From: Candidatus Manganitrophaceae bacterium
Lineage (GTDB): Bacteria > Nitrospirota > Nitrospiria > SBBL01 > Manganitrophaceae
DNA length: 64,000 nt
Direction of reading: 5' to 3'
Assembly: GCA_016200325.1 (NCBI GenBank)
Contig: JACQEZ010000011.1
Location: 434,001 to 498,000, forward strand
Shown: positions 1 through 64,000 of the stretch, piece after piece
Layout of the letters: each line of letters opens with the position of its first letter
How positions within the stretch are numbered: the first letter of the stretch is position 1
Program-made: the position numbers and the translations under genes
The notes under the pieces: generated by a model
The model's database searches: none
What the model was told of the DNA's origin: nothing
Seen by the model: the letters and a program-made list of their open reading frames with translations, nothing else

Positions 1-357
1 AGTCCGGCCCTGATGCCGAGCGCTCGATGTAGAGAGGGGCCCCTCGCCGCGGGCATTGCGTGTTCAATGAAGAACCCTAGGGAGAGGGCTGCTGCAAGAG
101 ATCCAATGGGGCCGAGACTGGAAGATATAAGATGGCGACCGAAACGCGCAGATCTCGGTTTAGTTAAAGCCCAAAAAGATGAAAAAACATTGTAAAGATC
201 AAATATACAGAAATGAGGCGGCGGGGGGCTACTCCGACTCAACGAATTTGACCGAGGGGCTAGTATTTTATGTGTGATATCAAGTAGAATAAAAAACACA
301 TCAACGGATCTGTCGCGTATGAAACGATTATTGACGTTCACCTTGAAAGGAAGAAAA
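1..357. other. Window-edge stretch without a convincing gene
   Basis: Only a 60-residue frame (13-195) with no ribosome binding site or recognisable motif is open here, and I do not accept it as a gene. The right half is AT-rich and probably carries the promoter of the gene starting at 358, but I cannot place boxes with confidence. Confidence 0.4.
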
Positions 358-885
358 ATGGAGAAAAAGGGGGCTGCTCCAAGCGATGTGAAGGTGGAAT
401 TCCCTCTCAGCGCCGTCATTGATATGTATTCATTTTTTGAAGAGATCAAGGAAAAATGGGCCGGCGATCCGGAGCTTCACGAATCGATCAATAATTTCGA
501 GTTGGAAATCAAAAAAGACGATTTTCATTATCGGATGGGACAGATTTCGATGAAAGATCTGCTCAGAGATTACAAAATGGATGATCTCTACCATCAGGCG
601 AAAGCAGAGCTCTCGCTGAATGACGCATTCCGCCTCTTTACCTCTTTTCTCGAACTAGAGCAGCGGCTTCCTGCGAAGGTGACGAAAGACATCGACTATC
701 AAAATAAGCGTGCCTGCTTTATGATGGCTCTGGAAGAGAACAAGCTGAGGGCGCGTGAGTGGAAAGAGATGCGCCCCTTTCCGCTGGTCCGGCTCAGCTT
801 CGACATCGAGGGCGATACCCAGGCCGACGTCATCCCGATCCGCCCGCCGAACCAGAACCATAATACCAAAACGAAACGAAAATAA
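358..885 (+). CDS. Hypothetical protein, about 175 residues
   Basis: I do not recognise this family. The frame stays open from a GTG at 274, but the ATG at 358 has AAAGGAAG just upstream (345-352), so I choose it; the product starts MEKKGAAPSD. The protein is rich in Lys, Glu and Asp, has no signal peptide or membrane segment, and is probably a soluble, mostly helical cytoplasmic protein. A proline-rich, basic tail ends the protein. It stands alone and converges with the HAD phosphatase gene. Confidence 0.6.
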   Translation: MEKKGAAPSDVKVEFPLSAVIDMYSFFEEIKEKWAGDPELHESINNFELEIKKDDFHYRMGQISMKDLLRDYKMDDLYHQAKAELSLNDAFRLFTSFLELEQRLPAKVTKDIDYQNKRACFMMALEENKLRAREWKEMRPFPLVRLSFDIEGDTQADVIPIRPPNQNHNTKTKRK

Positions 886-924
886 GCCCGCCGTACGGCT
901 GTGTATTAAGAAAACCAGTGGCCA

Positions 925-1617
925 CTACTCCTGGCAGAACTTTTCGAGCTCCTTCGGCTCAATCTCTGTAAGGCTCATTACAATCCGATCCGCTTTTCCC
1001 TCCAGCTTCTCCCGGGAATAAGAGTTGGTGACCGCAAGGCATCGCATCCCGGCCAAGCGGGCCGCCGCCACCCCATGTAAGGAATCTTCGATCACCACAC
1101 ACTCGCTCGGTGCGATCGGCGGATTCGGCACCGGCGGCCGCTCATTCAGTTTTGCCAGGGCGGTGAGGAAGGCCTCCGGATGCGGCTTGCCGTTTTTGAC
1201 ATCCTGGGCGCTCACAATAACCGGAAAAGCCGACCGCATTCCGCCTTTATCAAGCGCAAATTTGATCTCGCCGCGAAACGCCCCGGAGGCGATCGCCAGC
1301 CGATAGGCCCCCTCCGCCTTCCTCACAAACTCCACCACCCCCGGATAGAGATAGAGCGCCTGCTGCGAGAGGGTCCGGTAGAGGGCCATCTTTCGGATGA
1401 TTAAACCTTTGAGGATTTTGTTGTCGATCGGACGTTGGTGCGCGGAGAAGGCGGTCTCAAAGCAGCCTTTGTCATCCATCGCGAGGTATTTTGAATAATA
1501 CTCTTCCTGGGAAAGGGAGATCCCCTCTTCCTGCAGGATCTGCTGGAGCGCTCTCATATGGTGCGGCTCGCTGTCGACGATCACCCCGTCGCAGTCAAAA
1601 ATAATCGCTTTCAACAT
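925..1617 (-). CDS. HAD-superfamily phosphatase (subfamily IA)
   Basis: A 230-residue haloacid dehalogenase-type hydrolase that should remove phosphate from a small sugar phosphate or similar metabolite in the cytoplasm. Motif I is DCDGVIVDS at residues 8-16 (nucleophile Asp8, acid/base Asp10). Motif II is the IASGA segment, motif III the Lys of NGKPHPE, and motif IV VVIEDS near the C terminus. A helical cap of about 70 residues follows motif I, as in beta-phosphoglucomutase-like phosphatases. Length is normal for the family. The substrate cannot be told from sequence. Confidence 0.88.
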   Translation of the reverse strand: MLKAIIFDCDGVIVDSEPHHMRALQQILQEEGISLSQEEYYSKYLAMDDKGCFETAFSAHQRPIDNKILKGLIIRKMALYRTLSQQALYLYPGVVEFVRKAEGAYRLAIASGAFRGEIKFALDKGGMRSAFPVIVSAQDVKNGKPHPEAFLTALAKLNERPPVPNPPIAPSECVVIEDSLHGVAAARLAGMRCLAVTNSYSREKLEGKADRIVMSLTEIEPKELEKFCQE

Positions 1618-1735
1618 AAGACTCCTTTAAAAAAGCCTAAGGATAAAGAAAGCGGCGGAGGAGATCAAGCTTTTTTAGGCGATTCCGATCCGTAGAGGAG
1701 AAGGGGTGCGAAGGGGATTGTTGCATTCGATCTTG

Positions 1736-3013
1736 CTAGGTCTCGGCGCGTCGGGTGAGCCTCTCCGCGGCCGGGGACGTCGTCGCCTGCCGGATCGCCT
1801 TGATCCGATCGAGAATGGGCGGGTGAGAGTCGTTGAGGATCACATGGAGCGGATGGGGGGTCAGGTTGGAGAGGTGATTGACCGCAAGCTTCTTTAACGC
1901 GCTGACCATCGCCTCCGGCTGCTCAAAGGTCTCGGCGGCAAACCGGTCGGCCTCATACTCATTTTTCCGGGAGAACGCCTGGACGAAGACCGAGAGGATC
2001 GACTCGATCGGGGTGAAGAGGAGGCCGAAGAAGACCAGCCCTGCATAGACCGACCGCGCCTGCATATAAAACGCATCATAGAGGCCGGTGTGGCTGATAA
2101 AGATCGACAGCAGGAAGAGCATCACCCCCGTCTGGAGGATGCCGAGCGCCATCCCCTGAACGATGTGACGTTTCTTGTAGTGGCCGATCTCATGCGCGAG
2201 GACCGCAACCAGCTCCGGAACCGTCTGCTTTGCAATCAAGGTATCGAAGAGGGCGATTCGCTGATGCCGGCCAAAACCGCTGAAGAAGGCGTTTGCCTTG
2301 CTGGAGCGGCGCGAGCCGTCGATCACGAAGATCTGCTCAACCGGAAAATGAACCGACCGGGCGTAGGAGAGAATCTGCTCCCGCAGCTCCCCCTCACCGA
2401 GCGGCGTGAACTTGTTAAAGATCGGCATGATCCAGGTGGGGGCGATAAATTGGACGAAGAGGAGAAAGAGGGTCGTTGCAATCCAGGCATACATCCAGGC
2501 GGCCGCTCCCGCATATTGAAAGAAGGCGAGGAGCCCCGCCAGCAGCGGCGCGCCCAAAACAATCCCCAACGCCAGCCCCTTCAGGAGATCTTTGAAAAAG
2601 AGGGCCGGCGTCATCTTATTGAAGCCGAATCGCTCCTCGATCACAAAGGTCCCGTAGACCCGGAAGGGAAGGGAGAGGAGTCCGCGCAGCAAAATCAACA
2701 ACCCAATGTAGATCAGACCGGTGAAGATCGGGCCGAATCCGGCAGCCCGGACCGCCCGGTCGAGGAGATTGAACCCGCCGATGAACCAGAAGGCGAGCAG
2801 TGCAATCAGGTTCACCGTGGCGGTGATGATTCCGAACCGCGTCGTCACCCGGGTGTATTCCTGCGATCGACGATAGGCCTCCGGATCGTAGGTCCCTTGA
2901 AACTCCCGCGGCAATTCGGTCTGCATCGCCCTGAGGTTCAGGAAATCGGCGAGGAGGTTTAACCCATAATCGATCAAAAGGGTTAAAAAAATGATGATGC
3001 TATAGAGGTTCAT
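1736..3013 (-). CDS. M48 family membrane metalloprotease (Ste24/CAAX protease type)
   Basis: An integral-membrane zinc protease of about 425 residues. The N-terminal 200 residues contain about five hydrophobic segments, as in the CAAX prenyl protease 1 N-terminal domain. The zinc motif HEIGH lies near residues 274-278, and a downstream YEADRFA supplies the third zinc ligand. Such enzymes trim or degrade membrane proteins. The frame extends one TTG codon upstream (3016), but the ATG at 3013 is the natural start, with GGGGTG upstream. Bacterial members do not need prenylated substrates, so the client is unknown. Confidence 0.92.
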   Translation of the reverse strand: MNLYSIIIFLTLLIDYGLNLLADFLNLRAMQTELPREFQGTYDPEAYRRSQEYTRVTTRFGIITATVNLIALLAFWFIGGFNLLDRAVRAAGFGPIFTGLIYIGLLILLRGLLSLPFRVYGTFVIEERFGFNKMTPALFFKDLLKGLALGIVLGAPLLAGLLAFFQYAGAAAWMYAWIATTLFLLFVQFIAPTWIMPIFNKFTPLGEGELREQILSYARSVHFPVEQIFVIDGSRRSSKANAFFSGFGRHQRIALFDTLIAKQTVPELVAVLAHEIGHYKKRHIVQGMALGILQTGVMLFLLSIFISHTGLYDAFYMQARSVYAGLVFFGLLFTPIESILSVFVQAFSRKNEYEADRFAAETFEQPEAMVSALKKLAVNHLSNLTPHPLHVILNDSHPPILDRIKAIRQATTSPAAERLTRRAET

Positions 3014-3153
3014 CAATCACCCCAGGGGGAAAAGGATTGGGCCGAGTGAAAAGGACGCTCCGTCTCATTATAAATGAATGACGTGACCCTCGGAAGCCCC
3101 GGTTTCTGACCAGATCGGGCGAAGAAGATCCGAAACGCGGCCATGTCCCGAAA

Positions 3154-3444
3154 CTACCTCTCCGGCTTCCGAAGGGGACGTCGGCGCTTCCTCTCGACGA
3201 TCAACGCTTTTTTTTCGGCCCGAGACAGCGCTTTGATCTTTCCCTCTTGAATCAACGCATCGGATCGGCTTGTGCAAGAGGCTTCATAAAGAAGGGTCAC
3301 CGGCAGTCGGCTGCGGGTGTAGCGGGAGGCGCGGCCTGTATTGTGCTGGCGGAGACGGCGGTCGAGGTTGTTGGTGATTCCGGTATAGAGCGAGCCGTCG
3401 CTGCATTCCACGATATAGACCCGCCAGGGTGAATCAGACGGCAT
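3154..3444 (-). CDS. GIY-YIG nuclease-fold protein (UPF0213 type)
   Basis: A small single-domain GIY-YIG protein of about 96 residues. The signature is visible as VYIVECSDGSLYTGIT near the N terminus, followed by RRLRQHNTG and a basic C terminus. Members are predicted DNA-processing nucleases, but most are functionally uncharacterised. The frame can be extended to a TTG at 3480; the ATG at 3444 gives the usual family length. Confidence 0.85.
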   Translation of the reverse strand: MPSDSPWRVYIVECSDGSLYTGITNNLDRRLRQHNTGRASRYTRSRLPVTLLYEASCTSRSDALIQEGKIKALSRAEKKALIVERKRRRPLRKPER

Positions 3445-3541
3445 CCCTTGGTCCAAGGGGCCAGCCTTATTTTTGGCCAACGTGCTTCCTGCTTTTGAAA
3501 CCGGTAAATGCGCAACGCGGCATGTTTAAAGAAAAGCGATC

Positions 3542-6427
3542 TTATTTGGATTGATTGGCAATCACTTTTTGAAGCGTTTTGCTCAAATCTTCCATTTTGT
3601 ACGGTTTTGCGATGACCCCTTTAAACCCATATCGGGTATAGGCGGCCATAATCGGATCGTTGGAGTAGCCGCTCGAGACAATCGCTTTGACCTCGGGGTC
3701 GATTTCGAGTAACTTCTGAAGCGCCTCTCTCCCTCCCGTTTTTCCCGGAATCGTCAAATCCATGATGACCAGATCAAACGGCCGACCCGACTCCATCGCC
3801 TCCCGGTAGCGAAGGTTCGCCTCTTTTTCGTCTTCGGCGAAGCCGGCGTCATATCCGAGGAATCCCAGCATCTCCCCCGCCACCTTTCGGATCGCCTCAT
3901 CATCGTCCATGACCAAGATTTTTCCTTTCCCCCGACGCGGTATCTCCGCCGTCGCCGATGCTTCCATCTTTTTTGAGGAGGCCGGCAGATAGATTGAAAA
4001 GGTCGATCCCTTTCCCACTTTGGAGTGGACCGTCATATGCCCATGATGCTTTTTGACGATCGAGCAAGAGGTGGAGAGGCCGAATCCGTTTCCCTGCTGC
4101 TTGGTTGTAAAATAAGGATCGAAGATTTTGTCGAGGTGCTCGCGCTTAATCCCCACCCCGAAGTCTTGGATGGAGAGATGGATATATCGCCCGGCCGGGA
4201 TCGGAAGCCGCTTCTGGGTTTTGGTTGCGACATAGTTCTCGGCTCTAATATGGAGCGGCCCCCCCTCCGGCATCGCCTGTTGCGCATTGATGGCCAAATT
4301 GTTGAGGACCTGGCTGATCTGCCCTTCATCGATATCGACCGGCCAGAGCGCTTCTGATATGAAAAACTCCGGACGGACATTCGATCCCCGGAGTGCAAAT
4401 TGAATCGAGTGTTCCAGAAGGGGTTTTATCGCGAGGGTCTTCTTGATCGGGGTCCCGCCCTTTGAAAAGGTCAGCAGCTGGTAGGAGAGATCGCGCGCCC
4501 GCAAAGAGGCGGTCTCGGCATCTTCGACGCGCCGATAGAGGGGATGGACCGGATCGAGCTCCATCTTGATTAAGGAGAGATTCCCCAAGATGGCGGTCAG
4601 AATATTGTTGAAGTCGTGCGCGATGCCGCCGGCGAGCAGACCGACCGCCTCGAGCTTGCTGATCCGGAGGAGGTCCTCTTCCTTCTTTTTCTCATCGGTG
4701 ATGTTCCGGAAGACCAGCACCACGCCGATGATCTCTCCTTGTTGATCCCGAATCGGGGCGGCGCTGTCGGAAATGATCCGCTCCGTTCCGTCCCGGGAGA
4801 TTAAAATCGTCGGGTTCGGCGGGGTGACCGTGGCGCCGGTCTCCAGCGCCCGGGTCACCGGATTTTCCAGCGGCTGTCTGCTCTTTTCGTCGATGGTGGA
4901 AAAGACCTGATGGAGCGGTTGACCGAACGCCTCTTCTTGAGCCGTTCCGGTGAGTCCTTCGGCGACCTGGTTCATTAAAACGATCTTTCCCGCCGTATCG
5001 GTCGTGATGACCCCGTCGCAGATCGAGCGGAGGGTCACCGTCAACCGGGTCTTCTCCGCCGCCAGCGCCTCTTCCGATCGCTTTCGTCCGATCACCACCC
5101 CTAACTGGGAGGCGAGCGTGGAGACGAGTCGGATCAGCCGCTCATCTTCTTCGCGTGACGCCGAGACATACCATTCCAGGACCGCCATCACCTGATCGCC
5201 GGCCAAGACCGGAACGGCAAATCCCGATTTGAGCCCGGCCTCGCCGGCGATCTGCGCCCGGAGGCAGCGCTCCGCCTTCGACAGGTCCCGCACCCAGATC
5301 GGCTGTTTTGAGGAGAAAGCGGCCCCCGGGAGCCCCTCTCCCGGGTGAAGAATCGTCTCCTTGCTGGTGATCCGGAGCTTTTCGAATCGACCGGTTCGCT
5401 CCCGCCGATACCAAACGGGGCTGCAGGCGAGCGCGTTTCCGTCGGGCTGCGGGATCCAGGCCTGTCCGATCTCCCATCCGGTCGCCTCGCAAATTTTCTC
5501 CATCATCACGCAGAGGGCGGTGGCGAGGTTCGGCGATTCGCTGACCGCCAGGGAGATGGTCCGAAGGAGATGGACCTCCTCTTCGGCCCGCCGCTGCTCG
5601 GTGATGTCTCTTGCGACGCCGATCATTCGCACCGGATTTCCGGTGTCGTCGAAGAACGGTTCTCCTTGGCCGGCGATCCAATGCACGCTGCCGTCGGGCC
5701 AGACGATCCGAAATTCGTGACGAAACATCCGGCGCGCCGCAATCGCCTCCGCCAGAACTCGATTCAGCTCCGCGCGGTCTTCCGGGTGTAAGCGTTCCTC
5801 GAATTCCGCATAGGTCCCCTTGAAGGCTCCGGCCGGAAAACCCCATAACTCCTCGTGGCCGCGGGACCAGACGAGCTGACCGGTTGCGATACTCCAATCC
5901 CATATTCCGATTCGCCCCGCCTGGAGGGCCAGCCGAAGCCGTGTCTCGGCTTCCCGCAACGCCTCTTCGGCCCGCTTTCGTGCCGTGATATCGCGGGCGA
6001 AAGCGACATGAAACTCATATTCTCCAAGACGGAGGTGCTCTGCGGAGACCTCCACCGGGAAGAGGGTTCCATCTTTTCGGCGATGCAACGTTTCGAGGAG
6101 GACCGTATCGACCTCCTCTTGTTGTTCTTGTTTCCAAACCCGCTCCCACCGCTCTCTCGGATAGATCGGATCGATGTCCCAGACCTTTAGACGGAGCAGT
6201 TCGTCGCGGGTATAGCCGAGCGAGCGGCACGCCTGCCGATTGACATAGGAAAAGCCGGCCTCGCGGGTCATAAAAAAGACGGCATCCGGCGCATGCTCCA
6301 TCGAGAACTCGAACCGTCGGCGCGTCTCCTCCGACGCTCTCCGCTCGGCATTTTTCTCTCGGAGTGTCTGAGTGATGTCGACCAGCTCTTCCGGCCGTTC
6401 CTTGACCCGCCGTTCCGACTCGTCCAT
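3542..6427 (-). CDS. PAS/GAF-containing hybrid histidine kinase
   Basis: A 961-residue soluble sensor kinase with a fused receiver. Order: PAS about 30-150, PAS/PAC about 155-280, GAF about 290-450, PAS about 455-580, HisKA with phosphoacceptor His604 in GGIAHDFNN, HATPase with N box NNLAINAQQ, G1 DFGVGI and G2 GNGFGLS, then a receiver from about 834 with Asp890 in VIMDLTIPG. No membrane segment is visible, so it senses a cytoplasmic signal, possibly redox or a ligand through PAS/GAF. No response regulator gene lies beside it; output may go through its own receiver or a remote partner. Confidence 0.93.
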   Translation of the reverse strand: MDESERRVKERPEELVDITQTLREKNAERRASEETRRRFEFSMEHAPDAVFFMTREAGFSYVNRQACRSLGYTRDELLRLKVWDIDPIYPRERWERVWKQEQQEEVDTVLLETLHRRKDGTLFPVEVSAEHLRLGEYEFHVAFARDITARKRAEEALREAETRLRLALQAGRIGIWDWSIATGQLVWSRGHEELWGFPAGAFKGTYAEFEERLHPEDRAELNRVLAEAIAARRMFRHEFRIVWPDGSVHWIAGQGEPFFDDTGNPVRMIGVARDITEQRRAEEEVHLLRTISLAVSESPNLATALCVMMEKICEATGWEIGQAWIPQPDGNALACSPVWYRRERTGRFEKLRITSKETILHPGEGLPGAAFSSKQPIWVRDLSKAERCLRAQIAGEAGLKSGFAVPVLAGDQVMAVLEWYVSASREEDERLIRLVSTLASQLGVVIGRKRSEEALAAEKTRLTVTLRSICDGVITTDTAGKIVLMNQVAEGLTGTAQEEAFGQPLHQVFSTIDEKSRQPLENPVTRALETGATVTPPNPTILISRDGTERIISDSAAPIRDQQGEIIGVVLVFRNITDEKKKEEDLLRISKLEAVGLLAGGIAHDFNNILTAILGNLSLIKMELDPVHPLYRRVEDAETASLRARDLSYQLLTFSKGGTPIKKTLAIKPLLEHSIQFALRGSNVRPEFFISEALWPVDIDEGQISQVLNNLAINAQQAMPEGGPLHIRAENYVATKTQKRLPIPAGRYIHLSIQDFGVGIKREHLDKIFDPYFTTKQQGNGFGLSTSCSIVKKHHGHMTVHSKVGKGSTFSIYLPASSKKMEASATAEIPRRGKGKILVMDDDEAIRKVAGEMLGFLGYDAGFAEDEKEANLRYREAMESGRPFDLVIMDLTIPGKTGGREALQKLLEIDPEVKAIVSSGYSNDPIMAAYTRYGFKGVIAKPYKMEDLSKTLQKVIANQSK

Positions 6428-6641
6428 TCCTTCCCAGCGCCTCTCCTGTTTCTTGTGCCCGATGAATCGTCAGAGCACCCTAATATACTGGACATAGCTT
6501 ACGGTAAATGATTCTATGGAAGGAGGCCATCATAACACTAAAAAATAGGTCAATCAATATAATGGCAATATACAGACAGGCTGTGAAACCATGCCGACCT
6601 TTTCCTCGATGCAGCGCTTCGGCGAATCTCTCGGGTGAAAG

Positions 6642-7463
6642 CTAAACGAAGAAATCGGGAAGGAGCGGGGCGCCCGGGGAGATTGCATAGCGGTCGAAAT
6701 CGGTGATCCCGGTCACACGGAGCAGATCCTCATCGACAAAGAAGTTCCCGCTGTAGTCGCGGCTGGGTCGCGTCAGAACAACGTGAGCGGCATCGGCCAT
6801 GATTTCGGGGGAGCGGCAGCCCCGGAGCGCGGCGTCCCCTCCCAGCAGGTTTTTGACCGCGGCGGTCGCAATGGCGGTGCGCGGCCAAAGGGCATTGACG
6901 GCGACCCCGTTTGCTTTGAACTCCTCGGCCAGCCCCAGGGTGCAGAGACTCATCCCGAATTTAGAGAGGGAGTAAGCAAGGTGCGGCGCAAACCATTTCG
7001 GATCTAAATTCAACGGCGGGGCGAGGGTGAGGATATGCGGATTGGCCGATCGGACCAGATGCGGCAGGGCCGCCTGTGCGCAGAGAAATGTCCCGCGGAC
7101 GTTCACCTGTTGCATCAGATCGAAACGCTTCATCGGAGTCTGCAACGTCCCGGTCAGCCCCAAGGCGCTCGCGTTATTGACCAAGATGTCGATTCCGCCG
7201 AAAGTCTCCACCCCTTTTTTAATGGCCGAGGCGACTTGCTCTTCGGACCGAATGTCGGTGGGACAGGCGAGCGCTCGTCCGCCGGCGGCGATCATCTCCT
7301 CCGCGGCGCTGAAGACTGTGCCGGGAAGCCGCTCGGTCGATGCAACTGTTTTCGCCAGAAGGATAATGTTTGCACCATCGCGCGCCGCCCGCAGACCGAT
7401 CGCCTTTCCGATCCCGCGGCTCCCGCCGGTAATGACGATGGTTTTTCCCTTTAAGCCGGACAT
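6642..7463 (-). CDS. Short-chain dehydrogenase/reductase, HSDL2-like
   Basis: A 273-residue NAD(P)-dependent oxidoreductase. The cofactor motif is TGGSRGIG near residues 12-19; NNAS and catalytic YSLSK follow. The extended C-terminal part (FFVDEDLLRVTG) resembles hydroxysteroid dehydrogenase-like protein 2. The frame is open far upstream, but the ATG at 7463 shares one base with the stop of the upstream acetyltransferase gene (TGATG), which fixes the start and implies coupled translation. It is the last gene of an msrB-GNAT-SDR operon. Substrate unknown; lipid or fatty-acid intermediates are plausible. Confidence 0.88.
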   Translation of the reverse strand: MSGLKGKTIVITGGSRGIGKAIGLRAARDGANIILLAKTVASTERLPGTVFSAAEEMIAAGGRALACPTDIRSEEQVASAIKKGVETFGGIDILVNNASALGLTGTLQTPMKRFDLMQQVNVRGTFLCAQAALPHLVRSANPHILTLAPPLNLDPKWFAPHLAYSLSKFGMSLCTLGLAEEFKANGVAVNALWPRTAIATAAVKNLLGGDAALRGCRSPEIMADAAHVVLTRPSRDYSGNFFVDEDLLRVTGITDFDRYAISPGAPLLPDFFV

Positions 7464-7972
7464 CACCGGTCTATCACCTCCACCTCGCACCGCGCCCGCG
7501 CCTCTCCCGCCTCGCCGATCGTCGCCTCGAAAATCCGGTAATCGGTCTCTCTCATCCCAAGCGTGCGATAGGTCTGCTGTGCGCGATGATTTTCCTTCTC
7601 GACATAGAGCCGGAAGCCGCAGACATTCCCCTGCGCCGCGGCCCGACGCCGGACCTCCGCATAGAGCCTTTTGTAGACCCCTTTCCCCCGGTGGGGCGGC
7701 GAGACGTAGACGCTCTGGATCCACCAGAAGAGGCCGTTCCTCCAATCACTCCATTCATACGTCACCAGCAGGCCGCCGATCACGACGCCGTCTGTTTCGA
7801 CGACGAGGTAGAAGCCGTACTGCGGCTGCTTCAAGAGGGAGGCGACCCCGGCGCAGAGCACTTCAATCGTCAGCTCGCGTCCCTCCGTCTCCTTCGCCAT
7901 CGCATGGTTAAATGCGACGAGCGACGGCGCATCCCGCTCGGTTGCGGGCCGAATCAGAAGGTCTTCGATCAT
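7463..7972 (-). CDS. GNAT family N-acetyltransferase
   Basis: A 169-residue acetyltransferase of the GNAT fold. It has an IRPATERD start, central VYVSPPHRGKGVYKRL (the acetyl-CoA pyrophosphate-binding Q/RxxGxG/A-type segment) and a C-terminal ENHRAQQTYRTLGM segment typical of the family. It overlaps msrB by four bases (ATGA) and the downstream SDR by one base, so the three genes are very likely one transcript. The acceptor substrate is unknown. Confidence 0.87.
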   Translation of the reverse strand: MIEDLLIRPATERDAPSLVAFNHAMAKETEGRELTIEVLCAGVASLLKQPQYGFYLVVETDGVVIGGLLVTYEWSDWRNGLFWWIQSVYVSPPHRGKGVYKRLYAEVRRRAAAQGNVCGFRLYVEKENHRAQQTYRTLGMRETDYRIFEATIGEAGEARARCEVEVIDR

Positions 7973-8373
7973 TTCTTCTCTTCTTTCTCAAGCTTCAACG
8001 CGGCGGAGTTAATACAGTAGCGCAGCCCGGTCGGCGCAGGACCGTCCGGAAAGAGGTGGCCCAGATGCGCTTCGCAGGAGGCGCACATCACTTCCACGCG
8101 CCGCATGCCGTGGCTGCGGTCTTCCTCGGTTTGGATTCCTTCCGCCGAAATCGGCTCCCAAAAGCTTGGCCAGCCGGTTCCCGATTCATACTTTTTCTCG
8201 GCGCTGAAGAGGGCGTTCCCGCAGCAGACGCAGCGAAAAACGCCTTCTTCCTTGCTGTTGTAGTACTCTCCGGTAAACGCCCGCTCGGTCCCCTTCTCTC
8301 GTGTCACCCGGTATTGCTCCGGGGTGAGCTCCTTTTTCCACTCTGCTTCGGTTTTGGTCACTTTCTTTTTCAT
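7969..8373 (-). CDS. msrB: Peptide-methionine (R)-S-oxide reductase MsrB
   Basis: Reduces the R form of methionine sulfoxide in proteins, repairing oxidative damage. About 134 residues, the normal single-domain length. Two CxxC zinc pairs are visible (CVCC and CASC), then the substrate motif SGTGWPSF and the catalytic Cys in LRYCINS. The ATG at 8373 has AGGAAAGGAG seven bases upstream; the TTG at 8376 is not needed. First gene of an operon with a GNAT and an SDR gene, next to a palindrome-rich divergent promoter region. Confidence 0.95.
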   Translation of the reverse strand: MKKKVTKTEAEWKKELTPEQYRVTREKGTERAFTGEYYNSKEEGVFRCVCCGNALFSAEKKYESGTGWPSFWEPISAEGIQTEEDRSHGMRRVEVMCASCEAHLGHLFPDGPAPTGLRYCINSAALKLEKEEKK

Positions 8374-8376
8374 CAA

Positions 8377-8612
8377 TCGACTCCTTTCCTTTCTGCTTCG
8401 ATGGCTCCATTTATGATAGTCCGAATCGCGCAGGGGGTCAAACGTTTCGATGCGGTTGTGCCTCGGTCGGCCCCCTTATCCGATCCGAGGAGGAAGGCCT
8501 TCCCCGATCGGGGGAATTGTATGCGAGTTGCATCCGCAATAAAATAAAAATGAGGTAGTAAATGCGGCTCATTCCTGTGAAAGGAAAAGGCCGGTCATTA
8601 AAGAGGGAGGAA
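8377..8612. promoter_or_regulatory. Divergent intergenic region with nested palindromes
   Basis: Region between msrB and the DUF4383 gene. It contains two perfect 12-base palindromes that share two bases, GGAAGGCCTTCC (8492-8503) and CCCCGATCGGGG (8502-8513). Just before them is an imperfect inverted repeat, CCTCGGTCGG / CCGATCCGAGG (8461-8490). These are candidate operator sites for dimeric regulators controlling one or both flanking genes. Confidence 0.4.
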
Positions 8613-9005
8613 ATGATGTCAACCCTATCGAAGAGCGTGTTGACGCTCGGAATCATTTTTGTCATTATCGGAATTTGGGGATTCTTTCAGAATCCCATCT
8701 TGGGGCTGTTCCTGGTCAATACTCCGCACAATTGGATTCATCTGATCTCAGGTATCCTGGCCATTGTTTTCGCATCGAGTGGTGAAGTCCAGGCGAGACA
8801 ATTTTCCAAGGTGTTTGGTGTGATCTACGGCCTGCTCGCCCTGGTCGGGTTCTTTATGCCGAGAATCCATTCTCTCGGATTTATGGTGATGAATAGAGCG
8901 GATGATTGGCTTCACCTGATCCTTGCGGCGGCGTTTCTCTATTTCGGTTTTAGCCGGGTCTATGGGACCCATCGGCCGATGCACGGAGCGCCGGCCCGAG
9001 GTTAA
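8613..9005 (+). CDS. DUF4383-type small membrane protein
   Basis: A 130-residue integral-membrane protein with four hydrophobic segments. Two histidine-containing motifs, NWIHLISG and DWLHLILA, recur at the start of helices 2 and 4, the pattern I associate with DUF4383. The start is ATG 8613 with GGGAGG at 8605-8610; the longer frame from 8562 has no binding site. Function unknown; such proteins often sit among stress genes. Confidence 0.75.
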   Translation: MMSTLSKSVLTLGIIFVIIGIWGFFQNPILGLFLVNTPHNWIHLISGILAIVFASSGEVQARQFSKVFGVIYGLLALVGFFMPRIHSLGFMVMNRADDWLHLILAAAFLYFGFSRVYGTHRPMHGAPARG

Positions 9006-9078
9006 CGAGCGTGAAGGCGCCGGTTGCGTTGGCTGATCAGGGGGGCGCAGACGGCCCCGCGATCCATGTCAAAGACGT

Positions 9079-9576
9079 TTACAACCGCACCTTCATTTTC
9101 CGGCCGCCGGTGATCTCGAACTGTTGGCGTTCATAAAACCGGACGCTTCCCTCAAAGGCGGGAAGGGGCGGGGTGCAGACTTCGAGCCGGGTCCATCCCT
9201 TTTTCTTGCCGTGATGGACGGCGGCCGCTAACAGCGCTTTCCCGATTCCTTTGGCGCGGTGGGCGGGATTGACGTAGAGCTCTTGGATGATTCCGAAGGC
9301 CCCTTCCGTATACAGCGCATGGCTCTCACAAAGGGTGATGAATCCGATCGGCGCTTCCTGATCGGTCGAATCGATCTGAACGGCCTGGTAGATCGTATAG
9401 ATCTCCTGCTCCAAGAATCGTCGGCATCGCGCCGCGGTCTCCGAGCGGTCGATATGAAACTGCTGCTCGCCGATCGCCTCGGTGATTTCATCGGTGAGTG
9501 CTTTCACCATTGAGGCGATCGGGTTGGCCTCATCCGGAAGCGCTTTTCTGATTTGAATGGTCACGGTTTCGGTCAC
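9079..9576 (-). CDS. GNAT family N-acetyltransferase
   Basis: A 165-residue GNAT enzyme. The acetyl-CoA motif is VNPAHRAKGIGKALL about two thirds along, followed by a VRFYERQQFE segment typical of the C-terminal helix. It uses GTG as start (9576), with a second GTG at 9564. It lies 20 bases downstream of a small secreted-protein gene and may share its transcript. Substrate unknown. Confidence 0.82.
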   Translation of the reverse strand: MTETVTIQIRKALPDEANPIASMVKALTDEITEAIGEQQFHIDRSETAARCRRFLEQEIYTIYQAVQIDSTDQEAPIGFITLCESHALYTEGAFGIIQELYVNPAHRAKGIGKALLAAAVHHGKKKGWTRLEVCTPPLPAFEGSVRFYERQQFEITGGRKMKVRL

Positions 9577-9596
9577 CGAAGGTGGAGGAGGCGGGG

Positions 9597-9902
9597 CTAT
9601 CGCTTTAGGATTCCGCCGAGGAAGTTTTGCACGGGGTTGTCGCCGTTCAGACCGTATGCCGCGGTCGGCTTCTCATTTTTATCATAAACGACCAGGGTCG
9701 GCTCCCCGTCGGCTCCCACCTGGAGCTTCGCACGGAGCTGACCTTGTTGGTTGACCAATTCAAAAGCTTCGGCGCGCACCGCCTTGACCGGCGCCGCGGC
9801 CTCTGCATCAAGCGGGCGGATTCCATCAAAACGGGTTGCAACGCTTCCCAATGCCAGGCCGGCGAGGAAGCCAAGCGGCCACAAAAACCCAAATCGTTTC
9901 AT
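9597..9902 (-). CDS. Small exported protein of unknown function
   Basis: A 101-residue protein with an N-terminal hydrophobic segment (about residues 5-22) after MKRF, which looks like a signal peptide or anchor. The rest has a short beta-rich repeat-like segment (ELVNQQGQLRAKLQV, then EPTLVVYDKN). AAAGGAGC precedes the ATG. I do not recognise a family. Confidence 0.65.
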   Translation of the reverse strand: MKRFGFLWPLGFLAGLALGSVATRFDGIRPLDAEAAAPVKAVRAEAFELVNQQGQLRAKLQVGADGEPTLVVYDKNEKPTAAYGLNGDNPVQNFLGGILKR

Positions 9903-9992
9903 TATGCTCCTTTCCTAGAACGCCCTCATTCAATCGCCGAGCGATCTTTTCCGCCCCCCTTCTATTTACAAAAGGGACCGGAAAAGGGATCA

Positions 9993-10298
9993 TTACCGAG
10001 CGCCGCTTTCCGTGAGCGATGCGATCTCTCTCACGAGGATCTCCTTGGCTTTTCTTGCGTTGTCGAGCAGCCGATCGATCTTCCTCCGCGTGGCGTCGCT
10101 TGGGGCGGTGGGGCGGGCATCGAGAAGCTCGGCCTCTTCCTCCTCGGCCAGGTTGAGAAAATACTTTTTCTCTATTCGGTTCAGCCGCTGCTCAATCACC
10201 TTATCGAAGATGTCATGGCCCAGCGCATAGTCGATTAAGGTCTTGTTGGCATGCCGGAAGACAAACTGCTCGAAATCTTCCCTCTCCTGCTGCGTCAT
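9993..10298 (-). CDS. Hypothetical small helical protein
   Basis: A 101-residue charged, predicted all-helical protein with an acidic run (EEEEAE) and a Lys/Arg-rich C-terminal helix; no signal peptide. GGAGGAGA precedes the ATG. It is divergent from the DUF1841 gene at 10408, with about 110 bases between them. Family not recognised. Confidence 0.6.
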   Translation of the reverse strand: MTQQEREDFEQFVFRHANKTLIDYALGHDIFDKVIEQRLNRIEKKYFLNLAEEEEAELLDARPTAPSDATRRKIDRLLDNARKAKEILVREIASLTESGAR

Positions 10299-10407
10299 CC
10301 CTCTCCTCCGTCTATTCCCTGGCGTTGTGTCGTTTGAAATCGATCTTGATCATCCGAGGAAGACTCTGCTAAGATTTGGCTCTCTTTACTCTTTAACGGG
10401 GACGGAC

Positions 10408-10848
10408 ATGGATTATCTTTTTTCAAAGGAAGCCCTTTCAATGTATTTTCGGATCTGGGAGCGGACGAAAAAAGGGGAAGAGCTCTCGGGGGACGCGGAG
10501 ATGATTGCCGATGTGATGCGGCTTCATCCCGAATTCGACCGCTTCTGGCCCCAGGGAGAGGCCGCTTTCCAACCCCAAGAGATCGATGATTACATCGTCA
10601 ATCCGCTGGTCCACACCGGACTTCATGTGTCGGTGGAGAAGCAGCTCTTCCACCAGGAGCCGGAGGAGGTGGAGCAGGTCTTCAAAGCGCTCCTCGAAAA
10701 AGGGCTCCCGCGCCATGAGGCGATCCATCATATCGCCGGCCTTTGGGGGCAGCTTTATTTCACCTCCGTTCGCCGCGGCGGACCGCTGGAGGAGGGGACC
10801 TATGTCGAAGAGCTCAAGGCGCTGATGGAGCGGGAGACCCGCGCCTAG
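10408..10848 (+). CDS. DUF1841 family protein
   Basis: A 146-residue cytoplasmic protein. The core NPLVHTGLHVSVEKQL followed by HEAIHHIAGL is what I know from DUF1841 proteins, which have no assigned reaction. The conserved histidines (HTGLH, HEAIHH) suggest a metal or phosphate site, but that is inference. The ATG at 10408 with GGGGACGG upstream is preferred over the extended frame from 10243. It overlaps the stop of the convergent TPR gene by four bases. Confidence 0.75.
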   Translation: MDYLFSKEALSMYFRIWERTKKGEELSGDAEMIADVMRLHPEFDRFWPQGEAAFQPQEIDDYIVNPLVHTGLHVSVEKQLFHQEPEEVEQVFKALLEKGLPRHEAIHHIAGLWGQLYFTSVRRGGPLEEGTYVEELKALMERETRA

Positions 10849-11192
10849 GATGTTCCGGTCGGCGCGTCGGGCGAGGCCAGCTTCCCCTGGACCCGATTGA
10901 GCCGCGCCTTCATCTTCTCCGTCGGAATCATATCCCCTTTTTGACCTCCGATTTCGATCCCCTTCTCGTAAATGGCTCTCGCCTCTTCCAGCTTTCCGAT
11001 CTTCTCCAGGCAGCGCCCTAAAATTTCATACGCCGCGGTGTAGTCGGGCTTGATTGCGATCGCCCGGCCCATCGAAGCGGCCCCCTCCTCGAAGAGCCCC
11101 TCGTCATAACAGGCCTGTCCCAATCCGAAGTGGGTAATCTCGCTCTTCGGATCGAGCTCGACCAGCTTCCTCATCCGCTCCAGGCGGGTCAC
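10845..11192 (-). CDS. Small tetratricopeptide-repeat protein
   Basis: A 115-residue protein made almost entirely of two or three TPR units (for example FGLGQACYDEGLFEEGAASM and YEILGRCLEKIGKLEEARAI). GTG start with AAGGAAGGA nine bases upstream. Probably a protein-protein adaptor; partner unknown. It follows the DUF3386 gene by 17 bases and may be cotranscribed with it. Confidence 0.8.
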   Translation of the reverse strand: MTRLERMRKLVELDPKSEITHFGLGQACYDEGLFEEGAASMGRAIAIKPDYTAAYEILGRCLEKIGKLEEARAIYEKGIEIGGQKGDMIPTEKMKARLNRVQGKLASPDAPTGTS

Positions 11193-11208
11193 GAGAAAAC
11201 GTCCTTCC

Positions 11209-11895
11209 TTATAGAAGCTGATGATTTTTGAAGAGCAGCTCCCGGACGACCACCTCCCCGCCGTCGTTGGAGATGATTCGGCGGTATCCCGGAAGATAGG
11301 TCCCCTTCAGCTCGAACGGCCGATCGGTAAAGCTCTCGACCTGGGTCACCGCGCCCTCGGGCGAAAAGTAGAAGACGACATAATGGGTCGTGAGGAATTT
11401 CCCGTCGGAGGTGGTCATCGCCTCCTCGATATTGATCGTAAACTTCATCTTTCCCATGCCGCGGGAGATCTGCTGGATCCGATCGTCTTTAATCCGATAG
11501 CGGGAGCTCATTCCATCGCCATTGATGGCGATCTGGCGGCCGAGCGGATGGTCCGCTGTGGCTTCCGCAAAGCTCAGGGTATATTTCCCGTCGGATTCGT
11601 CGAAGGAGCGGTGGGCCCGATGAACCGCCATCATGCCGATCTGGTTCTGGGCCCATTTCACCAGCCCATCCTCGGCGGGAAGGCCTTCGAGGGTGACCTC
11701 CGTCTCTTTGGGCGATTTGATTTTGACCTTTCCCTTCGTCGTCTTTCCGTTCTGGTTCACGACCAGATCGGCTGAGAAACCGGGAAAGTCTTTCCCCCAG
11801 CGGGAGGTTTTCTCAAATGCGCTCCGAAGCAGCTCCCTGGCCGCTGGATCATCCTGAATATTCGTTTCCGTTTGCGATCGCTGATAGAGTTCCAT
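11209..11895 (-). CDS. DUF3386-like protein
   Basis: A 228-residue soluble protein. Beta-rich stretches such as GFSADLVVNQNG and a C-terminal VVRELLFKNHQLL resemble DUF3386 proteins, otherwise known mainly from phototrophs; that assignment is from memory of the family and moderate. GGAGGGA lies six bases upstream of the ATG at 11895. The longer open frame to 12489 is the antisense of a lipoprotein gene and is not coding. Confidence 0.65.
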   Translation of the reverse strand: MELYQRSQTETNIQDDPAARELLRSAFEKTSRWGKDFPGFSADLVVNQNGKTTKGKVKIKSPKETEVTLEGLPAEDGLVKWAQNQIGMMAVHRAHRSFDESDGKYTLSFAEATADHPLGRQIAINGDGMSSRYRIKDDRIQQISRGMGKMKFTINIEEAMTTSDGKFLTTHYVVFYFSPEGAVTQVESFTDRPFELKGTYLPGYRRIISNDGGEVVVRELLFKNHQLL

Positions 11896-12167
11896 GGCAA
11901 TCCCTCCGTTGATTAAAGTTAACCGGATTATAACCAGATCATTTCGACGAACACAAGGGGCGGTCATGCAAAATAAAATGACTTTTGTGAAGTAGGGTGC
12001 CGCTTTTCCCAAAATGAATTTCCAGGCAGCGATCGTGCTCCTGCTACAGCCGGGCCTGAGCTTTGCACGCTTGTCTTCAACAAAATCGTTTTCAAATAGT
12101 GTGGCGGTGGCCGCCGTGGGTCGTTCTTTGGGCGTTGATCGATCTTTTCTGACTAAGGAGGTTTTCG

Positions 12168-12494
12168 GTGAAGACATTGAACTGGACTCTCGGAATTCGC
12201 TTGGTTTTGGTGGGAGGGCTCTTGAGCGCGCTCTTATTGGCCGGATGTGCCGGAAAACAGAGAACGGTCGACCTTCATACCGCGCCGGTCGCGCAAGCGT
12301 CGGACACGCCGGCCAATGCGACCTCGTATGGCCATCCGTTCCGATTGGTCGCCTTCGTTCTCCACCCCGTCGGGGTGGCGCTGGACTATCTGATCGTCCG
12401 TCCGGTCTACTATGTCGCCTCCCTTGCACCGGGCCTCTTCGGCTATACCCCCGAAGATGAAGCGGCCTTTCGGACCGAGCAGCGGACATACTAA
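12168..12494 (+). CDS. Small lipoprotein
   Basis: A 108-residue envelope lipoprotein. It has a hydrophobic signal followed by the lipobox LLAGC (Cys near residue 27). The mature part is short and has a hydrophobic stretch (VAFVLHPVGVALDYLIVRPVY). The GTG start at 12168 has TAAGGAG upstream (12154-12160). It may be cotranscribed with the PstS-like gene 27 bases downstream. Role unknown. Confidence 0.75.
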   Translation: MKTLNWTLGIRLVLVGGLLSALLLAGCAGKQRTVDLHTAPVAQASDTPANATSYGHPFRLVAFVLHPVGVALDYLIVRPVYYVASLAPGLFGYTPEDEAAFRTEQRTY

Positions 12495-12521
12495 GTAAGA
12501 AAATGAGAGCCCCCTTCGGGA

Positions 12522-13049
12522 ATGCGTCCTACAATGAACCGCTTCATTGTAAAGAGGATCAAAACCCCCGCCCTCCGATGGGTTTCGCTTTGCCTATCGA
12601 TTATTTTGTTGAGCCTTTTCTTCAGACCGGCCGGCGCCGAAAACAGCCGGGAGATTGCCATCATTGTTCATCCCGGTCTGGCGGGGGAGGTCCTTTCGTT
12701 GGAAGAGGTGAGAAGAATCTACCTCGGCGACGTGGAATTTGTCGGAAGACGGCGGCTTAAGCCGATCGATCAGAGTGAAGACCAAGAAATTCGGCGGCAG
12801 TTCCTCCATGAGGTGCTCCATATCTCGAAGGCCGACTATTCGAGGCATTGGATGCATCTGATTTTTATGGGGGGCACCGAGGGGCCGATCTTAAGAAAAG
12901 ACGGTCCAGAGGTCCTCCAAGCGGTGCGGGAGTCGGAGGGGGCGATCGGGTATGTCTGGGCCGACGAAGCGATGTCGGCGAAGGGGGTCCAGATTGTCCT
13001 TCGGACCCGCCTCAAAGCGAAGCCGCTGACCCAATTGAACGCGCTTTAA
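12522..13049 (+). CDS. PstS-like phosphate-binding domain protein (secreted)
   Basis: A 175-residue exported protein with a signal peptide ending near AGAENS. The mature part is a minimal PBP-II fold as in phosphate ABC transporter substrate-binding proteins: LSLEEVRRIYLGD, then WMHLIFMGG and GAIGYVWADEA. It is about half the length of true PstS, as in many stand-alone small PstS-like proteins that accompany outer-membrane or sensor genes. No Pst transporter genes are nearby, so transport is not implied. Confidence 0.82.
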   Translation: MRPTMNRFIVKRIKTPALRWVSLCLSIILLSLFFRPAGAENSREIAIIVHPGLAGEVLSLEEVRRIYLGDVEFVGRRRLKPIDQSEDQEIRRQFLHEVLHISKADYSRHWMHLIFMGGTEGPILRKDGPEVLQAVRESEGAIGYVWADEAMSAKGVQIVLRTRLKAKPLTQLNAL

Positions 13050-13063
13050 TGTCCGGAGAGGAT

Positions 13064-13426
13064 TTAAGAGGGCGCCGCGATCACATCCTGCATCTCACCC
13101 AACAACAAAAACGGCTCCCCCCATTGGCTTGCGTCGGTTAGGCTCCAGGGAGCCTCGGGGTCGCGTTTGAAGCGAAGCCCCCAGTTGCCGGCGCTATATA
13201 AAAGGTAGGCGACGCCGCTGCCGGAGTCTTCGACCGGCTGGATGAAAGCCTCGGCGGTCGGCTCCGCCGTATGGTCGGTCCATCCGGTGACCCGATACCA
13301 CCGGCCGTCGGGGTCTTCGTGATAGAGGCGGACCTGGAGAACCCGTTTTGCCGGGCCGGTCTCCCGAAAGCGCATCATGTCGGCCGGCGGGCAATTCGGG
13401 TTTTCTTCGATTTCTTCGAGAATCAT
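13064..13426 (-). CDS. Hypothetical protein, 120 residues
   Basis: A soluble 120-residue protein without recognised family. It is rich in Trp and Asp (for example RWYRVTGWTDHT and YSAGNWGLRF), suggesting a compact beta fold. No signal peptide. It converges with the PstS-like gene; the start ATG at 13426 has no strong binding site. Confidence 0.5.
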   Translation of the reverse strand: MILEEIEENPNCPPADMMRFRETGPAKRVLQVRLYHEDPDGRWYRVTGWTDHTAEPTAEAFIQPVEDSGSGVAYLLYSAGNWGLRFKRDPEAPWSLTDASQWGEPFLLLGEMQDVIAAPS

Positions 13427-13507
13427 CGGTTCCGTCCAGTGAAGAAGCCGGGCATCCGCATCCGGAAGCGATCAATCTGACGCCTGACTTCTGGATATCG
13501 TCTTCTT

Positions 13508-14254
13508 TTATACCGCGGTCTCCGATCGGATGTGGCCGAGGCGGACCTTCCCCTGTTTCAGATCGCGGTCGGCCTTTTTGTAGCGCTCGATCTCGCCGAT
13601 GTCATTCCAGTATCCCCGCGTCACATAGCCGAAGAGTTTTTCATCCCGACGGAGCATTTCGACGTAGGCATCGGTGATCGAATAAAAGGTCCGTGCGGGA
13701 ATGTAATCCATGACCCGCGGCTCCAGGACATGGACGCCGGTAAACATCATCCGTCTCGCCTTCTCCCCCTTCCAGGGGAGTTTGCCCAGAATGTTTCGAA
13801 TCTGGTCCTTCGGGTCGAGGTCGATCGGACCGTATTGATCGACCGCGGGATCTTCACGAAGAACCAACGTCGCCCCCCCTTTTTTTCGATGGTGGAATTC
13901 GACCAGCTTGTCGAGGTTGATGTCGATGAGGATATCGGCATTCAGGACGATGAAGGTCCCCCGCGCGATCGCCGCCTGGATGTTTTTGATTCCGCCGCCG
14001 GTCCCCAAGATCTGCGACTCTTCGGAATAGGTGATGTTCATTCCAAGCCGGGATCCATTTCCGATCTCTTTGATGATCTTATCGCCGAGGTAGTGGACAT
14101 TGATAAAGACATCGGTGATTCCATATTTTTTTAAGAGCAAGAGACTGTAATAGATCAGGGGGCGTTGTGCGATCGGAAGAAGCGGTTTGGGGGTGTCGTC
14201 GGTCAGAGGGCGAAGCCGCGTGCCATAGCCGGCGGCCAAAATCATGGCCTTCAT
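13508..14254 (-). CDS. murU: Nucleotidyltransferase, MurU-like (MurNAc-1-P uridylyltransferase)
   Basis: A 248-residue sugar-phosphate nucleotidyltransferase. The N-terminal signature GYGTRLRPLTDDTPKPLLP and the metal-binding NADILID segment are clear. Because it is coupled by a four-base overlap to an AmgK-type kinase, I read it as MurU, which makes UDP-MurNAc from MurNAc-1-phosphate in the cell-wall recycling shortcut. A mannose-1-phosphate guanylyltransferase role is the main alternative and cannot be excluded from sequence alone. Confidence 0.82.
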   Translation of the reverse strand: MKAMILAAGYGTRLRPLTDDTPKPLLPIAQRPLIYYSLLLLKKYGITDVFINVHYLGDKIIKEIGNGSRLGMNITYSEESQILGTGGGIKNIQAAIARGTFIVLNADILIDINLDKLVEFHHRKKGGATLVLREDPAVDQYGPIDLDPKDQIRNILGKLPWKGEKARRMMFTGVHVLEPRVMDYIPARTFYSITDAYVEMLRRDEKLFGYVTRGYWNDIGEIERYKKADRDLKQGKVRLGHIRSETAV

Positions 14255-15330
14255 TGCAATTGCAACTCCTCTACATATTCGGAAAGAAGTTCATGGAGGG
14301 GGGTCAACCGACGGTACTTCTGGAGATTGCGTTTGACCTTGCGGAGGGTGGGCGGAACGTACTGCAGAAACCGGTCGTTTTTCTTGACCCGATCGATGTA
14401 GACGAACCGGCCGGCCGCCTTGAGATTGCGCTGAATGCTGACCAGGTCGAAATACTCTCGGAACATCTCTTCCTGCGTTTTTTCTCCCGAACGTGCCTCC
14501 CGTTGCTGCAGGTAATAGCGGACCAGCGCATCGATCGACGCTTCCGGCAGGTCGATGTAGGAATCGCGCAGCAACGAGGCGAGGTCGTACTGCGGAGGGC
14601 CCATCAACGCGTCCTGAAAATCGATCACGCGGATCCGGGCGCCGGCGGGATCGGGCTGGACCATTAAATTTCGGCTGTGATAGTCGCGATGGGTGAAGAC
14701 CTGCGGGAGGGAGGCGAGCCGAAGGGCGATGTCGGAAAAATAAGCGCGGATCTCTTTTTTCCGCTTCTCCGGAATCGGGCCGTTGTTCCGGGCTTCGATG
14801 CCATATTCAATAAAGTGATCGAACTCCCAGACGAAGAGCGCCGGGTCGAATGCGCGGTGGTGCGCGATGCAGCCCTCCCCGCCGGTCGACGTTTCCAAAT
14901 GAATGTCGAGCAGGGTGTCGATCGCTTTTTGATAATAGGATCGAACGACCGATTCGTCCTGATTCTGAATGGTTTCGGCCAGGGTGATATCGCCGAGATC
15001 TTCAAGGAAGAGCCACCCGCGCGCGGTGTCGTAAAAGAGAATCTCCGGAACCGCCACCTTGCGGGCATGCAGGTAGCGCTGAATGTTGATGAAGGGAAGC
15101 TCCGTGATCGGGGTGCCGGTGCCGCTCACCGCCTCTTCGGAAGCCTTGAAGCCTTCCGGCTCGGCCAGCACCATCAAGATCAGCGAAGGGGCCGACCCGC
15201 CCGCCAGACCGGAGAGCCGGTAGTAACTTCGATTCGAAGCATCCCCGGTGAGCCGGGTTGCGATCAGTTTGTCAACCGAGAAACCGAGGGTCTCTTTTAA
15301 GATTTTCTGGAGCGGATCTAAATCGATCAT
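14251..15330 (-). CDS. amgK: AmgK-like aminosugar anomeric kinase
   Basis: A 359-residue phosphotransferase of the aminoglycoside kinase fold. It has the catalytic loop THRDYHSRN, then VIDFQDALMGPPQYDLASLL, the combination seen in AmgK (N-acetylmuramate/N-acetylglucosamine kinase). With MurU next door it would convert MurNAc to MurNAc-1-P and on to UDP-MurNAc, bypassing de novo synthesis; in Pseudomonas this route gives intrinsic fosfomycin tolerance. It has its own promoter-like boxes upstream. Confidence 0.84.
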   Translation of the reverse strand: MIDLDPLQKILKETLGFSVDKLIATRLTGDASNRSYYRLSGLAGGSAPSLILMVLAEPEGFKASEEAVSGTGTPITELPFINIQRYLHARKVAVPEILFYDTARGWLFLEDLGDITLAETIQNQDESVVRSYYQKAIDTLLDIHLETSTGGEGCIAHHRAFDPALFVWEFDHFIEYGIEARNNGPIPEKRKKEIRAYFSDIALRLASLPQVFTHRDYHSRNLMVQPDPAGARIRVIDFQDALMGPPQYDLASLLRDSYIDLPEASIDALVRYYLQQREARSGEKTQEEMFREYFDLVSIQRNLKAAGRFVYIDRVKKNDRFLQYVPPTLRKVKRNLQKYRRLTPLHELLSEYVEELQLQ

Positions 15331-15350
15331 GGATATCCCAAAGCCGTTTT

Positions 15351-15379
15351 ATTCTGCCATTAATTTTTTTTCGTGTCAA
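15351..15379 (-). promoter_or_regulatory. Sigma-70-type promoter of amgK-murU
   Basis: On the minus strand TTGACA (15379-15374) and CAGAAT (15356-15351) are 17 bases apart. Transcription would begin about 14 bases before the amgK ATG. This suggests amgK-murU is transcribed separately from the upstream Exb operon. The -10 box matches only four of six consensus bases. Confidence 0.5.
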
Positions 15380-15415
15380 TTCACCCGCCGCGGGATAAAA
15401 GCGCCGGGCGCGGTC

Positions 15416-16351
15416 CTATCCGACGGGGGAGAAAGAGAGGGGATAGAGGACGGTGGTCGTTCCCCGATCGATCGATGGGAACTTCCAACGGAGGATCTCC
15501 TGGAGGACCGACTGCTCAAAGGTCGGGTCGGAGAGGGAAGAGGTCACGATGCGACACTGCGTCACCTGTCCCTGGGCGGAGATGACGAATTCCACGGTCA
15601 GGAATCCCTGCAGATCGGGTTTCCTTTGAAGCTGTTTGTTGTAGAGCGCCAGCAGCTTTCCCCGGTTCTGATGGACGACCTCCGAAAGAGCTTCCTGATT
15701 GTGCGCGCCCCCCTCCTGCGTGATCTTTGCCTGGGAGAGGTCTTCGGCGACGACCGCCTGCCGCGTCTGCGTCATCTTTTTCTCCTGATCGGCGAGGGTC
15801 CGCTGTCGGATCTGTTCGATCTGCTCTTGAGCAAACGACGGAAGAGAAGTGGACGGCGCCGCGGAGGCGACTTTTTTCTCCCCGGAAGGGGGCGGAATCT
15901 CTTTCAATGACGAAAATCCCTTCCCGATCGCCGATCCGGTCCCTTTGCTTCCCCCCAGCAATCCGAGCAAGCCGGTCTTCTTCATCGCTTCTTCGTGCGG
16001 CGCCGCGGAAGCGGATGTTTTTATATCGGCCGATGCCGGGGAGCCTTTCTCCGCTCTCTCGACCGGGGGGAGCGGTTTTTCCACTTTCGCCACTTTCGGT
16101 AGATCGACCTTCGGCGGTGCGATCTTGACCGGTTCGATTTTGGGAGGGGGAACCGCTTTCTGCGGCTCGACGAGAAGGCGGGCGATCCGAGGGGACTCCT
16201 CCGTCCGAGGGGCCGAGAGTATCACCGGGAGCGCTTCCCCTTGAAAATGGATTGAGATTGCCAGCAGAAGATAGAATGCCAGCGAGGCGGCAAAAATGCG
16301 CCGGAAGGAGCGATCGCTGTCGAAGAGGAGCGTCTCGTTGGTCATCGTCAT
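15416..16351 (-). CDS. TonB-like protein with AgmX/PglI C-terminal domain
   Basis: A 311-residue envelope protein. After about 20 residues comes one membrane segment (LAFYLLLAISIHF), then a long Pro/Lys/Ala-rich periplasmic linker (KIEPVKIAPPKVDLPK and similar), and a C-terminal domain with KPDLQGFLTVEFVISAQGQV and LRWKFP. That domain matches the AgmX/PglI type found in gliding-motor proteins better than classical TonB. The ATG at 16351 overlaps the exbD stop by four bases. It probably transmits energy from the ExbB/ExbD complex across the periplasm. Confidence 0.82.
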   Translation of the reverse strand: MTMTNETLLFDSDRSFRRIFAASLAFYLLLAISIHFQGEALPVILSAPRTEESPRIARLLVEPQKAVPPPKIEPVKIAPPKVDLPKVAKVEKPLPPVERAEKGSPASADIKTSASAAPHEEAMKKTGLLGLLGGSKGTGSAIGKGFSSLKEIPPPSGEKKVASAAPSTSLPSFAQEQIEQIRQRTLADQEKKMTQTRQAVVAEDLSQAKITQEGGAHNQEALSEVVHQNRGKLLALYNKQLQRKPDLQGFLTVEFVISAQGQVTQCRIVTSSLSDPTFEQSVLQEILRWKFPSIDRGTTTVLYPLSFSPVG

Positions 16352-16788
16352 GACTCCCGGCTCAAGACGGCGAGCGAGATCTGCTCGATCCCCGCCTCGG
16401 TGCAGGTGACCATCACTTTCTTCAGAAGGGAGAATGGAATCGTCCGATCCCCCAGGATCGTCGCTTTCTTCCCGTTCGCTGCCGCAATCCGGGCGCGGAG
16501 CGGCTCGATGAGGGGACCTTTTGCCTGCAGCACGGTCTGCGCATCTGCGATCGGGAGGCCGTCGATCAAGATCTCCTTCAGCGTCACGGTGACCGTAAGG
16601 GAGCGCTGCGGGGACTGCGAGGCGGTGGAAATCGGAAGAAGCACCCCCTGGGCGATCGTGAGGACCTCTCCGTCGCTCGACGCCTGGAAGAGAAGAAAGA
16701 TCACCAAGATGGTGAACATGTCCATCAGCGAAATCAGATTGAGATAGGGGACCTTCACCTCCCGCCGTCGGATCCGCCGCTGAACCAT
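16348..16788 (-). CDS. ExbD/TolR-family protein (canonical copy)
   Basis: A 146-residue ExbD-type protein. It has a basic N terminus, one membrane helix with the key Asp (LISLMDMFTILVIFLL), then a periplasmic domain. The Asp in this helix carries protons through the ExbB pore in TolQR, ExbBD and AglRQS motors. It is coupled on both sides: one-base overlap with the preceding ExbD-like gene and four-base overlap with the TonB-like gene. Confidence 0.9.
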   Translation of the reverse strand: MVQRRIRRREVKVPYLNLISLMDMFTILVIFLLFQASSDGEVLTIAQGVLLPISTASQSPQRSLTVTVTLKEILIDGLPIADAQTVLQAKGPLIEPLRARIAAANGKKATILGDRTIPFSLLKKVMVTCTEAGIEQISLAVLSRES

Positions 16789-17375
16789 CAGGAGACCTCC
16801 CCCAGCGAAACGTCGGGGAAGAGCGGCTCAAAGCCCTTCGCCCGTCCCGCGTCGGTGTTGTCCGTTGTGCCAGGGTTGCTAGGTTTGCCAAGTTTGCCAG
16901 GTTTGATCGACCGGCAGGCATCCATCACCGCGACCAGATCGGCATAAAGGGTCTTCGGCAGGCTTAAGAGAACGACCTCTTTCGCCTCGGGATGGGCTCT
17001 CTTCAACTCCTGCATCACCGCCGAGAGGGCCGCCACGTCGGGCGCGCCGGCTCCGTCGGCGGGGCCGGGCGGCCGATGTTTCACGAAGGCGATCCGCTCC
17101 GCTCCATTCGAGACGACGATCCCCTCTTCTTCAATTGCGACGGTCGGGGCGAAGGGGGTCGAGCGGGGCGCACCCGGCGCCTGGAGGGAGACCTCGTCCG
17201 CGGGAACATCCAATTTGGGAAGATTCAGCTGAAGGATCGCCAGACGGGAGAAGACGGCGATGCTCAACAAAAACGGCACCAGTGTGATCATCAGGTTAAT
17301 ATACCCGAGCTTGAACGACAGGAGCGCCCCCTCGGCGCGCTCCTTTTTTTTCCTCTTGAAGAGCGAACGACGCAT
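16788..17375 (-). CDS. ExbD-like protein lacking the membrane aspartate
   Basis: A 195-residue ExbD-like protein with a basic N terminus and one membrane helix (INLMITLVPFLLSIAVF). Aligned with the next gene's LISLMDMFTI, the proton-carrying Asp is replaced by Ile, so it probably does not conduct protons. A low-complexity C-terminal insert (GKLGKPSNPGTTDNTDAG) is encoded by a 9-base tandem repeat. It starts three bases after the exbB stop. A paired, non-equivalent ExbD subunit is my reading. Confidence 0.78.
   Translation of the reverse strand: MRRSLFKRKKKERAEGALLSFKLGYINLMITLVPFLLSIAVFSRLAILQLNLPKLDVPADEVSLQAPGAPRSTPFAPTVAIEEEGIVVSNGAERIAFVKHRPPGPADGAGAPDVAALSAVMQELKRAHPEAKEVVLLSLPKTLYADLVAVMDACRSIKPGKLGKPSNPGTTDNTDAGRAKGFEPLFPDVSLGEVS
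16870..16905. repeat. 9-base tandem repeat inside exbD-like gene
   Basis: Four consecutive 9-base units: CCAGGGTTG, CTAGGTTTG, CCAAGTTTG, CCAGGTTTG. In the coding frame of the minus strand they add a Gly/Lys/Pro/Ser/Asn-rich insert to the C-terminal part of the ExbD-like protein. The period of nine keeps the frame open whatever the copy number. Confidence 0.75.
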
Positions 17376-17378
17376 CGA

Positions 17379-18011
17379 TTACCCCTGCTCGGAAACCGCT
17401 TTGACGAATTTGTAACTGTACTCCTCGAGGTGATCGAGCAGTTGGTTGGTCTGGGATTGAATTAAGGTATAAAAAAACATCAGCGGGATGGCGACCATCA
17501 ATCCGAAGGCGGTGGCATACATGGCGGTGGAGATCCCTTGCGCCAGCAGCGCCCCTTTTTGGGCGGGGTCGGCGACCGCGATCGCCTGAAATGATTTGAT
17601 CAGGCCCAAGATCGTTCCGAGCAGCCCAAGGAGGTTGGCGATGTTTGCGAGGGTGGGAAGGTAGTCGACCCGCTTTTCAATCTGGGGAAGCACTTCCAAC
17701 AACGCTTCATCGACCGCCCCTTGCACCGTCTCCTTTCGAACCGGCGAGACCGCCTCAGAGAGGCCCCGCGCGAAGACGACGCCGAGCGGCCCTTTTGCGT
17801 TGCGGCAGGCGAGGAGAGCTTGCTCCCGATGGTCGGTCTGTAGCGCCTCCCGGACCGTGGCGAGGAGGGCGGTCCCATTGACCTTGGAGCGTTTGATGAA
17901 GAGGGTCCGTTCGATGACGATCGCCGTTCCGAAGACCAAAATAAAAAGGATGAGATAGATAAAGACCCCTCCCCCGCGCGCGATCGCCGTCAGCATGTCG
18001 ATGATTTCCAT
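17379..18011 (-). CDS. ExbB/TolQ/MotA-family proton channel
   Basis: A 210-residue inner-membrane protein with three membrane segments: one near the N terminus (VFIYLILFILVFGTAIVIE) and two after a cytoplasmic domain (NLLGLLGTILGLIKSF and FGLMVAIPLMFFYTLI). It forms the proton pore with the two ExbD proteins downstream. GGAGATTG precedes the ATG. The preceding small secreted-protein gene ends one base before, so they are coupled. Confidence 0.92.
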   Translation of the reverse strand: MEIIDMLTAIARGGGVFIYLILFILVFGTAIVIERTLFIKRSKVNGTALLATVREALQTDHREQALLACRNAKGPLGVVFARGLSEAVSPVRKETVQGAVDEALLEVLPQIEKRVDYLPTLANIANLLGLLGTILGLIKSFQAIAVADPAQKGALLAQGISTAMYATAFGLMVAIPLMFFYTLIQSQTNQLLDHLEEYSYKFVKAVSEQG

Positions 18012-18012
18012 T

Positions 18013-18351
18013 TCAATCTCCTTTGTTCAAGTCGCCTTCTTCCAGCCCTTCTCCACTGAGGAACAACGAATCGGGCTGGGTTAATTGTCGGAGGATCTCT
18101 TGGGAGAGGTCGGTCTCCTCTCCCTCTTCTCCCTCCCATGCCAGATGGGTCGAGAGGGCCGGACGCGCATCGGCGGGGCCTCCCCCGCCGCTTTCTTTGC
18201 CCGGAGCGCTCTCCCCCTTGATCCGCGATTCATCGAGAACAATCGTCTTCTCGGGCGGCGGGTCGGCCGCCCACGCGAGCCCCTGGGACCAGAGAGTGAC
18301 GCAGGAGACGAGGACCGGAACTATTTTTTGGAGGAAGCGATCCTTTCTCAT
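18013..18351 (-). CDS. Small secreted protein of the Exb operon
   Basis: A 112-residue protein with a clear signal peptide (cleavage near AWAADPP) and an acidic, Gly/Pro-rich, probably disordered mature region. The ATG at 18351 overlaps the TPR gene stop by four bases, and it ends one base before exbB. It matches no family I know. Position suggests a periplasmic accessory of the motor. Confidence 0.72.
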   Translation of the reverse strand: MRKDRFLQKIVPVLVSCVTLWSQGLAWAADPPPEKTIVLDESRIKGESAPGKESGGGGPADARPALSTHLAWEGEEGEETDLSQEILRQLTQPDSLFLSGEGLEEGDLNKGD

Positions 18352-21300
18352 CGAAACAGGGCCTCCTGCGCCCCGGAGCGGGACGACTCGATCTGCTGGT
18401 GAATCTGCTGGAACCGCTCCCGGCTCTTCTCTACCCACTCGCTCTCGATCCCCGCCTTTTTCGCCCAATCGATATTTTGCCGATAGGCCTCCTCCGCCTT
18501 CTGAAGATAAGGAAGCGCCTGTTCGGTTAAAAGACGGTCATAGGCCTGCCGCTCTTCTTGTGAGAGCTTTCGCGGGCGCTCCGACTGCAGGAGCGCCCGG
18601 CTGAACTCCTCGAAGACCTCCCCGAGACGGTGGGTCGCCGCCAGGGCCAATACCGGAGATGGATAGCCGGAGGCCTCGCCGTAGTCATGGAGCAGCCGGT
18701 CGAAGAGCACTTTTTTCCGGTGAAGGTTTTTCTCAAGCGGGGCGACGAGGTTGATCTCTTCGTAGCGCTTGATCTCGATGTCGGCGAGGAGAAGGTGCGC
18801 CTTCGCCAGATAGAAAGAGGGGGCGTCTTGACCCGGGCGGGCCGACTTCTTCGGGGGGGTCCGTTGTGCGGAGAGCCGGATGGCGTCGCCCAACATCTTC
18901 TCGGCGGCCTTTTCGTCTCCGAGGTTCAATTTGGCCTCGGCCCCGCGCACCATCCCGTCGATCTGCCGCTCTTTATTTCCCTGAGAGCGCTCGACCCACT
19001 CGGAGGCGACGAGGGCGACCTTCTCCCACGCTTCCATTCTTTCATAGAGGGCCAACGCTTGATCGAGCGCTTGAAGGGAGAAGGCCGGATCGTTGCGCTG
19101 CCGCCCCGCCGCCTCATAAATTTCGGCGGCCTCCTCCGGCCGCTCGGTCTCTTCGTAAAGGGAGGCGAGTTGCAGCAGCGCCGGATGATAGAGGGCCGAC
19201 TTGGGATAATCGGCCGTGAAAGCAGCAAACGCTTTCTCCGCCTTGGCCTGCTCCCCGCCGGCCTTCCAGAGCGAAGCCGCCTCGAAGAGCGCCAGCGGTG
19301 AGAGCTCGTTTTGATTGTTCTCGCGGTAGGAGTCGGAGAAGGAACCGGCCGCTTCCAGGAGACGACCCTGTTGTTTGAGCGACTCTCCCTGTTGGTAATA
19401 CGAGAGGACCAAGAGGTTTTGGAGCGCCGTCGTCTCCTTTTCGGGGAGCGGCAATTCTTTCTCTGTGGAGCGATAGAGCAGCTCTTTGATCTGTTTAATC
19501 GCTTTAGGATATTCTTTCGCATTGAGATATCCCTGCACAATCAGCTTTTGTGCCGCAATCCAGACGATGCAGTCTCGCTGCGTCTCCTTCGCACAGTCGT
19601 GTGCCCCTTCCTCCATCGCGACCGCCTCCGCGAACTGCCGGCTTTTGTCGTAATCCCTTTCCTGAAATGCGCGTTCCGCCTGTTTCAGGTAAATCTGGGA
19701 TATTCGGCTGTCGGATGGAAAGCCCTGGATGAAGCGGGCATACCCCTCCCAGAGATCGGGATCGGTGGAGTGAAAGAGCCGCTCTAGGATCAAGACCTCT
19801 CGATAGGCCGCCTCGGCCGCCAGCGGATGCGGCGGATCGACGTAGGCGCTTGCCCGATAGCGCGCCGCCGCGCGCCGCTCTTCTTTCATCTCGCCGAGGA
19901 GCTCCGCATAGAGAAAGTCGATCTCCCCGGTCTCCTTTTCCGCGGGAAAGAGTTGCAGATAGAGGTCATACCAGGGGAGGACCTTTTGATAGAGCGCCGC
20001 CCGTTGCGCTTTCTTCGCCTCCCCATGGAAGTGGGTCATTAGAAATCGGATCTGCTCTTTGAGGAGCGGCTTGACCGCTTCGATTCTCTCCGGGCTGTTC
20101 TCCTTGGCCCACGCGGCGTCAGGCCGGTAATTCTCGATGAACGAGATGCGGGCCTGGAGCGCTTCAGGGCTTGAAGCAAGCGACGGCTCATTGTAAAGGT
20201 CGATCAAGGTGCGATGAAGAAGCGGGGTTTCTGCATAGAGGGGATAGGCCGACACCCAGGCCTGGATCAATTGAAGCGCTTCCTTTTTCTCCCCTTCCGT
20301 TTTCTGATATATCGCCATGTCCGAGACGAGCGAGAAGGCGTTGGAGGACGCGTTTCCCCGGAGCCAGTGGATCAGCCGGGCCGCGCCGCCGTCCGACCGA
20401 AGGGCCAGTGCCAGGAGCCGGAGGTATTCCTGCCGCTCTTCGGGCGTCGTCGCCGATCGACAGGGGGTCTCTCCCAACTCTACCGGGGATTGGGAGGGGA
20501 GCCAGAGTTGGAGCGCCAGCGGGATGACCTCCTTCGGATGTCCCAGGCGGTAGTGGCTCCAGGCGGTTTTGTAGAGAGACCGGAGGTGAAGAGAGGATCC
20601 CGGCCGGTCGACCAGGGGCCGATAATAGGCGATCGCCTCGGCATACTTTCCCCGCTCAAAAGAAAATTCGCCAAGCCGATACGTCGCCTCTTCAGCGGTC
20701 GGACCGGTCGGGGCGGCGTCAAGAAGTTGTTTCAAGGCCGCCTCCGCTTCCTGTTTTTTCCCTTGAAGGGCAGCGGCACGGGCCTGCAAATAAAGCGGAT
20801 CGGGGTTCTGGGATTCGGCGTTCGCCGCACTTTGAAGGGCCATGCAGCGGCGGGCCAATTCCGCCGTCAGCTTCTCTTCCTGCTTGCGCGCGGCTCGCGC
20901 CTCTTCCTGTAGGAGAAAGAGGGCCGTCTGGCGGAGCGAGAGATTGATCCGCTGCAGAAGCGGTGTCACCTCCTGCCGCTCCCCGACCTGCTGCTCTCGC
21001 TCGATTTGCTGTTTTAGGCGGAGCAGCGCCGCCTTCAAAAGAGATCCGGGGGGAAAGACGGGGGAGGGGAGGATCTCATCCCGGCGAATCCGGTCGGCCT
21101 TGTTCTCCAGCTGCGCGATCCGCCGTCGCAGTCCCGCTTTGGCCCGCTCGCCGGTCTCAATCGCTCCGGGGAGATCTCCTTGATGGAGCTGATAGCGGCT
21201 GAGGATCTCAAAAATCTGATCGGAGTGGCGGCTCTCGGTCCCGCCCTCTTCCACCCCTTCCAAAATGCTGAGAAGATTTTCAGGCGAGCCCATTTCGAAA

Positions 21301-22013
21301 TAGGCCCAGCCGATTCCGAGCATCGCCAGGTCGGCGTATGCATTCTCGCTAAAAAGCTGGCCGAGGCTGGCGAAGGAGAGGTCGTACGATTTCTGAGCGA
21401 GCTGATGGTATCCATTTAATAGATGGGCGCGGGCCGACCAGGGGGATTCCGGGTGGGCCTCTCCCCATCGAACCCATCGTTCCATCACCGCTTGAAAGCC
21501 TGCTTTGTCGCCGAGGGCGAAAAGAGCGAGGGCCGAGAGATAAAAGCGGTGAGGGGCATATCGGCTTGACGCGGGAATCGGCTCCAGCAGCGTCAGGACA
21601 TCGACGTATGCTTTTTGCTGAAGGGCGCCTTCGCCGGCGATCACTAAAAGCGCCGGGTCATTGAGGAAGGGGGAGGGGTCTTTCTTATAGGCGGCATAGA
21701 CGAGGCCGAAACGTCCCTGTCTGGCATACAGCTTCATTATCAGCGGCCGTGCTTCTCGCTGCGGCGCGCCGGAGAGGAGCTGTTCGGCCGACGACCAGAG
21801 GCCGGCATCGAGATAAAAGCCGATCCGCTGTTCCAGGGAAGCGGCAGGGGCCAGCGCCGGATCAGAGGAGTAGCGCTTGAGTATCTGGAGCGTCTCCCCC
21901 TCCAATGCCGACCAAGAGACCGCATCGCTCGGTCCCTTGGCCCATCCAAAACGGACGAAAAAAAGCAAAAGGAAGGGAATAAAAGAGGCAAAAAGAAATG
22001 CTCTTCGAAACAT
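18348..22013 (-). CDS. Large periplasmic TPR protein
   Basis: A 1221-residue exported protein: a hydrophobic signal (residues about 3-25, ending GWAKGP) followed by an almost continuous superhelix of tetratricopeptide-like repeats. Examples are YRLGEFSFERGKYAEAIAYY, YYQQGESLKQQGRLLEAAG and LLQLASLYEETERPEEAAEI. AAGGA precedes the ATG. First gene of the ExbB/ExbD operon. Large TPR proteins accompany ExbB/ExbD sets in gliding and envelope-maintenance systems as scaffolds. Confidence 0.88.
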   Translation of the reverse strand: MFRRAFLFASFIPFLLLFFVRFGWAKGPSDAVSWSALEGETLQILKRYSSDPALAPAASLEQRIGFYLDAGLWSSAEQLLSGAPQREARPLIMKLYARQGRFGLVYAAYKKDPSPFLNDPALLVIAGEGALQQKAYVDVLTLLEPIPASSRYAPHRFYLSALALFALGDKAGFQAVMERWVRWGEAHPESPWSARAHLLNGYHQLAQKSYDLSFASLGQLFSENAYADLAMLGIGWAYFEMGSPENLLSILEGVEEGGTESRHSDQIFEILSRYQLHQGDLPGAIETGERAKAGLRRRIAQLENKADRIRRDEILPSPVFPPGSLLKAALLRLKQQIEREQQVGERQEVTPLLQRINLSLRQTALFLLQEEARAARKQEEKLTAELARRCMALQSAANAESQNPDPLYLQARAAALQGKKQEAEAALKQLLDAAPTGPTAEEATYRLGEFSFERGKYAEAIAYYRPLVDRPGSSLHLRSLYKTAWSHYRLGHPKEVIPLALQLWLPSQSPVELGETPCRSATTPEERQEYLRLLALALRSDGGAARLIHWLRGNASSNAFSLVSDMAIYQKTEGEKKEALQLIQAWVSAYPLYAETPLLHRTLIDLYNEPSLASSPEALQARISFIENYRPDAAWAKENSPERIEAVKPLLKEQIRFLMTHFHGEAKKAQRAALYQKVLPWYDLYLQLFPAEKETGEIDFLYAELLGEMKEERRAAARYRASAYVDPPHPLAAEAAYREVLILERLFHSTDPDLWEGYARFIQGFPSDSRISQIYLKQAERAFQERDYDKSRQFAEAVAMEEGAHDCAKETQRDCIVWIAAQKLIVQGYLNAKEYPKAIKQIKELLYRSTEKELPLPEKETTALQNLLVLSYYQQGESLKQQGRLLEAAGSFSDSYRENNQNELSPLALFEAASLWKAGGEQAKAEKAFAAFTADYPKSALYHPALLQLASLYEETERPEEAAEIYEAAGRQRNDPAFSLQALDQALALYERMEAWEKVALVASEWVERSQGNKERQIDGMVRGAEAKLNLGDEKAAEKMLGDAIRLSAQRTPPKKSARPGQDAPSFYLAKAHLLLADIEIKRYEEINLVAPLEKNLHRKKVLFDRLLHDYGEASGYPSPVLALAATHRLGEVFEEFSRALLQSERPRKLSQEERQAYDRLLTEQALPYLQKAEEAYRQNIDWAKKAGIESEWVEKSRERFQQIHQQIESSRSGAQEALFR

Positions 22014-22052
22014 CGTTCCTTACGGATAACAAAAGGGTTTTGAACTGATCAA

Positions 22053-22080
22053 AATTTATCATTTAATCCCACTTTGTCAA
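22053..22080 (-). promoter_or_regulatory. Sigma-70-type promoter of the TPR-Exb operon
   Basis: On the minus strand a perfect TTGACA (22080-22075) is followed after 16 bases by TAAATT (22058-22053). Transcription would start about 33 bases before the TPR ATG. Stop/start overlaps or tiny gaps link all six downstream genes, so this is the probable operon promoter. Confidence 0.6.
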
Positions 22081-22198
22081 GAAAGTCTCATGTCGATCTG
22101 GTATTTGTACGACGCAGGAAGGGCGACGATTTTTTGAGCTTGAAACGTCCGAGGCTTTGTGGAATAATTCCTTCAAAAAACGGATCGGAGTCGGAGGG

Positions 22199-22399
22199 AT
22201 GACCCCGCAGCGGAGAAAAATTGTTCTGGCCTTCTTTACGATGGCCTGCATCATCGGTGCGATCGCAGCCCTTTTCGTCGGATATCAGCTTTTTCAGACG
22301 CGGGTAAAGATCTTTTGGATTTTCAGCGCCTATATCATCGTCCTGACCGGGATCGTGATTTTCTTCGGCTTCCGGCTGATCGGGACCGAGGGCGACTGA
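22199..22399 (+). CDS. Small two-helix membrane protein
   Basis: A 66-residue protein with two hydrophobic segments (AFFTMACIIGAIAALFVG and IFWIFSAYIIVLTGIVIFF). The start at ATG 22199 has GGAG eight bases upstream (22187-22190). It precedes the ABC permease genes by about 60 bases and could share their transcript. Unknown function. Confidence 0.6.
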   Translation: MTPQRRKIVLAFFTMACIIGAIAALFVGYQLFQTRVKIFWIFSAYIIVLTGIVIFFGFRLIGTEGD

Positions 22400-22457
22400 T
22401 CGTCCCGCTTTTTAAACGCACTCCGAGCCGCTTTGCCCCTTCCCTCATGAGAAGACG

Positions 22458-23381
22458 ATGGCTCATTTCCTGATACGCCGACTTCTCTGGGCCTGTCCGG
22501 TTGTTCTTGGGGTTCTCACGCTCGTCTTTTTTCTAATCCATTTCATCCCGGGAGACCCGATCGACGTGCTGTTGGGGGAGCGCGCGGCGGAGGCCGACCG
22601 CGCCGCGTTGCGAACCGCCCTCCACTTAGACGAGCCGATCCTCACCCAGTACGGCCGTTTTCTCGGCGGGGTGGCTCAGGGTGATTTCGGCCAATCCCTC
22701 ACCACCCACCGGCCGGTCGCCGGGATGATCCTCGCCCGCTACCCTGCCACCCTTCAGCTTGCCGCCGCCGCCCTGGCCCTTGCGTTGACGATTGCGCTTC
22801 CTCTGGGAATACTCTCCGCCCTGCGTCCCCGCTCCGCCGTCGACACGGGGGGTCTTCTTCTTGCTTTGATCGGAATCTCATTGCCGACCTTTTGGCTCGG
22901 TCCGCTGTTGATCCTGCTCTTCTCGCTGAAGCTCGATTGGCTTCCCGTTTCCGGTCGTCATGGCCTCTCCTCCTTGGTTTTGCCCGCCCTTACCCTTGGG
23001 ATCGGCATGTCGGCGATCCTGCTCCGAATGACCCGTGCCACGCTGCTGGAGGTGATTCGCAAAGAGTTTGTCTTGGCGGCTCGGGCGAAGGGGCTTCCGG
23101 AGCATCGTGTGATCGTGAAGCATGCCTTTCGAAATGCGCTGATTCCGCTTTTGACCGTCGTCGGTCTCCAAATCGGCGCACTGTTGACCGGCTCGATCAT
23201 CACCGAGACGATCTTTTCTTGGCCCGGCCTCGGGCGGCTGACAATTCAAGCGATCCAGAGCCGGGATTATCCGCTGGTCCAAGGATGCATTTTGGCAATT
23301 ACCCTCTCCTACATTGCGGTGAATCTCCTCATCGATCTTCTCTATGCCGCGGTCGATCCGAGGGTCCAGTATGAATCCTAA
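22458..23381 (+). CDS. ABC transporter permease, DppB/OppB type
   Basis: A 307-residue inner-membrane permease of the dipeptide/oligopeptide/nickel family. It has the typical N-terminal helix and IPGDP segment, six membrane segments and the EAA-like loop (EFVLAARAKGLPEHRVIVKHAFRN is the region around 22 kb plus 600). It pairs with the DppC-type gene nine bases downstream. No substrate-binding protein or ATPase gene is adjacent, so the substrate is open. Confidence 0.9.
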   Translation: MAHFLIRRLLWACPVVLGVLTLVFFLIHFIPGDPIDVLLGERAAEADRAALRTALHLDEPILTQYGRFLGGVAQGDFGQSLTTHRPVAGMILARYPATLQLAAAALALALTIALPLGILSALRPRSAVDTGGLLLALIGISLPTFWLGPLLILLFSLKLDWLPVSGRHGLSSLVLPALTLGIGMSAILLRMTRATLLEVIRKEFVLAARAKGLPEHRVIVKHAFRNALIPLLTVVGLQIGALLTGSIITETIFSWPGLGRLTIQAIQSRDYPLVQGCILAITLSYIAVNLLIDLLYAAVDPRVQYES

Positions 23382-23390
23382 GGGGATGGG

Positions 23391-24194
23391 ATGAGAGACA
23401 AACGGATTGCAATCGGCGTCGGCATTCTGATCCTCTTCTTGAACGCCGCCCTCTTCGCCTCTCTGCTGGCGCCGAATGACCCGTTCGAGCTGCAGTTAAA
23501 AGAGGGGCTGGCCCCTCCCTCCGCGGCCCACCTGCTCGGGCAAGACAAACTCGGTCGGGATCTTCTCAGCCGCCTTCTTTACGGTGCGCGCATTTCGCTC
23601 ATTGTCGGGATGACAACCGTCGTCCTCTCGCTTTCGATCGGCGCGCTGGTCGGGGCGCTCGCCGGTTTCTTCGGCGGCTGGGTCGATGAGCTGCTCATGC
23701 GGCTGGTCGATGTTTTCCTCGCCTTTCCCGGGATTCTCCTCGCCATCGCGTTGGCGGCGATCTTGGGGCCGAGCCTTCGGAATGTTGTGATTGCGCTGGC
23801 CGCGATGGGGTGGGTCGGCTATGCGCGGCTGGTCCGCGGACAGATCCTGGTGGTCCGTGAGACCGATTATGTCTCGGCGGCGCGGGCGTTGGGGGCGGGG
23901 TCCCTCCGGATTATCTTACGGCACCTTTTCCCGAATATCGCCGCCCCGCTTTTAATCGAAGCGACGTTCGGAATCGCCGGCGCGATCGTAACCGAGGCGA
24001 GCCTCTCTTTTTTAGGGCTGGGTGTGGCGCCGCCGACGCCGAGCTGGGGGGCGATGTTGAGCGACGGCCGATCTTTTCTGCTGCTCGCTCCCCACCTGAC
24101 CGCGGTGCCGGGGCTGGCGATTCTCTTCGTGGTGTTGGGGTTGAATCTGTTGGGGGAGGCGCTGCGGGATCGGATGGATGTCAGAAGTCGATAA
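23391..24194 (+). CDS. ABC transporter permease, DppC/OppC type
   Basis: A 267-residue inner-membrane permease. It carries HLLGQDKLGRDLLSRLLYG, typical of DppC/OppC N-terminal regions, and the EAA loop with YVSAARALGAGSLRII. Five or six membrane segments follow the usual pattern. GGGGATGGG precedes the ATG. With the DppB-type protein it forms the channel of a peptide, opine or nickel importer whose other parts must be encoded elsewhere. Confidence 0.9.
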   Translation: MRDKRIAIGVGILILFLNAALFASLLAPNDPFELQLKEGLAPPSAAHLLGQDKLGRDLLSRLLYGARISLIVGMTTVVLSLSIGALVGALAGFFGGWVDELLMRLVDVFLAFPGILLAIALAAILGPSLRNVVIALAAMGWVGYARLVRGQILVVRETDYVSAARALGAGSLRIILRHLFPNIAAPLLIEATFGIAGAIVTEASLSFLGLGVAPPTPSWGAMLSDGRSFLLLAPHLTAVPGLAILFVVLGLNLLGEALRDRMDVRSR

Positions 24195-24250
24195 AGAGGG
24201 GATGGTAATGCTCTCGGCACGATTTCTATGTTTCTTTATAGAAAAGAGGC

Positions 24251-24613
24251 TTAGCTGAGTACTTCGATCGATGCAGCGGTTTTCTCCCCTTCGGAGGCGG
24301 CATACCGGATTCGGACCTTGTCCCCCATGCGCAATTCAGGAAAGGTGGCCGGCTTTCCTTCAATCGTAATCTCGGTCTGATCGCTGACCTTCAGCGCTCT
24401 GCTCCGGCCGAGTGTTTTCGGCCCGACATGGATCAGCTTGGAATCGGGCTCGATCTTCAGGATCTTCCCCTGGATCTCCTCCAACTCCTTTCGTTTCTGC
24501 GCCTTCGCCACCGCCGGCGTCGTCCCCTCTGCCGAAAGTCCAATCGTCGGAAAGAAGGGGAAAAGCATCGTGAGGGCGAGAAGCACCGCCATGTAAAACA
24601 GTCGAAGTGCCAT
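24251..24613 (-). CDS. Exported small beta-domain protein
   Basis: A 120-residue protein with a signal peptide (cleavage near GLSAEG) and a mature region EIQGKILKIEPDSKLIHVG...DKVRIRYAASEGEKTAASIEV split over two short strands. The pattern resembles small OB-fold-like periplasmic domains. No enzyme motif is visible. It converges with the permease genes. Confidence 0.7.
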   Translation of the reverse strand: MALRLFYMAVLLALTMLFPFFPTIGLSAEGTTPAVAKAQKRKELEEIQGKILKIEPDSKLIHVGPKTLGRSRALKVSDQTEITIEGKPATFPELRMGDKVRIRYAASEGEKTAASIEVLS

Positions 24614-24908
24614 TTTTCTTCCTCAATAGAACCTATATAATTGTAGCGAAAAGGAGAGAGGGGGATCAAGAGGTATCAGTTTAAGAAAAGTAATTGGGCT
24701 GGGAATTTGGGAAGGGTTGAAGTAAAGATGAAATAGCGAGAACGGCCGGGCCATTTCGGCCATGGACCTGGTCACGTCCTTCTATCTATTCTTAACCGGC
24801 CTTAACGGGTCGATATCCAGGTTTTAGGGTCGCCCACGACGCTATCGCGGCAATCCGGCCTCCCGGTCACCTTATCTATATTGAAGACAAGGGGCGATGT
24901 AATAAAGC
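24614..24908. other. Gene-free stretch
   Basis: About 295 bases between two minus-strand genes. I see no intact frame, tRNA or strong terminator. It should contain the promoter for the exported-protein gene, but no box pair stands out. Confidence 0.35.
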
Positions 24909-25280
24909 TTATTCCATTTCAACCAAGGTGAGCCGATTGCCGTCGGGATCGTAGAGGGAGGCGAAATCGGCGCCGCCGGGGGCCGTCTCGATTTTGCTGC
25001 ACCGGACCCGCTTCTTCTTCAAATCGGCGACGACCTTCTTGATATTTTTCACCCGGAGCATAATCCCCCAGCCGCCGTCGGACATCCGCCGGGAGCCGCT
25101 TTGCTTCGCCTCTTTTCCGATCGAGTGGAGGCCAAGCACCGTCCCGCCCGGAAGGTTCAGCTCGGCGTAAAAGGGGCGGGCCATCGCCGGTTTCAAACCG
25201 AGTTTTGCATAGAAAGCGACCGACTTCTTCATGTCGCGAACCCCCGCCATGACCCAGGAATCGGAAATGACTTTCGGCAT
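24909..25280 (-). CDS. VOC-family (glyoxalase-fold) protein
   Basis: A 123-residue protein of the vicinal oxygen chelate fold. It has the typical KKSVAFYAKLGLKPAM segment in the N-terminal module and DFASLYDPDGNRLTLVE in the C-terminal module, where Glu is the usual metal ligand. One VOC domain, so it probably works as a dimer. Substrate unknown; resistance and small-molecule enzymes share this fold. GAGGAGG precedes the ATG. Confidence 0.85.
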   Translation of the reverse strand: MPKVISDSWVMAGVRDMKKSVAFYAKLGLKPAMARPFYAELNLPGGTVLGLHSIGKEAKQSGSRRMSDGGWGIMLRVKNIKKVVADLKKKRVRCSKIETAPGGADFASLYDPDGNRLTLVEME

Positions 25281-25305
25281 CGGAACCTCCTCTAAAGTGA
25301 AGTGG

Positions 25306-25710
25306 CTACCATCCCTTTAACACCTTCCGGAGCTTTTCGACATCTTTTTCATCGCACCAAACATAGGCCGAGTAGCGCTCCTCAAACCCCATCGCATCGA
25401 CGGCGTGGAGGTTGATCCCTTCCTGCGCGATTCGGTCGAGCGTGTCGGCCAGCGCCCCGGCCCGATCCTCGCCGGTCAGATGGAAGCAGCTTCCCTCCTT
25501 GGTGCTCCAGCCTGCCTCCCGCGCCGCCTTCTTGAAAACATGCGGATCGCGTGGAATGGCAATGATCTCGGCATTTCCGCGGCCGGTCCCGAAACACCAG
25601 ACCCCGGCGAGATTGATCTCATCTTCCGACATTTTCTTCGAGAAGCGGGCGAGCTGCCCCGGACGATCTTCCGTTGCAATCACAAAATAAGTAGCCCGTT
25701 CAATATCCAT
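25306..25710 (-). CDS. Tandem ACT-domain protein
   Basis: A 134-residue protein made of two ACT-like ligand-binding modules: ATEDRPGQLARFSKKMSE and LTGEDRAGALADTLDRIAQ, each followed by a beta strand pair. No catalytic domain is attached. ACT domains bind amino acids or other small ligands, so this is probably a stand-alone sensor. AAGGAG precedes the ATG. It may be cotranscribed with the VOC gene 25 bases downstream. Confidence 0.85.
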   Translation of the reverse strand: MDIERATYFVIATEDRPGQLARFSKKMSEDEINLAGVWCFGTGRGNAEIIAIPRDPHVFKKAAREAGWSTKEGSCFHLTGEDRAGALADTLDRIAQEGINLHAVDAMGFEERYSAYVWCDEKDVEKLRKVLKGW

Positions 25711-25746
25711 CGTGAACTCCTTGTCGTTGATTGCGGCGTTCTATTC

Positions 25747-25800
25747 TAGACATCTCTCTAGACATCTCTCTAGACATCTCCCTAAACATCTCCAGACATC
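25747..25800. repeat. 12-base tandem repeat
   Basis: Intergenic minisatellite. Units are TAGACATCTCTC twice, TAGACATCTCCC, then the shortened TAAACATCTCC and AGACATC. It lies between the ACT gene start and the promoter of the sulfur-carrier operon. The first two units are identical and the later ones decay, which suggests recent slippage. Confidence 0.85.
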
Positions 25801-25936
25801 GAATGGATAAAAATCAGAAAGAGACCGATAGAGTCCGACGCTGAACGTTCAAACCTTTGAAAGATAGCGAAAGATAAGAAAAAACGCAAGCAAATATCCG
25901 CACCCTCCGGTCGGCTCCGCTCCATCCTACTCAAAA

Positions 25937-25972
25937 TTGCATTTCTCGTTTGATTTGACTATGATACCCCTT
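25937..25972 (+). promoter_or_regulatory. Strong sigma-70-type promoter, apparently leaderless transcript
   Basis: TTGCAT (25937-25942), a 17-base spacer and TATGAT (25960-25965) form a near-consensus promoter. The expected start site, about seven bases after the -10 box, coincides with the ATG at 25973. No Shine-Dalgarno sequence exists before that ATG, which fits a leaderless mRNA. Confidence 0.65.
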
Positions 25973-26173
25973 ATGAAAATTAAGCTCTACCATCCGACGC
26001 GTGAGGTCACGCTCAAAGGCCCCAAACAGGTGGCGATGCTCCTCAAGGAGCTCAATCTGGCCAAAGAGGCCCATCTGGTGATTCGCGGGGATGAGCTCGT
26101 GACGGAAGATATCGTCCTCTCCGATGACCAGATCGTCGAGATCCGCCCGGTCATCTCCGGAGGGAGCCGATGA
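25973..26173 (+). CDS. ttuB: Ubiquitin-like sulfur carrier (MoaD/ThiS/TtuB family)
   Basis: A 66-residue beta-grasp protein. It starts MKIKLYHPTREVTLKG and ends VISGGSR: the di-glycine that is adenylated and thiocarboxylated in MoaD, ThiS and TtuB is at 63-64 but is followed by Ser-Arg. Because the next gene is TtuA-type, I read it as the sulfur donor for tRNA 2-thiolation. The two Gly codons (GGAGGG) also form the ribosome binding site of ttuA. In-frame ATG 25961 and TTG 25937 upstream lie in the promoter and are unlikely starts. Confidence 0.8.
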   Translation: MKIKLYHPTREVTLKGPKQVAMLLKELNLAKEAHLVIRGDELVTEDIVLSDDQIVEIRPVISGGSR

Positions 26174-27066
26174 AGTGTCGTCAGTGCGAGACCCCCGCCG
26201 TCATCAAGATGCCGCGGCACAACATCGCCCTCTGTCCCCGCTGTTTTGACATCTATGTCCGCGGCCAGGTCGAGAAGGCGATTCACGATGGAAAGATGTT
26301 CCGGCGCGATGAGCCGGTGATGGTGGCGGTCTCGGGGGGAAAAGATTCACTCGCCCTTTGGGACCTTCTGATCAAGCTTGGCTACCGGACCGCCGGCCTG
26401 CACTTAAACCTCGGCATCGGCGACTACTCGGCCCTCTCGCAAAAGAAGGTCGAGGACTTCGCTCAGGTGCGCGGCGCCGAGCTGATCATCCATGCCTACC
26501 AAGAGGCGTATGGCCTCGGCGTGATCGAAATCGCGGAGGAGACGGCCCGCCCCGCCTGCTCCGCCTGTGGGACGATGAAGCGTTATCACTTCAACCGGAT
26601 TGCGATGGAGCGGGGCTTCCCCGTGGTCGCCACCGGCCATAATCTCGACGACGAAGCCTCTCGCCTTCTCGGCAATGTCCTTCAGTGGCAGGAGAGCTAT
26701 CTTGAGAAGCAGTCGCCGGTGCTCTCCGACGAGGGGGGAACCTGGGCGAGGAAGGTAAAGCCGCTCTATCGGCTCGCCGAGCGGGAGCTGGCCGCCTATG
26801 CGGTCGTCCACCGGATCGATTACATCGTCGAGGAGTGCCCGATGTCGAAGGGGGCGAAGACCCTCCTTTATAAAGAGGTCCTCAACAAGCTCGAAGAGGC
26901 CTCCCCCGGGACGAAGCATCGGTTCTATCTTGGCTTTTTAGGGCGGGAGCGAGCCGCCGCGACCGCCCCGCCGGAGGGAAGCCCTCAAGCGTGCCGAAGC
27001 TGCGGCCAGCCGACGCAGGGAGCGGTCTGCAGTTTTTGTCGATTGATGGAGCGGGTGGCGCCATGA
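26170..27066 (+). CDS. ttuA: tRNA 2-thiolation enzyme, TtuA/NcsA family
   Basis: A 298-residue PP-loop ATPase. Visible elements: N-terminal zinc finger Cys3, Cys6, Cys22, Cys25; PP-loop SGGKDS at 55-60; three cysteines Cys130, Cys133 (CSAC) and Cys223 (EECP) placed as the [4Fe-4S] ligands of TtuA; C-terminal zinc finger Cys275, Cys278, Cys287, Cys290. TtuA adenylates U54 in the tRNA T-loop and inserts sulfur from TtuB. Archaeal/eukaryotic relatives (NcsA, CTU1) act on U34, so the target position is inferred. ATGA overlaps on both sides. Confidence 0.88.
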   Translation: MKCRQCETPAVIKMPRHNIALCPRCFDIYVRGQVEKAIHDGKMFRRDEPVMVAVSGGKDSLALWDLLIKLGYRTAGLHLNLGIGDYSALSQKKVEDFAQVRGAELIIHAYQEAYGLGVIEIAEETARPACSACGTMKRYHFNRIAMERGFPVVATGHNLDDEASRLLGNVLQWQESYLEKQSPVLSDEGGTWARKVKPLYRLAERELAAYAVVHRIDYIVEECPMSKGAKTLLYKEVLNKLEEASPGTKHRFYLGFLGRERAAATAPPEGSPQACRSCGQPTQGAVCSFCRLMERVAP

Positions 27067-27887
27067 GACCGTTGGCCTCCGGAGAGCGAATTCATCTGAT
27101 CAATAAAAAGGGCGATCCTTATCCGTTGCTCCTGAAGGCGGGGGCACTCTTTCAGTTCAGCGGCGAGACGATTGCGCACGATGCGATCATCGGACTCGAC
27201 GAGGGGAGCGAAATCACCCTCTCGCGCGGAACCCGTTTTTTTATCCTCCGTCCGACCCTCGCCGAATATATCCTTCACATGCCGCGCGGCGCCCAGATCC
27301 TCTATCCGAAAGACTTGGCGCTGATCTGCATGTGGGCCGACATCTATCCCGGCGCCACCGTTCTGGAGGCGGGGATCGGCTCGGGGGCATTGACGATCGC
27401 CCTCTTAAACGCCGTTGGGGAGAAGGGGCGGGTCGTCAGCTATGAGCTACGCGAAGACTTCGCCCGCCGGGCGGTCGCGAACATCGAAGCCTACCTCGGC
27501 CAATCGATCATGGCCGACCGCCTGCTCGTCCGCCAGCAAGATGTCTACGAAGGGATCGAGGAGGCGGAGATCGACCGGGTCGTTCTCGATCTGCCGGAGC
27601 CGCAGCGGGTGGTGCCGCACGCCGCCGCCAAGCTTCGCCCCGGCGGGATCTTCCTCTCGTTCGTCCCGACCGTTCCGCAGATCGAGCTCGTCGTCGCGGC
27701 GCTGCGGCGAGAAGGCTTCGCCTATATCGAAACGTTCGAGACGCTGCTGCGGGGGTGGAACATCGACGGCCGCAGCGTCCGTCCCGATCTTCGGATGGTC
27801 GCCCATTCGGGCTTTATCACCACGGCCCGACGGCTCAAGCGGCATGCCTCCGGCGAGGCGACCCCGCCGCCGGAGCCGGCGACCTGA
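27063..27887 (+). CDS. trmI: tRNA (adenine-58-N1)-methyltransferase, TrmI type
   Basis: A 274-residue SAM-dependent methyltransferase. The N-terminal small beta domain is followed by motif I VLEAGIGSGAL at 100-110, acidic YELRED near 127 and DLPEP at 176-180, the TrmI/Trm61 pattern. It should make m1A58 in the T-loop. The ATG at 27063 overlaps the ttuA stop, which rules out the longer frame from 26991. In Thermus, m1A58 promotes thiolation of position 54, so the coupling with ttuA makes functional sense. Confidence 0.9.
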   Translation: MRPLASGERIHLINKKGDPYPLLLKAGALFQFSGETIAHDAIIGLDEGSEITLSRGTRFFILRPTLAEYILHMPRGAQILYPKDLALICMWADIYPGATVLEAGIGSGALTIALLNAVGEKGRVVSYELREDFARRAVANIEAYLGQSIMADRLLVRQQDVYEGIEEAEIDRVVLDLPEPQRVVPHAAAKLRPGGIFLSFVPTVPQIELVVAALRREGFAYIETFETLLRGWNIDGRSVRPDLRMVAHSGFITTARRLKRHASGEATPPPEPAT

Positions 27888-27946
27888 ACGACCAACCGCT
27901 CCGCAACAGCGCGTGCATAAACCTTTCTGTAATGGGATCGAACTGA

Positions 27947-29623
27947 ATGAGGATATCTCTCCTTTTTATTTTCTTATTTCTTCTAACCCTCCTTCCGGCG
28001 CAGTTTCTATCGGCGAAGGAGAAATCTCCGAAAACAAAGGCTCCGACGGAGCATGCCGAGCAGATTGGCCAGGCCGAATTTCCGATCACCTGTAAAAAAA
28101 CCGTTCAGAAAACGTTCGACCGGGGGGTGGCGTTGCTCCACTCCTTCTGGTATCCCGAGGCGGAGCAGGCCTTTACCTCGGTGATCCAGACCGACCCGAA
28201 CTGTGCGATGGGATATTGGGGGATTGCGATGGCGCACTATCATCCGCTTTGGGAGCCGCCATCCGCGCATGACTTGAGAAGGGGGTGGACCTTCGCGGTC
28301 CGGGCGAAAAAGCTCGGGAGCAAGAGCGAGCGGGAGCGGGCCTACCTCGCCGCCATCGAGACCTTCTACCACGATTCGGATCGGGTCGATCACCAGACCC
28401 GCGCCGAATCGTACAAAAACGCGATGGAGGCGCTTCACACGAAATACCCCGACGATCGGGAAGGGACGCTCTTCTACTCCCTCTCGCTCCTGGCGACCGC
28501 GCCGCGAACCGATCAGGAGCATGCAAACCAGAAAAAGGCGGTGGCGCTCCTCCGTCCGATCTTCGCCGAGGCTCCTGACCACCCGGGGGTGATCCATTAC
28601 CTGATCCACGCCACCGACTCTCCGGAGCTTGCCCCGCAGGGGCTCGAGGTCGCGCGGCGCTACGCGAAGATCGCCCCGTCGGTTCCCCATGCGCTTCATA
28701 TGCCGTCGCATATCTTCACCCGTTTGGGGCTCTGGGACGAGTCGATCGAATCAAACCGCGCCTCCGAGGCGGCCGCCCACCAGAAGATGAAGGGGAGCCC
28801 CGACGCGCGGCTTCACGCGATGGATTATCTCGTCTATGCCTATCTGCAGAAAGGACAAGATCAGAAAGTTCAGGCGATCCTCAATGAGCTCCGTTCGATT
28901 CCGCGCTCGAAGGAGGAGAGCCTCACCGCCGCCTATGCTCTCTCGGCGATCCCCGTCCGCTATCTGATCGAGCGCCGCCGCTGGTCCGAAGCGATCGCGC
29001 TTCCGGCGCAGCCGAGCCGCTATCCCTATGCGGAGGCGATCATCTATTTCGCCCGTTCCGTCGGCGCGGCCCGAAGCCATCGCCTGATCGAAGGACAAGG
29101 GGAGCTGGAAGTGTTGAAGTCGGTCCGAGATCGCCTGCTGGAGGCGAAAGAGCGCTATTGGGCCGACCAGGTGGAGGTGCTCCTTCAAGAGGCGGCGGCC
29201 TGGAATGAATATGCCGACGGCAAACATGACCGCGCCTTGGTTCACATGCGGGCGGCGGTCGACCTGGAGGGGTCGCTGGAGAAACATCCGATGACCCCCG
29301 GTCCGATCCTCCCGGCGCGCGAGATGCTGGGGGACCTCCTTATGGAGGTCGGCGATCTGGAGCCGGCGCTGGCCGAATTCGAGAAATCGCTCCAGGTTGC
29401 GCCGAACCGATTTAACAGCCTCTACGGCGCCGCCCGCGCCGCCGAGCGTGCGGAGAAGCTTGAGCAGGCGAGAGGCTATTACGAAAAGCTCGTTGCGTTG
29501 GCCGGACAGGCGGACGGGAACCGGACCGCTTTGGTCGAGGCAAAGGTCTTTCTGGAGAAGGCGCCCGCCGCCCAAACGGGGGAGCGTCCCTCGGAGAAAG
29601 AGCCGACCCCCGACGTGAATTAA
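27947..29623 (+). CDS. Exported TPR-repeat protein
   Basis: A 558-residue protein with signal peptide (hydrophobic residues 4-22, cleavage near LSAKEK). It contains tetratricopeptide-like helices, for example FDRGVALLHSFWYPEAEQAF near 75, WGIAMAHYHPLW, and a clear C-terminal TPR (LEPALAEFEKSLQVAPNRFN). Histidine-rich motifs HYLIHATDSPEL and HMPSHIF are characteristic of this family of large TPR proteins. No catalytic domain is visible. Role unknown. Confidence 0.82.
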   Translation: MRISLLFIFLFLLTLLPAQFLSAKEKSPKTKAPTEHAEQIGQAEFPITCKKTVQKTFDRGVALLHSFWYPEAEQAFTSVIQTDPNCAMGYWGIAMAHYHPLWEPPSAHDLRRGWTFAVRAKKLGSKSERERAYLAAIETFYHDSDRVDHQTRAESYKNAMEALHTKYPDDREGTLFYSLSLLATAPRTDQEHANQKKAVALLRPIFAEAPDHPGVIHYLIHATDSPELAPQGLEVARRYAKIAPSVPHALHMPSHIFTRLGLWDESIESNRASEAAAHQKMKGSPDARLHAMDYLVYAYLQKGQDQKVQAILNELRSIPRSKEESLTAAYALSAIPVRYLIERRRWSEAIALPAQPSRYPYAEAIIYFARSVGAARSHRLIEGQGELEVLKSVRDRLLEAKERYWADQVEVLLQEAAAWNEYADGKHDRALVHMRAAVDLEGSLEKHPMTPGPILPAREMLGDLLMEVGDLEPALAEFEKSLQVAPNRFNSLYGAARAAERAEKLEQARGYYEKLVALAGQADGNRTALVEAKVFLEKAPAAQTGERPSEKEPTPDVN

Positions 29624-29656
29624 CAGAGATTAAAGATTGAACGGAGATTAAAAGAA

Positions 29657-30115
29657 ATGTCTGAACATCAGGTTGCCATCGATTGGGAGCGGGAGACCGA
29701 AGCCTTCTCCTACCAGGAATACAGCCGGGATCACCTCTGGACGTTTGCCGGGGGGGTAAAACTCTCGGCGTCGGCGGCGCCGGACTACCTTGGCAATCCG
29801 AACTATGTGAATCCGGAGGAGGCGCTGGTCGCGGCCTTGTCGAGCTGCCACATGCTGACCTTCCTTGCGATCGCCGCGCGAAAGCGGTTTGTAATCGATG
29901 CCTATCATGACGACGCGGTCGGCGTGTTGGAGAAAAACGCCCAGGGACGATTTGCAATCACCCGGGTGACCCTCCGGCCGAAGATCGCCTTCTCGGGGGA
30001 AAAGCAGCCGACACCCGAGGAGCTGAAAGCGCTGCACGATCAGGCCCATCACGGCTGTTTTGTCGCCAATTCGGTTACCACCGAGGTGACGGTCGATATT
30101 CGATCAGGAGGATGA
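29657..30115 (+). CDS. OsmC-family peroxidase-like protein
   Basis: A 152-residue OsmC/Ohr-fold protein. Two conserved cysteines are visible: SSCHMLTFL about midway and HHGCFVANS near the C terminus. These reduce organic or fatty-acid hydroperoxides with a thiol donor. GGAG lies ten bases before the ATG. The coding end abuts the pirin gene, suggesting a common transcript. Confidence 0.9.
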   Translation: MSEHQVAIDWERETEAFSYQEYSRDHLWTFAGGVKLSASAAPDYLGNPNYVNPEEALVAALSSCHMLTFLAIAARKRFVIDAYHDDAVGVLEKNAQGRFAITRVTLRPKIAFSGEKQPTPEELKALHDQAHHGCFVANSVTTEVTVDIRSGG

Positions 30116-30117
30116 AA

Positions 30118-30972
30118 ATGGATCAAGCCAGGACGGTCAAGACGGTCGTTACCCCGGAGCCGACGATGGAAGGGGCCGGGGTGCGGCTGAAGCGGAGCAT
30201 CGCCACCCGGACCTTGAGCGAGCTCGATCCTTTTTTGCTGTTCGATCACTTCGGATCGGACGATCCGGACGACTACCTGGCCGGCTTCCCGATGCATCCC
30301 CATCGAGGCATTGAGACGGTCACCTACATGCTCGCCGGAACGGTGCGGCACCGCGATACGCTCGGCAATTCTGGAATGATCGGGCCGGGCGACCTCCAAT
30401 GGATGACGTCGGGGCGGGGGATCCTGCACGAAGAGATGCCGCAGCGGAGCGCGCGGCTCGACGGATTTCAGCTCTGGGTCAACCTCCCGGCCCGGCTCAA
30501 GATGACGGCCCCCCGCTATCAAGATATCTCGGCGGCGAAGATTCCAATTTGGAATGGAGAGAACGCCGTGACGATCCGGGTCGTCGCCGGCGAGGTCGGT
30601 CCGGTCCGGGGGGCGGTCACCGACATCGCCGCCGCCACCACCTATCTCGATGTGTCGGTTCCGTCGGAGGGGACGTTCACCCATCCGATCCCGCGGGGAC
30701 ATGCCGCCTTTGCCTACCTTTTTGAAGGGGAGGCGACGTTCGGCGTTACTCCTGAGGCGGGGGGAACCGCGGCCCGTGCGCCTAAAATGTTAATCCTCGA
30801 CGACGGGGATCACCTGACCGTTCGGACCGGCCCGGCGCCGGCCCGCTTCCTGATCGTCTCCGGACAGCCGTTGAACGAGCCGATCGCCCGCTACGGACCG
30901 TTCGTCATGAACACCCGGGAAGAGATTGAGCAGACCCTTCGCGAGCTGCGTGAGGGGACCTTTATCCGTTGA
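30118..30972 (+). CDS. Pirin-family protein
   Basis: A 284-residue bicupin. The metal-site motif HPHRGIETVTY and a downstream HEEMPQ are visible in the N-terminal cupin, and a second cupin follows (HPIPRGHAAFAYLFEG). Pirins bind iron and some degrade quercetin; others act as redox sensors. AGGAGG at 30106-30111 favours the ATG at 30118 over that at 30112. Sits between OsmC and a GlcG-like gene, consistent with a redox role. Confidence 0.9.
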   Translation: MDQARTVKTVVTPEPTMEGAGVRLKRSIATRTLSELDPFLLFDHFGSDDPDDYLAGFPMHPHRGIETVTYMLAGTVRHRDTLGNSGMIGPGDLQWMTSGRGILHEEMPQRSARLDGFQLWVNLPARLKMTAPRYQDISAAKIPIWNGENAVTIRVVAGEVGPVRGAVTDIAAATTYLDVSVPSEGTFTHPIPRGHAAFAYLFEGEATFGVTPEAGGTAARAPKMLILDDGDHLTVRTGPAPARFLIVSGQPLNEPIARYGPFVMNTREEIEQTLRELREGTFIR

Positions 30973-30980
30973 GGAGGGCG

Positions 30981-31502
30981 ATGAGACGAGTTCATTTTTC
31001 AAAACAGAGCCCGCGGCGCATCGCCGCGGCGCTGATGGCGCCGATCTTCTCTTTCTTTCTCCTCGGCGCCGCGCCGACGTCGCTCCCCAAGCAGTCACGT
31101 CTTCCGCTCGATCTTGCGGTGAAGGTCGCCGGCGCCGCCTTGAAAAAGTGCTTGGAGGATGGATACCGCGTCAGCGTCGCCGTCGTCGATCGGGAAGGGG
31201 TGACCCAGTCGCTCCTGCGGGCCGACGGCGCCGGGCCGCACACCATTCAGAGCAGCACGAAGAAAGCCTACACCGCCGCCAGCCTGGGGCGGCCGACCTC
31301 CGACCTGGCAAACACCCTCAAAGACAAGCCGGAGCTGCAAGGGCTGCGCGACATGGATGAAAAAATTTTAATTCTCGCCGGAGGCTTGCCGATCGTCGTC
31401 GAAGGAGAGCTGGTCGGCGGCATCGGCGTCGGCGGCGCCCCGGGAGGCCACCTCGACGAAGCGTGCGCCAAGGCGGGGCTGGAAACCTTCTCCGAAAAAT
31501 AA
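30981..31502 (+). CDS. GlcG/HbpS-family heme-binding-like protein (exported)
   Basis: A 173-residue protein with an N-terminal basic and hydrophobic segment consistent with export. The family core follows: [13 protein letters not shown], then [33 protein letters not shown] and [20 protein letters not shown]. The ATG at 30981 has GGAGG upstream and lies just after the pirin stop. Members bind heme or similar ligands. Confidence 0.85.
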
Positions 31503-31589
31503 CCCTCTCTCTGAGCGTCAGGCGTTTTCTCTTTTACAGTCCATCCCGACTCGGCAACGCCGTTTCCCTTCCCCACCCTTCAATCAGAT

Positions 31590-31931
31590 GGGAACAAAGT
31601 CCGGCAGATTCTGGTGAACCTCCTCTCCAACGCGATTAAGTTTACCCCCGAGGGAGGAATTAAAATTCGGACGGAAGATCGGCCCGAAAAAAGCGAGGTG
31701 GAGATCCGGATTCAAGACACCGGCATCGGGATCAAACCGGAAGACCTTCCCAAAATATTTGAGGCGTTCTATCAAGTTGATGGGACTGCGACCCGAAAAT
31801 TTGAAGGGAGCGGCCTCGGTCTGACGATCGTGAAGCAGCTGGTCGACCTGTTGAAGGGGGAGATCCGCGTCGAGAGTGCGCCGGGGAAAGGGTCTCTTTT
31901 TATCCTCTCGCTTCCTTATCGAATCGATTAA
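31590..31931 (+). pseudogene. C-terminal remnant of a histidine kinase
   Basis: An orphan HATPase domain. The frame contains VRQILVNLLSNAIKFTPEGG (N box), DTGIGIKPEDL (G1), FEGSGLGLTIVKQL (G2) and ends ESAPGKGSLFILSLPY. No HisKA domain, sensor region or start codon with a binding site exists upstream; the frame simply runs into non-coding sequence before about 31590. The ATP-binding motifs are intact, so the loss may be recent. Confidence 0.8.
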
Positions 31932-32021
31932 GTATGAGAATCAACTCCAACCACTGCATTTCATTCTTCTGAGTCGGATGTTCAGGCGTGCGGCGTCGAT
32001 CGCTGCTTCGATCCAAAACGA

Positions 32022-33587
32022 TTAATGCGCCGGCATTCCCCCTGCCTGTGCCTTGGGTCTTCTCATCAGGAGGAGAAAAGGGACCACCGCCAGAAAGATG
32101 ATCCCCATCAGCTGGAACAGCTCATTAAAAGAGAGCATCGCCGCCTGGCGCTGCACCATCCCGAAGAGAATCCCATAGGCCTGCCGCTCGGCCGTCAGGG
32201 GATCCGACCCCCCCATCGCGAGCCTCCCCTGCAGCCCCTGCACCGTCATCTGGGATTGAAGGTTGTACGGATTCACATGGCCGCCGAGGAGGTTAATATA
32301 AAGCTGCTCCCGGCGGGCGAGAATCGTCGTTGCAAGGGAGATCCCGACGCTGCCGCCGATGTTGCGCATGAGATTAAAAATGCTGGTGGCATTGCCCATC
32401 TGCTCCCGCGCAATCGGATCCATCGTAATCGTCGTCAGCGGGACAAAGAGGAGTCCAAAAGCGATTCCTTGAATAAACTGCGGCCAGAAGATGTCCCAGT
32501 AGCCGGCGTTCAGGTTCAATCGCGACAGCCAGAAGAGGGTCCCGCTGGCGGAGAGCAACCCCACCCCTAACAGTTTTCTCGGGTCGAACCGCGACATAAT
32601 TATCCCGATAATCGGCATGGCGATAAAGGAACCGACGCCGCGGGGGGCCATGGCGATGCCGGCCTGCAGCGCCGGATACCCGAGCAGGGTCTGAAGGAAG
32701 AGCGGAAGGAGGACCAAGCTCCCATAAAGGACGAAGCCGAGCATCGTCATCAGAAAAACGCCGGTTGAATAGGTCGGGAGCTTGAAGACCCGCAGGTTGA
32801 CCACCGGCGATCGGACCCGAAGCTCATAAATTAGAAAAACGAGCAGCGCCGCGGCGGAGATGATGCTGAGCGTCGTAATGGAGTGAGAGGCAAACCAGTC
32901 GTCTTCCTGTCCTTTATCGAGAACGATCTGCAGCGCGCCGATTCCGACCGCCAGCAGGCCGATCCCCCCGTAGTCGATTCGGGCCGATCCCCTTCGAATA
33001 TACGCCGGATCGAAGATGAAGAGCCGCGTCATTAAAATAGAGACAATGCCGACCGGAAGATTGATGTAGAAGACCCAGCGCCAGCTGTAGTTGTCGGTCA
33101 GCCACCCGCCGAGGACCGGTCCGAGGATCGGCGCGGTTACGACCCCCAATCCCCAGAATCCCATCGCCTTCCCGCGGCCCTCCGGGGGGAACGCTTCGAG
33201 CAGAATCGCCTGCGAGAGCGGCTGCAGGGCGCCGCCGGCCGCCCCCTGAATGATCCGGAAGAGGATCAGCGTCTGTAAATTCGGGGCAAGCCCGCAGAGG
33301 AAAGAGGCCGCCGTGAATCCGGCGACGGCGGCGATGAGAAACCGTTTTCGGCCGAAGAAATTCGCCAGCCATCCAGTGAGGGGAAGAATGATGGCGTTGG
33401 CGACCAGATACGAGGTCAGGACCCAGGTCGACTCATCGACCGTGGCGGAGAGATTCCCGGCAATATGCGGGAGCGAGACGTTGACCACCGTGGTGTCGAG
33501 GATCTCCATGAACGTGCTCGACATGACGGTGATGGCGATCACCCAGGGATTGATTGAAGGGTGCGGCGTTCTTGCTGGATCGGCCAT
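32022..33587 (-). CDS. DHA2-family multidrug efflux MFS transporter (EmrB/QacA type)
   Basis: A 521-residue transporter with about 14 membrane segments. Motif FMEILDTTVVNVSLPHIAGNL is typical of EmrB-type helix 1 (split over two 20-residue blocks), followed by GRKRFL and RIIQGAAGGALQPL. The ATG at 33587 has GGAGGT ten bases upstream; the ATG at 33605 has none. No EmrA-like adaptor is adjacent. Exports toxic compounds in exchange for protons. Confidence 0.93.
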   Translation of the reverse strand: MADPARTPHPSINPWVIAITVMSSTFMEILDTTVVNVSLPHIAGNLSATVDESTWVLTSYLVANAIILPLTGWLANFFGRKRFLIAAVAGFTAASFLCGLAPNLQTLILFRIIQGAAGGALQPLSQAILLEAFPPEGRGKAMGFWGLGVVTAPILGPVLGGWLTDNYSWRWVFYINLPVGIVSILMTRLFIFDPAYIRRGSARIDYGGIGLLAVGIGALQIVLDKGQEDDWFASHSITTLSIISAAALLVFLIYELRVRSPVVNLRVFKLPTYSTGVFLMTMLGFVLYGSLVLLPLFLQTLLGYPALQAGIAMAPRGVGSFIAMPIIGIIMSRFDPRKLLGVGLLSASGTLFWLSRLNLNAGYWDIFWPQFIQGIAFGLLFVPLTTITMDPIAREQMGNATSIFNLMRNIGGSVGISLATTILARREQLYINLLGGHVNPYNLQSQMTVQGLQGRLAMGGSDPLTAERQAYGILFGMVQRQAAMLSFNELFQLMGIIFLAVVPFLLLMRRPKAQAGGMPAH

Positions 33588-33791
33588 GATCGGCAGGACC
33601 TCCATAAAGGCCGGCGTTGGTGTGGGTCATCTGAGTGATTTTACGCTTTGATTGGGGGGAGGGACAATGAGTCTCATTACGAATGGAGGGGGTTTCGGGG
33701 GATGCACTCGAGGGTGTTCTTGCGAGCTGGGAGGAGGGTGAAGGGGAGCGCGCGGCCCGATTCCTTGGTAGGACCTTCGAAGATTTCGGCC

Positions 33792-34220
33792 TTACCCTTT
33801 TTTTAAAAATGCTTCGACCGCTTGAATATATCTTGGATAAAGGGCTTCGGTCAGGCCGACCGCTTCCAAGATGCGGGCGTCATCGAGGTCGTCGTATCGA
33901 TGGACGAGGCGATTGCGAAGGCCGGCGGAGGGGGCGAGCTGTTCGGCCAGATCCTTTTGAAGGATCTCGAGTTCGCCGAGCTTGATAAAACTTTGGTAAT
34001 AATCTTCGGGAGCGTCATTCCCGCCCTGGATAATAAGATGGGTATTGATGTCGATGGCCGCTTCGATCAGCTCTTGAAGAAGGCGCTCCGTCGCTTTTCT
34101 CCGAAAGAGTTCTTTTCGATACTCAGACAGCGAGAGTCCCTCGATTGGACGGAGGGCCTGTAGATTGTCGATGATCGTTCCGAGCTTTCGTTGAAGGATC
34201 TCAGGCCGGATCGGCGTCAT
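33792..34220 (-). CDS. hepT: HepT-type HEPN toxin (DUF86)
   Basis: A 142-residue all-helical HEPN RNase. The active-site motif is RNRLVHRY at 102-109 (R-x4-H followed by x-Y), where the Tyr is the residue AMPylated by the partner antitoxin. It overlaps the mntA stop by four bases, antitoxin first. It would cleave RNA when released from inhibition. Confidence 0.9.
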   Translation of the reverse strand: MTPIRPEILQRKLGTIIDNLQALRPIEGLSLSEYRKELFRRKATERLLQELIEAAIDINTHLIIQGGNDAPEDYYQSFIKLGELEILQKDLAEQLAPSAGLRNRLVHRYDDLDDARILEAVGLTEALYPRYIQAVEAFLKKG

Positions 34221-34633
34221 GCGAGGCCCCTTTGCTCCAGGAAGCGTTCGATCGCATCCTTCCGGGCATCGCGCAGCTTTTGGGTATCGATGTAACGGCG
34301 GACCGCCAAAGAAGAAAAATCAAGGTAGGCACCGGGCCGTTTTTCATAGAGAAGTTTTCCCTTTCGGACCACTTCCCTCTTCAGAAGCGGGCTGGCCCGG
34401 TAAAGATCGACCAGATCGACCCGGGATGTTTTGAGGAGGCGGATGGCCTCCGCCGTGAGGGGAGTCAAATCGAGCGGCCCCTCTCCCAAAATGGCCAGAT
34501 CGATATCGCTCTCGCTCCGCGCCTCACCGCTCGCTTGCGATCCAAAAAGGATGACCAACTGCAGCTCCGCCCGCTGAGATAAAGGACGCAGTCGCTCGGA
34601 GATCTCTCCGACAGCATCCGTATTCTCGCCCAT
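34217..34633 (-). CDS. mntA: MntA-type nucleotidyltransferase antitoxin
   Basis: A 138-residue minimal nucleotidyltransferase. GS at 31-32 and Asp43/Asp45 form the GS-x10-DxD motif (GSQASGEARSESDIDLAI). MntA antitoxins transfer AMP to the HepT tyrosine, silencing the toxin. AGGTGG precedes the ATG. A C-terminal helical extension (IDTQKLRDARKDAIERFLEQ) probably contacts HepT. Confidence 0.9.
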   Translation of the reverse strand: MGENTDAVGEISERLRPLSQRAELQLVILFGSQASGEARSESDIDLAILGEGPLDLTPLTAEAIRLLKTSRVDLVDLYRASPLLKREVVRKGKLLYEKRPGAYLDFSSLAVRRYIDTQKLRDARKDAIERFLEQRGLA

Positions 34634-34662
34634 TTAATTCCACCTTTGGATGTGAACCGCTT

Positions 34663-34692
34663 TATCTAAATACACGAGAAGAGGCCTGTCAA
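34663..34692 (-). promoter_or_regulatory. Sigma-70-type promoter of mntA-hepT
   Basis: Minus-strand TTGACA (34692-34687), 18-base spacer, TAGATA (34668-34663). The predicted transcript start is about 23 bases upstream of the mntA ATG, leaving room for the AGGTGG binding site. Confidence 0.55.
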
Positions 34693-34731
34693 GCCGAAAC
34701 GCTCTTTGAAGACGGGACCGACCCGTGCTGC

Positions 34732-36456
34732 TTACAGCTGCAACTGCGCCTCGAAAAGGCTCGCATAGACGCCGTTGCGGCGGATCAACTCCTCGTGCGT
34801 GCCGCTTTCGACGATCCGGCCCTGCTCGATCACCAGGATCCGGTCGGCGGTCCGGAGCGACGAGAGACGATGGGCGACGATCAACGTCGTCCGGTGGGCG
34901 AAGAGGTTTTCCATCGCCTCCTGGATGCTCCCTTCGGTCTCGGCATCGACCGCGGAGGTCCCCTCGTCGAAGATAATGATCGGCGGATTCTTCAGAAAGG
35001 CCCGCGCGATGGCGAGCCGCTGCTTCTGGCCGATCGAGAGCTTCACCCCCCGCTCCCCGATCCAGGTGTCATATCCTTGCGGCAGCTGCCGAATGAAATC
35101 GCCGGCGCAGGCGGCGGTCGCGGCGGCGATGATTTGATCGTCCGTCGCGGTCAGGTCGCCATAGGCGAGGTTTTCGCGGACCGTCCCATTGAAGAGAAAC
35201 GGCTCTTGTCGCACCAACCCGATCTGGTCGCGCAGCGCGGCGAGCGACATCGCCCGGACGTCGAAGCCGTCGATCGTGATATGGCCGCTCTGCACGTCAT
35301 AGAAGCGCATCAGCAGCGAGACGATCGTCGTCTTTCCACTTCCGGTGGCGCCGACGAGGGCGACCGTCTCGCCGGGGGAGGCTTCGAAGTCGATCTGCTT
35401 TAAGACCGAAAGATCGGAGACATACTGGAACGAGATGTTGTCGAACCGGACGAAGCCCTGCAGCCGGGCCGGAAGAACGATCGGGATTTCGGGCTCCGGT
35501 ACTTCCTGCTTGGTGTCGATCAGCTCGAAGACCCGCTCCCCCGCCGCGATCGCATGCTGGAGCATATGGTTGATCGAATGGATTTGGTTAATCGGCGCAT
35601 AGAAGAGCGCCGCGTAGGCAAAAAAGGCGACGAGCTCCCCGACCGTCATCGTGCCGGTCGCGACTTTGTACGAGCCGAATCCCAAAATCAGGACCGTTCC
35701 CATCGAGGCAAGGAAAGCCATCCCGGGGGAGTAGTACGACCAAAGGCGCGCCACCTCCAGGCTCCCCTCTTGGCAGGCGCGGCTCTTCTCCTGGAAGCGC
35801 TTCGCCTCATGCCCCTGGCGGTTGAAGATCATCGTCTCCCGGATGCCGGAGATGGAATCTTGCAGCAGCGCGTTGAGATCGCCCATCCGCTGGCGGACCG
35901 TTTTATAGCAGCCGTGGATCCGTCGGGTAAAGAGGACGGCGGAGAAGGCGAGGATCGGCAGCGGGATCATCGCCACCAGCGCCAGCTGCCATTGAATCTT
36001 GAAGAGGACCGCCGTAATGCCAATCAAGGTCAAAGCGGCGATCAAGAGGTGCTCGATCCCGTCGATGAAGATCCGCTCCATGTTTTCGACGTCGTTGTTG
36101 ATCCGGGACATGATCTCGCCGGTGGAGCGATTCTCGAAATAGGAGATCGACAGCCGCTGCGTCGCCTGGTAGACGGTGTTCCGGATATCATAGATCACCC
36201 GCTGCTCGAAGGCGTTGTTCAGCCGGATGCGCGCCATGTTCGCCAACCCCTTCACCGCAAAGGCGATGATCATCGCCAGGGTCAAAAAGAAAATCAACCG
36301 GCCCTCCCCCGCGCGAACCCCTTCATCGATGACCATTTTGATGAGCCAGGGGGGAATGAGATCCATGACGGTGCTGACGATTGCGGCGCCGAGGGTCAAT
36401 GCGGCCAGCCCTTTATACGGTTTAATAAAGGCCAAAACACGGAGAACAAATTTCAC
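34732..36456 (-). CDS. ABC exporter, fused permease/ATPase (MsbA-like)
   Basis: A half-size exporter of about 574 residues. Six membrane segments occupy the first 310 residues; the ATPase has Walker A GATGSGKTT, signature LSIGQKQRLAIARAF and Walker B IIIFDEGTSAVD, then the H loop VAHRLS. It works as a homodimer. GAAAGG precedes two GTG codons; the second (36456) has better spacing. Substrate may be lipid or drug. Confidence 0.92.
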   Translation of the reverse strand: MKFVLRVLAFIKPYKGLAALTLGAAIVSTVMDLIPPWLIKMVIDEGVRAGEGRLIFFLTLAMIIAFAVKGLANMARIRLNNAFEQRVIYDIRNTVYQATQRLSISYFENRSTGEIMSRINNDVENMERIFIDGIEHLLIAALTLIGITAVLFKIQWQLALVAMIPLPILAFSAVLFTRRIHGCYKTVRQRMGDLNALLQDSISGIRETMIFNRQGHEAKRFQEKSRACQEGSLEVARLWSYYSPGMAFLASMGTVLILGFGSYKVATGTMTVGELVAFFAYAALFYAPINQIHSINHMLQHAIAAGERVFELIDTKQEVPEPEIPIVLPARLQGFVRFDNISFQYVSDLSVLKQIDFEASPGETVALVGATGSGKTTIVSLLMRFYDVQSGHITIDGFDVRAMSLAALRDQIGLVRQEPFLFNGTVRENLAYGDLTATDDQIIAAATAACAGDFIRQLPQGYDTWIGERGVKLSIGQKQRLAIARAFLKNPPIIIFDEGTSAVDAETEGSIQEAMENLFAHRTTLIVAHRLSSLRTADRILVIEQGRIVESGTHEELIRRNGVYASLFEAQLQL

Positions 36457-36569
36457 AATCACATCCTTTCTTAAAATTTTAACGAGGCGTGATACATGAC
36501 AGAGAGGTGGCTGGATCGATCGGAGCTGATCGTGCGGAGCCGATCTTCGACCTCCGCTTCTAATATACC

Positions 36570-37673
36570 CTAAGCTTCTGGAGATTTAAAGAAGAGTCGC
36601 CGGATGAGGAAGAAGCCGGTCGCGGAGAGGGCGGCGGCGCCGCCAAAAATCGACCAGCGGGAGAAGAGCCACCGTCTCGCCCTGCCACTCATGGGGGTCT
36701 TGGCACGGGCCTGGAGGGCGAGGTTGCCGGGATGTTTTTCGGCGAGACGCTTCTCGCCGGGGCTCTTTCCCTCCGGGAGCGATCGCTCGATCTCAGAGTT
36801 AATTTCTCCTCCGATCAAGATCATCAGCCCGGTGAGATACATCCAGGTCAGCAAGATGATCACCGCGCCGATGGTTCCGTATGTTTTATTGTAGCTGCCG
36901 AAGTGGCCGACATAATAAGAGAAGGCAAGGGAGGTCAGAATCCATGAGAGAACGGCGATGACCGAGCCAGGGGTGACCCAGTGCCAGCTCTGCTCAACGT
37001 CGGGTCCGAAATAATAGAGGACGGCCAAAACGAACGTCATCGTGATCCCGGCGATCAGAAATCGCGCCACGTTCCAGCCGATTTGAAAGAGCGGGCCGAG
37101 CCCGATCTGATCGGCGAGCGCCTGCCCGATCGCCCCGCCGAAGATCATCAGGATCGCCGCGAGGATCGCAAAAATCGAGACGCCGAGGGTCAGGCCGATG
37201 GCGATCAGTTGTACTTTCCACCAGGGGCGGCTTTCTTCAACGTCATAGACCTTGTTGAGCCCGGAGCAGAGGGAGACGACCCCGCGGGAGGCGGCCCAGA
37301 GAGTGGCGAGCAGCCCGAAGGAGAGGAGGCCTCCCCGCTTCTGCTGTGTGATCGCGGCGATGTTGTCTTGGATCAAGACGAGCGCCTCTTGGGGGAGGAA
37401 CCCGCTCAGCGAGGTTAAAATCTTTCCGAAGAGGTCGTCGATCGGGAGGTAGCCGATCAGGGTGACCAAAAAGAGAAGGAGGGGAAAGAGGGCGAAGAGA
37501 AAGGCATAGGCCAGCTCGGCGGCCGCACCGAAGACATCATCCTTGTTGGCCTCGCGCCAAACGCGCACCGCCAGCTCCTTCGGCGTCAACGTCCCGAGCG
37601 CCCATCGGCGAAGCCGGCTCTGCGCTTTCTCCTTACCTTCGGTCTCCTTTTTCTGCTCTTTTTCCTGATCCAT
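36570..37673 (-). CDS. YihY/BrkB-family membrane protein
   Basis: A 367-residue inner-membrane protein of the YihY/virulence factor BrkB family. N-terminal AAELAYAFLFALFPLLLFLV is the typical first helix, and GAVIILLTWMYLTGLMILIGGEINSE the typical last one (two blocks). Six membrane segments; acidic and basic tails. Function is not established for the family, although transport or polymer export is often suggested. Confidence 0.9.
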   Translation of the reverse strand: MDQEKEQKKETEGKEKAQSRLRRWALGTLTPKELAVRVWREANKDDVFGAAAELAYAFLFALFPLLLFLVTLIGYLPIDDLFGKILTSLSGFLPQEALVLIQDNIAAITQQKRGGLLSFGLLATLWAASRGVVSLCSGLNKVYDVEESRPWWKVQLIAIGLTLGVSIFAILAAILMIFGGAIGQALADQIGLGPLFQIGWNVARFLIAGITMTFVLAVLYYFGPDVEQSWHWVTPGSVIAVLSWILTSLAFSYYVGHFGSYNKTYGTIGAVIILLTWMYLTGLMILIGGEINSEIERSLPEGKSPGEKRLAEKHPGNLALQARAKTPMSGRARRWLFSRWSIFGGAAALSATGFFLIRRLFFKSPEA

Positions 37674-37684
37674 CTAAACCTAAC

Positions 37685-38011
37685 TTATCCCCACATCTCC
37701 TCCGGGATGGCGAGCCGCGTCACCGGACGGCCGTTCACGATATGCTGCTCCATAATCTCTGCGACGTCGGCCGGCTTGACCCCTTTGTACCAGGTCCCGT
37801 CGGGATAGACGACGACGTTCGGACCGATCGGACAGGGACCCAAACAGCTCGACTCGGTCACCAAGATCTGTCCAAAGAGCTCCAGACGTTCCATTTCGGA
37901 GAAGAAACTGTTCAGCAACTCCCGGCTTCCTCGCTCCCCGCACGATCCGCGCGGATTTCCGGGAGGTCGGGTGGTCGTGCAGACGAGGATATGATATTTC
38001 GGTTTTGGCAT
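37685..38011 (-). CDS. Thioredoxin-like [2Fe-2S] ferredoxin
   Basis: A 108-residue ferredoxin. Cys11 and Cys24 (12 residues apart) and Cys56 and Cys60 (CLGPC) match the cluster ligands of the thioredoxin-like 2Fe-2S family, similar to NuoE and cobaltochelatase-linked ferredoxins. AAAGGAGATC precedes the ATG. It lies 11 bases after the brkB-like gene on the same strand. Electron partner unknown. Confidence 0.9.
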   Translation of the reverse strand: MPKPKYHILVCTTTRPPGNPRGSCGERGSRELLNSFFSEMERLELFGQILVTESSCLGPCPIGPNVVVYPDGTWYKGVKPADVAEIMEQHIVNGRPVTRLAIPEEMWG

Positions 38012-38097
38012 TGGATCTCCTTTGCTGTGATTGAGGTGAGAAAAAAGCCCTCTCTTTTTATCACAGGGAGATGCACCTCTTCAACTTTAAACCGGTC

Positions 38098-38895
38098 TCA
38101 CGGGCTCTTGGCCGCGCCGCCGTCGATCCGGACGGTCGACCCGGTCATCCAGGCGACATTGGGCGAAGCGAGAAAGGCGACCAGCCGGGCCACCTCCTCC
38201 GGGCTGCCGATCCCGAGCGGGATGGCGGCGTCGGTGTCGCGCTTCAGCCGTTTCTCCACCGCTTTGACCGATTCTCCCGTCCGCTCCGCCATCACCGACG
38301 CCTCCACCTCCCAAGAGGGGGTCCAGACCGCGCCGGGGCAGACGGTGTTGACAACGATCTTGTCTTTGGCGAATTCGACTGAAAGATACTTCCCCAGCGC
38401 AATCAGCGCCGCCTTGGCGATTCGATAGTCGGGAAACTTCTCCTCCATCTCGATCCCCGACATCGACGCGACGTTGATGATCCGCCCGCCTCCTTGCCGC
38501 TGCATCTGCGGGATCACCTCTCGGCAGGTCCGGACCGCCGCCATCAGATCAAGGGCGAGGGTTGCTTCCCAATCGTCGTCGGTCAAATCCAAAAACGGCT
38601 TGAAATGAAGCGGTCCGCCGAGATTGTTGATCAGTAGATCGACCCGGCCGTATGTCTCCGCCGCCTTCTGGATCAGCTTGCGCGCCTCACGGGGCCGTGT
38701 CAGATCGACTGAAACGGCGAGCGCCCGGCTTCCGATCTGTTCGACCTCGGCCTTCGCTTGCGCCAGCGCTTCTTTCCCGCGGGCGGCCAAGACGACCTCG
38801 GCCCCCTCAGCGGCGAGGGTGAGGGCGATCGCCCTTCCGATCCCCTTGCTTCCGCCGGTGACCACGGCGACCTTTCCTTTCAACCCGAGCTCCAT
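38098..38895 (-). CDS. Short-chain dehydrogenase/reductase (FabG-like)
   Basis: A 265-residue NAD(P)-dependent SDR. Cofactor motif TGGSKGIG near 13-20, NNLGG near 90, catalytic YRIAK, and C-terminal VRIDGGAAKSP. Length and layout match the classical SDRs that reduce 3-oxoacyl chains or small alcohols. GGAG precedes the ATG. Substrate cannot be told. Confidence 0.9.
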   Translation of the reverse strand: MELGLKGKVAVVTGGSKGIGRAIALTLAAEGAEVVLAARGKEALAQAKAEVEQIGSRALAVSVDLTRPREARKLIQKAAETYGRVDLLINNLGGPLHFKPFLDLTDDDWEATLALDLMAAVRTCREVIPQMQRQGGGRIINVASMSGIEMEEKFPDYRIAKAALIALGKYLSVEFAKDKIVVNTVCPGAVWTPSWEVEASVMAERTGESVKAVEKRLKRDTDAAIPLGIGSPEEVARLVAFLASPNVAWMTGSTVRIDGGAAKSP

Positions 38896-38966
38896 GAGCG
38901 CTCCAAATATTGGATTACCTCTTATTCTAGGACAGATGAGGTCGGTCTGTCCAGGCGGCGGCCGAT

Positions 38967-38996
38967 TTGACCTCTCCGCCCGAAAAAGAATAAAAT
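38967..38996 (+). promoter_or_regulatory. Sigma-70-type promoter
   Basis: TTGACC (38967-38972), 18-base spacer, TAAAAT (38991-38996). Transcription would begin close to 39003, about 27 bases upstream of the ATG of the WYL-like gene. Confidence 0.55.
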
Positions 38997-39029
38997 AGTA
39001 TATTGAATATCCTTATTGGGAAAAAATCG

Positions 39030-39392
39030 ATGGTGACCAGTTACGATATTTGGCAGGTGGTAACGAACGCGATCCAGGAGACGAAGATCGTGATGTTGTC
39101 TTATCGGAAGCAAAATGGGGAGATTGTCAGCCATCAGGTCGTTCCGATCGATATTCTCGTCCGGATGCGGACCGATGGACGGCGGGTCGAATATCTCTTC
39201 GGGCATCGGCTCGACTTTCCTTTCCGCGAGCGGGGGGGCCGGACCGAGCGGTCGTTCCTCCTCGAGAAGATCCTCGCCATCCGGGCGACCGAGCACCGAT
39301 TTCATCCCACGGAATACGTCGATCTGACATCGACCCAGCCCCGCTGGTTTATTCCGCGCAAGTGGGCCGAGCAGATCAAAAAGGTTGCATGA
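39030..39392 (+). CDS. Small WYL-like domain protein
   Basis: A 120-residue protein without membrane segments. The middle part (IVMLSYRKQNGEIVSHQVVP, then EYLFGHRL and a later SFLLEKILAIRAT) resembles the ligand-binding WYL domain, but the WYL triad itself is not obvious. No DNA-binding domain is attached. The TTG at 39003 is a weaker start than the ATG at 39030. If WYL-like, it may bind a nucleotide or nucleic-acid ligand. Confidence 0.55.
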   Translation: MVTSYDIWQVVTNAIQETKIVMLSYRKQNGEIVSHQVVPIDILVRMRTDGRRVEYLFGHRLDFPFRERGGRTERSFLLEKILAIRATEHRFHPTEYVDLTSTQPRWFIPRKWAEQIKKVA

Positions 39393-39414
39393 ACCTGCCC
39401 TTCCGGAGTTTTCA

Positions 39415-40386
39415 ATGACTTCGTCCCGAGAGAAGCGTGTTCGTTCTTTCTCCTTGCTTCTGGCCGTTTTGTTCTGGACCCTTCCCCTTTTCGGTGCGGT
39501 GAGCTGGGAGCAGCATGCGCCGGTCCCGCAGCCGCGTTCCGAGGTGGCGGCGGCCTCGCTTGACGGCCAGATCTATCTCATCGGTGGCTTTGCAAAAGAG
39601 GGGGTCACCCCGCGGGTCGATCGGTACGACTCGGCCACCGACCGGTGGGTCGAGCGCGCCGCGATGCCGGTTGCGCTCCATCACGCCGGGGCCGCCGCTT
39701 TAAACGGGAAGCTTTATGTAATCGGCGGCTTCGAAGGGGCAAAGTCGTGGAAACCGTCACGCGGCGTCTGGGAATATGATCCGACCACCGACCGCTGGAG
39801 CGCAAAACGGGAGATGCCGACGGCGCGCGGGGCGCTCGGGGTCGGCGTCTGGCAGGGGCGGGTCTATGCGATCGGGGGATTGGGGGCGACCGAGCCGGGA
39901 CGTCTGTTGGAAAACACCGGCGCGAATGAAGTCTATGATCCGGCGGCCGATCGATGGGAGACGAAAGCGCCGCTTCCAAACCCGCGTGATCATCTCGCCG
40001 TGGCCGTGTTGGAAGGCGCCGTGCATGCGATCGGCGGCCGCTTCAACAGCGACTATGCGACGAACGTCGCACTACACCATATTTATGATCCCGCCGTCGA
40101 CCGCTGGCGCCAAGCAGCCCCTCTCCCGAGGCGCCGGAGCGGCATCGCTGCAGCGGTGGTCAATGGAAAGATCTACGTTTTCGGCGGAGAGTCTCCGCAG
40201 GGAACGTTCTCCGACAACGACGTCTACAATCCGACCGCCGACCGGTGGCAGGGGGCGCCTCCGATGCCGACCGCACGCCACGGCCTCGGCGCCGCAGCGG
40301 TGGCCGACCGGATCTACGTCATCGCCGGCGGACCGCAGCCGGGCGGCTCATTGAGCAATGTGAATGAGATGTTCCGTCCCGAGTAA
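39415..40386 (+). CDS. Exported Kelch-repeat protein
   Basis: A 323-residue protein with a signal peptide (cleavage near LFGAVS) and about six Kelch blades. Each has a GKLYVIGG-type strand followed by a YDPTTDRW element, for example near residues 70, 120 and 250. It should fold as a beta propeller in the periplasm or outside. GGAG eight bases before the ATG fixes the start. Binding partner unknown. Confidence 0.9.
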   Translation: MTSSREKRVRSFSLLLAVLFWTLPLFGAVSWEQHAPVPQPRSEVAAASLDGQIYLIGGFAKEGVTPRVDRYDSATDRWVERAAMPVALHHAGAAALNGKLYVIGGFEGAKSWKPSRGVWEYDPTTDRWSAKREMPTARGALGVGVWQGRVYAIGGLGATEPGRLLENTGANEVYDPAADRWETKAPLPNPRDHLAVAVLEGAVHAIGGRFNSDYATNVALHHIYDPAVDRWRQAAPLPRRRSGIAAAVVNGKIYVFGGESPQGTFSDNDVYNPTADRWQGAPPMPTARHGLGAAAVADRIYVIAGGPQPGGSLSNVNEMFRPE

Positions 40387-40519
40387 TCGACAGAACCATC
40401 CGGCTTCCCTTCCCCTGCTCCATGTAAGATTTGTCCACTCCGACCTGCACCGCGTCCATTTGAGGTGATGGGCGTCCTCGCACACACTGTTCTTTTTGAT
40501 TCCTCTATAGAATAAATAA

Positions 40520-40548
40520 TTGACTTGGTGAGAACGCGTCTATAAAAT
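40520..40548 (+). promoter_or_regulatory. Sigma-70-type promoter P1 of ppa
   Basis: TTGACT (40520-40525), 17-base spacer, TAAAAT (40543-40548). It reads towards ppa with a leader of about 150 bases. Confidence 0.6.
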
Positions 40549-40628
40549 AAACCCAGGCATCGAAGAAAGATATCTGCGAAGATCCTCTCATTCGGTAAGC
40601 CCTGCTGCCTTCCCGTCCCCCAACCATT

Positions 40629-40637
40629 TGCTATAAT
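40629..40637 (+). promoter_or_regulatory. Extended -10 promoter P2 of ppa
   Basis: TGCTATAAT, a perfect TATAAT with a TG extension, at 40629-40637. No clear -35 box, as expected for extended -10 promoters. The leader to the ppa ATG would be about 60 bases. Confidence 0.55.
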
Positions 40638-40703
40638 AGACAGCGTTCAGCAGCAACGCGACGACTGACACCTTATTAATCTTTAACACGCGTGGAGAAT
40701 CCA

Positions 40704-41315
40704 ATGTCTTTTCCTTCGCCCTTCTATCGATGGAGGCCGCACCCCTGGCACGGCCTCGACGTCGGTCCTAAACCGCCGACACTCGTTTACGCTTATATTG
40801 AAATCACCCCGTTCGATCCGGTCAAATATGAGCTCGACAAGGTGACCGGCTATCTCCATGTCGATCGACCGCAGCGGACCTCCGCGCTTCCGCCGACGTT
40901 ATACGGCTTCGTTCCGCGCACCTACTGCGGACGGCGCGTCGGTGCGTTGATGTCGAACGCCAAGAAGGGGGACGGCGATCCGTTGGATATCTGTGTTCTC
41001 AGCGAGCGGCCGATTAACCGATCCGACGTGATCCTCAAAGCCCGGGTGGTCGGAGGGCTTCCGATGCTCGATGACGGCGAGGCCGACGACAAGATCATCG
41101 CCGTGCTCAACAACGATTATCTCTGGAGCAATGTCCAGGACATCTCCGAATTGCCGGGGGTGTTGGTGGAGCGGCTTCGGCACTACTTCGAGACCTACAA
41201 GCTCGTCCCCGGCAAGAGCTCCAATGTATCGATCGATGCCACGTACGACCGCAAACATGCAGAGCGGGTGATCCAGGCGGCGATGGAAGATTACCAAGAG
41301 GAGTACGGATCATAA
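40704..41315 (+). CDS. ppa: Inorganic pyrophosphatase, family I
   Basis: Hydrolyses pyrophosphate to drive biosynthesis. 203 residues; metal-binding motifs GDGDPLD at 89-95 and DDGEADDK at 123-130 are intact, with Lys and Tyr residues in the expected regions (YDRKHAE). It belongs to the longer bacterial form with an N-terminal extension. The ATG at 40704 has GGAG seven bases upstream and is preferred over GTG 40692. Confidence 0.93.
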
Positions 41316-41348
41316 CGCCGGCCTGATCCGCTCCTGACCGCATCCCCG

Positions 41349-41663
41349 ATGATCTTCAGCCTGTGGGCCGCCGATGTGGAGGTGACGCAGTCGGCCGCCG
41401 TGGGGCGGGGTTTACCGGGGGCCTGCCGAGATATGGCAATTCTTCAGCAACCTTGCCCAGCAGATTAAATCGAGCCTGGCGATTGAACGGTTCGATGCCG
41501 GAGAGGATGTCGTCGCGATCGGCCGGACGCAGGGGACAGCCAGGGTGACGGGGCGGCGCTTCGATCTGCCGATGGTGCACGGATGCAGATCCGGGCAGAA
41601 GCGGCGCTCCGCTTTCAGCCCTACATCGACCCTCCCGCCCTGCAGGCGGCCCTGTCTCCTTAG
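41349..41663 (+). pseudogene. Frameshifted SnoaL/NTF2-fold gene
   Basis: Three consecutive frames encode parts of one NTF2-like protein. From ATG 41349, IFSLWAADVEVTQSA; then another frame gives RGPAEIWQFFSNLAQQ through DVVAIGRTQGTARVTGRRFD and MVHG; then a third frame gives LRFQPYIDPPALQAALSP and stop at 41661-41663. The order and spacing match SnoaL-like polyketide cyclase/ketosteroid isomerase proteins, so at least two frameshifts have broken the gene. Confidence 0.75.
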
Positions 41664-41727
41664 AATGCCGCCGCTGAATGCGTCGGTACTTCAACCACTC
41701 ATTGTTCTTTCGTCGGGAGGCACCCAG

Positions 41728-41886
41728 ATGCGAATCCGCACCCTCACCCCCGCCGATGCAACCTTCTATCAAACAACACGGCTGGATTCCATTCACCCGC
41801 TGTTTTACCATGAACAGGCCGCCGGCCAGGGTAGTCTTCCGTCGTTACTTAAGGAAACCCCTTCCGAGTCATTCGACGCGAGTTGA
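41728..41886 (+). pseudogene. Truncated N terminus of a GNAT gene
   Basis: A 52-residue frame starting MRIRTLTPADATFYQTTRLD, the usual first strand and helix of GNAT acetyltransferases, with a good GGGAGG binding site (41716-41720). It stops before the acetyl-CoA site. I see no continuation in the other frames, so it looks like a deletion remnant. Confidence 0.6.
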
Positions 41887-42034
41887 TTTCTAAAGATCTG
41901 AATTGGTATAAGGGAAGATAGCCGTCGGATGAAGAGGGCCCGGCAACCGAGGTCCACTCCAAGCAGCTTCAACCCACCGACGGCCGCCTTCGGTCGCAGG
42001 AGGCAAGGCGATCCAATCAAGCAGAGAGTCGACC

Positions 42035-42583
42035 ATGACAGAACAGCGATCCAAAAGCCGCGGCGCCCGATCACCGGAGCCGAATGACCATGACGAGGCG
42101 CCGATCCGCGCCCTTTATCAAGCGTTGTTAGAGTGTTGGAACCGGCGCGATGCCGCCGACTTTGCCGCGCTTTATGCGGAGAATGGAAATGTCGTCGGGT
42201 TCGACGGAAGTCAGATGAATGGGCGGGCCGAGATCGAAGCGGCGCTGCGCCAGGTCTTTGCCGGCCATCCGACCGCCGCTTATATTTCGATCATCAAAGA
42301 GGTCCGTTTTTTGGGTTCTGAGAGTGCAATCCTCCGTGCGGTCGCCGGGATGATGCCGCCGGGACAGTCGGACATCAATCCGGCCGTCAATGCCGTCCAG
42401 ACCCTGGTCGTCTTAAAGGAGGAGGGCCGATGGCGCATTGCCCTCTTTCAAAATACGCCCGCCGCCTTTCATGGCCGGCCGGAGCTGAGTGAAAAATTGA
42501 CGGAAGAGCTGCGGCAGATGCTTCGCACGATCTTACCCGATCGAAGGACGAGCAAGCGCGCCGGGGATGTTCCGAGCGAGTAA
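42035..42583 (+). CDS. SgcJ/EcaC-family NTF2-fold protein
   Basis: A 182-residue small-molecule-binding protein. The core ALYQALLECWNRRDAADFAA, then ADFAALYAENGNVVGFDG and VQTLVVLKEEGRWRIALFQN, is the SgcJ/EcaC type. Members are annotated as oxidoreductases, but no reaction is proven for most. Start ATG has only a weak GAGAG site upstream. It is followed by a charged C-terminal tail. Confidence 0.82.
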   Translation: MTEQRSKSRGARSPEPNDHDEAPIRALYQALLECWNRRDAADFAALYAENGNVVGFDGSQMNGRAEIEAALRQVFAGHPTAAYISIIKEVRFLGSESAILRAVAGMMPPGQSDINPAVNAVQTLVVLKEEGRWRIALFQNTPAAFHGRPELSEKLTEELRQMLRTILPDRRTSKRAGDVPSE

Positions 42584-42803
42584 AGGAGCGGCTTTGCTCG
42601 ATTCGCTTTCCGGCGAGGTTTATGCGGGATTTCGAACCCGAACATTTCCTGAAAGAGGCCACCTCACTGTGTGAGTCGGTCGAGTGAAAATTGAAGTGAG
42701 ATTTGCGAGATTTGAAGGATGGAAAACCAGGGACATGTCATGCTGATCTGAGTCTGTCGGTAAACGAATCGCGGATCTAATCCTATATAAGGAGGCAGCG
42801 CCG

Positions 42804-43427
42804 ATGAAGGTGAGCAGTCGTTCGATTCAAAACAACAAGCGGATTCCAACAACCTATGCGATGGGAGTTCCGGGGGAGAAGGGCCCGGTGCCGGGGCCGA
42901 ATAAGAACCCGCACCTCGCCTGGTCGGACTTTCCGGCCAATACGAAATCGTTCGCCGTCATCGTCCACGACCCCGACGTGCCGTCGAAGCCGGATGACGT
43001 CAACCAGCCCGACCGGGTTGTTCCCTACAACCTGCCGCGGGTCGATTTTTTTCACTGGGTTCTGGTGAACATTCCGCCGAATGTCACGGAGTTGGCCGAA
43101 GGGCAAGATTCCGACGGGGTCACCCCCAAAGGAAAGAAGCCGGGAAAGGTCGCCTACGGCGTCCGCGGCATCAACACCTACAAGGAGTGGTTCGGCGGCG
43201 ACCCCCAGATGGGGGGAGACTACGGCGGCTACGATGGACCCTGGCCTCCATTCAATGACGAGCGGCTTCATCATTATCACTTCACCGTCTATGCGCTCGA
43301 TGTTCCGTCGTTGAAGCTGCCGGAAAAATTCAACGGGCCCGACGCGCTCAAAGCGATCGAGGGTCATGTCCTCGACAAGGCGACGCTCGTCGGGACCTAT
43401 GCGCTCCATCCGAATCCTCGGGAGTAG
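42804..43427 (+). CDS. YbhB/YbcL-family PEBP-like protein
   Basis: A 207-residue phosphatidylethanolamine-binding-like protein. The signature FAVIVHDPDVPSKPDD with the DPD motif and a later HHYHFTVYALDVPSL are intact. Family members bind anionic or lipid ligands; enzymatic roles are unproven. AAGGAGG lies well placed before the ATG. Confidence 0.9.
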   Translation: MKVSSRSIQNNKRIPTTYAMGVPGEKGPVPGPNKNPHLAWSDFPANTKSFAVIVHDPDVPSKPDDVNQPDRVVPYNLPRVDFFHWVLVNIPPNVTELAEGQDSDGVTPKGKKPGKVAYGVRGINTYKEWFGGDPQMGGDYGGYDGPWPPFNDERLHHYHFTVYALDVPSLKLPEKFNGPDALKAIEGHVLDKATLVGTYALHPNPRE

Positions 43428-44018
43428 TTTAGGTAGTTTAGAATGATGCGCCTCCGCTGGACCCAGGGTGGAGAGGAGGAGATCCGCATATTAAACGGCT
43501 GAGGTCCGGTGGTCCGACGCAGTCGTTTCCGCTGATGGACTTGGCGGCGAAGGCCGCGTAGCCCCTTTACGGAGCGGTGCGCTGATTATTTTATTATAGA
43601 TATAGATCAAGGGAGATGGAATGGGGCGTTGCCCCAAACCCCACCGTGGGGGCGCCTCGTCGCGCCCCCTCCGGCTTCCCCAGACGCCGGGGGTAAAACC
43701 CCCTGGCCCCCCTGCGGCCGAACTCGGCGCGACCGCACAAAGAAGTGCGGACTGCGCCTCAGACAGGCGCCCTGTAAAGGTCGATGGAACGTTTGATCAA
43801 AAACGCAGCAGAGTAGCGGGCACGGGACGCCCATGCCGCGCAGGCGCTTACTCTTTTTCTTAGACTTAGGTTATCCTCTCGGTGGCGTGCTGTGTCGGAG
43901 CGCAAGGGCCCCACTGGGGATGGGGTGAAACCCCACGACCTTGAGGCGTCTCCCCCATAAGAAGACGACTTTGTGTAGGTATTAGAAAGCCGGCGAGAGT
44001 ACCGGTGCAGGAGAAAAG
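43428..44018. other. 591-base gene-free block with a hairpin array
   Basis: No convincing protein gene: the open frames here have no binding site and no family resemblance. From 43623 to 43935 at least six perfect inverted repeats follow each other: GGGGC/GCCCC 43623-43635, CCCCAC/GTGGGG 43639-43651, GGGGGCGC/GCGCCCCC 43648-43669, GGGGG/CCCCC 43689-43703, CCGCAC/GTGCGG 43733-43750 (flanked by GGCGC/GCGCC), and TGGGG/CCCCA 43921-43935. This is either a structured RNA or a palindromic repeat element. Confidence 0.55.
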
Positions 44019-44642
44019 ATGGCGGCTGAACCCTCACTTCGGATTGACGTCTGGAGCGACTATGTCTGTCCGTTCTGCTACCTCGAGCTCCCGGTGCTGG
44101 ATCGGCTGCAGGAGACATTCGGGGATGCCCTTCAAATTCGATGGCGCGCCTTCGAGCTGCGCCCCGAGCCGGTCCCGACCCTCGATCCGGCCGGGGACTA
44201 TTTGCGTACGACCTGGGCCCGCTCGGTCTACCCCATGGCGGAGGAGCGCGGGCTGCGCCTCCGGCTGCCGCCGGTGCAGCCCCGCAGCCGAAAAGCGCTC
44301 GAAGCGGCGGCGCACGCGGCCGTTGAAGGCGCTTTCGATCCGATGCACCGCGCGATTTTCCGCGCTTTCTTCGATGAGGGGCGTGACATTGGACAGACCG
44401 AGGTCTTTCTCGACCTCGCCGACTCGGTCGGATTGAAGCGGGAGCCGCTTCGGAGCGCGCTGGAAGCGGGCCGCCATACCGACTCGGTCTTACAAGATCA
44501 AAAACGGGCGGAGGAACTCGGGATCGCTGCGGTGCCGACCCTTCTTATCCGGAGGGCCGAAGTGCCTTTACACGAGGCGATCCCGCTGAGAGGCGCCCTT
44601 GCATATCGGCAGGCGCATGCCGCCGTCGAATCGTTGCTGTAG
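44019..44642 (+). CDS. DsbA-family oxidoreductase (FrnE-like)
   Basis: A 207-residue thioredoxin-fold protein. The redox motif CPFC is at 17-20 (YVCPFCYLE) and the cis-proline loop is AAVPTLLI. The alpha-helical insertion of about 100 residues is typical of FrnE-like DsbA relatives. No signal peptide is visible, so it probably works in the cytoplasm as a disulfide isomerase or 2-hydroxychromene isomerase-like enzyme. Confidence 0.9.
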   Translation: MAAEPSLRIDVWSDYVCPFCYLELPVLDRLQETFGDALQIRWRAFELRPEPVPTLDPAGDYLRTTWARSVYPMAEERGLRLRLPPVQPRSRKALEAAAHAAVEGAFDPMHRAIFRAFFDEGRDIGQTEVFLDLADSVGLKREPLRSALEAGRHTDSVLQDQKRAEELGIAAVPTLLIRRAEVPLHEAIPLRGALAYRQAHAAVESLL

Positions 44643-44700
44643 AAAGAGGACCTTTCCTGAGAATCACCTGATCGATTTGTGTTATAGAAAAGGAGAGCCG

Positions 44701-45494
44701 ATGGATTTGGGGCTTCGGGGAAAACGGGCCTTGGTAACCGGGTCAACCGCCGGGATCGGGTTTGCCGCGGCGCGTCTGCTCGCCGCGGAGGCGCTGCGGT
44801 GGTCGTGAACGGCCGGACCGCATCCCGCGTGCAGGCGGCGGTCCGGCAGATCCGAGAGGCAGCGCCCAAAGCCGACGTTCGAGGGATCGCCGCCGACCTC
44901 GGTACGGCGGCGGGATGTGAGACGCTGATTGTCCAGGCGCCGGAGCTCGACATCCTCGTCAACAATGTCGGGATCTTCGAGCCGAAGCCGTTTCCGGAGA
45001 TCTCCGATGCCGATTGGCTTCGATTCTTCGAGACCAACGTCCTGAGCGGGGTCCGCCTCTCACGGCATTATCTCACCGGGATGCATGCGCGGAATTGGGG
45101 CCGGATCGTCTTCATCTCGAGCGAGTCGGCGGTTCAGATTCCGGCCGAGATGATCCATTACGGGATGACGAAGACCGCTCAGCTCGCCGTGGCGCGCGGG
45201 CTGGCCGAGACGACGGTCGGGACCGGCATCACCGTCAACAGCGTCCTCCCCGGCCCGACCGCCTCGGAAGGGGTCGGCACCTTCGTCACGCAGATGGCGG
45301 CGGCGCGCGGGGTCGACTTCAAAACGATGGAGCGGGAATTCTTCGAGAGCGCCCGCCCCTCCTCGCTTCTCAAACGGTTTGCCACCCCGGAGGAGGTCGC
45401 CGCGATGATCGTCTACGTCTGCAGCGTGCCGGCCTCCGCGACCAACGGCGCCGCGCTCCGGGTCGACGGCGGTGTCGTCCGATCGATCTTTTAA
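44701..45494 (+). pseudogene. SDR gene interrupted by a one-base deletion
   Basis: The first frame (44701 on) encodes MDLGLRGKRALVTGSTAGIG and stops after AAEALRWS. The next frame, from about 44799, continues VVNGRTASRV to the end with ILVNNVGIF, YGMTKTAQL and RVDGGVVRSIF. Adding one G at 44790/44791 restores AAEGAAVVVNGRT, the normal SDR sequence. The rest has intact catalytic residues, so this is a recent mutation or a sequencing error. AAAGGAGAG precedes the ATG. Confidence 0.85.
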
Positions 45495-45694
45495 AGATTC
45501 CGCCGATCAGATCGGTGGAGGCCGTTAGGGTGTTTGTGCCGGAAGCTTACGTTTTCAGCAAGCCTCGGGTCGAAAGCGATCGCCGTTTTGCAGCGGAGGC
45601 CATTGCCGAAGGAATCGATGATATCACCCTCGGGTGAAAGCGAAGATGAATTGCGGATACGCTCTTTATCGTCATTCAACATGGAGAATGAAAC

Positions 45695-46129
45695 ATGGAA
45701 AACCGACCTCCTCTTCCCCCCTTTACGCTCGAGACCGCAACGGCCAAAGTGCAGGCCGCCGAAGACGGGTGGAACACGTGCGATCCGGAGCGGGTGGCGC
45801 TTGCCTACACCGAAGATTCGGCGTGGCGGAATCGGGCGGAGTTTTTCAGCGGCCGGGAAAATATAAAAGCGTTTCTGAAGCGAAAATGGGCGAAAGAACT
45901 CGACTATCGTCTAAAAAAAGAGCTCTGGAGTTTTTCCGGCAACCGAATTTCGGTTCGATTCGAATATGAATGGCACGACGACTCCGGCTTTTGGTACCGC
46001 TCTTACGGAAACGAGCAGTGGGAATTCGCCGAGAACGGCCTGATGCGAAGGCGCGAAGCGAGCATCAATGACCTTCCAATCAAAGAGAGCGAACGCAAGT
46101 TCCGGTGGGAGCGTCCACCCACCGGATAA
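45695..46129 (+). CDS. NTF2-fold protein, DUF1348 type
   Basis: A 144-residue small protein. The core is [40 protein letters not shown], and [20 protein letters not shown], typical of DUF1348. It forms a cone-like binding pocket but has no proven reaction. The ATG has GGAG eight bases upstream. Confidence 0.87.
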
Positions 46130-46161
46130 AAACCGAATAAGGATGAGAGGTGGAAGAGAAG

Positions 46162-46575
46162 ATGAAGGTCGTAATACAGGAAGAGACCACCGGTTGCGGT
46201 CTGGCCTGTGTGGCGACTTTGGCAAATCGAAGTTATGCGGAGGTCAAAGCGCTGGCGAACCGCATCGGGATCTTTGCCGAAGACCGACGTCTTTATTCCG
46301 ACACCCATTATGTCAGGCGCCTGCTGACCGAATACCGGATTCGGATCGCGGAACAAGAGCGGCCGTTTACCTCTTGGCAGACGCTTCCGGACAAAGCCCT
46401 TCTTTCGATTAGGTATCACGTGGAACAGGGCCGGCCCTTTTGGCATTGGGTGGTCTTTGTTCGGGAAAACGGAACATCGGTTGTTCTCGATCCCGCAAAA
46501 TATTTGTCGAATCATCAGAGAACCGATTTCGATCAGATGCAGCCGAAGTGGTTCATTGAGATCGAAGATCGATAG
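46162..46575 (+). CDS. Stand-alone C39-like papain-fold protease domain
   Basis: A 137-residue protein. Gln6 and Cys12 (TTGCGLAC) fit the oxyanion Gln and catalytic Cys of C39 peptidases, and a later FWHWVVFV His and VLDPAKY Asp complete the triad. No ABC exporter domain is attached, so it resembles C39-like domains outside bacteriocin transporters. The ATG at 46162 is favoured; GTG 46150 is an alternative. Substrate unknown. Confidence 0.72.
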   Translation: MKVVIQEETTGCGLACVATLANRSYAEVKALANRIGIFAEDRRLYSDTHYVRRLLTEYRIRIAEQERPFTSWQTLPDKALLSIRYHVEQGRPFWHWVVFVRENGTSVVLDPAKYLSNHQRTDFDQMQPKWFIEIEDR

Positions 46576-46683
46576 CCCTCGCCGCCGGAGACCCCGCCGC
46601 ACAGGATTTCGAGAACGCCCTTCTCATTTGCAATTTTCCCTCCCTCTGAATTAAGATAACGCATTCATCAGGCTCATTTTCAC

Positions 46684-46698
46684 AGAACAAACTGTTCT
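46684..46698. promoter_or_regulatory. 15-base inverted repeat, candidate operator
   Basis: AGAACA-AAC-TGTTCT, a perfect 6-base inverted repeat with three-base centre, 35 bases upstream of the NmrA-type gene start. It would suit a dimeric repressor near the promoter. The GAAC-N5-GTTC spacing differs by one from the Gram-positive LexA box, so I do not call it LexA. Confidence 0.45.
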
Positions 46699-46732
46699 TT
46701 TAATGCGAATGCCCATATAAGGAGGGGTCTCA

Positions 46733-47683
46733 ATGGCTGACAAAAAGATCATCGCAGTGGTCGGCGCCACCGGGGCGCAGGGGGGCGGGTTGGTCCGCGC
46801 CATTTTAAACGACAAGAGCGGCGCCTTTGCGGCGCGCGCGATCACCCGAAACGTCAATTCCGATAAGGCGAAAGCGTTGGCACAACAGGGGGTCGAGGTC
46901 GTCGCAGCCGATATCGACGATGTAGAGAGTCTCAAGAAGGCGTTCAACGGCGCCTATGGCGCCTTCTGCGTGACCAATTTCTGGGAGCACTTTTCGGCGG
47001 AAAAAGAGGTGACCCAGGCCAAGAACATGGCGGAGGCGGCGAAGCAGGCCGGCGTTCAACATGTGATCTGGTCGACCCTCGAAGACACCCGCAAGTGGGT
47101 GCCGCTCTCCGATAACCGGATGCCGACCCTCCATGGTAAATACAAAGTGCCTCACTTTGATGGCAAAGGGGAAGCCGATCCGCTCTTCTCCAAGGCCGGA
47201 GCGCCGACGACCCTGCTGCTGACGTCGTTCTACTGGGACAATCTGATCTACTTCGGGATGGGCCCGAAGAAAGGCCCGGACGGCAAGCTCGCCCTCACGA
47301 TGCCGATGGGCGACAAGAAGCTTCCGGGGATCGCCGCTGAAGATATCGGCAAGTGCGCCCTCGGCATCTTCAAGAAAGGCCGGGAGTACATCGGCAAGAC
47401 GGTCGGGATCGCCGGTGAGCATTTGACAGGCGCCCAGATGGCCGCTTCCCTCACCAAAGCGCTCGGCCAAGCGGTCCGCTATAACGATGTGCCGCCGGAA
47501 GTTTATCGAAGCTTCGGTTTCCCGGGGGCCGACGATCTCGGAAACATGTTCCAGTTCAAGCGCGATTTCAACGACGACTTCTGCCGCGCGCGCAACCTCG
47601 ACGTCGCCCGTTCCCTGAACCCTTCGCTGCAAACATTCGACCAGTGGCTTGCGCAAAATAAGAGCCGCATTCCGTTGGAGTAA
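46733..47683 (+). CDS. NmrA/HSCARG-family NAD(P)-binding protein
   Basis: A 316-residue atypical SDR. The cofactor motif is VVGATGAQGGGLVRAIL at 9-25; no Tyr-x3-Lys pair is obvious, as in NmrA-like redox sensors that bind NADP(H) without reducing a substrate. ATATAAGGAGG precedes the ATG. A perfect inverted repeat lies upstream, suggesting regulated expression. Confidence 0.9.
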   Translation: MADKKIIAVVGATGAQGGGLVRAILNDKSGAFAARAITRNVNSDKAKALAQQGVEVVAADIDDVESLKKAFNGAYGAFCVTNFWEHFSAEKEVTQAKNMAEAAKQAGVQHVIWSTLEDTRKWVPLSDNRMPTLHGKYKVPHFDGKGEADPLFSKAGAPTTLLLTSFYWDNLIYFGMGPKKGPDGKLALTMPMGDKKLPGIAAEDIGKCALGIFKKGREYIGKTVGIAGEHLTGAQMAASLTKALGQAVRYNDVPPEVYRSFGFPGADDLGNMFQFKRDFNDDFCRARNLDVARSLNPSLQTFDQWLAQNKSRIPLE

Positions 47684-47692
47684 AGATCCTCC

Positions 47693-47716
47693 CCGGCCGC
47701 CCGCAAGGGCGGCCGG
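47693..47716. terminator. Strong GC hairpin after the NmrA gene
   Basis: Perfect 10-bp stem CCGGCCGCCC / GGGCGGCCGG with a GCAA tetraloop, ten bases downstream of the stop codon. The following bases (TCCTCTAAG) have only a weak U tract, so termination is likely but not certain. Confidence 0.65.
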
Positions 47717-48036
47717 TCCTCTAAGAAACGCCGTCAAGAAAGGTGTTGATCGGCCGGATCGATCCCTTATCCCCGGCCTGTCTTAAAGCGCCTGGCGGTC
47801 GGGCTTAAAGAGACCGAGGGGTTTCACCCGCCGTTGGCCGAGCGTCCCAAGCGTGGCGGCGCTCGGTATTCTCCTCTCCGGGGAGCCGCGCGATGCCGGT
47901 CTAATCCCTCAATATTTTTTTGATGGTTGTCGGAATGATTGACCTCAAGCTAACCGCCGCCCGTGCAGGCCGCACGTCGTCATGCCGCTGAAGCATTCCA
48001 TCGACCCGGCGCATTCGTCGTCCCCGAAGCGCCCTC

Positions 48037-48073
48037 TTGGTTCCTTACCGCTAAATCTTGTAAAATAGAATTA
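48037..48073 (+). promoter_or_regulatory. Promoter with apparently leaderless start
   Basis: TTGGTT (48037-48042), 18-base spacer, TAAAAT (48061-48066); the expected transcript start falls at the ATG, 48074. No Shine-Dalgarno site precedes that ATG. Confidence 0.5.
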
Positions 48074-49780
48074 ATGCGCTACTATGCCCTCGCGACCGAC
48101 TATGATGGAACGCTTGCCACCGATGGCCGGGTGGACGAATCGACCTTGGACGCCCTCAAGCGGTTGCGGAACTCCGGCCGGCGGTTGATCCTCGTGACCG
48201 GCCGTGAATTAGAGGACCTCCTCCGCGCCTTTCCCCAGATCGACCTCTTTGAGCGGGTGGTGGCCGAGAACGGCGCCCTTCTCTATCGTCCCGCGACGCG
48301 CGAGACAAAACTGCTTGCCGCGCCCCCTCCGGAGCGGTTTGCCCAGACCCTTCGCGATCGCGGGGTGGCGCCCCTCTCCGTCGGACGGGTGGTCGTCGCG
48401 ACCTGGACGCCGCATGAAAAAAGGGTCCTCGATGTGATCCGCGAGCTCGGGCTCGAACTCCAGGTGATCTTCAACAAAGGGGCGGTGATGGTCCTCCCCT
48501 CCGGGGTGAACAAGGCGACCGGATTTGCCGCGGCCCTCGACGAACTCGGATTGTCGCCGCACAACGCGGTGGGTGTGGGCGATGCCGAGAACGACCACGC
48601 TTTTTTAAATCTCTGCGAGTGTTCGGTGGCGGTCGCCAATGCCCTTCCGGCGTTGAAGGAGCAGGCCGACTGGATCACTTCGGGAAGCCGCGGCGCGGGG
48701 GTGACGGAGCTGATCGACCGACTCCTCGCCTCCGACCTGGCGGAGCTGCCGCTGCAGCGGCACGAGGTTGTTCTCGGCCGCCGGGTCGATGAAGCGGAGG
48801 TTCGCCTCAAGCCGTATGGCGCCAGTGTGCTCATCGCCGGCACCTCGGGCGGCGGGAAATCGACCCTGGCGACCGGTTTTCTCGAACGGCTCTCGGAGCA
48901 GGGATACCAATTTTGCATTATCGATCCGGAAGGAGATTATCAGAACTTCGAGAGGGCCGTGGTGTTGGGGAATCCTTCCCGGGCGCCCACCGTGGAAGAG
49001 GCGACGCAGCTCCTTGAGAAGCCGAATCAGAATGCGGTGATCAATCTTTTGGGAGTCGCGCGGGAGAGTCGGCCTTCCTACTTTGAAGGGCTTCTCGCCG
49101 CGATCATGGCGTTGAGGGCCCGGACCGGCCGGCCCCATTGGATTGTCATCGACGAAACCCACCACCTTCTCCCCTCCAGTTGGGCCCCTGCCCTCCTGAC
49201 TGTTCCGAAGGAGCTCCAGGGATTTTTGCTGATCACCGTCCATCCGGACCATGTCGCGCCTGCTGTTCTTACCTCGGTCGATCTGGTCATCGCGATCGGA
49301 TCGACGCCCCAGGAGACCTTCCGCGCCTTCAGCGAGACGCTCGGGGAGCGGACGCCGTCAGTCCCCTCGGCGCCCCTTCAGCGGGGCGAGGCGATCGCCT
49401 GGTGGCGGCGGACGACGTCCGAGCCGTTCTGGTTCCGCAGCATCCCTCCCCGGATGGAGCGGCTCCGCCATCTTCGGAAATATGCCGAGGGGGAGCTTCC
49501 CCCCGACCGCAGCTTTTACTTCCGGGGACCGAACGGCAAGTTGAATCTGCGCGCCCAGAATCTGATCTTCTTTCTGCAGTTGGCGGAAGGGATCGACGAC
49601 GAGACCTGGCTTTATCACCTTCGACGGGGAGACTACTCGCGCTGGTTCCGCCAGATGATCAAGGATGATCAGCTCGCCGCCGATGCGGCGGGCGTTGAGG
49701 CCGCGGGCGACCTCACCGCAAAAGAGAGCCGCGCCCGCATTCGGGAGAAGGTCGAAGCGCGGTATACTCTCCCGGCATAG
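48074..49780 (+). CDS. HAD-IIB phosphatase fused to a HerA-like ATPase
   Basis: A 568-residue two-domain protein. Residues 1-225 are a Cof-type HAD phosphatase: DYDGTL at 9-14, VTGRELE near 41, GVGDAEND at 167-174. After a linker comes a P-loop ATPase of the HerA/DUF87 type: Walker A GTSGGGKST at 256-264, DPEGDY at 284-289, Walker B WIVIDETHH with Asp360/Glu361. The last 130 residues form a helical domain (WLYHLRRGDYSRWFRQMI). I know no defined role for such a fusion. ATG 48074 is chosen over the upstream TTG. Confidence 0.85.
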   Translation: MRYYALATDYDGTLATDGRVDESTLDALKRLRNSGRRLILVTGRELEDLLRAFPQIDLFERVVAENGALLYRPATRETKLLAAPPPERFAQTLRDRGVAPLSVGRVVVATWTPHEKRVLDVIRELGLELQVIFNKGAVMVLPSGVNKATGFAAALDELGLSPHNAVGVGDAENDHAFLNLCECSVAVANALPALKEQADWITSGSRGAGVTELIDRLLASDLAELPLQRHEVVLGRRVDEAEVRLKPYGASVLIAGTSGGGKSTLATGFLERLSEQGYQFCIIDPEGDYQNFERAVVLGNPSRAPTVEEATQLLEKPNQNAVINLLGVARESRPSYFEGLLAAIMALRARTGRPHWIVIDETHHLLPSSWAPALLTVPKELQGFLLITVHPDHVAPAVLTSVDLVIAIGSTPQETFRAFSETLGERTPSVPSAPLQRGEAIAWWRRTTSEPFWFRSIPPRMERLRHLRKYAEGELPPDRSFYFRGPNGKLNLRAQNLIFFLQLAEGIDDETWLYHLRRGDYSRWFRQMIKDDQLAADAAGVEAAGDLTAKESRARIREKVEARYTLPA

Positions 49781-49846
49781 GTCGGCCCCGGCGGCCTGCA
49801 TCGCGTCAATCTTAAAACTTAAAAACCGATTTACAGAGAGGGAACC

Positions 49847-50374
49847 ATGGATCCCGCGCACGGTTGGAAAGCACTCCTTATTCCGGATGCCCCTCTCCTT
49901 GAAATGGTGGTCCGCGGCTCGGTGATGTATCTCGGGCTCTTTGTCCTCCTTCGGGTCGTTCTCAAACGGCAGACCGGCACGCTCGGGATGACCGATCTCC
50001 TATTGATCACGCTCCTGGCCGACGCATCCCAAAACGCCATGGCGGGAGAGTATCGATCCCTCCCCAATGGGCTGGTCTTGGTCTCGACGATCCTTTTTTG
50101 GAATTATTTCCTCGACTGGCTCTCCTTCCACTCGCCGCGGGTGCGCCGTTGGATCGAGCCGCCGCCCCTGCTGCTGATTCAAGACGGGAAACTCTTGCGG
50201 CACAACATGAAGCGCGAATTGATCTCTAAAGACGAGCTGATGGGCCAGCTCCGGGAGCAGGGAATCAGTGATTTAGTGAAGGTTAAGAAGGCCTACATTG
50301 AGGGAGATGGACGAATCAGCGTCATCCAGCAGGAGGAGGATCTGCAGGGGGCCCGGGAGAGGAAGCCGATCTGA
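49847..50374 (+). CDS. DUF421 (YetF-like) membrane protein
   Basis: A 175-residue protein with three N-terminal hydrophobic segments (for example VMYLGLFVLLRVVLKR and LVLVSTILFWNYFLDWL) and a cytoplasmic C-terminal domain with PPPLLLIQDGKLLRHNMKRE, the DUF421 signature. GAGAGGG precedes the ATG. It lies 66 bases after the HAD-HerA gene. Function unknown; family members occur in sporulating and Gram-negative bacteria alike. Confidence 0.87.
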   Translation: MDPAHGWKALLIPDAPLLEMVVRGSVMYLGLFVLLRVVLKRQTGTLGMTDLLLITLLADASQNAMAGEYRSLPNGLVLVSTILFWNYFLDWLSFHSPRVRRWIEPPPLLLIQDGKLLRHNMKRELISKDELMGQLREQGISDLVKVKKAYIEGDGRISVIQQEEDLQGARERKPI

Positions 50375-50487
50375 GAGGGTCGGACGTAATCAGGGTCACA
50401 TCCTCAACGCGGCGGTCTTGATATAGTGATCAGACGTTCCGTGCAGCGTCGGACCGTTCGCGATCAAGGGTGGATGACAGGTCTCCT

Positions 50488-51108
50488 ATGTATAAATTGT
50501 ATCGGCCAAAACGTTCTCAATGGCGGATCGACTTTATTCGATGGCCGATCGTCTTCATATTGTGCTTCACCCTCATCGGCTGCGCATCGCACCCGGCGAA
50601 GACGAAGCCCCATCCTTCCCAGCCCCTTCCGTCCGACCTCTCAAAGATGCGGATCGCGCTGGAGAAATATCAAGATCCAATCGTCGCGGTTCGCGACGGA
50701 TATCTCTCGATGGTCGGCTGCATCGAGTCTCCCTCCGGCGGGGTCGGCGTCCGATTCCTCAACACCAGCCTCATGAGCAGCGCGGCCAACCCCGATTACC
50801 CGCCGATTCTGATTTATGAGCCGAAGGGAGAGCGCCTCGAGCTCGTTGCGGCGGAGTGGCTGATCCCGGTGGCGATGGGGATCGGCGAGCCGCCCAAGCT
50901 GTTGGGAAAGCCGCTCGACGGACCGATGGAGGGGCTGCATCCGCTGATGCCAAAGGAGATGGTCCACTACGATCTCCGGGTGTGGCTCTTCAAAGAAAAT
51001 CCCGCCGGTCTCTACAGCCCGACGAACCCCGAAGTCACCTGTCCGCGAAAACTGGCTTATCGCTTCCAGGAAAAGCCCCCTCGGCGGGTCAACAAGCGCC
51101 CTTCCTAA
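50488..51108 (+). CDS. Lipoprotein of unknown function
   Basis: A 206-residue protein with a basic N terminus, hydrophobic stretch and lipobox LIGC. The mature part (EKYQDPIVAVRDGYLSMVGC and HYDLRVWLFKENPAGLYSP) resembles a family of small secreted proteins of unknown role. The GTG at 50470 is an alternative start. It should be anchored in the outer or inner membrane. Confidence 0.75.
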   Translation: MYKLYRPKRSQWRIDFIRWPIVFILCFTLIGCASHPAKTKPHPSQPLPSDLSKMRIALEKYQDPIVAVRDGYLSMVGCIESPSGGVGVRFLNTSLMSSAANPDYPPILIYEPKGERLELVAAEWLIPVAMGIGEPPKLLGKPLDGPMEGLHPLMPKEMVHYDLRVWLFKENPAGLYSPTNPEVTCPRKLAYRFQEKPPRRVNKRPS

Positions 51109-51384
51109 CCGCAACCGATCCACGCAAGGAATCCGATAGACCGGATATTGACTCCCTCTTGGAATTGGCATATACAAGAAGGCCAGGACGCCTTGGCTTC
51201 GGCTGTCCGATGCAGCGATCCAAGAGGCCGTGTGCACGGTCGGATGAAATTATAAGAGCGGCAAGCCGGATTCGTCGGATTCACCGCTCCGGCGCTTCCT
51301 TCTCTGCACGGCGAACGACCATTTAAAAAACCGAAATAAATAAAATATAGATCATGCCGATGATGGCACAGGAGAAAGATCAAA
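51109..51384. other. Intergenic region before the glutathione peroxidase gene
   Basis: No intact gene. The right end is AT-rich (around 51325-51350, TAAATAAAATATAG) and is the likely promoter. CAGGAG lies 15 bases before the ATG. Confidence 0.4.
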
Positions 51385-51867
51385 ATGGCCGATTCAATCT
51401 ATGACTTTCAAGCCCGTACGATTACCGGAGAGGAGATCTCGCTCGATCAGTATAAAAACAAGACCCTCTTAATCGTCAATACCGCCAGCGCATGCGGCTA
51501 CACGCCGCAATATGCCGGGCTGGAGGCGCTCTATCGGAAATACCAAGAACGCGGTTTTGCGGTGCTCGGTTTTCCGTGTAATCAATTCGGCCAGCAGGAG
51601 CCGGGGACGGAGGGGGAGATTCAGACGTTCTGCCAACGAAATTACGGTGTCACCTTCCCGATGTTCGCCAAGATCGATGTAAACGGCGACCAGGCCCATC
51701 CCCTTTTCAACTACCTGAAGAGCGCGCTTCCGGGAATCCTCAACACCGAGCCGATTAAATGGAACTTCACGAAGTTCTTAATCGACAAGAATGGAAAACC
51801 GGTCGAGCGCTTCGCGCCGGGGACCAAACCCGAATCGATCGAAAAGACGGTGGAGAAACTTCTTTAA
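51385..51867 (+). CDS. Glutathione peroxidase family protein
   Basis: A 160-residue thiol peroxidase. The peroxidatic cysteine is Cys37 in TASACGYTPQY; the partner Gln and Trp are in CNQFGQQEP and KWNFTKFL. The second conserved cysteine is in the family position (FPCNQFG), so thioredoxin is the probable reductant despite the name. Cytoplasmic; removes peroxides. Confidence 0.93.
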   Translation: MADSIYDFQARTITGEEISLDQYKNKTLLIVNTASACGYTPQYAGLEALYRKYQERGFAVLGFPCNQFGQQEPGTEGEIQTFCQRNYGVTFPMFAKIDVNGDQAHPLFNYLKSALPGILNTEPIKWNFTKFLIDKNGKPVERFAPGTKPESIEKTVEKLL

Positions 51868-51934
51868 TTAGAACGGAAGAAGCGGTTCAGAAACGAAGCC
51901 GCTCCGCAGAGGGGCGATGCCGCAGAGGAGCGAG

Positions 51935-52435
51935 ATGAGAAAAACCATCATTGGGGTGATGGGTCCGGGAGAGCGGGCGCACGAAGAGGATATCCGGAAT
52001 GCCTATGCGCTCGGACGGCTCATTGCGCAAGAGGGATGGGTCCTCCTGACGGGAGGGCGCAACTCCGGGGTGATGGACGCGGCCAACCGCGGGGCGAAAG
52101 AGGCCGACGGCTTGACGATTGGGATTCTGCCGACGCGAGACCGAACCATGATCTCCGCTGCAGTCGATATTCCGATTCTGACCGAAATGGGGAGCGCCCG
52201 GAACAATATTAACGTCCTGACCAGCGATCTGATCATCGCATGCGGAATGGGCACCGGAACCGCCTCCGAGGTGGCGCTGGCGCTCAAAGCGGGGAAGCCG
52301 GTCATTCTGATCACGAAGGATGAAGAAGCAAAACGGTTCTTCCTCCACCTCCGTCCTGAAAAGGTCTTCGTTGCGCAAGACCCCGCTGCCGCCCTGAAAC
52401 AGGCGGTGCAGCTCCTCTCTTATTCCAAGCGATAA
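51935..52435 (+). CDS. LOG-family-like protein (TIGR00725 type)
   Basis: A 166-residue Rossmann-like protein: IGVMGPGERAHEEDIRNAYA, LLTGGRNSGVMDAANRGAKE and a later CGMGTGTASEVALALKAGKP. This is the TIGR00725 branch of the SLOG/LOG superfamily, which binds nucleotides; true LOG phosphoribohydrolase motifs are partly changed. GAGGAG precedes the ATG. Role unknown. Confidence 0.83.
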   Translation: MRKTIIGVMGPGERAHEEDIRNAYALGRLIAQEGWVLLTGGRNSGVMDAANRGAKEADGLTIGILPTRDRTMISAAVDIPILTEMGSARNNINVLTSDLIIACGMGTGTASEVALALKAGKPVILITKDEEAKRFFLHLRPEKVFVAQDPAAALKQAVQLLSYSKR

Positions 52436-52441
52436 CGAACG

Positions 52442-54118
52442 CTACTTTCCGCCATGAAGCGATCGGTGAGACGGTCCATTCTGTCGCGGCGCCGATGCAT
52501 CGCGAGGGGGGATAGTTGGGCCCGGTCGAGAGGCCGGCACCTCGGTCCGGGGGGGGCGCTCCATATGGGAGATCGGATGTGGAGGAAGGGACCGATACTC
52601 GATCACTTCTCTTCGGCCCGAACGGACCGGTTGGCCCGGTGAGCCTGAATAGACCGGCCGCTGAAGCACGTCGGGCATCCGTTTGTTTGGAGGGGGCGCC
52701 GGGCGCCGTGTTCCCCCCTGCGGCGGCGCTGGAAGCGTCGGCGGGGTTTCTCCGATGAAAGGTCGGGTCGGCGTGACATGGATGGGGTGCGAAGGGGGCA
52801 TTCCCCGCAGCGATCTTCCTTCAGGTCGGTTTGCCGGCGGAGCCGACTGAACCGGCGGCCGACCGAAATGGGCCCCCGGCCTGTCAAACGGATCCCCTCC
52901 CAAAGCGAGTCCGCGCGGCTCGCCTCTTAAGAAGCTGTTTCGTTGAACAACGATAATGGCGTTGTGAACATGAAGGTTGCGAAAGTTGCGATAGACCGGC
53001 CGGTCCGGATAGATTACGACATTCGTGATGTTGACGCTATACGGACCGAATTCTCCATAGCCGTAGTAGACCTCCCTTGGCGCCAACGGAACCCAGGCGA
53101 CATAAGTGGGGGTGTGTACCCAGGCCACATATCCGGGTGCCCAGAAGACGGCGCCACGGGCGGGGGGGACCCAGCCCCAGCCGACCCGTTCCACGAAAGC
53201 CCATCGCCCGTAATGATACGGCGCCCAACCCCACGGCTCATTCGAGACCCAGACATAATCGTTGCCGATCAAGACCCACCGGCCGACCTGATAAGGCGAC
53301 CAGTTGGAATAGCCGGCGGCGGCCGGAACCCAGACCGGGCCATACTCGCTCGTCTCCTGCCAGCGTCCATGTTCATCGAGATCGTGCGCATACCCGTCCA
53401 TCTCGGGGGGTAAAAAATGAACCCGGTCGGTCCGTTCGTAGAGCGAACGATCTCGCATCAGGTTCCATCGCTCCCATTCATCCGAAGAAACAAAAGAGGT
53501 GAAGGTCGCCTCGCTCCCCGCCCGAACCAGCAGCGTTTGATGTTCGGCCACGGTGATTTTCCCGCTGATTCCATCGGCATCGACCCGGCCTTGATAAGTT
53601 GTAATCCGGGTATCGCCCGGCTCGGTGATGTCGATCCGAAACTGCGACGGGCCGTTCGCATCGATGGCCGCCGCCGGGGTGGTCCATTGAAGGGTATATC
53701 CCCGCTCGCCTCGAAAGTGAATGAACGCCTGTCCTGAGTCGAGCGAAAAGTGAAGCGCGTCGTTATCGGTCGTCACGATTTCGAACGCGCTGTTCTCGTT
53801 GAGACGGAGGGTGGTTCCATCGGTTAACTGAAGCTCAGCCCTTCCCCCCGCGCCGACCGAGAGGCGGTCTCCCTCCCGCATCGGAAAGTTGACCGAAGCG
53901 GGAGACCACGCCATCTGATCCTTCGTTTCAATCTGGACATCCCCTTCGATCAGACTGATCCGAAGCACCTCCAGTGAAGAAGCATGGGCCAGAGAAGCGA
54001 CAAATGGGATCGATAGGAGAAAGAAGAGAAAACCAAAGACCCTCCCAGGCAGAAAGGGGAAACGGCCGTTGAACTTTTGCCGGGACCGATCTTTCCAATG
54101 CAGCGTCATCGTCCTCAT
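52442..54118 (-). CDS. FecR-domain protein with DUF6600 repeats
   Basis: A roughly 558-residue exported protein. After a signal segment (FGFLFFLLSIPFVASLAHAS) comes a FecR-type beta domain, about residues 50-210 (EGDRLSVGAGGRAELQLTDG), then a Trp/Tyr-rich domain with repeated GRWVLIG and YGRWAF motifs (DUF6600), and a Pro/Arg/Ser-rich, disordered tail of over 150 residues. No sigma factor or receptor genes are adjacent. The start is uncertain between TTG 54139, ATG 54118 and ATG 54109. Confidence 0.82.
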   Translation of the reverse strand: MRTMTLHWKDRSRQKFNGRFPFLPGRVFGFLFFLLSIPFVASLAHASSLEVLRISLIEGDVQIETKDQMAWSPASVNFPMREGDRLSVGAGGRAELQLTDGTTLRLNENSAFEIVTTDNDALHFSLDSGQAFIHFRGERGYTLQWTTPAAAIDANGPSQFRIDITEPGDTRITTYQGRVDADGISGKITVAEHQTLLVRAGSEATFTSFVSSDEWERWNLMRDRSLYERTDRVHFLPPEMDGYAHDLDEHGRWQETSEYGPVWVPAAAGYSNWSPYQVGRWVLIGNDYVWVSNEPWGWAPYHYGRWAFVERVGWGWVPPARGAVFWAPGYVAWVHTPTYVAWVPLAPREVYYGYGEFGPYSVNITNVVIYPDRPVYRNFRNLHVHNAIIVVQRNSFLRGEPRGLALGGDPFDRPGAHFGRPPVQSAPPANRPEGRSLRGMPPSHPIHVTPTRPFIGETPPTLPAPPQGGTRRPAPPPNKRMPDVLQRPVYSGSPGQPVRSGRREVIEYRSLPPHPISHMERPPRTEVPASRPGPTIPPRDASAPRQNGPSHRSLHGGK

Positions 54119-54410
54119 TGCTCCAAGTGATTGACTCAATTGCCAAGGCTAAGAAGAGCAATTTTTAGACCAACAGCGTGATCGGGGGATTCTCAGATAA
54201 AATAGCGGAAGTTCCCTTCTTTTCTATTTCACATCGACTAGACGGTTTTATCTGACCCAAAGGGTCAATTCAATACCCCAAATCGGGTGGCCATGGACGT
54301 GAAGGAGCGGTTCCGGCGGAAGAAGAAAGGCCGGGCCAGGAGCGGGGGAGGGTTTTCGGCATTCATCGAGCGACTGGGTCTCAAGCGCCCAATCGCCCGA
54401 CGATCCACCG

Positions 54411-54902
54411 TTACTTCTGAGACTCGACCTTGATCTCTTTCGACATCGCCTCTTTTGCCTTCGGCAATTCAATCGACAAAACACCATTTTTGACGGTGGC
54501 GCGAACCTGGTCTGCATTGACGGCCGAGGGGAGGGGGATATCGCGAGAGAAGGTTCCATAGACCCGTTCACTGAAAATGTAGTTTCGGTCTTCCTGCGAC
54601 TCCTCTTGCCGCACCTCTCCCCGTAGGTGAAGGGTGTTGTCGGTGATCGAGATCCGGATGTCCTCTTTCTCGAGGCCGGGCGTCTCGACCTTCACCACAT
54701 ACTTGTCTTTTTCTTCAGCCATCTCGACCGTCGGAAAAGAGGAGGTCAATGCCAGCACCGATTGTGGATTCCAGGAAGCAAGATCCCTAAAATCTCTAAA
54801 AAAATCCTGAAAGATTCGCTCCATCTCGGTCCGGGGACTCCACTGGCTGACGGCGCGGGATCGTTGCTGTCGGGGCGCGACTTGCTGTTGTCCGGTTGCC
54901 AT
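54411..54902 (-). CDS. Hsp20/alpha-crystallin small heat shock protein
   Basis: A 163-residue chaperone. An N-terminal arm with QQRSR and RTEMERIFQDFFRDF is followed by the alpha-crystallin domain: VVKVETPGLEKEDIRISITD, TLHLRGEVRQEE and FSRDIPLPSAVNADQVRATV, then GVLSIELPKAK. It holds unfolding proteins during heat or other stress. GGGAGG precedes the ATG. Confidence 0.94.
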   Translation of the reverse strand: MATGQQQVAPRQQRSRAVSQWSPRTEMERIFQDFFRDFRDLASWNPQSVLALTSSFPTVEMAEEKDKYVVKVETPGLEKEDIRISITDNTLHLRGEVRQEESQEDRNYIFSERVYGTFSRDIPLPSAVNADQVRATVKNGVLSIELPKAKEAMSKEIKVESQK

Positions 54903-55054
54903 AAAACACCTCCCTCTTGAATGTGGGTTGCATTGATCAATACGAACTTTTGCAGGTTACCATTAAGTAGAAAGGAGATTCCGTGAGTGCCATGACCGTG
55001 AATACGCTTACGGCCAACTGAACCGCTTTTGCCAGGATGAGCCGGGGTGAGGCA

Positions 55055-55099
55055 AGGTGAGCAAGATGAGCAAGATGAGATGGATGATGAAATGGATGA
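55055..55099. repeat. 9-base tandem repeat, intergenic
   Basis: Five units of nine bases: GGTGAGCAA, GATGAGCAA, GATGAGATG, GATGATGAA, ATGGATGAG, between the hsp20 gene and the ABC-2 permease. Same period as the tract in the exbD-like gene. Confidence 0.7.
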
Positions 55100-55130
55100 G
55101 ATGAAGGGGGTCGGCGTAAAGGGCTTGCCC

Positions 55131-55925
55131 CTACTCGGTTCCGCTTCGGAGCAAGAGCCCCTTTTCTTTGACGATCCGGAAGTTCCGATAAAAGAAGGCG
55201 AGGGCAAGAGAGAGATAGATCAGGTTGAGGAGGGCCGCCGTTCCCAACTCCCGTATTGGGAAGGCGCCGGTTTCGACGACCGACCGCATCCCCTCGAAGA
55301 CATGGGAGGAAGGCATCATCCAGGCGATCGGCCGGACCCAGGCCGGCATCACCGACACCGGATAGAAAACGGCGGAGACCGGCTGGACCAGAAAGGCGAG
55401 TCCCCACGCCATCACCTCCGCCTCCTGGCCGTAGAGGAGGATCGACGCCATCGTGATGATCCCGATCGCCCACCCCATCACCGCCAGGTTGAGAACAAAG
55501 GGTATCAACGAAAGACCGAGGACAAAAACGTTGAAGGAATAGAACAGCCAGGCCAAAAAGGCGCTGGCGAGCCCGGCGGTGAGGAGCTTTGCGACGCTGA
55601 TCGTCATCAGCGCCGCCAGGAACTCGCTCGGCCGCAACGGGGTGACGAAAAGATTCAGCAGGTTTTTCGACCAGACCTCTTCCAGGAAGGAGACCGAGAT
55701 CCCCTGTTGAGCCCGATAGAGGATATCCCAGAGAATCAACGCCCCCAAGAAGAAAGTGACGAACTTCGGAAGGTTCGTCTGGAAGCGCTGCAGATAGAGG
55801 GTCACGAATCCCCATAACAAGAGATCGACCAGCGGCCAAAAGAAGACCTCGGTCATTCGCGGCAGGCTCCGTTGGTAGAGATAGAGATGCCGTTGGACCA
55901 GCGCCATGACCCGGTAGAGTTTCAT
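55131..55925 (-). CDS. ABC-2 type transporter permease
   Basis: A 264-residue membrane protein with about six hydrophobic segments and the ABC-2 pattern: PLVDLLLWGFVTLYLQRF, ILWDILYRAQQGISVSF, NLAVMGWAIGIITMASILLYG, and QPVSAVFYPVSVMPAW near the C terminus. It pairs with the ATPase gene by a four-base overlap. Such systems export drugs, polysaccharides or lipids. Confidence 0.9.
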   Translation of the reverse strand: MKLYRVMALVQRHLYLYQRSLPRMTEVFFWPLVDLLLWGFVTLYLQRFQTNLPKFVTFFLGALILWDILYRAQQGISVSFLEEVWSKNLLNLFVTPLRPSEFLAALMTISVAKLLTAGLASAFLAWLFYSFNVFVLGLSLIPFVLNLAVMGWAIGIITMASILLYGQEAEVMAWGLAFLVQPVSAVFYPVSVMPAWVRPIAWMMPSSHVFEGMRSVVETGAFPIRELGTAALLNLIYLSLALAFFYRNFRIVKEKGLLLRSGTE

Positions 55926-56680
55926 GGCCGCATCTCCCCGTCTTCCATTAGATGATTTCCGCGCGCGACTTTGAGGAAGACATCTTCCAAATTCCGCTCC
56001 GCAAAAATCCGAAGAATTTCGGCGGGGGTTCCGCTGGCTAGGATGCGCCCTTGGTGTAAAAAAACAATCCGATCGGAGATCTCCTCCATCTCTTTCATGT
56101 TGTGAGAGGTGTAGAGGAGGGTCAATCGGCTTTGGTCTCGGATCGACCGGAGCAGCCTTCGGGTCTTGTCGGCGATGTCGGGGTCGAGGCTGGCGGTCGG
56201 CTCGTCGAGGAAGAGGACCTTCGGTCGGTTCAGAAGTGATTTGACCAAGGAGAGCCGGGTCATCTGACCGGAGGAGAGATGGCGGGTGATCGTATTCTTC
56301 AGCCGCTGGATCTCAAAGAGGTCGAGCAGCTCATCGATCCGGGTCTCCGGATGTCGAAGGCCGTAAAGCTTCGCGAAGACGGTCAAATTTTCTCGAAGGG
56401 TCAGCGAAGTCGGCATCGACACATAGGTCGATGAGAAATTCACCTGCGAGAGGATCGCTTCGCGGTGGCGCTTCAGGTCGAGCCCGAGGATGCGGATCTC
56501 GCCGGAGGTCGGTGTGATCAGCCCCAGCAGCATTTGGATCAGGGTGGTTTTGCCGGCGCCGTTGGGCCCGAGCAGGCCGAGAATCTCCCCCTCTTCGATG
56601 GAAAAAGAGAGATCATTGACGGCGACGAACCCGTTAAATGATTTCGTGAGGTGATCGACCTGTACGACCGGACGTCCCAT
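55922..56680 (-). CDS. ABC transporter ATP-binding protein (ABC-2 partner)
   Basis: A 252-residue ATPase. Walker A LGPNGAGKTT, signature LSSGQMTRLSLVKSL, Walker B VLFLDEPTASLDPD and H-loop TSHNM. The first Gly of the usual LSGGQ signature is Ser here. The ATG at 56680 begins the domain; the frame extends to 56743 but without a better site. No clear Shine-Dalgarno precedes it. Confidence 0.9.
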   Translation of the reverse strand: MGRPVVQVDHLTKSFNGFVAVNDLSFSIEEGEILGLLGPNGAGKTTLIQMLLGLITPTSGEIRILGLDLKRHREAILSQVNFSSTYVSMPTSLTLRENLTVFAKLYGLRHPETRIDELLDLFEIQRLKNTITRHLSSGQMTRLSLVKSLLNRPKVLFLDEPTASLDPDIADKTRRLLRSIRDQSRLTLLYTSHNMKEMEEISDRIVFLHQGRILASGTPAEILRIFAERNLEDVFLKVARGNHLMEDGEMRP

Positions 56681-56760
56681 GAAATGAAAGCGGAGAATCC
56701 TTTTTGGTTGTCTTTGATGTGATCTTTCTTTACTATAACACACTCACTGAGAGCGACGCG

Positions 56761-57756
56761 ATGCAACGCTATTACAACGCTTACAGCCATTATCTGAAAG
56801 GCCGCTTTCCCTGGAGAGTCTACAAGCTGCCGCTCGATGCCGGCTTCAACTGTCCGAACCGGGACGGCCGGGTCGCTGTCGGCGGCTGCACTTTCTGCAG
56901 CAACGCGAGCTTCAGTCCTAACAGCGGCGGCCCGTTGAGATCGGTCCGCGATCAGGTCGACGAGGGGATCGCCGTTTACCGAAAGCGGCGGTTCGGCGGG
57001 GAGAAGTTCATCGCCTACTTCCAGGCGTTCACCAACACCGACGCCCCGGTCGATCGGTTGGCAGCCCTCTATGAAGAAGCGCTCTCCCATCCCGAGATCG
57101 TCGGGCTGGCGATCGCGACCCGTCCCGATTGTCTGCCCGAGCCGGTGCTCGATCTCTTGAGCACCCTTCAAAAAAGGACGGCGCTCTTTTTAGAGGTGGG
57201 ATTGCAATCGAGCCATGATGAAACCCTGCGTCGTGTGAACCGCGGCCATACCTTTGCCGATTTCGTCGATGCGGTCGATCGGATTAAGCGAAGGGGCTTT
57301 TACCTCTCGACCCATCTCATTCTCGGACTCCCCGGCGAAGACCGGACGCGGATGCTGGAGACGGTCGAACGGGTCGCGCAGCTGCCGGTCGACGCCGTCA
57401 AGGTGACCCATCTCTATATCCCTCGACAGGCGCCGCTGGCCCAGGCCTATCGACGGGGCGAGCTCTCCCTCCTCACCCTGCCGGAGTATCTTCAGCTGGT
57501 ATGCGATCTGCTGGAGCGGCTGCCTGCGCGGATGATTATTGAACGGTTGATGGGAGAGCTCGATGGCGAGGACATCCTCGCGCCCCGCTGGGGAAGACAC
57601 AAGGGAGAGATCCTGGAGATGATCGCATCGGAGTTCGCGCGGCGGGGAACCTGCCAAGGGATCCTTTTTCGGGAGAAGCCTCAGGGAGACATCGGATGCG
57701 ATCGGGCACAGGTGCAGCGGTGCATCCCCCCCATGACCGCCCCCATCACATCATAA
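56761..57756 (+). CDS. TIGR01212-family radical SAM protein (YhcC type)
   Basis: A 331-residue radical SAM enzyme. Cluster cysteines Cys31, Cys43 and Cys46 have the CX11CX2C spacing of the YhcC/TIGR01212 group, and LEVGLQSSHDETL and HLILGLPGE are the following strands. The reaction of YhcC is not settled. It diverges from the ABC ATPase gene, and its 3' end overlaps the convergent lipoprotein gene by 76 bases. Confidence 0.9.
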   Translation: MQRYYNAYSHYLKGRFPWRVYKLPLDAGFNCPNRDGRVAVGGCTFCSNASFSPNSGGPLRSVRDQVDEGIAVYRKRRFGGEKFIAYFQAFTNTDAPVDRLAALYEEALSHPEIVGLAIATRPDCLPEPVLDLLSTLQKRTALFLEVGLQSSHDETLRRVNRGHTFADFVDAVDRIKRRGFYLSTHLILGLPGEDRTRMLETVERVAQLPVDAVKVTHLYIPRQAPLAQAYRRGELSLLTLPEYLQLVCDLLERLPARMIIERLMGELDGEDILAPRWGRHKGEILEMIASEFARRGTCQGILFREKPQGDIGCDRAQVQRCIPPMTAPITS

Positions 57757-58142
57757 AGATATTCCCGCTCCGCCGCATCGACCGTCGTCAGGTAAGATCG
57801 TTCCCAGCCTTTCAGATAAACGCTTTGTAAAAAGAGAAAAACCGGAGTTGACGGATCGATCCCTTCTTGCGCCATCTCCTTCTGAATCCAGGAGATCACC
57901 CCCGCGTGGGTCTTCATCGCGTCGGACTGAAGCGCATTGTCCGCATCGGTCAAGATCTTCGCAAACCTGTCAAAGTCTTCCGGGTGGGCATCCAGGTGAC
58001 GCGTCGCCAGCGCTTCCAAGCCGAGGAGATTCATCCTCCGGTCCGGGATCGGCAGCCGATCATATTCCGGGCCCGAACGGCAGTCCGAGAGGAGCAGCAG
58101 AAGGATGAGAAGAAGCAGAGGTCTAAATGGAAGTCGATGCAT
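57681..58142 (-). CDS. Small lipoprotein of unknown function
   Basis: A 153-residue protein with an N-terminal hydrophobic run and lipobox LLSDC. The mature region is charged and helical (LGLEALATRHLDAHPEDFDR) and ends in a Cys/Met-rich tail (GGMHRCTCARSHPMSP). That tail lies in the overlap with the radical SAM gene, so its last 20 or so residues may be an evolutionary by-product. ATG 58142 starts the signal. Confidence 0.65.
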   Translation of the reverse strand: MHRLPFRPLLLLILLLLLSDCRSGPEYDRLPIPDRRMNLLGLEALATRHLDAHPEDFDRFAKILTDADNALQSDAMKTHAGVISWIQKEMAQEGIDPSTPVFLFLQSVYLKGWERSYLTTVDAAEREYLYDVMGAVMGGMHRCTCARSHPMSP

Positions 58143-58305
58143 TTCGATCCAAGGCGAGGGGTCGAACAGCGAGAATACCTCAGCCACGGCGCCAGCGCAA
58201 CGCTCTCGCTACCGTGCCATCTTGCATGCCTCGATTTTAATATGTTAAGTTTTTGTTGCTGAACTTGCGTTCTGTGACATTCATCCTTTGTAGAGGAGGT
58301 TCAAG

Positions 58306-59004
58306 ATGAAGCGACTCCAACTCGTGTTCCTATCGGTGTCCACATTGATTTTTACCACCACCTCGGCGCTCTTTGCGGCGCCGATCGGCGTGCCGGGAGC
58401 TACCGTCGGTGCCAATAAATCGGATATCAGTGCGGAAGCAAATTTTCTCTTCGACCGCGACATCACCGGGAACGCCGGAGGTGGGACGGCCGAAGGGACG
58501 CAAGCCTTCGCAAAAGGGACGGTCGGCTTGACCGATCGGGTCGACCTGGTCGTCCGGCTTGGATTCGGTGATTTTAAGGTGAAAGACCAATCGCCGAGCA
58601 CATTGAACATCGATAGTGGTGTCGGCCCTGCCTTCGGGTTGGGATTAAAGGCGACCTGGGCGCAGATGCCCGATGCCAACCTGAAGATTGGAACCGTTCT
58701 TCAGACAACTCATCTTCGATCGAAAGATGGCGACTCCCGCTTCGGCTGGACCGAGTATGATGCGGCGATCGGCGCTTTTCTCGATTCCGGCTCCCGCTCC
58801 CTCCGCGCCGGGGATGCGGCCTTGATTCCCTATGGCGGCGTCGTTTGGTCCGGTCTTGATATCAATGGCGCGGCCCTGGAAGACAAAACGTTCGGCATTT
58901 TTGTCGGGGTGTTGGCCCGGTTTGCAGGGAATTTACATGTCGGCATCGAATTGCGCGTTCCGGATCAGACCGCACTCGGTGTGGAGGCCGGTTTTAGCTT
59001 CTAG
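58306..59004 (+). CDS. Small outer-membrane beta-barrel protein
   Basis: A 232-residue exported protein with a signal peptide (cleavage near LFAAPIG) and alternating amphipathic strands, for example VDLVVRLGFGDFKV and LHVGIELRVPDQTALGVEAG, ending with the C-terminal Phe typical of outer-membrane barrels. About eight strands fit. GAGGAGG precedes the ATG. Role unknown. Confidence 0.85.
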   Translation: MKRLQLVFLSVSTLIFTTTSALFAAPIGVPGATVGANKSDISAEANFLFDRDITGNAGGGTAEGTQAFAKGTVGLTDRVDLVVRLGFGDFKVKDQSPSTLNIDSGVGPAFGLGLKATWAQMPDANLKIGTVLQTTHLRSKDGDSRFGWTEYDAAIGAFLDSGSRSLRAGDAALIPYGGVVWSGLDINGAALEDKTFGIFVGVLARFAGNLHVGIELRVPDQTALGVEAGFSF

Positions 59005-59812
59005 GACGGCGCCTTTTTGATGGCAGCTGAGAGAGGATTTCAATCGAGGTGCCGACCGGGGGCCGTCCGAACGCCTCCCAGGCGTTTCCACCCCGGAGAA
59101 AGAGCTCCATCCATCGAACCAGATGGCCCTCTGCATTCCGCCAGCCGCTGCTGCCGGGGGCGAGGGCCATCTCTCCCACCGGGATCTCGAAGCTTGCATT
59201 CGCTACGGTCGCTTTTTGCGTGGCCCGGCCGATCCGAACCTCAAGCAGGGTGCCGGGGGCAAACGACACCTCCTCTGGCTCAAGGGTTGTCTTTATATTT
59301 CCATATCCATCGATATAGGCGATCTGCGCTTTCGGTACCGCCGGGATCTGAGTGCGGGGAACCTTTCCCAGGAGCGAAGACTCGCCCGCCGCAACCTGCG
59401 CGACGGCTGAAGGGAAGAGATCGCGTGAGCGGAATTGGGAGCCCTCTGCCGAAACAGAGACCCATCGGATCTCCTCGGAGGCATCGCGGATAAAGGAGAA
59501 GGTGTAACCGGCTAAGACGCCGATGACCCGGACGCCGGTGATGAGGCGGGCGAAGGCCAGACGCTCCCCGGCATTGCCGCTGCGGGCCCGTTTGTCATCC
59601 GAGCGGGGCGCGATGTTGTGATAGATCAGGGTGCCGGCGGGCGCCTCGTTTAATCCGAGCTGTGCAATGCAGAATCCGGCCGCCAGCGTCGCAAAGGGCG
59701 CGATTGGGGTGAGTACAACGTCTGCATCGGGAAGCGCTCGCTTGATCCGCTGCACCACCTCTGCGAAGGCGAGATCGCCCTGGCCATAATCGGCAAGGAT
59801 ATGAACGAGCAT
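58994..59812 (-). CDS. DUF62-family (SAM hydroxide adenosyltransferase-like) protein
   Basis: A 272-residue two-domain protein. The C-terminal domain is clear (AYIDGYGNIKTTLEPEEV). The N-terminal domain begins LADYGQGDLAFAEVVQ where the family usually has TDFG..D. The usual catalytic Asp-Arg-His triad is not obvious to me in the N-terminal half. True members cleave S-adenosylmethionine to adenosine and methionine; activity here is uncertain. CAGGAG precedes the ATG. Confidence 0.75.
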   Translation of the reverse strand: MLVHILADYGQGDLAFAEVVQRIKRALPDADVVLTPIAPFATLAAGFCIAQLGLNEAPAGTLIYHNIAPRSDDKRARSGNAGERLAFARLITGVRVIGVLAGYTFSFIRDASEEIRWVSVSAEGSQFRSRDLFPSAVAQVAAGESSLLGKVPRTQIPAVPKAQIAYIDGYGNIKTTLEPEEVSFAPGTLLEVRIGRATQKATVANASFEIPVGEMALAPGSSGWRNAEGHLVRWMELFLRGGNAWEAFGRPPVGTSIEILSQLPSKRRRPRS

Positions 59813-59913
59813 CGGACGGTCTCCTGCGACTCTCTCGTTTCTAAAGAGGGATCGATGCGATCGCGTTCGGATCCGGAAGGCTCTGATATGAAGGGGGGCA
59901 AAGCCCCCCCTGC

Positions 59914-60252
59914 TTAGGCGGGTGAGTTCGCTTCCCCAAAAACCTTCTTTAAAAGCGGTTCCATCTCCCCTTTCTTAGCCATCTCGTCGAGAATATCGGT
60001 GTCGCCGTAGAATTCTCCGCCGATGAACACTTTTGGGAGGGTCGGCCAGTTGGTCAACTTGGAGAGCGCTTCCCGTTTCTCCATGTTCCGCAAGACATCG
60101 ACGACTTCAAAGGGATAACCGTATTTGTTGAAGAACTGGATCGTCTCCATGGTGAAGCCGCACATCGGCATCGACTTCGTCCCCTTCCCATAGATTAAGA
60201 TCTTGTTTGTGTCGACCTCTTTTTTGATCTCTTCCTCAATTGGATTGCTCAT
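59914..60252 (-). CDS. grxD: Grx4-family monothiol glutaredoxin
   Basis: A 112-residue CGFS-type glutaredoxin that binds and delivers [2Fe-2S] clusters. Active-site residues KGTKSMPMCGFT are visible with Cys31; the usual CGFS Ser is Thr here. The cis-Pro and glutathione-binding WPTLPKVFIGGEF are intact. CAGGAGAG precedes the ATG. It follows the bolA gene by 35 bases on the same strand. Confidence 0.92.
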   Translation of the reverse strand: MSNPIEEEIKKEVDTNKILIYGKGTKSMPMCGFTMETIQFFNKYGYPFEVVDVLRNMEKREALSKLTNWPTLPKVFIGGEFYGDTDILDEMAKKGEMEPLLKKVFGEANSPA

Positions 60253-60287
60253 TGTTCTCTCCTGGTTTCAAAATAAAGTAGGGACAT

Positions 60288-60554
60288 TTAATGGCTCGAA
60301 GGGGTCTCTGCCGCTGCGGCCTCTTCGGGGGTGTACGATTTAATTTCCAACGCGTGGATCCGTCCGTCTTTCATCGGCTCATTCAGCGCTTGATAGACAA
60401 ATCGTTGCCGGTCGAGAAGGTTCTTCCCGCGGAAGGCGTCCGACACGATCTGGACGCGAAAGTGATCCATCATGCCGGTCCGATCGGTCACGGTGACCTG
60501 CGCGTCGGGCATCGCTTTCTGAATGTAGTCGACCAATATCTCTTTGCTGATCAT
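60288..60554 (-). CDS. bolA: BolA-family protein
   Basis: An 88-residue BolA/IbaG-like protein: KEILVDYIQKAMPDAQVTVT, then DHFRVQIVSDAFRGKNLLDR and VYQALNEPMKDGRIHALEI with the conserved RIHAL. BolA binds Grx4-type glutaredoxins to carry [2Fe-2S] clusters. ATG 60554 starts the domain; the GGAGG upstream is 15 bases away, longer than usual. Confidence 0.9.
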   Translation of the reverse strand: MISKEILVDYIQKAMPDAQVTVTDRTGMMDHFRVQIVSDAFRGKNLLDRQRFVYQALNEPMKDGRIHALEIKSYTPEEAAAAETPSSH

Positions 60555-60767
60555 CGCTTGATCTGTCGTCCTCCAGATTTCAAAGATAATGTTTACGAGA
60601 GGATTATTATACCTCATTTCACATGGATCTTAAAGAAGAAAGAGGCGGCCGGCCCCTTCCAAAAAGGTCATCCCGATCTTTACTTGACATGCGGGAAAGC
60701 TTGGCATATAAACGGCTCGGCGGCGGCTGCCGCCGGGAGCTGATTTCGTAGCCAAAGGAGGGAAACG

Positions 60768-61193
60768 TTGGAGTATCTGCCGTTGCCTGAGGTCGATGAG
60801 GAGATTGCCCGGATCATCGTCTTTTTTGAATGGGACTATCTTGATCCCAAGCGGATCCGCACGGTTCGAAGCAGGGGGAGTCGAAGCCGCCGGATTCTGG
60901 CCCGCTGTCATGCCCTTCCGAAGGCGCTGCAGATTGGATTGGCATTGCAGGCACATTATGTCATCGAATTGGTCTCCGAGAATTACGATCGGCTCTCGGA
61001 GGAGGAGCAGACCAAGACCTTAATCCACGAGCTGCTCCATATCCCGGCGACCTTCGGGGGGGGCTTTCGCCACCATGACTTCGTTCATGGCCGCCGGGTG
61101 AACAAGCTTTATGAGCGCTATGCCAAACGACCGACGCCGACCTCCTCCCCCTCTTGGCCGACCGAAGCGGCGCAATCCGGTCTGACGTTCTGA
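60768..61193 (+). CDS. Putative metallopeptidase (phage-metallopeptidase-like)
   Basis: A 141-residue protein. The zinc motif HELLHIP with GGFRHHD downstream resembles the putative phage metallopeptidase group. The N-terminal part (IIVFFEWDYLDPKRIRTVRS) resembles the substrate-binding half of such proteins. It starts at TTG 60768 with a strong AAAGGAGG seven bases upstream. No phage genes surround it. Confidence 0.72.
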   Translation: MEYLPLPEVDEEIARIIVFFEWDYLDPKRIRTVRSRGSRSRRILARCHALPKALQIGLALQAHYVIELVSENYDRLSEEEQTKTLIHELLHIPATFGGGFRHHDFVHGRRVNKLYERYAKRPTPTSSPSWPTEAAQSGLTF

Positions 61194-61215
61194 TCTGATC
61201 TTTAGTCGGGCGAAT

Positions 61216-61686
61216 TCAGAGGAGCGCCTCGATCTTTCTACAGATGACCTCCGGGTCACGAATGCCGCGAAGCGACTCCCGCCGGTTTCCCTCTTTCAAT
61301 AGGAGGACGACCGTTCCGATTCCAAAAAGGCGATCCATCGGACCTTGCTCTACGGCGACCGACCGGATGGTGCCGAGCGGACGGGACTTTTCTCCCTTCC
61401 CGAGAAACCCGGCGGTCCGTCGGACGGCGCCGCGGGTGAGGGTATAGCGGGTGGTCGCCCGGAGAAAGTGGGCCAGTCCGATAAAAAAGAGAGCGCCGAA
61501 AGAGTAAATGACTCCGGTTTCAAAATTGCGCGCATAAACGGCAATCAAGGCCCGGACCGCCGAGACCAAGGTGAAGAAAAGGAGAAAAAGATATTCGCTC
61601 CAGGCCGGGCGTCCTTGCCAGACCGGCGGCGGCTCCTCCACCCTGCGAGTCTCGGATTCGATCTTAAAGGTCAGGGGATTCATCAT
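61216..61686 (-). CDS. PH-domain-like membrane protein (bPH2 type)
   Basis: A roughly 156-residue protein. Two hydrophobic segments (YLFLLFFTLVSAVRALIAVY and VIYSFGALFFIGLAHFL) precede a bacterial pleckstrin-like domain (TRYTLTRGAVRRTAGF and SRPLGTIRSVAVEQGPMDRL). The ATG at 61686 is likeliest; the frame opens at 61701. Function unknown. Confidence 0.8.
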   Translation of the reverse strand: MMNPLTFKIESETRRVEEPPPVWQGRPAWSEYLFLLFFTLVSAVRALIAVYARNFETGVIYSFGALFFIGLAHFLRATTRYTLTRGAVRRTAGFLGKGEKSRPLGTIRSVAVEQGPMDRLFGIGTVVLLLKEGNRRESLRGIRDPEVICRKIEALL

Positions 61687-61749
61687 CCATCGGTGCCACA
61701 ATGATAATAAGGAATAGCAAGAGAGCCAGGATAATAAGGATAAGAAGAT

Positions 61750-61790
61750 AAGATAAAGGCCGTCGAAATTTCTCGGACGGCCTTTATCTT
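61750..61790. terminator. Bidirectional terminator
   Basis: Perfect 15-bp inverted repeat AAGATAAAGGCCGTC / GACGGCCTTTATCTT with an 11-base loop. It has a GC-rich core and an A/T-rich base, so it can serve as an intrinsic terminator on either strand. It lies downstream of the SRPBCC gene and upstream of the PH-domain gene, both on the minus strand. Confidence 0.85.
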
Positions 61791-61851
61791 AGTTCTATTC
61801 TGAGATGAAATTCAAGACCGAGGCGATGCCGCGTCGGAGAGAGACAACCGG

Positions 61852-62700
61852 TTACGCTCCCCCCTCCGCCGTCCGCTGCTGGAATCGATCGATATCCAAA
61901 TCAATTTCGCCCCCTTCGACCGCCGCTTTAAAAGTGTTCAGATCCTCTTCAATCTTTTGAGACGGCTCCTCGCCGAAAAAGCCGGCGATGGCCGCACCGA
62001 TCTCTCCGCCGGGGAGAATGTATTCCATTGAAACCCGCAGCTCCGTCTGTCCCTCGGCCGCTTTGACAAAATAGACCGAACCTTCATTCGGCACATCGGC
62101 GTTGTCTAAGGCGCGCCAGGAGATCATCTCATTTTTCTTGTCCGCCGTAATTTCTGCATCCCATTCTATCGGAACGCCTCCCGGTCCCTTCGCAACCCAA
62201 TGCGAGCGCTTCCCGCGCGTCGGCGTCACCGACTCGAGATAGCTCATCACCTGAGGGAGGTTTTCAAAATTTCTCCAAAAGGAGTAGAGCGCCTCCGGTG
62301 ACTTATTGATGATAATACTTTGTTCCACCTGGATCGGTTCGGTTTCGCCTGTCGAGGTAAAACGTTCCTCAAGTTGGCTTCGGACCCCCTGGGCCCAATC
62401 CCTGGCCCGATCGGTGAGACCCTCAATTTCCTCGCGGAGGCGCTTGGCCCCCTCGGCGATATTGAGATTGACGTTCAGAGGACCTTGGTTGATCCCACGA
62501 TAGATTAAGCTTCCGCCGGCGGCGACCAGCAGGGCGTCGGCCAGCGTCACCTTTCGAAGATAAAAAAGGAGGAGGGCCCCTCCCCCGACCACGGCCGCCA
62601 GCCGCTGAATATCATTTGCGCCCATGCCCGCTGTGGTGAGCTCTTCTGGTGAAACATCTTCCGTTTTCTGCTTGGTTGTATTTGATTTTTTCGATGCCAT
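61852..62700 (-). CDS. SRPBCC-family (polyketide cyclase-like) membrane-linked protein
   Basis: A 282-residue protein. Residues about 30-70 contain hydrophobic segments (AAVVGGGALLLFYLRKVTLA) of a small DUF2892-like membrane region; a coiled stretch follows (KRLREEIEGLTDRARDWAQG), then an SRPBCC/START domain: EQSIIINKSPEALYSFWRNF, NLPQVMSYLESVTPTRG and IEWDAEITADKKNEMISW. Similar proteins are annotated as cyclase/dehydrase. GGAGATCAG precedes the ATG. Confidence 0.85.
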   Translation of the reverse strand: MASKKSNTTKQKTEDVSPEELTTAGMGANDIQRLAAVVGGGALLLFYLRKVTLADALLVAAGGSLIYRGINQGPLNVNLNIAEGAKRLREEIEGLTDRARDWAQGVRSQLEERFTSTGETEPIQVEQSIIINKSPEALYSFWRNFENLPQVMSYLESVTPTRGKRSHWVAKGPGGVPIEWDAEITADKKNEMISWRALDNADVPNEGSVYFVKAAEGQTELRVSMEYILPGGEIGAAIAGFFGEEPSQKIEEDLNTFKAAVEGGEIDLDIDRFQQRTAEGGA

Positions 62701-62954
62701 GGCTGATCTCCATTCATTGCGTTTTAGGTATCATTTTCGAGCGGATTTGGCCAGCACTTCCATCAATAAAGCGAATCAGGAAAGTGATGATGATATTTAG
62801 AATATCGTTTTACCTCTTGGAAAGTCCATGCAACTTAAGGAGTAGTCCAATCGGGCGAGCCCTCCCCGCATTCCGGCTATTGTTTGAAAGGCGTTGCTTT
62901 TCGTACGATAGTAATAGAGCTTTCATTAATCACTCACCGAAACAGGAGAAAAGC

Positions 62955-63524
62955 ATGAAAGAAAAACAATCCAAGAAATCAGACTCGATCGTGCAAAATA
63001 CGCAAAATACGATGGAGTGGGTCGGAGAGGTCTTTCGTGGATTTAAGGAGGATGTCCGTTCCGCATTCGTCTCCGAGGGGAAGATGAAGGCAACGGAGCT
63101 GTTGAAACAAGACCATGACAAAGTAAAGGGATTAATCGAGCAATTAAAATCGGCTCGAAAGAATAAAAGGGCATTGATTCGTCAAATTGAAGAAGAGATC
63201 AAGATCCACAGTCGATGTGAAGAGATGATCTTCTACCCCGAGATGAAGAAGGTGAACAGTGAGTTGATTGCAGAGTCGCTGGAAGAACACCATCAGGTCG
63301 ATATGATTCTTGCCGAATTAAAAAAGATGACAGGGAAAGAAGGAGAGGCGTTTGATGCCAAGGTCATCGTATTCGAAGAGACCTTACAGCATCACATCGA
63401 CGAAGAAGAGGGAGAGATGTTTCCGGAAGCGGAGAAGAAATTAAAAGACCAATTGGAATCGTTGGGTGAAGAGATAGTGTACTTTAAAGGCGAGTTAAAA
63501 GCGAAGCGCAAGAAAGCGGCATAA
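62955..63524 (+). CDS. Hemerythrin-like protein
   Basis: A 189-residue protein with the hemerythrin metal pattern: KQDHDKVKGLIEQL, HSRCEEMIFYPE, EEHHQVDMILAEL and HHIDEEEGEMFPEAE, supplying His and carboxylate ligands for a di-iron site. The first 40 residues are a charged helical arm. AGGAGA lies before the ATG. Roles proposed for such proteins include oxygen sensing, iron handling and stress defence. Confidence 0.92.
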   Translation: MKEKQSKKSDSIVQNTQNTMEWVGEVFRGFKEDVRSAFVSEGKMKATELLKQDHDKVKGLIEQLKSARKNKRALIRQIEEEIKIHSRCEEMIFYPEMKKVNSELIAESLEEHHQVDMILAELKKMTGKEGEAFDAKVIVFEETLQHHIDEEEGEMFPEAEKKLKDQLESLGEEIVYFKGELKAKRKKAA

Positions 63525-63579
63525 ACGAAAGAAAAATAAATACCGGAAGTTCGCCTCAAGCCTTGGCTGAATTAAAGAA

Positions 63580-63619
63580 AATAAAGAGCCGCTGAGATTA
63601 TTCTCAGCGGCTCTTTATT
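63580..63619. terminator. Bidirectional terminator after the hemerythrin gene
   Basis: Perfect 18-bp inverted repeat AATAAAGAGCCGCTGAGA / TCTCAGCGGCTCTTTATT with a TTAT loop. GC-rich core, A/T-rich ends; can stop transcription of the hemerythrin gene and of the converging outer-membrane gene. Confidence 0.92.
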
Positions 63620-63627
63620 CAGCAGCC

Positions 63628-64000
63628 CTATTTCTTGATCCACCATGTTGCACCGACATACGTTTCTCGCAGCCCGGTGGTATGAACATCCTGCCCGTTT
63701 TCGGAAGTGGTCGGAAAGTTGGAAGGCCGATCGACATTCCATTCATTGTGAAGACCGATCAATAAAGTGACTCGCTCAAAGTGGTACTGTCCCTCCAGGC
63801 GCACCCCGAACTGCTCATTGCTCTCTCCCAGCCCCGGCGTGCCTCCGATCACATAGGTATGAAAGTTCAGCCAAAACCGCATCGGAAGCGGGGCCAAAAT
63901 GCCGATACCTGACTGGTACCCTACCTGGCACACACAATCTCTTCGGATCAGAAGGGGTGTATTGGTGTAACGAGACCAATAGTAATTGAAGTAAAGCCGA
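63628..64000 (-). CDS. Outer-membrane barrel protein, C-terminal part (cut by window)
   Basis: The frame stays open past the window edge: before the internal GTG at 63933 it continues upstream with FNYYWSRYTNTPLLIRRDC. Alternating strands such as RFWLNFHTYVIGG, FGVRLEGQYHFERVTLLIG and ETYVGATWW end at a Lys-Lys terminus. About 124 residues are visible. It looks like the C-terminal strands of a beta-barrel, but the family cannot be set from this part. Confidence 0.7.
   Translation of the reverse strand, partial: RLYFNYYWSRYTNTPLLIRRDCVCQVGYQSGIGILAPLPMRFWLNFHTYVIGGTPGLGESNEQFGVRLEGQYHFERVTLLIGLHNEWNVDRPSNFPTTSENGQDVHTTGLRETYVGATWWIKK

Follow-up and report, generated by a model that had tools for sequence, protein, structure and literature searches.

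The window, a 64,000-nucleotide stretch of a Nitrospirota genome with Candidatus Manganitrophaceae as its closest named relatives, carries a small sulfur-carrier gene whose product ends in VISGG followed by Ser-Arg, and the question raised by this locus is why such a carrier should extend past its Gly-Gly and how it could then be used. Translation of positions 25,973 to 26,173 of the plus strand gives MKIKLYHPTREVTLKGPKQVAMLLKELNLAKEAHLVIRGDELVTEDIVLSDDQIVEIRPVISGGSR before the stop codon, 66 residues in all, which bears out the ending given in the initial annotation. According to published work, TtuC adenylates a free C-terminal Gly (PMC3980101), and in the T. thermophilus structure the C-terminus of TtuB itself coordinates the Fe-S cluster (PMC7138817). 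In the window carrier, the translated C-terminus is not Gly-Gly, as Ser-Arg come after it, and Gly-Gly would become the C-terminus only upon trimming.

A phmmer comparison matched the carrier to T. thermophilus TtuB (5ztb) at E 4e-5, and its AlphaFold model (pLDDT 88.4) gave TtuB 5ztb_E as the best PDB match, with a TM score of 0.88. The adjoining gene, at 26,170 to 27,066 (+), encodes a 298-residue protein assigned as the tRNA 2-thiouridine synthase TtuA, which matches T. thermophilus TtuA 5gha_A at E 7e-88 by phmmer, exceeds the Pfam cut-offs for both TtuA_LIM_N and ATP_bind_3, and contains the PP-loop SGGKDS. Lysines K137, K226, and K229 of T. thermophilus TtuA, given in one report as the TtuB-conjugation lysines (PMC3980101), align with K137, K227, and K230 here. 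By predicted fold and partner gene, the window carrier is a TtuB, and the pair resembles T. thermophilus TtuB/TtuA (s2T54 of tRNA) in that the carrier adjoins TtuA, ends in ISGG, and shares the TtuB fold, with the conjugation lysines of TtuA kept. T. thermophilus TtuB, in contrast, stops at GG in 5ztb, where the alignment reaches the last residue of the 74-residue chain, and the window carrier has two more residues. The Pfam ThiS model scored the carrier at 22.1 bits, missing the cut-off of 22.5 by 0.4 bits, and TtuB genes in this group may be under-annotated.

The two genes form a tight set with a third, a TrmI-like tRNA (m1A58-type) methyltransferase gene at 27,063 to 27,887 (+; PF08704 E 3.5e-30, PF14801 E 6.7e-10), and ATGA is found at both junctions: the TrmI-like ATG overlaps the ttuA stop at 27,063–27,066, and the ttuA ATG (26,170–26,172) overlaps the ttuB TGA (26,171–26,173) at 26,170–26,173 (+). 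Upstream of ttuB, between it and a divergent ACT-domain gene, 4.8 copies of the 12-bp tandem repeat TCTAGACATCTC occupy 25,745–25,800 (no strand assigned).

The Gly-Gly codons, GGA GGG at 26,159–26,164 (+), are followed by the Ser-Arg codons AGC CGA at 26,165–26,170 (+), leaving a spacer of 5 nt between GGAGGG and the ttuA ATG. Pairing between these codons and an anti-Shine-Dalgarno core was computed at −10.0 kcal/mol, similarly strong to the −10.2 kcal/mol of E. coli moaD/moaE. In the 26 orthologous loci with ttuA starting at most 17 nt past GG, the Gly pair opens with GGA in 16, GGG in 8, and GGC in 2, and GGA is found at only 8/65 of the other Gly codons of those genes compared to 16/26 at the first Gly (Fisher p 5e-6), a comparison for which the near/far cut (17/20 nt) was picked after the list had been inspected and in which related loci are not independent. 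Near and far loci are also unlike in their internal Gly codons, which have G or A in the third place in 35/65 and 30/140 cases, respectively, so part of the near/far difference reflects genome composition; the GGA bias at the first Gly codon indicates that the downstream start shapes codon choice at the Gly pair. The claim in the initial annotation that these bases serve both as Gly codons and as the Shine-Dalgarno sequence of the ATG at 26,170 is thus upheld by spacer, pairing, and codon bias.

The same geometry is seen at thiS-thiG of the window's genome, where GGGGGAGGA is followed by 5 nt and an ATG and the ThiS tail is SLCR. In E. coli K-12, the Gly-Gly codons of thiS-thiG and moaD-moaE (GGGGGT and GGAGGT) are likewise Shine-Dalgarno-like, with 4 nt separating them from the ATG that follows; these carriers differ in having no tail, with 1 nt between stop and start. 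The predicted doubling of Gly codons as a ribosome binding site is therefore real but not unusual, as E. coli does likewise. No earlier description of Gly-Gly codons as a ribosome site was found in a limited literature search, and one may exist. As to the overlap, a study of gene spacing gives the −4 arrangement (NTGA) as the commonest among closely spaced genes and spacings of −4 to +3 nt as those with the best coupling (PMC12548453).

Tails were compared across orthologues by examining 124 loci, of which 108 had the carrier in the sequence examined and 88 remained after removal of copies; one locus (L028) was omitted because of masked bases, and the ttuA start of L045 was placed by hand for the codon count. 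The tail is absent in 32/88 and present in 56/88 loci, ranging from 1 to 24 residues, with 14 tails of one residue, 14 of two, and the rest of 3 to 24. Relatives carry SA, RA, RR, GA, GG, or GE, or nothing. A conserved tail motif was rejected, since none was present in 20 aligned carriers, where S62-G63-G64 is invariant and nothing after GG is conserved. On a quick tree built from 87 TtuA rows, the tail is gained or lost at least 22 times, with 12 of these changes forced by well-supported branches, and the tail label is only a little more clustered than when shuffled (21 of 500 shuffles as low), a pattern that speaks against a conserved signal. An error in reading the stop or the frame was also rejected, as the ATGA overlap recurs in relatives with different residues and a conserved Met-x-Cys N-terminus fixes the ttuA start.

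The ATGA overlap with ttuA occurs in 21/56 tailed loci and in 0/32 tailless loci. With ATGA in place, the Gly codons would hit the start codon if there were no tail, a tail of one codon leaves a spacer of 2 nt, and a tail of two codons leaves 5 nt. In a tailless carrier with this overlap, the Gly codons would thus be of no use as a ribosome site, and ATGA coupling combined with a spacer of 5 nt requires a tail of at least two residues. Short tails combined with the overlap are found at four loci and are always two residues long (SR in the window, RR in L014, RA in L045, SA in L046); in L014 and L046, the Gly pair opens with GGC, which makes a weaker ribosome site. In the long tails of Nitrospira, the Gly codons lie at least 23 nt from the ttuA start and can have no Shine-Dalgarno role, so this coupling route leaves those tails unexplained. 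The Nitrospira tails after ISGG (L031, L059, L080, and others) also differ by an in-frame 21 nt, SPRFTSHE versus SPRFTPHVSRLTSPE, as if a repeat sits between ttuB and ttuA.

The search for a JAB/JAMM-type protease suggested in the initial annotation yielded an intact gene elsewhere in the genome (L119:5641–6078, minus strand; PF14464 E 1.5e-28). Its product contains E...HSH(x7)S(x2)D, which we take to be the JAMM motif, and its PDB relatives include 2kks (E 4e-24) and P. furiosus JAMM1 (5lda/5ld9). By our reading of the translations, its neighbors in the cluster are two MoeB-like E1 genes, the gene of a carrier that ends in AIAGG-SF, and threonine-synthase-like and cysteine-synthase-like genes. 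All five carriers of this genome extend past GG, with the tails SR, SF, SLCR, S, and ASQTKMRS. A JAMM mutant of T. thermophilus is reported to show abnormal TtuB conjugates, with thiouridine at roughly half its usual level (PMC3980101).

A JAMM match was present in 130/130 ttuA-bearing genomes of the phylum sample and in 282/295 genomes of the phylum, so near universal that co-occurrence with ttuA says little. Carriers of JAMM-less and JAMM-bearing genomes were compared. In Nitrospirota, residues after GG were present in 6/21 JAMM-less compared to 38/58 JAMM-bearing carriers (p = 0.005) with G118 counted as JAMM-less, and in 4/19 compared to 40/60 (p = 0.001) with G118 moved, p-values that are too small owing to shared ancestry, as the genomes are not phylogenetically independent and some are fragmented MAGs. 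These counts cover carriers that reach GG by alignment: for the JAMM-less set, 26 matches were listed and 24 read, 3 of them without GG, leaving 21; for the JAMM-bearing set, 30 of 44 matches and, in a second batch, 28 of 33 were read and counted, the 13 comparison genomes of the second batch having been hand-picked from the same families (f14 contributed none), and some additional carriers that were read stand outside the count. In a second phylum, that of locus L117 (titled Actinomycetota), the counts were 0/14 JAMM-less and 30/62 JAMM-bearing (p = 5e-4, again too small for the same reason), with 1/4 in weak-match genomes, these carriers being hand-picked among the matches listed (14 of 19, 62 of 137, and 4 of 8, respectively); 11 of the 30 tailed carriers extend by at least 58 residues and are fusion-like, and one of the 30 runs off its contig.

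Tails are thus strongly associated with JAMM-bearing genomes and largely confined to them. The exceptions are G122, with two tailed carriers; G243, with one carrier tailed CF and one ThiS-ThiG fusion; and G296, the genome of L118, where the TtuB tail is F and which alone among four genomes reached via other loci had no JAMM match. Searches of G122 and G243 returned only weak JAMM matches (E 0.07 and 0.27), so both remain exceptions. G118 was rejected as a JAMM-less genome with tails, since its contig starts within its JAMM gene. A TtuB-TtuA pair close to that of L118, an uncultured actinobacterium, is found in L115, a record titled Bifidobacterium breve, a title that is probably wrong.

These observations suggest that trimming before use is the likely, and best, reading of the tail. 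We propose, with a probability of about 0.7, that TtuB is made as a short pro-form. Translational coupling to ttuA would place the ttuB stop codon, and the use of the Gly-Gly codons as the ttuA Shine-Dalgarno site together with the ATGA overlap would result in two extra codons after Gly-Gly. The JAMM protease, whose gene lies elsewhere in the genome next to E1-like genes and a further carrier with a tail, would cut after the last Gly and so mature TtuB and the other carriers prior to adenylation; the cell would tolerate tails because this metalloprotease removes them. We infer the cleavage itself, the action of this JAMM on TtuB, and coupling as the selective reason for the tail.

Removal by some other enzyme, a carboxypeptidase or general protease, would fit the tailed carriers of G122, G243, and G296, in which the searches detected no JAMM. 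We regard this as unlikely, as a general protease would predict neither the 0/14 in the second phylum nor the 0/14 among Nitrospirota JAMM-less carriers outside G118, G122, and G243, and G118, at first an exception, has a contig beginning inside its JAMM gene. That the tail is never removed and TtuB-SR is not a working carrier, with TtuA using sulfide directly or another carrier, is less probable again; ttuB stands near ttuA in most loci read with its ISGG end kept, as is not expected of a dead carrier.

The least probable alternative, and a very unlikely one, is that Ser-Arg is a specific regulatory signal whose removal controls tRNA thiolation. The tail is real, and the free C-terminal Gly that TtuC is reported to adenylate (PMC3980101) would suit such a signal; against it stand the different residues, or none, in relatives and the repeated changes of the tail on the TtuA tree. 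The initial annotation had seen trimming as a possible control step and had named tailless orthologues as evidence against it. The trimming itself gains from the JAMM gene, the tails found largely in JAMM genomes, and the Fe-S cluster bound by the TtuB C-terminus, whereas control specific to Ser-Arg is not supported, given 32/88 tailless loci, no conserved tail sequence, and at least 22 changes.

The proposed maturation of a pro-form by JAMM has parallels. In QbsE/QbsD, HcyS/HcyD, and PdtH-type carriers, a JAMM protease removes a C-terminal extension. The window's genome is alike in having a carrier that extends past GG together with a JAMM-type protease; it differs in that the tailed carrier serves tRNA thiolation, the JAMM lies outside the operon of this carrier, and the tail is probably a consequence of the gene overlap. 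Iyer et al. 2006 proposed that JAB may release ThiS/MoaD fused to other proteins, which likewise places a JAB/JAMM cut at the last Gly of the carrier; that proposal concerned fusions, while here short tails were compared across JAMM-less genomes (PMC1779556). A broader reading, possible though somewhat short of even odds, is that in bacteria possessing JAMM this single enzyme matures every sulfur carrier and thereby relieves their stop codons of selection, so that tails and fusions come and go, molded by coupling in which the Gly-Gly codons provide the ribosome site of the following gene. If so, JAMM would be a general sulfur-carrier maturation enzyme beyond a few special pathways, and its loss would stop the pathways to thiamine, molybdenum cofactor, and cysteine as well as tRNA thiolation, all together, in genomes such as the window's, where each of the five carriers is tailed. 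A testable rule is that residues after Gly-Gly in sulfur carriers are expected where a JAMM protease exists, and the end of a protein may be shaped by translation of the next gene.

In relatives, the carrier that adjoins cysteine synthase can even be joined to it: L224 (G252:C6) and L232 (G183:C81) each encode a single in-frame fusion of a ThiS-like carrier with a cysteine-synthase-like protein, genes that are separate in the window's genome, and such a fusion would need a cut after GG. Contig C9 also carries two further JAB-containing sets with E1-like proteins (L123, G000:C9:135001–139000; L122, G000:C9:79501–85000), one of which includes a ubiquitin-like protein, and judging from their translations these sets resemble conjugation-type or mobile systems.

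Follow-up and report, generated by a model that had tools for sequence, protein, structure and literature searches.

A conserved fusion of a HAD-IIB phosphatase, a HerA-fold ATPase core and a DUF5752/OrfY-like tail in Candidatus Manganitrophaceae

Introduction

Phosphatases of the HAD-IIB class have a capped fold that usually accepts small substrates. Proteins of the HerA/FtsK superfamily are marked by a conserved polar sensor, mostly Gln, together with a conserved arginine finger (third motif) (PMC11703096). A third domain, DUF5752, on which the literature searched contained no paper, is shared with OrfY and comprises two repeats over ~200 aa. OrfY, which we take to be a protein of Thermoproteus tenax, was labelled "transcription factor" by the depositors of its structure (PDB 4cso). 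In addition, a trehalose synthase complex, TPSP/GT/MSC, has been described for T. tenax (PMC3634074).

Here, we followed up a sequence-only reading of one gene in a window of 64,000 nucleotides (the whole stretch of DNA that was analysed; contig JACQEZ010000011.1, positions 434,001 to 498,000) from the 4.2 Mb assembly of a Candidatus Manganitrophaceae bacterium. The gene encodes a protein in which a HAD-IIB phosphatase, a HerA-fold ATPase core and a DUF5752/OrfY-like tail are joined in a single chain. This combination appears never to have been studied; no description of the fusion was found in the literature searched, and one could still exist elsewhere.

Results

The three-part reading frame is real and conserved

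The gene forms a single open frame on the forward strand (Table 1). An earlier possible start, GTG at 47963, lies in the same frame as the 568-aa ORF, and 90% or more of 49 homologues retain M1 of the 568-aa form. Because the protein has a Pfam Hydrolase_3 match as well as full-length homologues of 52-83% identity in many phyla, a chance origin is ruled out and the three-part ORF is confirmed as real and conserved. The predicted model of the monomer is confident (mean pLDDT 90.5) and, together with structure matches, supports both the HAD-IIB and the HerA-fold P-loop assignment. Of what the sequence-only reading had foreseen for domain search and structure prediction past residue 225, a HerA-fold core emerged as expected, and a tail without any match did not. 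A simple consensus search returned no promoters or terminators around the gene.

Table 1 Features of the fusion gene (coordinates of the window).
Feature	Coordinates	Strand	Basis
Entire 568-aa ORF encoding HAD-IIB phosphatase, HerA-fold ATPase core and DUF5752/OrfY-like tail; start codon ATG at 48074, stop at 49780	48074..49780	+	
HAD-IIB phosphatase domain, residues 1-225, catalytic residues present	48074..48748	+	Pfam, TIGR01484, Z 27.5 to 1wr8, residue census
HerA-fold P-loop ATPase core, residues 226-462	48749..49459	+	PF01935 above cut-off; Z 21.4 (9x1m), 20.9 (4d2i)
Walker A GTSGGGKS, residues 256-263	48839..48862	+	sequence, census
DPEGDY, residues 284-289; D284, E286, D288 invariant	48923..48940	+	sequence, census
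Walker B WIVIDE, residues 356-361	49139..49156	+	sequence, census
TVHP, residues 388-391, at the site of the HerA (T/S)QxP sensor motif; V389 at the HerA Gln position	49235..49246	+	5 HerA chains, census
Tail, residues 463-568, DUF5752/OrfY-like half domain, RH...Y...F.F...H...D(Y/F)S.W	49460..49777	+	profile comparisons

The nearest named relatives are Candidatus Manganitrophaceae/Nitrospirae MAGs (82-83% identity), and the complete architecture was found in most of the best 80 of 356 candidate stretches encoding relatives. The three parts stay joined at 52-83% identity across ~13 phyla in a main subfamily, as compared to 32-38% identity to the query in a second one. A residue census was drawn up from 88 main-subfamily rows, one of which duplicates the query, and 5 second-subfamily rows. 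Mean pairwise identity was highest in the HAD part (0.63) and the tail (0.60), and lowest in the HerA core (0.45). Within its phylum the fusion is patchy (16 of 148 genomes), and copies are also carried on megaplasmids; no full-length phage copy was found. In a tree of ~13 phylum-level groups, the Cyanobacteria form one group and several others do not, and horizontal transfer of the fusion is suggested by these sequences. In the window it is an ordinary chromosomal gene, since the flanking genes are also conserved in the three same-genus genomes examined (G002, G004 and G005). The copy in G004 contains three in-frame TGA codons and frame breaks, reflecting either a pseudogene or assembly errors.

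The N-terminal part is a HAD-IIB phosphatase domain

Motifs I-IV of HAD-IIB (DxDGT, T/S, K and GDxxND) are all present (D9xD11GT13, T42, R44, K147 and GD170xxND174), and the catalytic residues are invariant or nearly so across the 93 census rows. In line with this, the HAD part matched Pfam Hydrolase_3/PF08282 (E 1.4e-26/7e-28) and passed the HAD-SF-IIB model TIGR01484 (91.9 bits versus a curated cut-off of 41.8), so that the complete HAD motifs first noted in residues 1-225 are borne out. The label "Cof-type" given at the same time has to be dropped, as TIGR00099 reached 86.4 bits against a cut-off of 137. Indeed, every specific NCBIfam equivalog among the matches listed scored under its cut-off. 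These include the archaeal phosphoglycolate-phosphatase models, which are nearest by score (TIGR01487, 93.5 versus 122.75 bits; PRK01158, 93.3 versus 198 bits), and likewise the sucrose-phosphatase models.

Comparing the predicted HAD structure with solved ones showed that its nearest folds are capped small-molecule phosphatases, with PH1421 (1wr8) as the best match (Z 27.5 over 222 residues, 30% identity). A relative on a Nostoc plasmid (L106:5001-5666) consists of the HAD part alone at 70% identity, and no remnants of ATPase or tail were found there by tblastn, which suggests that the phosphatase is able to stand alone. A HAD-only copy in L014, by contrast, lies at a contig end and is no truncated gene.

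The HerA-fold core lacks residues used by DNA motors

That the P-loop domain groups with HerA/DUF87, as had been proposed, is upheld by both sequence and fold: DUF87 was found in 48 of 49 family members, and when the core was folded alone, all top-ranked matches were HerA proteins, led by TkHerA (9x1m) and SsoHerA (4d2i). The Walker A, DPEGDY and Walker B motifs reported previously are present (G256...GK262S263, 284-289 and D360E361) and kept across the census rows, the P-loop Gly, Lys and Asp being invariant or nearly so in both subfamilies. Profile matches to ABC transporters were dismissed as generic P-loop matches.

The core differs from HerA in several respects. The N-terminal HAS barrel is missing, with the HAD domain in its place and the HerA matches starting past the N-terminal part of HerA. 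Because the 223 aligned core residues stretch over ~400 HerA residues, the inserted helix bundle is absent as well. The Gln of (T/S)QxP occurs in all five solved HerA chains that were aligned, whereas this position is V, I, L or M in 88 of 88 main-subfamily rows and Y in all five rows of the second subfamily; the YjgR-like HerA protein of the same genome retains TQNP. The EGRK stretch of several HerA chains falls into a gap of the fusion alignment, and a Gly stands where most of the five chains carry Arg. Within residues 364-462 of the main subfamily, none of the positions reaches 80% conservation as Arg or Lys, and the second subfamily retains an Arg at the position of G409. R333, which is invariant in both subfamilies, or the near-invariant R353 could stand in for the lost HerA arginine. 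Hence, neither the polar sensor nor the conserved arginine finger of the HerA/FtsK superfamily was found in the fusion core.

Since D284 and both Walker motifs are retained in full, the core is predicted to be likely to bind nucleotide and possibly to hydrolyse it, and true ATP hydrolysis with mechanical work may still take place. DNA pumping is doubtful, because the HAS barrel, the helix-bundle insert, the sensor Gln and the conserved Arg are all missing, and for this reason the ATP-driven remodelling step put forward earlier, taken as one on DNA, finds no support in that form. Phosphate removal may still be coupled to a step that depends on nucleotide.

A true HerA-type motor would form a hexamer on DNA, with the HAD domain, replacing the HAS barrel, dephosphorylating DNA ends or nucleotides in repair or anti-phage defence. 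Such a motor would fit the intact Walker motifs, the strong HerA fold with its best Z score (21.4) to a DNA-bound HerA-NurA complex, the patchy distribution with megaplasmid copies, and the result against the PADLOC defence library, where residues 232-426 of the ATPase scored best with mad8 (mads_8) from a defence system (E 2.2e-12). However, the four losses in the core and the general preference of capped HAD-IIB folds for small substrates stand against it. In addition, no nuclease or defence gene recurs beside the fusion at 80 surveyed loci, in agreement with the earlier remark that no partner nuclease is adjacent. We therefore regard a DNA motor as unlikely.

The tail is related to DUF5752 and OrfY

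The C-terminal residues had been described as matching no known domain. For the query alone the match of the ~100-105-residue tail to DUF5752 is indeed weak (E 0.13); through its relatives, however, the last ~105 residues do find a match. With E values no higher than 0.01, 7 of 49 members hit DUF5752 (best E 4.9e-7), hhalign of the tail against DUF5752 gave 95.8% (E 7.8e-9), and the tail profile matched a single sequence in the PDB, OrfY 4cso (E 1.3e-8), on both OrfY halves. By these profile comparisons, the tail is a half-length relative of DUF5752, corresponding to one half only of the two-repeat domain. Stand-alone DUF5752 genes lie directly upstream of a trehalose synthase gene, TreT or TreS, in all 15 Nitrospirota loci examined (L107-L121), and some of these loci also carry MscS or trehalose-phosphatase alongside. 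In L118 and L120, DUF5752 is fused to a membrane/MscS-like part and adjoined by a trehalose-phosphatase.

Gene neighbourhoods reveal no conserved partner

Clustering of neighbours over the 80 loci yielded generic families only and no conserved operon partner. Around the fusion in the window (34732-56743), inspection of translations by eye suggested genes for an ABC transporter, a YihY-like membrane protein, Hsp20, a DUF421-like protein and glutathione peroxidase. Stress genes of one locus were rejected as a conserved context because they do not recur at other loci. In three related Nitrospira-class genomes, the second-subfamily fusion lies between hypF and hypD/hypE in a hydrogenase cluster (L150:7114-13868, L151:7372-14086, L160:6886-13536).

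Trehalose-related genes were seen near several copies. In a Deltaproteobacteria MAG (L067:4010-9698), the fusion is preceded directly, on the same strand, by treZ and then a glycogen-debranching gene; in two Nitrospira-class genomes (L154, L155) it lies downstream of TreZ, an archaeal-type debranching enzyme, Ku and an FAD oxidoreductase; and OtsA lies near it on Aminobacter plasmids. In Caballeronia and Aminobacter, the glycosyltransferases adjoining the fusion are generic GT4 and were rejected as TreT. With queries partly drawn from family loci, trehalose/glycogen-debranching genes were found at 4 loci in 1.09 Mb of 55 control windows and at 7 fusion loci (~5 lineages) in 1.30 Mb, that is, without enrichment. 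Because the control windows were equally dense, a trehalose context was rejected and these neighbours are not counted as evidence. No trehalose operon surrounds the fusion in the window, and a 734-aa frame of the genome already includes trehalose-phosphate synthase.

These observations bear on the view that the protein is a phosphatase of trehalose-6-phosphate or a related disaccharide phosphate, with the OrfY-like tail as a trehalose-pathway sensor. The homology of the tail to a domain of trehalose operons, the HAD-IIB nature of trehalose-phosphatases, one of which matches the model (6upb, Z 20.8), and the OtsA and treZ neighbours could be read in this way. Set against them are the higher score of PH1421, the lack of any T6PP model among the best 25 NCBIfam matches listed and the control windows, so that this substrate appears improbable; a trehalose-specific role would be drawn solely from the tail's relatives.

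A regulator, with a phosphatase that removes a signal metabolite and with nucleotide binding and the tail acting on transcription or stress responses, is very unlikely: the "transcription factor" label of OrfY and the stress-type genes noted descriptively in annotated plasmid neighbourhoods (among them Hsp20, Dps, universal stress protein and Mn catalase) would suit it, but this basis is a label and context, and the tail has half of OrfY's size.

Discussion

We favour, with a probability of roughly 45%, a small-metabolite phosphatase, most likely acting on a sugar phosphate, that a HerA-derived module and an OrfY-like tail regulate or assemble. In this protein, a soluble HAD-IIB phosphatase would remove phosphate from a small metabolite, presumably a sugar phosphate. 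The HerA-derived core would bind and perhaps slowly hydrolyse ATP, and may serve as a switch or scaffold instead of a DNA pump, while the tail might sense a ligand or bind a partner. Core and tail would thereby govern the activity or assembly of the phosphatase.

What was observed is that the three domains constantly co-occur, that the residues for HAD and P-loop catalysis are kept, that motor residues are lost and that the tail is homologous to DUF5752. The proximity of the HAD fold to small-molecule phosphatases, the stronger conservation of HAD part and tail, and the position of the tail's relatives upstream of TreT/TreS also point towards the favoured phosphatase, whereas the NCBIfam equivalogs under cut-off, the lack of trehalose/debranching enrichment and the trehalose-phosphate synthase frame already in the genome count against it. 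In a bolder version, the core would be a former DNA motor that gave up translocation and now binds nucleotide as a scaffold or switch controlling a metabolic phosphatase, with the OrfY-like part as sensor. This would make the fusion an ATP- and sugar-gated phosphatase assembly present in many phyla, which seems rather doubtful.

Among known systems, PH1421/TA0175-type HAD-IIB phosphatases (1wr8, 1kyt) share the HAD fold, a C2B-type cap and the catalytic residues with the HAD part; these enzymes are stand-alone, whereas the HAD part is fused, and the fusion scores under the phosphoglycolate-phosphatase cut-offs. The tail can be aligned to DUF5752 and to each half of OrfY but differs in being one half, in being fused to an enzyme and in having no trehalose synthase genes adjoining in the window; it offers a handle on this trehalose-linked domain. 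The T. tenax TPSP/GT/MSC complex (PMC3634074) likewise has a HAD-type phosphatase part, and MscS, glycosyltransferase and phosphatase genes adjoin Nitrospirota DUF5752; unlike the fusion, the complex is without a HerA module and has a GT20 fusion instead of an ATPase fusion. In contrast to MAD8, the fusion also has HAD and DUF5752-like parts, and no MADS system was recognised nearby.

With the HerA translocases (SsoHerA, TkHerA and HerA of Sir2/DUF4297 defence), the core has in common the RecA-like fold, Walker A and B and the acidic D ending strand 2; the fusion differs from them in being without the HAS barrel, the helix-bundle insert, the sensor Gln, the conserved Arg and a nuclease partner. 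The fusion is conserved and widespread and seems not to have been described before. It links a metabolic phosphatase to a core of the HerA type, and because this core has lost residues that motors use, the protein provides a direct test of non-DNA-moving uses of HerA cores.
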